A stretch of 20,211 nt of DNA from a virus. The DNA lies in IMG/VR virus record IMGVR_UViG_3300029448_000581, positions 1 through 20,211 of that record. The stretch is one strand, 5' to 3'. The notes below the pieces were generated by a model. It worked only from the letters and a program-made list of their open reading frames with translations. It made no database searches and was not told the origin of the DNA. Both the position numbers and the translations under genes were made by a program. Each line of letters starts with the position of its first letter. The first letter of the stretch is position 1. This document shows positions 1 through 20,211 of the stretch, in pieces.

Positions 1-498
1 TGTAACAAACGTGTAACAGGGCCTTCAACCACGGGCAACGGACCTTCATCCATAAATAATGCCCTATTATCAACGGTTTACGGCCTATGATTCACGGCCC
101 ACGGCGCTGCGTCCGTCGCCCGCCGGGCACTTTGTTACAACTTTCGGCATTTTTGTTACAACTTTGACCACGGACCTGTAACAACGGACAACGGACCTTA
201 GTCCTTGATTCTTATACACTTTTTCCTTGCCCAACAGGCAATACACCTATTTTGTAACATGTTACAGGTTACAAGCCGACATCCCCATATATTAAAAAAC
301 GAGAAAACGCATATTGACTATAGCTGTACCCCCCTTTGTAACATGTAACATCTGTAACATCCTTGTTTTTAAAGGACTTTTATAAATCTATCCACATACC
401 AACATGTAACACCTTTTTTAAAAGGCTAATGTTTTCAATCACTTAGCCACTCCCCGTGTTACACGTTTGTTACACCTTTACCCCCTAAACCTGTAACA
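1..498. repeat. Cluster of 14 TGTAACA / TGTTACA heptamers (iteron-like)
   Basis: TGTAACA occurs at 1-7, 12-18, 177-183, 253-259, 337-343, 344-350, 353-359, 405-411 and 492-498. Its reverse complement TGTTACA occurs at 133-139, 154-160, 260-266, 457-463 and 468-474. Copies at 253-266 join head to head into a perfect 14-bp palindrome, and 337-350 are two abutting direct copies. Spacing is irregular, unlike classical plasmid iterons. The density is far above chance and suggests binding sites for a phage or host protein. Another copy lies at 17941-17947, just after the repressor gene. Confidence 0.75.
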
Positions 499-508
499 AA
501 TTGGCCTC

Positions 509-528
509 TTGTCAAACATTTTTGACAA
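509..528. promoter_or_regulatory. 20-bp dyad overlapping a consensus -35 hexamer
   Basis: TTGTCAAA (509-516) and TTTGACAA (521-528) form a perfect 8-bp inverted repeat with a 4-base spacer. The right arm contains TTGACA (522-527), the sigma-70 -35 consensus. No good -10 box is visible at 16-18 bases, so the promoter part is weak. The symmetry and position, about 130 bases before the first + strand gene, fit a repressor operator. Confidence 0.5.
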
Positions 529-536
529 CATACACA

Positions 537-545
537 TGTGAATAA
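537..545 (-). promoter_or_regulatory. DnaA-box-like site
   Basis: TGTGAATAA on the + strand reads TTATTCACA on the - strand, which fits the relaxed DnaA box TTATNCACA. It lies 36 bases from a perfect box at 582-590. A one-mismatch copy, CTATCCACA, is at 388-396. Confidence 0.45.
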
Positions 546-581
546 CTCCGCTTTCACTCCCAATTCCCCTTATTTCCTGAC

Positions 582-590
582 TTATCCACA
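582..590 (+). promoter_or_regulatory. Consensus DnaA box TTATCCACA
   Basis: This is an exact match to the strong E. coli DnaA box, in the non-coding region before the first gene. The window also encodes a stand-alone DnaA domain IV-like protein (13553-13879) that could recognise it. Confidence 0.55.
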
Positions 591-619
591 CCTCTATCCC
601 TCACGGGAGTAGAGGTTTT
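591..619 (+). terminator. Terminator-like hairpin in the leader of the first gene
   Basis: CCTCTA (591-596) pairs with TAGAGG (610-615). The stem extends inward by a wobble pair, one bulged A and three C-G pairs around the loop TCAC, and is followed by TTTT. It sits 38 bases before the start codon at 657. Transcription entering from the control region would meet it first, so it may act as an attenuator or antitermination point. Confidence 0.5.
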
Positions 620-656
620 GCATTACGTAACGTCAATCAAGAAAGGATGACGAACC

Positions 657-1040
657 ATGAATAAAGAACAACGGATCTTAGCCAAACAAGAGTTGATACA
701 TGACCTTGTGACCACCGCAATTGAAGGTGGCTCCAATCACTGGCTAGCAATGTTTGCCATGGGCAACGCCAAAGGCGAAGAAGTATCTTACCTAGTACCG
801 TTCTTAAGGATCGAAGGTCTCACCACCGCTTTTATAACCGAAGATGACTTCGAAAGGCGTATCTCCACCCCACTCCAGATGCCAGGTACAGCTCCTTATA
901 TAACAGCCCTACGCAAGTGGACGTTATGGAGATTCAACCGTAAGCAACCAATCACTGACTGGAGTGACGTCGACTTCGACGCAGAAGATGCTGATGTGTT
1001 CATGCAATTCGCGCTGCTCGGAGACATTGTCTACGGGTAG
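657..1040 (+). CDS. Phage protein of unknown function (127 aa)
   Basis: This soluble, rather acidic 127-residue protein is the first gene of the + strand series. AAAGGA lies about 9 bases before the ATG and supports this start. The segment IEGGSNHW near residues 23-30 resembles a motif in small phage proteins that have EGG followed by an aromatic or polar stretch. That family has no function known to me. There is no signal peptide, membrane helix or catalytic motif. A terminator-like hairpin follows at 1048-1073. Being first after the control region suggests an early-expressed gene. Confidence 0.75.
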   Translation: MNKEQRILAKQELIHDLVTTAIEGGSNHWLAMFAMGNAKGEEVSYLVPFLRIEGLTTAFITEDDFERRISTPLQMPGTAPYITALRKWTLWRFNRKQPITDWSDVDFDAEDADVFMQFALLGDIVYG

Positions 1041-1047
1041 CAACCAG

Positions 1048-1073
1048 CCCCCAGGCCTACGGCCTGTGGGTTT
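1048..1073 (+). terminator. Probable weak intrinsic terminator
   Basis: CCCCCAGGCC (1048-1057) pairs with GGCCTGTGGG (1061-1070) around the loop TAC, with one mismatch. Only three T follow, then CGC, so termination is probably partial. It separates the genes at 657 and 1135. Confidence 0.5.
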
Positions 1074-1110
1074 CGCACTATTTGTGTTGCCAATGAGGGT
1101 AGCACCAACT

Positions 1111-1123
1111 TTTAGCTAACTAT
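1111..1123. promoter_or_regulatory. Degenerate relative of the ATTASC-N3-ACTAAT palindrome
   Basis: TTTAGC, TA, then ACTAT resembles the shared 15-bp intergenic palindrome but with a spacer one base shorter. It includes the perfect palindrome TTAGCTAA (1112-1119) and lies directly before the RBS of the 1135 gene. This is weak support only. Confidence 0.25.
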
Positions 1124-1134
1124 GGAGATTTCTT

Positions 1135-1914
1135 ATGGCTAAATCAAAAATCAAAACACCTGTCACTCAATTCGATCCAGCTGATATGGAGCGTGAAGAG
1201 CTTACGTATGACGTCAAGACTCGCCACGACCATTACACCGAGGACACACTTGGTGACCCAGAGGGAGCAGCAGCACGTGCAGATACCAAAGCGAAGTACC
1301 CGTTCTGGATACTCAATGACTTTGAAGCTTCGTTAACCGATTCTTACAACAAGTCGTTCAACGATGGTAAAGAGCACTTACGTCCTCAAGAATCTACCAT
1401 CCAGAGTGTTTACGACACGTACATCGAAGGTATCTCGTCCGCAAAAATGGTTGACGGTATGACCAACCTTGCTGACCCAGCTGTTACTGACGCACTTGTA
1501 CACTCGTACACCACGATCTTGGACTCCGTTGGTAGTGCCAACCAGTTCCCCATCGTTGCCTCGATGGGTGACATCACCGCCGATGCGTTACGCAAACGCG
1601 CTTATGCCAAGCATCAGTACCTTACAGCGTTTGACAAACCGATCGATGCTGACAAGCCTCTACCCGATTGGTTAGAGACCAAGCAGACTCGGGCGATGGA
1701 AGCTGCTGCGTATGCAGGTTCATGGTATCAGGCGCACCGTAACATCTGGGAGTATCTTCAGTGGAACAATACGCCGTCATATACCTACCAGGCACGTGAG
1801 CGTATCACTTACATGTTGCACAAAAATGCAGCTGATCTCGATAAGCGGTTCCGCGAAGTTGAGCCAGTCATCGCAACTGTCAGTGACTACAAACAAATGG
1901 CAGCTAACTTCTAG
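1135..1914 (+). CDS. Hypothetical protein (259 aa)
   Basis: I do not recognise this 259-residue protein. GGAG at 1124-1127 is 7 bases before the ATG and fixes the start. The sequence is hydrophilic, probably largely helical and rich in Ala, Asp and Tyr, with no membrane segment, cysteine cluster or nucleotide-binding motif. The last 100 residues carry many Trp and Tyr (for example WYQAHRNIWEYLQW). The gene has its own leader of about 60 bases after the 1048-1073 hairpin, and a strong terminator lies 84 bases after its stop. It may therefore be expressed as a separate unit with the 657 gene. A cytoplasmic early protein is the most that can be inferred. Confidence 0.75.
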   Translation: MAKSKIKTPVTQFDPADMEREELTYDVKTRHDHYTEDTLGDPEGAAARADTKAKYPFWILNDFEASLTDSYNKSFNDGKEHLRPQESTIQSVYDTYIEGISSAKMVDGMTNLADPAVTDALVHSYTTILDSVGSANQFPIVASMGDITADALRKRAYAKHQYLTAFDKPIDADKPLPDWLETKQTRAMEAAAYAGSWYQAHRNIWEYLQWNNTPSYTYQARERITYMLHKNAADLDKRFREVEPVIATVSDYKQMAANF

Positions 1915-1927
1915 ACACGGTCAGATA

Positions 1928-1942
1928 ATTAGCTAGACTAAT
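1928..1942. promoter_or_regulatory. Intergenic palindrome site 1 (ATTAGCTAGACTAAT)
   Basis: This is an exact match to ATTASCNNNACTAAT, shared with sites at 4047, 9506 and 17996. It lies 13 bases after the stop of the 1135 gene and upstream of the terminator at 1998. It is followed by TGTATAC (1946-1952) and the 8-bp palindrome TGTATACA (1973-1980), which may be further protein-binding or promoter elements. Confidence 0.6.
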
Positions 1943-1997
1943 AATTGTATACTCAAGTCTCATCTATCCTGATGTATACATTTCCTCCCTGAACTTG

Positions 1998-2029
1998 CCC
2001 CTTGGTCTTCGGATCAAGGGGTTTTTTTT
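1998..2029 (+). terminator. Strong Rho-independent terminator with TTCG tetraloop
   Basis: CCCCTTGGTC (1998-2007) pairs with GATCAAGGGG (2012-2021), including one G-T wobble. It closes a TTCG tetraloop with a C-G closing pair, which is exceptionally stable. Eight T follow (2022-2029). It ends transcription from the 657-1914 genes. The next gene starts only 24 bases later. Confidence 0.9.
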
Positions 2030-2053
2030 GGTCAACATAAAAGGATTTTACTC

Positions 2054-2428
2054 ATGGCTCTTAATTATGATCTCGGTGATATCAAAGACTACGAAACGCT
2101 TTGCTATTACGAACGAGAAGGGGAGACGCATCTACACCCCAACACTGAACATCTCATCTGGGGATGTATGTCAGTAGATATGCCTGTCATATCCGAGAAG
2201 AATTGTGATGAATTCTTCTTGCGTTGCCAGATGGTAGCTGCGGCTTGGCTTTATACAAACGACAAGTCTTATATGGATAGGATTTCATTTAAAAACATTC
2301 ACGACCACATCGGTCTTAGAACAAATGTCTCGATGAAACCTATCACTCATACGCTTAAGCGTTGTCAAAACATAATGAAGGCTGACGATTACTACAGACA
2401 CCAACTACCAGCGAAAGGACACGTCTAA
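2054..2428 (+). CDS. Phage protein of unknown function (124 aa)
   Basis: This 124-residue soluble protein is preceded by AAAAGGA about 8 bases before its ATG. Its layout matches small phage proteins of unknown function: N-terminal acidic and aromatic residues, a central HLIWGCMSVDMPVISEKN segment, then a stretch of Phe, Arg and Trp. I recognise the general type but no function. There are no membrane helices or catalytic motifs. Its stop (TAA) shares one base with the ATG of the next small gene at 2428. This begins a run of overlapping reading frames that reaches 4032 and is probably one transcript. Confidence 0.75.
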   Translation: MALNYDLGDIKDYETLCYYEREGETHLHPNTEHLIWGCMSVDMPVISEKNCDEFFLRCQMVAAAWLYTNDKSYMDRISFKNIHDHIGLRTNVSMKPITHTLKRCQNIMKADDYYRHQLPAKGHV

Positions 2429-2604
2429 TGGACCACGGAATTTATGCCTGCTTGTGGATCATACAAGAACAACGGCACTTGAATAATGATCAAGGCCCGG
2501 GAAGCGAAGCACAAAGGGCTCTTTTGGATGCATATAGAGCTGTAGACAAATGGCTATCTCAGCAAAAGAGAGAAGCCCTCGAACTAGAAAAGGACTTTGA
2601 ATAA
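2428..2604 (+). CDS. Small hypothetical protein (58 aa)
   Basis: The reading frame begins at the ATG that overlaps the previous stop (TAATG), with AAAGGA at 2414-2419. The protein starts MDHGIYACLWIIQEQ and ends LELEKDFE. It is hydrophilic, and its C-terminal half is probably one amphipathic helix. The next gene starts at the base after its TAA. Tight packing, a good RBS and sensible composition make it a likely real phage mini-gene. Its function is unknown. Confidence 0.65.
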   Translation: MDHGIYACLWIIQEQRHLNNDQGPGSEAQRALLDAYRAVDKWLSQQKREALELEKDFE

Positions 2605-2778
2605 ATGGACATCACCGCAGCACTACTCAACCTTGCAAAACTGGTATCAGACCATGGTGATGCAACAAATGAGAAAGCAATCCGAATTGTGGCAGACAAC
2701 AACGTACGTCTAAACGCAAAGGTTGCGATCGTTACTTCACAACTCAACAGATCCAGGAAGGATAAAGCTAATGATTGA
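2605..2778 (+). CDS. Small hypothetical protein (57 aa)
   Basis: The ATG follows the previous TAA directly, with AAAAGGA about 10 bases upstream inside the preceding gene. The product begins MDITAALLNLAKLVSDHGD and ends in a basic stretch (QLNRSRKDKAND). It is probably helical and cytoplasmic. It overlaps the next start by 8 bases, which suggests translational coupling. I do not recognise a family. Confidence 0.65.
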   Translation: MDITAALLNLAKLVSDHGDATNEKAIRIVADNNVRLNAKVAIVTSQLNRSRKDKAND

Positions 2779-2860
2779 TTATGAAGATCCTAAAACTTGG
2801 ACGACAAATTATGAAAAGGCCAGAGAACTACTAAAGAAAGCTGAAGGTCATGCCTACTAA
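2771..2860 (+). CDS. Very small ORF (29 aa) with a strong RBS
   Basis: ATG at 2771 is preceded by AGGAAGGA (2754-2761). The peptide begins MIDYEDPKTWTTNYEKAREL and ends with a lysine-rich helix. It bridges the 57-aa gene and the Mom-like gene, overlapping both (8 and 11 bases). It may be a real micro-protein or a leader that couples translation into the Mom-like gene. In phage Mu the mom gene is also translationally coupled to a short upstream gene, com, but this peptide lacks Com's zinc-finger cysteines. Confidence 0.5.
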   Translation: MIDYEDPKTWTTNYEKARELLKKAEGHAY

Positions 2861-3491
2861 TGGAAAACTTTTTGTAAAGAAGATACCATCAAAAGATACC
2901 TACTCTTTTTTGTTAAACATCCACTACGCGCAAAGAATCCCTAGTATTAGCCATGCGTTTGGCCTGTTTAAGGGCAAAGATTTAATTGGAGTTTGCACAT
3001 ATGGCACTCCGCCTAGCGCACCATTACGTAGGGGCATATGCGGTGATGGCCATAAAGGAAAAGTTCTTGAGCTTAATCGGTTATGCCTGTCGGACAACAG
3101 GCCGAATTATGCAAGCCAGTTGATCGCAAAAAGTTTAAAAATGCTTCCTCGTCCGTCTATCGTTGTCAGTTTTGCAGACACCGCGCAAAACCATGTGGGC
3201 TATGTCTATCAAGCCACAAATTTTCTGTATTGCGGATTGAGCGCTAAACGCACCGATTGGAAGGTTAAAGGTAAAGAGCATTTACATGGCCAAACGATAG
3301 CAGATGAGTTTCGCGGAGAAAAAAACAGGGCGCAGGCCATGCGCAAAAAATATGGAGATGACTTTTATTTAGCTCCTAGACCCAGAAAACATAGATATGT
3401 CTGCTTCCTTGGAAGCAAAGCAGAGAAGCGAGATCTACTGGCGGTTCTCAGGTATGACATAGAGAATTATCCAAAGGAGCCACGGTTTTGA
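2850..3491 (+). CDS. mom: Mom-like DNA adenine modification protein
   Basis: This 213-residue protein belongs, by motif recognition, to the Mom family. In phage Mu, Mom (231 aa) converts adenine in DNA to N6-methylcarbamoyl-adenine, which protects phage DNA from many restriction enzymes. Diagnostic stretches are GKVLELNRLCLSD near residue 72, NYASQLIAKSLKML near 88, and VSFADTAQNHVGYVYQATNF near 107. They match the acetyltransferase-like core in both order and spacing. The C-terminus is basic (LAPRPRKHRY), which fits DNA contact. The start ATG overlaps the preceding 29-aa ORF. The stop overlaps a TTG start at 3488. Expected timing is late or tightly controlled because modification is toxic, but no Dam-site control region like Mu's is evident. 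The family call is firm; the exact chemistry is inferred. Confidence 0.85.
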   Translation: MPTNGKLFVKKIPSKDTYSFLLNIHYAQRIPSISHAFGLFKGKDLIGVCTYGTPPSAPLRRGICGDGHKGKVLELNRLCLSDNRPNYASQLIAKSLKMLPRPSIVVSFADTAQNHVGYVYQATNFLYCGLSAKRTDWKVKGKEHLHGQTIADEFRGEKNRAQAMRKKYGDDFYLAPRPRKHRYVCFLGSKAEKRDLLAVLRYDIENYPKEPRF

Positions 3492-3670
3492 CAAAACAGC
3501 AGAAGATAAACATCCAAACCTATTACGATCCGAAACCTATTCCGATCCGAAGATTTGACTGGGAAGCCGTTAATTATGACACGTTGGATTACGACAGCGT
3601 TACAGGATTTGGCGCAACAAAAGAAGAAGCAGTAGCTGATCTGATGGAGCGTCTTGATGAACTTGATTGA
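3488..3670 (+). CDS. Small phage protein, TTG start (60 aa)
   Basis: The TTG start is supported by AAAGGAG at 3473-3479, 8 bases upstream, and by overlap with the Mom-like stop codon. The C-terminal half (GFGATKEEAVADLMERLDELD) has the pattern G-x-G-x-T-x-x-E-A-x-x-D-L seen in many short phage proteins of unknown function. The N-terminus is rich in Tyr, Pro and Arg. It is likely a cytoplasmic early protein. It overlaps the next small gene by 14 bases. Confidence 0.7.
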   Translation: MTKQQKINIQTYYDPKPIPIRRFDWEAVNYDTLDYDSVTGFGATKEEAVADLMERLDELD

Positions 3671-3830
3671 TGATTATTTAGATTGCTATCACTGCTCATG
3701 GCATGGATGGCATGACGAGTTACAAGCCAAACCTGACCATCGAGGTCACAGTTACTACTGCCCTGAATGCGGGGTTGCTGACTTCACCAAGATACACCCC
3801 GATGACATAGAGGAGTTCATCAATGGATAA
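3657..3830 (+). CDS. Small CxxC zinc-ribbon-like protein (57 aa)
   Basis: The frame starts at ATG 3657 with GGAG at 3646-3649, 7 bases upstream. The protein begins MNLIDDYLDCYHCSWHGWHD and later has CPECGV, giving two CxxC pairs about 27 residues apart. That is the usual layout of a zinc ribbon that binds one zinc ion. It overlaps the genes on both sides, and the next gene starts in a different frame at 3823. Small zinc ribbons in phages often bind host enzymes or nucleic acid, but no specific role can be read here. Confidence 0.65.
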   Translation: MNLIDDYLDCYHCSWHGWHDELQAKPDHRGHSYYCPECGVADFTKIHPDDIEEFING

Positions 3831-4032
3831 AATAGATGTGGGTGAGTATTGCGTACAATGCTTTCACTCTGTTGCACTGGGATTCGGTCGATTCGTTAAC
3901 CGAATCCCAGCCGACCGTTGTGACGGTGCAAATTTTCTTCACTTAGACGGCTGGCTTTGCGAAGAGTGTTACCATGTAGACGAAAAAGATGTGACATTTT
4001 CTAGGGACCTCGAACCAGGTCAAATGATCTAA
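3823..4032 (+). CDS. Small cysteine-rich protein (69 aa)
   Basis: AGGAG at 3811-3815 lies 7 bases before the ATG. Two CxxC pairs (CVQC near residue 9 and CEEC near residue 46), with one further Cys between them, predict a structural zinc site. It lies directly behind another two-CxxC protein, but the two share no obvious sequence beyond the cysteines. Its stop is followed by an 83-base gap containing an operator-like palindrome (4047-4061), so it probably ends the operon that began at 2054. Function unknown. Confidence 0.7.
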   Translation: MDKIDVGEYCVQCFHSVALGFGRFVNRIPADRCDGANFLHLDGWLCEECYHVDEKDVTFSRDLEPGQMI

Positions 4033-4046
4033 GAATGAAAATTAAT

Positions 4047-4061
4047 ATTACCTGAACTAAT
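4047..4061. promoter_or_regulatory. Intergenic palindrome site 2 (ATTACCTGAACTAAT)
   Basis: This is an exact match to ATTASCNNNACTAAT. It lies in the 83-base gap between the 3823 and 4116 genes, 54 bases before the next start codon, where an operon promoter or operator is expected. Confidence 0.6.
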
Positions 4062-4115
4062 AAAAAAGGATTCTTCCGGAGAAAAAGAAATATTTGGCAT
4101 ACAAAGGAGTACCAA

Positions 4116-4352
4116 ATGACCATATACCTACCCCTCACCCAACTTGACATGGACCGTTTAGGACCAGCCATCGCAGGACGAATCATGGCCACAGTCCAAG
4201 AGGCCCTTGACCTTAAATGCCCGGTCAATAACCCCATTGTCGAACACATAATCGAGATCAAAGAACAACTGCTCAGTGAACGCTACTCGGAAGGCTACAA
4301 GGACGCGATGGATATCGCAAACCACGAAGCCTACAAAAGCGGAGCCTTCTAA
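4116..4352 (+). CDS. Hypothetical protein (78 aa)
   Basis: AAAGGAG at 4103-4109 gives a clear RBS 6 bases before the ATG. This 78-residue protein is mostly helical by composition, with the segment NNPIVEHIIEIKEQLLSERY in the middle and EGYKDAMDIAN near the end. It has no membrane segment and no recognised domain. Its TAA shares one base with the ATG of the next small membrane gene. It is the first gene after operator-like site 2 and probably begins the transcript leading into the MoxR-VWA module. Confidence 0.7.
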   Translation: MTIYLPLTQLDMDRLGPAIAGRIMATVQEALDLKCPVNNPIVEHIIEIKEQLLSERYSEGYKDAMDIANHEAYKSGAF

Positions 4353-4474
4353 TGGTCTCGATATTCCTCACTGGATTTCTATTTTCTTTAGGCATCCTTT
4401 TCGGGGCATTTGTTGCTGCATTATTTTTCTTCGCAGTCATGCAAGCCACAGAAGACTTGAAAAAGCTTTTCTAA
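4352..4474 (+). CDS. Single-helix small membrane protein (40 aa)
   Basis: The ATG overlaps the previous stop (TAATG), and GGAG at 4341-4344 is 7 bases upstream. The product is almost wholly one hydrophobic helix (residues 2-29, rich in Phe, Leu, Gly and Ala) followed by a short charged tail (ATEDLKKLF). This predicts an inner-membrane peptide with one transmembrane segment. It ends 28 bases before the MoxR gene. No function can be assigned; a holin role is unlikely in this early region. Confidence 0.6.
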   Translation: MVSIFLTGFLFSLGILFGAFVAALFFFAVMQATEDLKKLF

Positions 4475-4502
4475 CCACGCATTAAACAAAAGGAATTATA
4501 AC

Positions 4503-5513
4503 ATGCGTACTATCAAACCATCCCATCTTGCGGACGAACTGTTCGCTAATGCACGTGCCGGTCTGGCCACCATGATCTGGGGTCCACCAGGCATTGGTAA
4601 GTCTCAAATTGTTTACGAGATGTCAACCAAGCTCAACGCCAAACTCTTCGAGTTACGCGCAAACCTCTTCGACCCTGTCGATGTACGTGGCGGTCTCAAA
4701 GTTGTTGAGCAGGAAGACGGTACATACAAGACACGCTACGGTGTGCCTGAAGATTACCCCGACACAGACTATCGCGGTAACGTCGTGCTCTTTATCGACG
4801 AACTTCCAAACGCACCTAAAGCTACGCAGAACGCACTGCTTCAGCTGATCCTTGATCGTAAAATCGGCACTTATCAGCTGCCACCTAACACAGCAATCGT
4901 TGCTGCGGGCAACCGTGCAGCCGACCGTGCAGCCGTCAACGAAATGCCAACTCCTGTACGTAATCGCTTCTCGCACTATGAACTGGGGGTCAACACTGAC
5001 GACTGGTGCGCTTGGGCTATGCGTAACGATATTAGCCCCGCTATTATTTCGTTCATTCGTTATCGCCCAACGCTGCTCCATTCTATGGACACTCGTGAGT
5101 ATGCGTTCCCAACGCCTCGTAGCTGGGAGATGGTCGACAAAAAAGTCCCGCACATGCCAGCCGATGATGACCGTCAGTTCTATTCACTGGCGTCAGTTGT
5201 CGGTGACAGCGCGGCTGGTGAGTTCTTGGCATTCAAGCGCATCGCAGATGAGCTGCCCGACCTCGACAAAATCATCCAGAAACCAACGCACATGAAAGTA
5301 CCGGTCGAGCCATCGACTCTCTATGCGTTGTCCGGTGCACTCGCAGCAAAAGTAACTGCTCTTAACTTTCCCAAGATCATGGCTTATGCCAATCGTATGC
5401 CGCCTGAGTATCAGGTGATTCTTGTACGTGATGCTCTTGCCAAAGACCGATCACTAACCACGACCCCTGTCTTCCAATCGTGGGCACAGGAAAACGCACA
5501 AGCGTTGCTTTAA
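4503..5513 (+). CDS. MoxR-type AAA+ ATPase
   Basis: This 336-residue protein has a Walker A motif GPPGIGKS (27-34), Walker B VVLFIDE (Asp99-Glu100) and an AAA+ core. The sensor-1-like VAAGNR follows near residue 138 and a PVRNRF segment near 152. These are features of the MoxR family, chaperone-like ATPases that work with VWA-domain partners to remodel or insert cofactors into target complexes. The partner is probably the VWA protein at 6230, two genes downstream, as in RavA-ViaA. AAGGA lies about 8 bases before the ATG. The transcript appears to continue through 5538 and 6230. The target in phage infection is unknown. Confidence 0.88.
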   Translation: MRTIKPSHLADELFANARAGLATMIWGPPGIGKSQIVYEMSTKLNAKLFELRANLFDPVDVRGGLKVVEQEDGTYKTRYGVPEDYPDTDYRGNVVLFIDELPNAPKATQNALLQLILDRKIGTYQLPPNTAIVAAGNRAADRAAVNEMPTPVRNRFSHYELGVNTDDWCAWAMRNDISPAIISFIRYRPTLLHSMDTREYAFPTPRSWEMVDKKVPHMPADDDRQFYSLASVVGDSAAGEFLAFKRIADELPDLDKIIQKPTHMKVPVEPSTLYALSGALAAKVTALNFPKIMAYANRMPPEYQVILVRDALAKDRSLTTTPVFQSWAQENAQALL

Positions 5514-5537
5514 TCACAGCCAACCAAGGAGGTAACT

Positions 5538-6233
5538 ATGGCTACAGTAAGAATGTCTCAGCAACTCAGAGATCGAATCCAAAATCTAGCGATGGAGGAT
5601 TACGACAGGACAGTCCAATCAACTGACAAACGACGTATTGAAATCGACGAGATCATTGCCGGTAACTGGGCAGATTGCCCATACATACGTGATCTCAAAA
5701 CATTGCAAACAACTCTCGATACCGTTTCTGCAGGTATGAACACACGAGCATTTCAATTCGTAAACGATGAACGCAATGCATCTGCTTATTTTGATAAAAT
5801 TGATGTTTATATTGGGCCTAACACATCTTATTCTTTTGGACTCACAAACATCGGTGAGTTTCGTGGTATAGGTCACGACCTTATTCGCTTCAAGACTCTT
5901 AAACTAGTACCTGAAGACTTTGGCGAGCCGCATGCCGCACGGCTTAGGGAACTCATTACTACCCACAAAGAAGGTTTGGCTAAAGCACATGAAAAGCGCC
6001 GCAACTTTTTTAAAGGTGTTCGTGATCTTCTTAGCCAATGCAACACTGTCAAGCAGCTACTAACCGCATGGCCTGCAGCTGAGAAATTACTTCCAACTGA
6101 TGTCATTCACAAGATGCACCAGAAAGTCGAGCGCAAGTTTGATGCTGATGCAGCCAAGGCTCGTGCCAACTTCGACCCAACAGAAGCCAACACCACCATG
6201 TTGACCGCCGCACTATTGGGAGACGTTGCATGA
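5538..6233 (+). CDS. Protein of unknown function between MoxR and VWA genes (231 aa)
   Basis: A near-ideal AAGGAGG (5526-5532) precedes the ATG by 5 bases, predicting strong translation. The protein is hydrophilic, with helical N- and C-terminal thirds (for example KAHEKRRNFFKGVRDLLSQ) and a middle part rich in Asn, Tyr and Gly. I do not recognise a domain. Its stop overlaps the next start as ATGA, so it is translationally coupled to the VWA protein. Its place between the ATPase and the VWA partner suggests an adaptor or substrate of the pair. That is inference from position only. Confidence 0.75.
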   Translation: MATVRMSQQLRDRIQNLAMEDYDRTVQSTDKRRIEIDEIIAGNWADCPYIRDLKTLQTTLDTVSAGMNTRAFQFVNDERNASAYFDKIDVYIGPNTSYSFGLTNIGEFRGIGHDLIRFKTLKLVPEDFGEPHAARLRELITTHKEGLAKAHEKRRNFFKGVRDLLSQCNTVKQLLTAWPAAEKLLPTDVIHKMHQKVERKFDADAAKARANFDPTEANTTMLTAALLGDVA

Positions 6234-7321
6234 CAGATCAATACGACCGAGTAGTTAAAGAGCGTATTAAGCTGCTTGTAGCTCAACCGTTCTTTGGCGT
6301 TTTGGCTATGCGTTTGGAGCTTGTCGAAACTACCGACATCCCAACGTCAGCCACTGACGGCAAACAACTACTCTTCAATCCTGACTTTGTTAAACCTCTG
6401 ACCCCGCACCAGTTGCGGGGTTTATTGGCTCACGAAGTTCTACACTGTGCTTATCAGCACATGTTACGCCGTGGCGAACGTGACCATACCAAATGGAACA
6501 TTGCCTGCGATTACGCAATCAATGCCCATTTGCTCAGCTCTGGTTTTGTTATTCCAGATGGCGGGCTTTATGACCCTGATTTTGAAAACATGACAGCCGA
6601 GCAAATTTACAACGCTCTTCCCGAAGAAAACGAAGGGTGTAGCTGGTGCCAACTCAAAGATGCACCTAGCGACAATCAGGTCACACTCCAAAATGAGTGG
6701 GACATTGCTGTTCGCAACGCCATTGAAACAGCCAAAGCTGCAGGCAAGCTACCTGAGTCTATCCAACGGCAGCTTAAAGATGTCCTCGACCCAATTATGG
6801 ATTGGCGAGAAATTCTTTGGCCGTTTTTCACCAACCTCAGTGACACTGACTACAGCTGGCGCAAGCCCAATCGCGCTTACATTTCAGAAGACGAGTATCT
6901 CCCGTCCATGAAATCAGATGCGCTTGGCGCTGTTGCTGTGTGTATCGACACCAGCGGGTCTATCACCACACCGGAGCTTAATCAGTTCTGGGCTGAGATT
7001 TACGACATCGTACGTATGCAGCAGCCCAAGGAAATTCATATCGTCTCGTGTGACACACAAGTTCACCAATCATACACATACACACCAGACGATTTTCCCG
7101 AAGATCCTATTAACTTAATCGGTGGCGGTGGCACTAGATTTTCCCCCGCCATCAACAGCGTCCAACGTAATTACTCTGACGTCGAAGCCATTGTATATCT
7201 CACCGATCTTCGTTCGAATGACTTTGGTGATTCACCGGACTCCCCAGTCATCTGGGTGTCTACCGATAAAACCAGAACCGCACCCTTCGGTGAGGTTACT
7301 TACATGGAAGTAACGCAATGA
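6230..7321 (+). CDS. Metallopeptidase-like plus VWA-like protein (DUF2201 type)
   Basis: This 363-residue protein has two parts. Residues 1-150 carry LLAHEVLHCAYQH with a zinc-binding HExxH (His68-Glu69-x-x-His72), the mark of the putative metallopeptidase domain paired with DUF2201. Residues 230-363 form a VWA-like domain whose MIDAS motif AVCIDTSGS (Asp240, Ser242, Ser244) can bind a metal ion. Proteins of this type usually sit beside a MoxR ATPase, as here (4503). GGGAG lies 7 bases before the ATG, and the start overlaps the previous stop. Whether it cleaves peptides is not known; HExxH may only hold a metal. Phage copies exist, but their role is unclear to me. Confidence 0.85.
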   Translation: MTDQYDRVVKERIKLLVAQPFFGVLAMRLELVETTDIPTSATDGKQLLFNPDFVKPLTPHQLRGLLAHEVLHCAYQHMLRRGERDHTKWNIACDYAINAHLLSSGFVIPDGGLYDPDFENMTAEQIYNALPEENEGCSWCQLKDAPSDNQVTLQNEWDIAVRNAIETAKAAGKLPESIQRQLKDVLDPIMDWREILWPFFTNLSDTDYSWRKPNRAYISEDEYLPSMKSDALGAVAVCIDTSGSITTPELNQFWAEIYDIVRMQQPKEIHIVSCDTQVHQSYTYTPDDFPEDPINLIGGGGTRFSPAINSVQRNYSDVEAIVYLTDLRSNDFGDSPDSPVIWVSTDKTRTAPFGEVTYMEVTQ

Positions 7322-7497
7322 TTGATATTAACCAAATACGTGCACTGATTGCTGCACTGCACACAATCAAAGACGATATTGAATACGACCACGCGTTCTA
7401 TTACGACGTGACCTCAGCCATTTATGCACTCAACAATATCGACAAAACCTACAAGGCTGTCACTGAAATGCAGATTAGAGAGGTTGAGGCTGCGTAA
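7318..7497 (+). CDS. Small hypothetical protein (59 aa)
   Basis: The ATG overlaps the stop of the VWA gene (ATGA), with GGAAG about 7 bases upstream. The protein begins MIDINQIRALIAALHTIKDD and ends MQIREVEAA. It is acidic and probably helical. The polymerase ATG follows two bases after its stop, so it is coupled into the polymerase. No family is recognised. Confidence 0.65.
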   Translation: MIDINQIRALIAALHTIKDDIEYDHAFYYDVTSAIYALNNIDKTYKAVTEMQIREVEAA

Positions 7498-7499
7498 TT

Positions 7500-9311
7500 A
7501 TGAAAACACTCGTTCTCGACTTCGAAACCTTCTTTGATCGTGGTTATTCACTAACAACAATGACCACCATGGAATACGTAGCCAGCCCCCTGTTCAAAGT
7601 GTGGGGGGTTGGTGCTCAGATTCTCGGTGAAGAAGACGTACCCCAATGGTACGGTGAAGATGAAGTTGAAGACTTCCTCCATTCAATTGACTGGAGCCAA
7701 GCTAACGTCATCTGCCACAATACCCACTTCGATGCATACATCCTTACTCAGTATTATGGATGTGTGCCTGCCTACTACTATGACACTGCAGCCATGAGCC
7801 GTGGTCGTTACCCAGGTCAAAGTGCCAGACTTGCAGCCCTTGCTGAAAGACTGTGGCCTACCAGTGAGACCATGCGTAAAGGTGAAGAACTGGTCACGGC
7901 CAAAGGCATTCGAGATCTGCCACCGGACATTGAGGAATCAATCGCTGGCTACTGCATACAAGACGTCGAGCTCACTCGCGCAGCCTTCGAACGTATGATC
8001 GCCAATTATCCTGAGTCCGAGTTGGATCTCATCAACCTGACCTGTCGTATGTTCGTCGATCCAGTCATGATGCTGGACCGTGAACGACTGACCACGTACC
8101 GTGATGAAGTGACCAAGGCCAATGAAGCAGCTATCGAAGCTGCAGGTATTGATCGCAAAGTGCTCTCAAGCAACCAGCAGTTCTCACTGTATATCAAGGA
8201 AGAGCTGGGCATCGATCCTCCTACCAAGCGTAGTCCTACAACCGGTAAACACATACCGGCATTGGGTAAGAACGATGCAGGGTTCAAGCAAATGGCTGCC
8301 ATGTACCCCCAGCATAAACACATCTGGGAAGGCAGGCGTGTAGTGAAGTCCCGCATTGCCGAGACTCGTGCACAACGGTTCCTAGATAGCGCCAATGAGC
8401 AAGGGCTTATGCCCATGCCTCTTCGTTACTATGCAGCACACACTGGCCGCTTTGGTGGTACCGAGAAAATCAACGTACAGAACATGCCGCGTGGCAGTGA
8501 GTTACGTAAGTCTCTCATCGCACCGCCAGGCCACCTTGTATATGTAGCTGACTTGTCGAACATCGAAGCTCGTATGCTGGCATGGATCGCACGGGAGGAT
8601 AAGCTTCTTGAATCATTCCGTCAGGGTGATGATGTTTATTCTAACTTTGCCTCAGTTATCTACGATTACCCTGTCAATAAACACGACCACCCAACAGAAC
8701 GCTTCGTCGGTAAGACAGCTGTGTTGGGTCTTGGTTATGGCATGGGTGGAGACAAGTTCGGAGCAACCCTGCGATCAGGTGCAGCCGGCCCTGTCATTGA
8801 TATCGATGACAGGAAGGCCAAGGACATCGTCGATACTTATCGCGGAACTTATGGCGGCATACCTGACTTCTGGAAGAAAGCAGACTGCCTTTTACTGGAC
8901 ATGCAATCGAACCTAGCGACAGGCTCCGTTTACGGGCCGTTAACCGTTGGTAAACGAAAATTGTTTCTACCCAACGGTATGGCTCTCAGATACCACGAAT
9001 TAAGCGGGACAACTTTCCATAACGGACGTGTACGTGAGAACACTTACGGCGGAAAACTGACCGAGAACATTGTTCAAGCTCTATCACGGATCGTCGTTAC
9101 CGATGCGTTGTTGCGGATTGAAGAGTACCTCAACCCGATTGGCGGACGCGTCGCACTAACCGTGCACGACGAGGTAGTTTGTGTTGCCCCGGATGAACAT
9201 CCTGATAAGGTGATGGAACGCATTATCGAACTGATGTGCATCCCGCCTAGTTGGGCATCTAACCTTCCTCTCGATGCTGAGGGTGGTTATGCCCCGGAGT
9301 ACAGTAAATGA
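7500..9311 (+). CDS. Family A DNA polymerase with 3'-5' exonuclease domain
   Basis: This 603-residue Pol I-type replicative polymerase lacks the 5' nuclease domain, as phage enzymes do. The N-terminal proofreading domain has Exo I LDFE (Asp7, Glu9), Exo II NTHFD (Asp78) and Exo III Y-x3-D (Tyr151, Asp155). The polymerase domain has motif A ADLSNIEAR (Asp351, Glu356), motif B with Arg401, Lys405 and Tyr413, and motif C VHDE (His556, Asp557). The active site is complete. At the place of E. coli Phe762 it has Leu409, a variant that others have linked to temperate phages. It follows a 59-aa gene by two bases and ends overlapping the CsrA-like start. It would copy the phage genome with the primase-helicase at 9546. 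Confidence 0.95.
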   Translation: MKTLVLDFETFFDRGYSLTTMTTMEYVASPLFKVWGVGAQILGEEDVPQWYGEDEVEDFLHSIDWSQANVICHNTHFDAYILTQYYGCVPAYYYDTAAMSRGRYPGQSARLAALAERLWPTSETMRKGEELVTAKGIRDLPPDIEESIAGYCIQDVELTRAAFERMIANYPESELDLINLTCRMFVDPVMMLDRERLTTYRDEVTKANEAAIEAAGIDRKVLSSNQQFSLYIKEELGIDPPTKRSPTTGKHIPALGKNDAGFKQMAAMYPQHKHIWEGRRVVKSRIAETRAQRFLDSANEQGLMPMPLRYYAAHTGRFGGTEKINVQNMPRGSELRKSLIAPPGHLVYVADLSNIEARMLAWIAREDKLLESFRQGDDVYSNFASVIYDYPVNKHDHPTERFVGKTAVLGLGYGMGGDKFGATLRSGAAGPVIDIDDRKAKDIVDTYRGTYGGIPDFWKKADCLLLDMQSNLATGSVYGPLTVGKRKLFLPNGMALRYHELSGTTFHNGRVRENTYGGKLTENIVQALSRIVVTDALLRIEEYLNPIGGRVALTVHDEVVCVAPDEHPDKVMERIIELMCIPPSWASNLPLDAEGGYAPEYSK

Positions 9312-9502
9312 TGGGCCGTCTTGTTTTGTCCCGACACCTCGATGAATCTGTCGTCCTTCACAAGGACGGCGAGGTGATTGCCGAGGTCAAATATACAAAG
9401 TCAAATGACAATGGTTCTATTCGTCTCACTTTTTCTGCAGATACTGATATTGAAGTTGACCGGCAGGAGATTTTCAAATTACGGTACCCGTCTTTAGTCT
9501 AA
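9308..9502 (+). CDS. CsrA/RsmA-like RNA-binding regulator
   Basis: This 64-residue protein aligns with CsrA along its length: LVLSRHLDESVVL (beta 1-2), a middle with one or two extra residues, and DIEVDRQEIFKL at the end. CsrA dimers bind GGA in RNA loops near ribosome-binding sites and alter translation or stability. Of the key RNA contacts, the first Arg of the N-terminal RR pair is kept, the second is His, and the late Arg of V-x-R-x-E-I is kept. The ATG at 9308 overlaps the polymerase stop, and GGAG at 9296-9299 is 8 bases upstream. A phage copy could redirect host mRNA use or tune phage translation. The call is by motif and size. Confidence 0.82.
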   Translation: MMGRLVLSRHLDESVVLHKDGEVIAEVKYTKSNDNGSIRLTFSADTDIEVDRQEIFKLRYPSLV

Positions 9503-9505
9503 AAT

Positions 9506-9520
9506 ATTAGCTACACTAAT
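9506..9520. promoter_or_regulatory. Intergenic palindrome site 3 (ATTAGCTACACTAAT)
   Basis: This is an exact match to ATTASCNNNACTAAT, in the 43-base gap between the CsrA-like and primase-helicase genes. A degenerate copy abuts it at 9520-9534. Confidence 0.6.
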
Positions 9521-9534
9521 TTAGCAACACTAAC
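9520..9534. promoter_or_regulatory. Intergenic palindrome site 3b (degenerate copy)
   Basis: TTTAGCAACACTAAC matches the shared palindrome at all but its two end bases. It keeps C at position 6 and A at position 10. It shares one base with site 3, so the two could bind dimers side by side. It runs up to the RBS of the 9546 gene. Confidence 0.45.
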
Positions 9535-9545
9535 GGAGATTGTGA

Positions 9546-12029
9546 TTGCAGGTTGTTTTTTTAGAGTCGCCGAACGGAATTCGGCTGACTAAAACGATTA
9601 GTCCGAACGGGACAAAGTCGTATCCCAATGCAAAGAACGTAACGTCTCACCACTATAAGGTGCCCGATCTAGAAGACTTCGAGCACCTTCTGCGTAAACA
9701 TTCCAAGCAGGGACACTGCCTATTAAAAGGACCGCTTCGTCGTCGACTGCATAATGAGAGCAGAGCAGGTGCAGGTGATCGTAATTCATATGCCGAATAC
9801 ATTGTTCTGGATCTCGATGGTGTAACCATCCCCGGTTATAACCTGTCATCGACACTGACCGACGCTGACATGACATACTTAGCAGAGCAGTTCATTCGAA
9901 CTATGCCTGCCCAGTTCCATAACGTCAGTTATATCGTGCAAGCCTCAAGCAGTCTTGGTCTTAAAGGCAACCGCATATCGATACATCTTTACATGATGTT
10001 AACCATGCCGTTGCCCGTTAAGAGCATCAAGCTGTGGCTCAAGCACATGAACCACACAGTGCCGTTGTATCAAAATCAACTGGAGCTATCTGCGACAGGG
10101 CAAGCACTCAAGTATCCGCTTGATCCGTCGGTTGCAGACAACTCAAAGCTTATATTCATCGCGCCCCCTGACTTCACCGAAGCAGGATTAGATCCGTTCA
10201 CTGACCCTGAACATCGGATCGTGCGCGTGGACCGTGGACAACCATCCGTGGACCTTACTCCGGTGATCTCTGAGATTAACCCTGAGCGAGTGCACCAGGA
10301 CGGTAGCGCCATAAAAGAAAAACTTAGAAAACTAATAGGTCTTGGCAAACGTAGCGCCAAAACACAGACAGTCACCATCTCAGATGAGACAGTCGAGGTG
10401 CTACTTAACCCAGACAAAATGACGATATCAGTTTCCGATACGTCATCTGCCCCGTACATCCGTTGCAACATTAACAGTGGTGACAGCAACGCTTACTACT
10501 TCAATGTCGACAACCCGACATACATGTTCAACTTCAAAGACGAACCGGTCTTTGAGATCGAGAAGGCAGACCCTGACTTCTATCGTTACATCTTTGATAA
10601 GTTTAAGCATACCGAAGCCGGTAAGAAGGAACCGCTACGACCTGTAGTACTTCGCGACTTCTATACGGATACGTATTACAACGGCTTGTTCGATCCTAAT
10701 CAGGACCAGTTCAGTTCAGATTACCCACTCACGCCGACGTCACGTAACAGTATCGATTCGTTTATGCGAAGCCATGGACGTAGTGAACCTGACTTCATTC
10801 CTGACGCGAAGGTGGTCTTTGATCCAACATCTGAAGACACCAGCGTCAACTTCGACAAAGTCCCATACTTTGTTAATACCTATACGCGCACGCCTTATAT
10901 GCTTAAAGCTGTTAAGCCCGATGTGCCCTTGTCGTATGGCAATGCAGTGTTGCTAAAAAGTCACTGTCCGCTCATTCATACGCTCATCTACCATATGGTG
11001 GGTAATGGCGATGCTGAATATGAGCACTTCTTAAACTGGTTGGCACACATCTATCAAACTAAAACCAAGTCCATGACCGCATGGATCTTGGGTGGTGTGC
11101 CGGGTACGGGTAAAGGTGTGTTCGTCAACAGAGTGTTAAGGCCTTTGTTTGGTAGCGAGCACGTCACCATGAAAGCCCTTGAGAACATCGAAGAGCAGTA
11201 CAACTTGTATATGCGATCGTCCCTATTCCTCGTGGTTGACGAGTTCCGCATGTCTGACTCACGCGGCGGTACAGTTCGCATGGCAGACAAGCTCAAGAAT
11301 CAAATCACTGAGCCGACTGTAACTATCCGTGCAATGCGTACGAACCAGGTCGAACAAAAGAGTTTTACGAACTTCCTGTTCCTGACCAACCGCCCTGATG
11401 CAATCAAGATCGAGGCTGGCGATCGTCGCTATAACGTAGCGCCCCGGCAGGAAGAGAAGCTGGAAGTCGTACACCCCAAGCTTGTTGCCAACCTTGATGG
11501 TCTAAAGAAAGAACTTAAGGCGTTCGCCGGCGTGCTCGCTTCGTATCAAGTAGACACACGCATGGCTCGTACCTGTATGAACAATGCAGCCAAAGTAGAT
11601 ATGCGCTCTATCACCATGTCTGTCTTTGATGAGTTCGCTCACAACCTACAAGTCGGCGACATCTCTATCTTTGAAGATGTGTTGAACATAGAACTGACCA
11701 ACACATTTGACGCTAACAAGATTACGACAGCTCAACGCCTTATCAAGACGTGGATCTCTGATGCTAAAAAAGATATTCGCAGCGTTATACCGCCCGAACA
11801 TCTTCGTATCGTTTACCACGTGCTTACCGAACACAGTCCGCAGATTCCAATACGCCAGTTCAACAAGCTGCTCGATCGGTCAGGGCTCAAGAGTAAGCCT
11901 CAACGTGGTGGTGGCGAAGGCAAGATCATTCGTGGTCTTGGCGTCGTATGGACTACCGACGGAGACACTATCGACCGCCTTATCAATAATTACTTCGAAG
12001 TAGGAGATAGGTCTTTACTAAGGGCGTAA
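9546..12029 (+). CDS. PrimPol-SF3 helicase fusion (phage primase-helicase)
   Basis: This 827-residue protein joins two replication activities. The N-terminal part has the archaeo-eukaryotic primase pattern: D-h-D in VLDLDG (Asp89, Asp91), S-x-H (Ser145-His147) and a later Asp in YPLDPS (Asp193). The C-terminal part is a superfamily 3 helicase: Walker A GGVPGTGKG (Lys523), Walker B LVVDEF (Asp565-Glu566) and a FLFLTNRPD motif C. It would unwind phage DNA and make primers for the polymerase at 7500. The TTG start is supported by GGAG (9535-9538), 7 bases upstream, and by an in-frame stop directly before it. The middle 300 residues match nothing I recognise. Two palindromes of the shared operator type lie just upstream. 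Confidence 0.88.
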   Translation: MQVVFLESPNGIRLTKTISPNGTKSYPNAKNVTSHHYKVPDLEDFEHLLRKHSKQGHCLLKGPLRRRLHNESRAGAGDRNSYAEYIVLDLDGVTIPGYNLSSTLTDADMTYLAEQFIRTMPAQFHNVSYIVQASSSLGLKGNRISIHLYMMLTMPLPVKSIKLWLKHMNHTVPLYQNQLELSATGQALKYPLDPSVADNSKLIFIAPPDFTEAGLDPFTDPEHRIVRVDRGQPSVDLTPVISEINPERVHQDGSAIKEKLRKLIGLGKRSAKTQTVTISDETVEVLLNPDKMTISVSDTSSAPYIRCNINSGDSNAYYFNVDNPTYMFNFKDEPVFEIEKADPDFYRYIFDKFKHTEAGKKEPLRPVVLRDFYTDTYYNGLFDPNQDQFSSDYPLTPTSRNSIDSFMRSHGRSEPDFIPDAKVVFDPTSEDTSVNFDKVPYFVNTYTRTPYMLKAVKPDVPLSYGNAVLLKSHCPLIHTLIYHMVGNGDAEYEHFLNWLAHIYQTKTKSMTAWILGGVPGTGKGVFVNRVLRPLFGSEHVTMKALENIEEQYNLYMRSSLFLVVDEFRMSDSRGGTVRMADKLKNQITEPTVTIRAMRTNQVEQKSFTNFLFLTNRPDAIKIEAGDRRYNVAPRQEEKLEVVHPKLVANLDGLKKELKAFAGVLASYQVDTRMARTCMNNAAKVDMRSITMSVFDEFAHNLQVGDISIFEDVLNIELTNTFDANKITTAQRLIKTWISDAKKDIRSVIPPEHLRIVYHVLTEHSPQIPIRQFNKLLDRSGLKSKPQRGGGEGKIIRGLGVVWTTDGDTIDRLINNYFEVGDRSLLRA

Positions 12030-12072
12030 AAACGTCCTATTCATTGTGGATAACTTTGGAGACTACATATCT

Positions 12073-12852
12073 ATGAAACTCACCTCATCCACGAGACCTG
12101 ACGCTGATAAGCCTATCAAGTTAACACCAGTAGATGAGTTGGGCCCGGTTACGGCTTGGTCCTACTCAGCATTAAAAGTATTTGAGGAGTGTGCATACCG
12201 CACATACATCTCAAGAGTAAAGCGTATCCCCGAGCCAAGTAGCCCAGCTGCTGATCGCGGGAGCATGATTCACGATGAAGCAGAGAACTATGTCAACGGT
12301 ACGCTTGACGAGTTCCCAGCCTCTCTCAAGAAGTTCACTTCCGAGTTCAAAGAACTACGTGAGCAGTACAACGGTAACTGGCACCTCAAACCAGATGTCC
12401 TTGTAGAGCTCGAAGGTGAGTGGGCTTTCACTAGTGACTGGCAACCAACCGCTTGGTTAGCTGGTAACTGTTGGGTACGTATCAAGTTGGATGCGTACGT
12501 CAAAGAAGATCAAACCTCTGCCCGTGTAATTGATTACAAAACAGGTAAGAAGTTTGGCAATGAAGTCGGACATGGACAGCAGTGTTTGCTCTACGCAATC
12601 GCAGCTTTCATGCGAGACCCAGAGCTACAGTTTGTTAAGACTGAACTTTGGTATCTCGATCAAGGTGAAACAACAACGCAGTCATTCACACGTGATGAAG
12701 CGATGATGTTCTTTCCAGGATTCCACAGCCGTGGCGTCAAGATGACGACCACAAAAGACTTCGACCCTTCCCCCAGCAAAGCCGCATGCCGTTGGTGTTC
12801 ATATAGGAAAGGTGATTTCCCAGAATGCCAATGGGGAGTCGGCCCAGAATAA
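12073..12852 (+). CDS. RecB/Cas4-like PD-(D/E)XK nuclease with four-cysteine pattern
   Basis: From ATG 12073 this is 259 residues; a GTG in frame at 12046 is possible. GGAG (12058-12061) favours the ATG. Recognised elements are WSYSALKVFEECAYR (residues 28-43), RGSMIHDEAE near 64, the catalytic VIDYKTGK (Asp154, Lys156) and the Q motif GQQCLLYA near 170. They place it in the PDDEXK_1 group with RecB, AddB and Cas4. Cys40 plus a C-terminal C-x2-C-x9-C (239, 242, 252) resembles the iron-sulphur ligands of Cas4 and AddB. Such phage nucleases act as exonucleases in recombination or end processing. It follows the primase-helicase and likely belongs to the same transcript. Confidence 0.87.
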   Translation: MKLTSSTRPDADKPIKLTPVDELGPVTAWSYSALKVFEECAYRTYISRVKRIPEPSSPAADRGSMIHDEAENYVNGTLDEFPASLKKFTSEFKELREQYNGNWHLKPDVLVELEGEWAFTSDWQPTAWLAGNCWVRIKLDAYVKEDQTSARVIDYKTGKKFGNEVGHGQQCLLYAIAAFMRDPELQFVKTELWYLDQGETTTQSFTRDEAMMFFPGFHSRGVKMTTTKDFDPSPSKAACRWCSYRKGDFPECQWGVGPE

Positions 12853-12864
12853 AAGAGTGAACTT

Positions 12865-13098
12865 ATGAAGTTACCGATCTTTAAAAAAGGTCGGCCAGAC
12901 GAACGGTACAGATGGGCCGGGCGTTGGGCCGAGTATTACTTACGCAAACAATATCCACTCACATGGTGGGTACGCTTAACCATAAAGGAGATACGTAAAT
13001 GGTTATCAAAAAATTCGTGGCCGGGGCGGCAGCTATGGCTTGTGTGTTCACGCTCGCTACGCTCATGGGCCATATGGCTATGGCGTTTCTTTGGTTAG
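12865..13098 (+). CDS. Possible small basic protein (77 aa), doubtful
   Basis: The frame begins MKLPIFKKGRPDERYRWAGRW and is strongly basic and Trp-rich. The upstream AAAGAG is a modest RBS. Its last 33 codons overlap the next small membrane gene (12999), which has a much better RBS, and in that stretch its composition looks like an out-of-frame reading. The first 45 residues fill an otherwise empty gap, so a real gene is possible. Confidence 0.4.
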   Translation: MKLPIFKKGRPDERYRWAGRWAEYYLRKQYPLTWWVRLTIKEIRKWLSKNSWPGRQLWLVCSRSLRSWAIWLWRFFG

Positions 13099-13148
13099 TC
13101 GCCGCAATCCTTCTCGGATATGCAGCCTTTAGGATTTACACGACATGA
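12999..13148 (+). CDS. Small membrane protein, two hydrophobic segments (49 aa)
   Basis: AAAGGAG (12984-12990) lies 8 bases before the ATG. The product begins MVIKKFVAGAAAMACVF and is hydrophobic along its length, with a small break around His27. That predicts one long or two short membrane helices. The early Lys pair followed by an Ala-rich run could also be a signal peptide. The stop overlaps another ATG (ATGA at 13145-13148). The function is unknown. Confidence 0.6.
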   Translation: MVIKKFVAGAAAMACVFTLATLMGHMAMAFLWLVAAILLGYAAFRIYTT

Positions 13149-13381
13149 ACCTGCTACTGGTAAAAATTCTGAGGTACGGATACCTCGCCATTGAATTGAT
13201 CCAAGTAGCTTATGTAACAAATGAGATATGGAAGAAACATCGCAATGTTCATCACAGGAATACTCGCCGCCCTTGGCCTTTTACTTCTGATTTTCAAACT
13301 CGGTATCCGAAAAGTAATCGCTTTCGATATCCCCGTCGATATCGCGATCACGAGTTTCCTCGTGATGACTTTCGCCGGTAG
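13145..13381 (+). CDS. Possible small ORF coupled to the previous gene (78 aa), doubtful
   Basis: The ATG overlaps the preceding stop as ATGA, with AGGA about 10 bases upstream. Residues 1-30 (MNLLLVKILRYGYLAIELIQ onward) form a plausible hydrophobic helix. Residues after 35 are rich in Arg, Pro and His and coincide with the frame of the well-supported membrane gene at 13245. Either a short gene overlaps its neighbour strongly, or only the start region is used for coupling. Confidence 0.35.
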   Translation: MNLLLVKILRYGYLAIELIQVAYVTNEIWKKHRNVHHRNTRRPWPFTSDFQTRYPKSNRFRYPRRYRDHEFPRDDFRR

Positions 13382-13556
13382 CTACGCCGGCATGGTTGCT
13401 GCTCTCATCGGCGGTTTGTTTGTTTCCGTTGTCTTGTTTGTATTACGCAAGACCATCTCCCGTGACGAACCAACCATCGTAACCGAACACGCCAACTTCA
13501 AAGAAGGTAAGTACATACCTTCCGTCAAACTTCAGTGGGTTAGAAAACAACCATGA
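13245..13556 (+). CDS. Phage membrane protein (103 aa)
   Basis: Two or three transmembrane helices are evident: ITGILAALGLLLLIFKLG near the N-terminus, then a long hydrophobic stretch from AITSFLVMTFAGSYAGM through GLFVSVVLFVL. A hydrophilic tail of about 30 residues follows and ends WVRKQP. I chose ATG 13245 (GGAAG about 10 bases upstream) over the in-frame ATG 13221, because the product then starts MFITGIL, like small phage membrane proteins of this type. Its TGA overlaps the start of the DnaA-like gene, so the two are coupled. It would sit in the inner membrane; the role is unknown. Confidence 0.75.
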   Translation: MFITGILAALGLLLLIFKLGIRKVIAFDIPVDIAITSFLVMTFAGSYAGMVAALIGGLFVSVVLFVLRKTISRDEPTIVTEHANFKEGKYIPSVKLQWVRKQP

Positions 13557-13879
13557 TGACATCCTTTGCCAAAGAAATTACAGCCATGGTTTGCTTAATG
13601 CGTGGGCTACCTCGTCAAGAGGTAGTCTACGGCGCAAAGACAATCCCACTTAGTAGAGCCAGGTGGTTCATTTGGAGACTGCTGCGTGAACGCGGCTACT
13701 CATATTCGAAGATCGGCAACATGTTTGGGATGCACCACACCACAATTATCCACGGCGTTAATACCCTTCAAAAGGAAATGCCCGGCTTCGACTGGGCTGC
13801 AGAACTAGGAAAGTTTACAGATGGCAACGATAAGGACTCGGACAAAATATCCGAAGAACGTAAAACAACCGGCACCTAA
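13553..13879 (+). CDS. Stand-alone DnaA domain IV-like DNA-binding protein
   Basis: Residues 33-75 (SRARWFIWRLLRERGYSYSK, then IGNMFGMHHTTIIHGVNTLQ) match the C-terminal helix-turn-helix of the replication initiator DnaA. The signature H-T-T motif that reads the DnaA box is included. The ATPase domains are absent and the whole protein is only 108 residues, with an acidic or polar tail. It could bind DnaA boxes such as those at 582-590 and 537-545, to start phage replication or to compete with host DnaA. The start overlaps the upstream membrane gene's stop. The last 59 bases overlap the next gene. Confidence 0.8.
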   Translation: MMTSFAKEITAMVCLMRGLPRQEVVYGAKTIPLSRARWFIWRLLRERGYSYSKIGNMFGMHHTTIIHGVNTLQKEMPGFDWAAELGKFTDGNDKDSDKISEERKTTGT

Positions 13880-14480
13880 TATGCTCAAGCCGGGGCGTAA
13901 GAACGCCAAGCTTGGGCACAGGGTATCAGTCGGTGTTTGGAAAGGCATGGTTCTATGGCAGCTCTCGCTCGAAGAGCGTGTTACATGCCCACGAACTTGT
14001 GACCAATGGGACGATTGCTACGGTAACAATATGCCGTTCGCCTATAGGTACGATCACACAGCCGACGACTTCATAGAAATGTTATCAATGTCTTTGGCGG
14101 ACAAACAGAAACGTCACCCAAACGGTTTCGTTGTACGCCTACATGTACTCGGTGACTTCTTCAGTGTGGCATATGTACAACAGTGGGCTAAGTGGCTGGA
14201 CGAGTTCCCCGCGTTACATGTCTACGGATACACGCACCACCATCCAGATTCAGATATTGGTCGTGCGTTGTCAGAACTGAACAAGAGTTCCAAATGGAAG
14301 GTCAGGTTCAGCGATGCACAAGACACGATCTTCTCAGCTAACGTCATACCTATCCGTCGTGAGGCCAAAAAGGGTATCGAAGTTATCTGTCCTGAGCAGT
14401 TAGGGCAGACCGACAAGTGTACTTCGTGCGGCCTGTGTTGGTCACAGCAGGAAAGATCCATTTTATTTTTGAAGCATTAA
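13821..14480 (+). CDS. Cysteine-rich phage protein, possibly metal-cluster enzyme
   Basis: This is a 219-residue protein. Cysteines occur in two groups: C-x3-C-x5-C at 56, 60 and 66 (CPRTCDQWDDC), and C-x9-C-x2-C-x2-C at 190, 200, 203 and 206. Between them lies alternating beta-alpha sequence (FVVRLHVLGDFFSVAYVQQW, then LHVYGYT). I recognise it as a recurrent phage family of unknown function, distantly like mycobacteriophage gp88-type proteins. The pattern recalls radical SAM enzymes with an auxiliary cluster, but the canonical C-x3-C-x2-C is not present. ATG 13821 has AGGA 10 bases upstream and overlaps the DnaA-like gene; ATG 13881 is an alternative start. Confidence 0.72.
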   Translation: MATIRTRTKYPKNVKQPAPNMLKPGRKNAKLGHRVSVGVWKGMVLWQLSLEERVTCPRTCDQWDDCYGNNMPFAYRYDHTADDFIEMLSMSLADKQKRHPNGFVVRLHVLGDFFSVAYVQQWAKWLDEFPALHVYGYTHHHPDSDIGRALSELNKSSKWKVRFSDAQDTIFSANVIPIRREAKKGIEVICPEQLGQTDKCTSCGLCWSQQERSILFLKH

Positions 14481-14481
14481 T

Positions 14482-14496
14482 ATTAGCTATGGTAAT
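14482..14496. promoter_or_regulatory. Intergenic palindrome site 4 (ATTAGCTATGGTAAT)
   Basis: This is a two-mismatch copy of the shared ATTASCNNNACTAAT palindrome (G for A at position 10, G for C at position 11). It fills most of the 31-base gap before the SNF2-like gene. TTGAAG at 14469-14474 might be a weak -35 element. Confidence 0.45.
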
Positions 14497-14511
14497 ATAC
14501 GAGAAAGACAA

Positions 14512-15876
14512 ATGAGCATCCCACCACCCTTTTCGCATCAGTCAAAAACAACGGACTTCATACTCAACAATGAACGCGTTCTTATCACCTCTGATCCGGG
14601 CACTGGCAAAACCCGCAGCGTTATTGATGCGTTTGTCCAGCAAACAAAAGAAAAACCAGGTCGCTTACTGGTCCTCGCTCCCCTATCTATCTTGCAACCA
14701 TCGTGGGGTGATGACATCGAGAAGTTTGCACCCGACCTCACATACTCTGTTGCACTATCCAAAAACCGTACCAAAGAGTTCCTCAAGAACACGGACATCT
14801 GCATCACTAACCACGACGCTGTGAAGTGGATTACCAAGAACATGCATGTGCTAGAGGGCTTTACCCATCTGTGCATCGACGAGTTCACCGCGTTCAAGAA
14901 CAAAGACAGCCAACGTAGTAAGGCAATGCTCAAAGTTGCCAAACACTTTGACAACCGTATCGCCATGTCTGGTACGCCAAACAGTAACGGCATCCTAGAC
15001 ATCTGGCATCCAACCTTGATCGTAGACGACGGACAACGGCTCGGGCACCGTTTCTATTCGTTCAGGCAGAACGTATGCACAGCACACTTCAATGGCTTCG
15101 GCCAGGAGTGGGTTGAGAAAGACTCTGCCAGAGAGATCGTTGCTGCAGCGATCAAAGACATCAACATACGTTTCGAGTTGGAGAGCTGTCTGGATATGCC
15201 AGAGCAGACCACCACCGAACGGACTGTTGAGTTACCACCTGCAGTACTCAAAGCCTATCGCGACTTCGCAGAAGACTCTGTCCTGTATACCAAGCAAGGT
15301 ACAGTCAATGCCGTTCACGCTGGAGCACGGACAAAGAAGCTTTTGCAAATGTGCACGGGCGCTGTGTATGACGAGGACGGTGAAGTGGTGAAGGTCCACG
15401 ATCAACGCTACGACCTTGTCATGTCACTGGTCGAAGAACGTGAGCACAGTCTGGTTGCATTCAATTGGACACACGAACGTGACTGCCTAACAGCTAAGGC
15501 CAACAAGCTAGGTATCTCATACGGCGTTATCGATGGGGCCACCCCCGTCAAGAAACGCAAAGAGATCGTCGACCGTATGCAAGCCGGGCAGTTACAAGTT
15601 GTCTTTGCCCATCCGCAATCAGCTGGTCACGGCCTGACATTGACTCGGGCAACAACAGTTATCTGGGCATCGCCCACCTACAACGCTGAGTACTACCAGC
15701 AATTCAATCGTCGAATCTATCGTGCGGGTCAGAAAAAACGCACGGAGATCATACACATTCAGGCACTCAATACGGGTGAACCAGGTGTGTATGAAAAATT
15801 GGAGGGCAAGCTCACCAAGATGGAAGACTTGCTTACCACCCTAACCAAACTCAACAGCCTACGGAGAGCAGCATGA
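14512..15876 (+). CDS. SNF2-family DEAD/DEAH-type helicase
   Basis: This 454-residue superfamily 2 ATPase has motif I DPGTGKT (28-34), a DEAH-box variant CIDEF (Asp123-Glu124), motif III AMSGTP near 155, and motif VI QFNRRIYRAGQ (397-407). The final RAGQ signature is typical of SNF2 proteins, which move along double-stranded DNA without strand separation. Phage copies lie in replication or recombination blocks, as here. A weak GAGAAAG precedes the ATG. The stop overlaps the next start as ATGA. A role in fork remodelling or displacement of bound proteins is inferred. Confidence 0.9.
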   Translation: MSIPPPFSHQSKTTDFILNNERVLITSDPGTGKTRSVIDAFVQQTKEKPGRLLVLAPLSILQPSWGDDIEKFAPDLTYSVALSKNRTKEFLKNTDICITNHDAVKWITKNMHVLEGFTHLCIDEFTAFKNKDSQRSKAMLKVAKHFDNRIAMSGTPNSNGILDIWHPTLIVDDGQRLGHRFYSFRQNVCTAHFNGFGQEWVEKDSAREIVAAAIKDINIRFELESCLDMPEQTTTERTVELPPAVLKAYRDFAEDSVLYTKQGTVNAVHAGARTKKLLQMCTGAVYDEDGEVVKVHDQRYDLVMSLVEEREHSLVAFNWTHERDCLTAKANKLGISYGVIDGATPVKKRKEIVDRMQAGQLQVVFAHPQSAGHGLTLTRATTVIWASPTYNAEYYQQFNRRIYRAGQKKRTEIIHIQALNTGEPGVYEKLEGKLTKMEDLLTTLTKLNSLRRAA

Positions 15877-16238
15877 ACCTCAATGACCTGATCAAACGTC
15901 GCGCCGAACTCAAGCACGAGATTGACGCAGCCAATGCATTACTAAAGAACCTGAAAGGAGAACAAACTGACATAGACACACAGCTTATGCGCAAGATGGA
16001 TGAGGAAGAACTCACCCGTACTGCCAACAATGACGCGTCTGTATCAATCAACACAGACACTGTCCCCGAGGTAGTCGATTGGGACGCCCTGTACACCCAC
16101 ATTCTGGAACAGCAGGACTTCTCACTTATCCAGCGTCGTGTTTCATCGACTGTATATAAAGAGCTTCTCAAGCTAGGAATTACAGTTCCGGGGTTGCAAC
16201 CCCGCGAAATTCGTCGCATCAACTTTAGATCACTCTAA
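15873..16238 (+). CDS. Phage protein with N-terminal coiled coil (121 aa)
   Basis: Residues 1-45 (LIKRRAELKHEIDAANALLK and following) form a predicted coiled coil. Residues 65-121 hold a more conserved-looking segment, VDWDALYTHILEQQDFSLIQ followed by RRVSSTVYKELLKLGITVPG. This kind of C-terminal module recurs in phages beside replication genes, with no function known to me. GGAG lies 6 bases before the ATG, which overlaps the SNF2 stop, so they are translationally coupled. The coiled coil suggests an oligomer or a partner of the helicase. An inverted repeat surrounds the stop codon (16229-16245). Confidence 0.75.
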   Translation: MNLNDLIKRRAELKHEIDAANALLKNLKGEQTDIDTQLMRKMDEEELTRTANNDASVSINTDTVPEVVDWDALYTHILEQQDFSLIQRRVSSTVYKELLKLGITVPGLQPREIRRINFRSL

Positions 16239-16245
16239 GAGTGAT
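16229..16245. repeat. Perfect inverted repeat around a stop codon
   Basis: ATCACTC and GAGTGAT flank the TAA that ends the 121-aa gene, giving a 7-bp stem with a three-base loop. No T run follows, so it is not a normal terminator. It may stabilise the mRNA end or be an operator. Confidence 0.45.
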
Positions 16246-16255
16246 TCATCTACCA

Positions 16256-16294
16256 ACTTAACGACTTAACGATTTAACAAAGAGAGATTTAACA
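16256..16294 (+). repeat. Tandem octamers before the 16295 start codon
   Basis: ACTTAACG (16256-16263) is repeated directly (16264-16271), then as ATTTAACA (16272-16279), and once more as ATTTAACA (16287-16294) after AAGAGAG. The last copy abuts the ATG. The AT-rich, unstructured leader may aid translation or bind a regulator. Confidence 0.55.
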
Positions 16295-16960
16295 ATGGCT
16301 AATGCAGCACTCGCAATTATCAATCCCGTCCCAGCACACATCACCAAAGGCAAAGGCCGTGGTAACGAGGACATCACTGCAGATCACCTCACAATCCCAC
16401 GTATCAAGCTTCTTCAGAAAATGTCTGACGAAGTCGATCGTCACCACCCGAACTATATTGACGGGGCCAATGACGGTGACTTCATGAACAGCCTCACTCG
16501 TGATATCTACGGTCAAGAGATCTACGTGGTCAGCATCAAGTTCAAAGATGAGCATGTTGTCTGGCGCAAGCGTGACGCAGGTGGTGGTCTACTGGGTAGC
16601 TTCAGCACTTTCAAAGAAGCACAGGCTGCTGTGCAAGCCGAAGACAAACCAGAAGACTATGACATCAACCAGACACACAGCCACATCTTGCTGTTGAAGG
16701 ACCCAGAAACTGGTGAGCTTTCACGTCCAGCGATCATGGACTTCTCTTCATCGAAGCTCCGGGTATCAAAGAACTGGAACGCTCAGATCCTCAACATAGG
16801 TGGTGACCGTTTCGCAGGTCTGTGGAAACTCAAAGCCGTTTCTGTATCCAACAGTTCTGGTAAATCATGGATGAACCTTGAAGCCAGTTTTGTAGGCTGG
16901 ACTACCAAGGAAGATTACAAAGTGGCAGAGGGCTATTACGAGTCCTTTGCTGCCGAGTAA
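16295..16960 (+). CDS. Possible phage ssDNA-binding or replication-accessory protein (221 aa)
   Basis: This 221-residue protein opens with a short tail, then DHLTIPRIKLLQKMSDEVDR, the segment FMNSLTRDIYGQEIYVVSIK, and a beta-rich C-terminal half ending in acidic residues. Proteins with this N-terminal pattern occur in many phages beside polymerase and helicase genes. An ssDNA-binding role has been suggested for similar proteins. It is plausible here because no other single-strand-binding protein is visible in the window and the C-terminus is acidic. The start has only AAGAGAG as RBS, within a repeat-rich leader. The function is inferred, not demonstrated by motifs. Confidence 0.72.
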   Translation: MANAALAIINPVPAHITKGKGRGNEDITADHLTIPRIKLLQKMSDEVDRHHPNYIDGANDGDFMNSLTRDIYGQEIYVVSIKFKDEHVVWRKRDAGGGLLGSFSTFKEAQAAVQAEDKPEDYDINQTHSHILLLKDPETGELSRPAIMDFSSSKLRVSKNWNAQILNIGGDRFAGLWKLKAVSVSNSSGKSWMNLEASFVGWTTKEDYKVAEGYYESFAAE

Positions 16961-16965
16961 CATTC

Positions 16966-17415
16966 ATTAACGAGCATAGTTTCATACGCTCGATACATCG
17001 GGGTCTTTCCAGCGAAGTCTTTTGCTGGAAGATCCACGACTCATTTGCCGGTGGAGTCCCTGACGCTTTGTACATGGGCTCCGCCGGTTCTTTATGGGCT
17101 GAGTATAAATATATTAAAAAACTACCAGTCCGAGATACGACGCGCCTACGTACGTCGCTATCAGAACAACAGCGCCTGTGGCTCAAGCGGTTAGTCGATT
17201 TTAAACACCAAGCAGTTTTAATCATTGGAGTTGAGGATACGGCTGTTATACTCCGAGACCAATGGCATCAAAATATTACTAAAGCCGACTATCTTAAACG
17301 ATCAATACCTCGCAAAGATGTAGTGCATTGGATTGAAGGAGTTTGCCTACCCAGGAGGGACAGTGGATACCCGAGTAAAAAACCTAAAAAGGATTTGGAA
17401 CCTAAAGAAGAATGA
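16966..17415 (+). CDS. VRR-NUC-like small nuclease with apparent ATT start
   Basis: The nuclease core reads WKIHDSFAGGVPDALYMGSA and then LWAEYKY. The G-x-P-D (Asp33) followed by E-x-K (Glu46, Lys48) is the PD-(D/E)XK active site of VRR-NUC domain proteins. The usual family N-terminus (x-N-E-x-x-F-x-x-x-x-H-R) begins at codon ATT 16966. There is no ATG, GTG or TTG in frame between the upstream stop at 16879 and TTG 17068. Starting at 17068 would delete the catalytic Asp. So either ATT initiates, as in E. coli infC, or the gene is damaged at its start. The alternative is CTG 16897. With ATT the protein has 149 residues. Its end overlaps the repressor by 53 bases. Confidence 0.72.
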   Translation: MNEHSFIRSIHRGLSSEVFCWKIHDSFAGGVPDALYMGSAGSLWAEYKYIKKLPVRDTTRLRTSLSEQQRLWLKRLVDFKHQAVLIIGVEDTAVILRDQWHQNITKADYLKRSIPRKDVVHWIEGVCLPRRDSGYPSKKPKKDLEPKEE

Positions 17416-17935
17416 GATTGGATTTATCCAATCAGAAGTGGCCAAGAAAATTGGTATGACTCAGGGCGCAATAAGTCAGTACCTAAACGAGTTTACTGTT
17501 CTTAACCCTCCAGTGATTATTAAGTTTGCTAATTTTCTCGGCGTTGATCCCCGCGAAATTGACCCTGACATACTAAACTACCTACCAGACGTCGCGACAG
17601 CTAACCTCATCTACAACTGGTCAGACGCTGAAAAAAGGATTGATGAGGCATCAACATCTATTATTTTTCCTAACAAGATGCCTGCCAAAGTCATACGTTT
17701 AGATAAACCCTTGCACTATTCTAACCACGGCACCGAGCTGAAGCTTCCTAAAGGCGCAATTTTGTGGGTCTTAGAAGAAGAACCGAGCTCATTATTTAAA
17801 GACCCGAAATCCACCAGCCTTTGGGTAATTTCTCGTAAAGGTAGCCCTGACTTTGAAGTGGTAAACACTAAACAACTACCTCCTAAATCGTTACTTAAAC
17901 TGAGGTATTTCCTACACGGCGCCCGTTTATTTTAA
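17363..17935 (+). CDS. CI-like phage repressor (XRE-type HTH)
   Basis: The GTG start at 17363 is supported by AGGAGG a few bases upstream and gives 190 residues beginning MDTRVKNLKRIWNLKKNE. That is the typical opening of lambda-type repressors; the earlier TTG 17333 is less likely. Residues 23-48 form the XRE helix-turn-helix (SEVAKKIGMTQGAISQYLNE). The C-terminal region is beta-rich, but I see no S-M motif or paired Lys of the S24 self-cleavage domain. It may dimerise without RecA-driven cleavage. It is on the same strand as the early genes and overlaps the nuclease gene, unlike the divergent order in lambda. It is expected to maintain lysogeny and may bind the shared intergenic palindromes. 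Confidence 0.85.
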   Translation: MDTRVKNLKRIWNLKKNEIGFIQSEVAKKIGMTQGAISQYLNEFTVLNPPVIIKFANFLGVDPREIDPDILNYLPDVATANLIYNWSDAEKRIDEASTSIIFPNKMPAKVIRLDKPLHYSNHGTELKLPKGAILWVLEEEPSSLFKDPKSTSLWVISRKGSPDFEVVNTKQLPPKSLLKLRYFLHGARLF

Positions 17936-18058
17936 CGTCTTGTAACATTACCCTCATTTTTGTTCTTTATTGTTTACTGCCTATTGCAGTCCAAAATTAC
18001 CCCAACTAATGTGAGCTCTGTTTAAATGTACTAGTCCAATCGATTAAGGAGAAAGCCA
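17936..18058 (+). promoter_or_regulatory. Intergenic control region after the repressor
   Basis: This 123-base gap contains a TGTAACA copy (17941-17947), the operator-like palindrome at 17996-18010, and a weak promoter candidate. The candidate is TTGCAG (17984-17989) and TAATGT (18007-18012) with a 17-base spacer. The -10 candidate overlaps the palindrome, so bound protein could block it. Confidence 0.4.
17996..18010. promoter_or_regulatory. Intergenic palindrome site 5 (ATTACCCCAACTAAT)
   Basis: This is an exact match to ATTASCNNNACTAAT, in the gap between the repressor gene and the 18059 gene. Confidence 0.6.
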
Positions 18059-18370
18059 TTGGAAATTACACACCGTGCTTATATGTTAGACCTTGCCGCC
18101 GAGTTGGTAACAAATAACCGAAACAAAGAATATGGCGAACCCGAAGAAAACATGGAACGGACCGCAAAACTTTTCGGGGCATATCTCGGTAATCGGAAAG
18201 GCTCCGAAATAACGGGGCGTGACATAGCCGTGTTTGGAATTATCCTCAAGCTAGGGCGGCTAGCTGGAAACCCGGACAAACTAGATTCCTGGACTGACAT
18301 CGCGGGTTATGCATCCATTGGTTACGAACTAGCGGTCATACCAACCGAGGCAACCGATGGATTTAGCTGA
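18059..18370 (+). CDS. Small phage protein of the DUF6378 type (103 aa)
   Basis: The TTG start is 7 bases after AAGGAG (18046-18051). The protein contains EYGEPEENMERTAKLFGAYL near residue 25, and later VFGIILKLGRLAGNPDKLDS followed by WTDIAGYASIGYE. I associate this arrangement with small phage proteins catalogued as DUF6378. No reaction is known to me. Helical structure and an absence of cysteines suggest a soluble cytoplasmic protein. It overlaps the next gene by 14 bases. The operator-like site and weak promoter just upstream suggest it and the Xis-like gene form a short operon. Confidence 0.78.
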   Translation: MEITHRAYMLDLAAELVTNNRNKEYGEPEENMERTAKLFGAYLGNRKGSEITGRDIAVFGIILKLGRLAGNPDKLDSWTDIAGYASIGYELAVIPTEATDGFS

Positions 18371-18596
18371 GTGGTTGATGGACCGGCACGGCCCCCTCAT
18401 GGATCTAGACGACCTAGCTCAACTTTTACGACTACAGAAGACGACGTTATACCAACAGATCTACAAGGGCAAATTAGACATCCCACACTTCCGACGTGGG
18501 AAGAAATATCTGTTCCCAACCACAGACGTCGCCAAGTATGTCCAGAACAAAGTTCAAAATGAGTTACAGCCACACGGAACCTACTCTTCCTTGTGA
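18357..18596 (+). CDS. Excisionase-like HTH protein (79 aa)
   Basis: This 79-residue protein has a winged-helix fold of the MerR/excisionase type: LDDLAQLLRLQKTTLYQQIY, then KGKLDIPHFRRGKKYLFPTTDVAKYV. The sequence ...HFRRGKKYLFP... is the wing and the following DVAKYV is the closing helix. Its end overlaps the convergent integrase end by 16 bases, which makes a recombination directionality factor (Xis) the best guess; a transcriptional regulator is the alternative. GAGG 6 bases before the ATG supports the start. Translation is probably coupled to the 103-aa gene. Confidence 0.75.
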   Translation: MDLAEWLMDRHGPLMDLDDLAQLLRLQKTTLYQQIYKGKLDIPHFRRGKKYLFPTTDVAKYVQNKVQNELQPHGTYSSL

Positions 18597-19612
18597 TGAT
18601 TATCGCTACGCAGCTTGTTCGAGATATCAGCGGGCCTGAGCTGGGTGTAACGCTTCAATTGTTCCCATGTCTTGTGCCCGCTAATTACTGCCACTTCCTG
18701 AATAGCTAAACCTTGCTCGAAGAACCGGCTAATAGCCTCGTGTCTTAGGTCATGGAAGCGGAAGTCCTTTACTTCGGCCTTCTTTGCTACAAGGGCAAAT
18801 CTGTCCGAAATAGAGGCGCTCTCTCGCACGCCAAACACCCTAGGCCCCGTGCTTTTGTAATTCTGTGCACGTGAGAGCGCGTTTTTTACGCCCGAAAACA
18901 GCGGAATTACCCCATCGTTGCCTATTTTATTCCTCGGGTCTTTACGGTCACGTATCAAGATCTCTTCTTTATCAAAGTCGATATCGGACCACAGCAATTG
19001 GTGGATCTCCCCTTGGCGCATAGCCGAGTGTAGAGCTATGTCTATCATTGGCGAAATCCAATGATCACCAGCTGCTTTTATCAACCGCTCATACTCACCA
19101 TCTTCTAACCTGCGGTCCCTTTCTTTCGAAGCACCGATCATCCCAAGTTGAGACATCACAGCCATGGTCGTACGCACAGGGTTCTCGTTCAGGTGTAGCC
19201 CCCACAATGTGCGGGCCATATCGACAGCCTGGGCAAGGTAGGTCATGTGATGCGTTAGCGTACTGGGCGACACATCTTTGCGCCTACCGTAATCCAGCAG
19301 CATAGCCGGGGTTAAGTCAGCTACCTTTACACCTTGGAAATCACGTGCCACCGAGCGCACCGTTGACATCTTACTTTTACCAAACGGTTTGATCGGGTGG
19401 ATCTCTTCGATGTAACGCTCGACCACTGAACCGACGGTCGTGGACCGTAGATGACGAACATCTGCCCACGTTCCGTTGATCATGGCCGACTCTGTACTGG
19501 TAGCGAACGCTTCAGCTTCTTTCTTAGTTGGAAAAGTTTGATTCACGGAAGAGTATCCTTTCTTACGGATCTCTACGAACCAACCATTCTTCCTCTTCCT
19601 TATACTCGCCAA
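18581..19612 (-). CDS. int: Tyrosine-type phage integrase
   Basis: This 343-residue recombinase has an N-terminal arm-binding segment (MASIRKRKNGWFVEIRKKGY), a SAM-like core-binding domain (about 60-160) and a catalytic domain. The catalytic residues are all present: Arg in HSAMRQGE, Lys in IRDRKDPR, His-x-x-Arg in FHDLRHE, His in SGHKTWEQ and Tyr in KRYTQL. It should be active. The start is TTG (19612-19610) with only a weak GGA upstream. It is the only complete - strand gene in the window. It lies 71 bases from the att-like sequence at 19684-19704 and converges with the Xis-like gene, the usual layout of a phage integration module. Confidence 0.93.
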   Translation of the reverse strand: MASIRKRKNGWFVEIRKKGYSSVNQTFPTKKEAEAFATSTESAMINGTWADVRHLRSTTVGSVVERYIEEIHPIKPFGKSKMSTVRSVARDFQGVKVADLTPAMLLDYGRRKDVSPSTLTHHMTYLAQAVDMARTLWGLHLNENPVRTTMAVMSQLGMIGASKERDRRLEDGEYERLIKAAGDHWISPMIDIALHSAMRQGEIHQLLWSDIDFDKEEILIRDRKDPRNKIGNDGVIPLFSGVKNALSRAQNYKSTGPRVFGVRESASISDRFALVAKKAEVKDFRFHDLRHEAISRFFEQGLAIQEVAVISGHKTWEQLKRYTQLRPADISNKLRSDNHHKEE

Positions 19613-19683
19613 GCTGCTGCGTCCAATTGCGTCAATGTTCCTAAAGGTTACATTAACCCCTATTAAAACAGCAACTTAAAATA

Positions 19684-19704
19684 TGGCGGAGAAGGAGGGA
19701 TTCG
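19684..19704 (-). other. Probable att core: 3' end of a tRNA-Ser gene
   Basis: Read on the - strand, these 21 bases run from the T-loop (CGAATCC) through the 3' acceptor strand (CTTCTCC), discriminator G and CCA. They fit a tRNA-Ser ending. Farther upstream on the - strand the sequence departs from tRNA (GAC instead of the invariant TTC before GAATCC), so the tRNA gene is not here. It is a partial copy, as expected for attP or one prophage end. Integration there would restore the 3' end of the host tRNA gene. The nearby integrase supports this reading. Confidence 0.78.
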
Positions 19705-19772
19705 GTCACTCAGACCTTATATTTCCCTTAATAATCATAGATTTACTTCTATTTCCTATAACAAAAATAGTT

Positions 19773-19804
19773 CCGAAAAGCCCCGTTTTTTCTACTTATT
19801 TCGG
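19773..19804 (-). terminator. Possible weak terminator for the right-end gene
   Basis: CCGAAA (19773-19778) and TTTCGG (19799-19804) can form a 6-bp stem with a long loop, downstream of the - strand gene that ends at 19837. The weak stem and large loop make this doubtful. Confidence 0.25.
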
Positions 19805-19836
19805 CTTAGTTTACTTTCGACTGCGTCCGTGACGCA

Positions 19837-20211
19837 CTATGCATCAACGTCCTCTTCTCGTATCACCTGAAGATTATTGGCGGATGCTAGGTGATCAACA
19901 TGTGCGCTGCCGTATAGAGATACATCATCCACAACAGGGTCGCTGCTAACAAATAGAACCGAACGAAGTCCATTGATGTCCTCCTCTGTATAGTTTTCCA
20001 GCATTGCAGAAATGTACTGATTGTAGATCGCCAGATCACTCTCGACCTGTTTAGCTTTAATTTGCGCCCATGAGCGTTCGCGTGTGGCCGCGTTATAAGC
20101 GTTGATAGGCGCACGAATTGCGGTTAGCTGTTCGTGGTATGCAGCCTTGTCAGCCTCGAAGGTTTCGCTTTCAGGGTCAGGATAGATCAGGGCAGCTTCC
20201 GCTGTGGTAAG
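19837..20211 (-). CDS. Partial protein of unknown function, C-terminal 124 residues
   Basis: This open frame enters from the right edge and ends with TAG at 19837-19839. The start lies outside the window. The visible part reads LTTAEAALIYPDPESETFEA at the cut end. It has a helical middle (TRERSWAQIKAKQVESDLAI) and ends LQVIREEDVDA. It is acidic and hydrophilic with no recognised motif. The long uninterrupted frame and balanced composition favour it over the shorter frame at 19887-20114. It lies beyond the att-like sequence. In an integrated prophage it could be host DNA; in a free phage genome it would be another phage operon. Confidence 0.65.
   Translation of the reverse strand, partial: LTTAEAALIYPDPESETFEADKAAYHEQLTAIRAPINAYNAATRERSWAQIKAKQVESDLAIYNQYISAMLENYTEEDINGLRSVLFVSSDPVVDDVSLYGSAHVDHLASANNLQVIREEDVDA

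Follow-up and report, generated by a model that had tools for sequence, protein, structure and literature searches.

A mirrored iteron array as a probable replication origin in a tailed phage, with the same layout under other repeat words in its relatives

The left edge of a 20,211-bp viral fragment (IMG/VR record IMGVR_UViG_3300029448_000581, analysed over its whole length and called the window here) carries an array of short repeats, which we read from its sequence as the probable iteron replication origin of a tailed phage, with a probability of about 0.75-0.8. Arrays with the same layout lie at the same place in distant relatives while the repeat is spelled differently, and this combination points to a probable replication start site. 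The fuller explanation, an origin together with an initiator encoded by the phage itself, most likely its primase-helicase, also appears likely. To our knowledge, most tailed phages from the environment have no known replication origin, and the layout offers a sequence rule by which probable origins could be located in uncultured phages without a conserved motif. It also ties such probable origins to the D5/SF3 primase-helicase gene family. A sequence-only reading of this DNA had proposed an iteron-like cluster as a candidate phage origin, and that proposal is supported by the arrays of the relatives, by the adjacency of arrays to primase genes in distant phages and by the published origin layout of phage-inducible satellites (PICI; PMC6092414).

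The array and its surroundings in the window

TGTAACA or TGTTACA occurs exactly 14 times within positions 1-498 (starts at 1, 12, 133, 154, 177, 253, 260, 337, 344, 353, 405, 457, 468 and 492), against a chance expectation of 0.08 (Poisson P ~2e-27), in agreement with the 14 heptamers within 500 bases counted in the sequence-only reading. The heptamer is not a common word of the phage, with exact copies only at 13213, 13979 and 17941 in the other 19.7 kb, and the total of 17 over the whole window compares with a mean of 3.1 and a maximum of 9 in dinucleotide shuffles. The 14-bp palindrome TGTAACATGTTACA at 253-266 and the abutting direct iterons at 337-350 were likewise found as that reading had described them. 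The span 1-656 that it had delimited extends beyond the array across the DnaA boxes and through the leader of the first convincing gene, which starts at 657 (phrog_2355); the array stretch itself is non-coding except for a 53-codon chance frame. Base 1 is the end of the fragment and falls within the array, which may therefore have lost its left edge. The features referred to in the text are as follows.

1-498, no strand assigned: iteron array with 14 exact copies, its left side cut by the contig end
1-266, no strand assigned: left outer iterons at 1, 12, 133, 154, 177, 253 and 260, with the palindrome
337-359, plus strand: inner left set, iterons at 337, 344 and 353 on the same strand, with spacings of 7 and 9 bp
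360-456, no strand assigned: AT-rich core and proposed melting region, with one extra iteron at 405, placed by analogy with relatives
457-474, minus strand: inner right set, inverted iterons at 457 and 468
492-498, plus strand: outer right iteron
537-545, minus strand: match to the DnaA-box-like TTATTCACA
582-590, plus strand: consensus DnaA box TTATCCACA
9546-12029, plus strand: primase-helicase with a PrimPol-like N-terminus, a DUF5906/D5-type SF3 helicase and a predicted C-terminal winged helix, the proposed origin initiator
11781-11951, plus strand: codons for the winged helix predicted from secondary structure (residues ~746-802), the candidate iteron-binding domain
13553-13879, plus strand: DnaA domain IV-like protein (Pfam Bac_DnaA_C), a possible accessory factor

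The proposed core is 66% AT, compared with 59% for the gap at 274-336 and 53% for the window; since both stretches are AT-richer than the window, the choice between them is not certain, and 274-336 is retained as the alternative core. The core at 360-456 is preferred to it because in relatives the iterons are oriented with their variable half towards the core, and because of a strict test for mirrored pairs. This test requires two exact copies 7-13 bp apart and two inverted copies opposite them across a spacer of 55-125 bp, and in the window it places 337/344 opposite 458/469, an arrangement found in none of 40 shuffles.

Downstream of the array the phage encodes a MoxR/VWA pair, a family A DNA polymerase, the primase-helicase, a RecB-like exonuclease and an SNF2-type helicase, as well as a Pam3 gp34-like protein, an XRE repressor (17333-17935), a helix-turn-helix (HTH) protein and an integrase. 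The replication genes are common to the approximately 20 relatives examined. Matches to the XRE repressor and to the DnaA domain IV-like protein were each limited to one of these relatives, the HTH protein had matches in two, and no match to the integrase was found. The XRE repressor and the excisionase-like HTH protein, being unconserved in relatives, were rejected as candidate binders of the iterons. Two further genes are of note: a 64-codon open reading frame in the interval between the polymerase and the primase (9308-9502), CsrA-like by eye, is conserved in 11 relatives, and a Mom-like DNA modification protein (phrog_1384; 2850-3491) was not found in the relatives examined.

Arrays in related and distant phages

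Direct nucleotide searches with positions 1-1040 of the window found no match in cultured phages. Relatives were gathered by the conserved primase-helicase, and their sharing of this gene is therefore by construction. Among cultured phages, KPP25 and phiR18 of Pseudomonas come closest by this protein (31% identity), and 31 uncultured contigs carry it at 47-59%. TGTAACA itself is not clustered in these relatives; their arrays emerged from an unbiased k-mer scan that accepted clusters of any short word on either strand. About a dozen clades proved to share the architecture, each with 8-14 copies of a clade-specific 7-9-mer, usually arranged as closely spaced pairs of opposite orientation that flank an AT-rich core. 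Thus, with respect to the suggestion that conservation in related phages be checked, it is the layout that is conserved, in KPP25 too, and not the word. The words include, besides TGTAACA, TGTGCCA (contig G002), TGTGTGCAG (G007, G008, L088, L091 and L137), TGTACCA (G012 with its group, and L125), TGGAACCA (G016, L029 and L079), GTGTAGCAG and, in KPP25, TGTTACGA; arrays of TGTGTGTCG, GTGTACAC, GTGTGCCA and GTGTAGCAGG were found in G009, L087, L098 and L128, respectively. A mixed array is present at 60-380 of L106, with mostly TGTGTGCCA in its left arm and TGTGTGTCA in its right arm.

In contigs that reach far enough, the array occupies a non-coding intergenic gap before the early operon, and between the divergent terminase genes and this gap there are a few small co-directional genes. 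At the corresponding position KPP25 and phiR18 have a TGTTACGA/TGTCACGA array, and the AT-richest 40 bp of the KPP25 core are 93% AT. When iteron copies with up to one mismatch are mapped, the shared plan consists of inner iterons 7-13 bp apart, the AT-rich core, inverted inner iterons and further outer iterons. The start-to-start distance across the core is 81 bp in four contigs (G002, G012, G013 and G019), 92 bp in two (G016 and L029), 94 bp in G009, 117 bp in KPP25 and 136 bp in G007. The strict exact test is passed by 8 of the 16 array-bearing loci, the window included, and by 0 of 40 shuffles for each of the eight; judging from the visible sequence, the other loci fail it through a degenerate inner copy, unlike arms or a longer spacer.

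Arrays also occur beside the primase genes of more distant phages. For example, in NrS-1 (AB746912) an array of at least 10 iterons with the word GTGTAAC (17061-17378) lies directly behind the primase gene (14895-17051), in KT1 an array (2972-3256) lies beside the end of the primase gene on the minus strand (3251-6064), and in Halomonas phage H4907 an array directly follows the primase gene (27833-29296). Weaker arrays lie directly behind the primase genes of Serratia phage JS26 and Pseudomonas phage phiH1. No array was found near the primase in JD001, D63, RHph_X2_24 and Fanboy, or in the scanned parts of phiA008, K296 and CRP-7. The window array is 9 kb from its primase gene; an array directly 3' of the primase gene is thus a feature of NrS-1, KT1 and H4907 and not of the window.

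A blind search, in which arrays were sought by DNA pattern alone with TGTAACA and a control word, returned arrays that are mostly intergenic. Of the large neighbours tested, 13 of 30 at dense arrays were primases or primase-helicases versus 4 of 20 at sparse clusters, a modest enrichment, and the sparse clusters may themselves include real arrays with degenerate copies. The number of stretches in viral contigs with three TGTAACA copies (at least 119) was dropped as evidence, as it is uninformative by itself given the 87 stretches obtained with TGATACA, a control word of the same composition.

These loci provide concrete proposed origins in culturable phages, namely KPP25 (26.2-26.9 kb), NrS-1 (17.06-17.38 kb), KT1 (2.97-3.26 kb) and H4907. 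We tentatively suggest, while regarding it as somewhat short of an even chance, that they belong to a broad and fast-changing class of tailed-phage origins, in which a fixed layout accompanies D5/SF3 primase-helicases and the word itself changes between clades, and in L106 even between the two arms of one array. If such a class exists, the origins would act as phage-specific locks that limit cross-replication of co-infecting phages.

Some further observations concern the contigs themselves. A second repeat family with a 7-bp period (ACGGACC-, GTGGTCC- and GTGAATC-like units) flanks or interleaves many arrays, as at 25-120 and 165-215 of the window and around 1960-2000 of L005, and in reverse complement at ~10900-10990 and ~11330-11370 of L040 and ~12550-12590 of L037. 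Of some 28 arrays, about 8 are situated no more than ~650 bp from a contig end, and several contigs break inside the array, which is more than expected for contigs of such length; the ends at or near arrays are those of the window (position 1), G018, G014, L128 and G016, and also of G017, G019 and G020. Breakage of the assembly at variable repeats may explain these ends, as may closeness to the ends of the genome. Three contigs of the family, L079, L080 and L081, were binned in metagenome-assembled genomes labelled Neomarinimicrobiota, Planctomycetaceae and Rhodospirillaceae, and are probably mis-binned phage contigs.

The candidate initiator and the possible role of DnaA

We infer that the array is bound by the phage's own primase-helicase, which is the most likely binder by analogy with the Rep protein of the SaPI satellites and the alpha protein of P4, and in view of the adjacency of arrays and primase genes in distant phages. 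Iterons are read by the C-terminal domain in SaPI Rep (PMC7581432), and in P4 alpha a winged helix binds the origin repeats (PMC4234260). In the proposed mechanism, the phage-encoded initiator would bind the TGTAACA sets that stand in opposite orientation on both sides of the core and, once bound, would melt the AT-rich core (~360-456), where replication would begin. The primase-helicase would most likely perform this role through its predicted C-terminal winged-helix domain, much as has been published for SaPI/PICI Rep and P4 alpha.

The primase-helicase matches Pfam DUF5906 with 64.5 bits, and its closest solved homologue in the PDB is the NrS-1 polymerase (6k9c/6k9e; E 9e-23), the homology being clear by sequence over the helicase and C-terminal part; the protein is accordingly a member of the DUF5906/D5 helicases with NrS-1 polymerase homology. 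An AlphaFold model of the whole protein (mean pLDDT 75, poor at 537-608) is AEP/PrimPol-like by predicted fold, and its Foldseek matches are NrS-1 and, more weakly, SaPI PriRep1 (7pds; E 5e-5) and poxvirus D5/E5. The C-terminal 188 residues, modelled separately (pLDDT 81), have a predicted winged-helix topology, for which NrS-1 is the only clear structural match (Z 7.1); the P4 origin-binding domain and other winged-helix initiators are absent among the matches listed for this model. Covariation between winged helix and word was not detected in a partial Mantel-type test with overall divergence removed, over 12-15 phages with hand-aligned words (partial r ~0 or below, permutation P 0.4-0.99). 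This crude test neither shows nor excludes the winged helix as the reader of the iterons. The primases of L119 and L128 are nearly identical, and within their last 200 residues most of the differences fall in the wing of the predicted winged helix; the L119 contig is without an array.

The sequence-only reading had also drawn on DnaA, and the components it named are real. A consensus box lies at 582-590 and near-matches lie at 537-545 and near 388, the last being CTATCCACA, one base off a DnaA box, and the DnaA domain IV-like open reading frame (13553-13879) scores 36.0 bits against Bac_DnaA_C, above the cut-off of 31.5. Neither component generalises across the relatives. DnaA-like boxes are enriched beside arrays, with 6 of 17 within 300 bp of an array where 0.74 is expected, but they accompany only 5 of 16 arrays (those of the window, KPP25, G009 and the close kin L088 and L091); the remaining arrays have none, so that DnaA may contribute without being a fixed element of the layout. 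The domain IV-like protein was rejected as a conserved binder: of 15 relatives searched only G001 has it, and in the corresponding region of G001 related words are few and no array stands out clearly; a search of viral contigs found no relatives of it. Host DnaA or this phage protein may nevertheless assist at the boxes at 537-590. Cumulative GC skew, proposed earlier as a check, turns at the array in G002 and G012 and does not do so in KPP25, KT1 and G007. Skew may follow gene direction in this type of genome and hence carries little weight for or against an origin.

Other readings of the array and comparison with known systems

A repressor or early regulator, such as the XRE protein, might bind the TGTAACA copies as an operator or superoperator and silence the early operon, and the position of the array just upstream of the first early gene, the presence of XRE repressor and integrase genes in the phage and the near-palindromic word, typical of dimeric regulators, would agree with this. 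However, arrays persist in relatives without a co-occurring repressor gene, and the scarcity of that gene (one of ~20 relatives, with no integrase matched) weakens this reading. Silencing also does not need fixed mirrored pairs around an AT-rich core, and the arrays of NrS-1, KT1 and H4907 lie behind the primase gene rather than at an early promoter, so that we consider an operator unlikely. Still less probable is a packaging site (pac or cos) whose repeats are bound by the terminase small subunit. Terminase genes do lie 1-4 kb away in relatives, the small-subunit gene (terS) adjoins the array in NrS-1 and follows the primase gene and weak array in phiH1, and several contigs end in or near the array. 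The contigs, however, break at differing points within the arrays and share no single fixed end, terS is kilobases away in H4907 and the window family, and an AT-rich core together with primase adjacency fits replication better. A parS-like partition centre of a plasmid-like prophage could also explain why short repeats cluster close to where the early region starts, but this phage encodes an integrase, no ParA/ParB family was reported among the proteins scanned (short open reading frames in part), and arrays are present in relatives without a matched integrase, which together make a partition centre very improbable.

Another explanation keeps the array as an origin but changes how it is read, the iterons giving primer starts for the PrimPol on both strands rather than duplex sites for a winged helix. 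NrSPol, the NrS-1 polymerase, begins DNA synthesis at the template sequence 5'-TTTGGTTA-3' (PMC8718748), and its recognition sites near the genome centre, of which the authors counted two copies, have been proposed as the origin (PMC7102993). In AB746912 we see a single exact copy, which lies within the array (minus strand, 17198). The NrS-1-like primase of the window and the negative covariation test for the winged helix would also suit template recognition. The NrS-1 array, on the other hand, has one exact priming site versus at least 10 iterons, and the multiplicity and close pairing of iterons resemble protein sites on duplex DNA; we therefore regard template recognition as rather unlikely and prefer duplex binding by the initiator.

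An origin bound in this manner would resemble several known systems. The mirrored-iteron layout has been published for the PICI/SaPI satellites, and according to that work no other known replicon shared it (PMC6092414). There, too, the initiator is a primase-linked helicase (PMC6092414, PMC7581432), and the window protein structurally matches PriRep1. Unlike those satellites, the present phages are tailed and encode a DNA polymerase and structural genes of their own; the relatives carry tail-type and terminase genes and the window has a family A DNA polymerase. Moreover, the arrays of the window and KPP25 families stand where the early region begins and are kilobases away from the putative initiator gene. 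A layout described as peculiar to satellites thus appears to extend to ordinary tailed phages, and we found no prior description of iteron origins in tailed phages with such primases in the open-access literature. The ori/crr system of P4 similarly combines origin repeats with a single protein that has primase, helicase and winged-helix origin-binding domains (PMC4234260), but the P4 primase is of the Toprim type whereas the window protein is AEP/PrimPol-like by fold. Iteron plasmid origins share the iterons, the AT-rich region and the DnaA boxes; here the iterons are mirrored and not all direct, the boxes are optional, and the proteins scanned include no Rep of the plasmid type. NrS-1 provides the closest solved primase homologue and a GTGTAAC array with TTTGGTTA behind the polymerase gene, and differs in that its array is gene-adjacent and overlaps an annotated hypothetical open reading frame. 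The latter, NRS1_29 (AB746912, 17055-17456), overlies the NrS-1 array and may not be a real gene.
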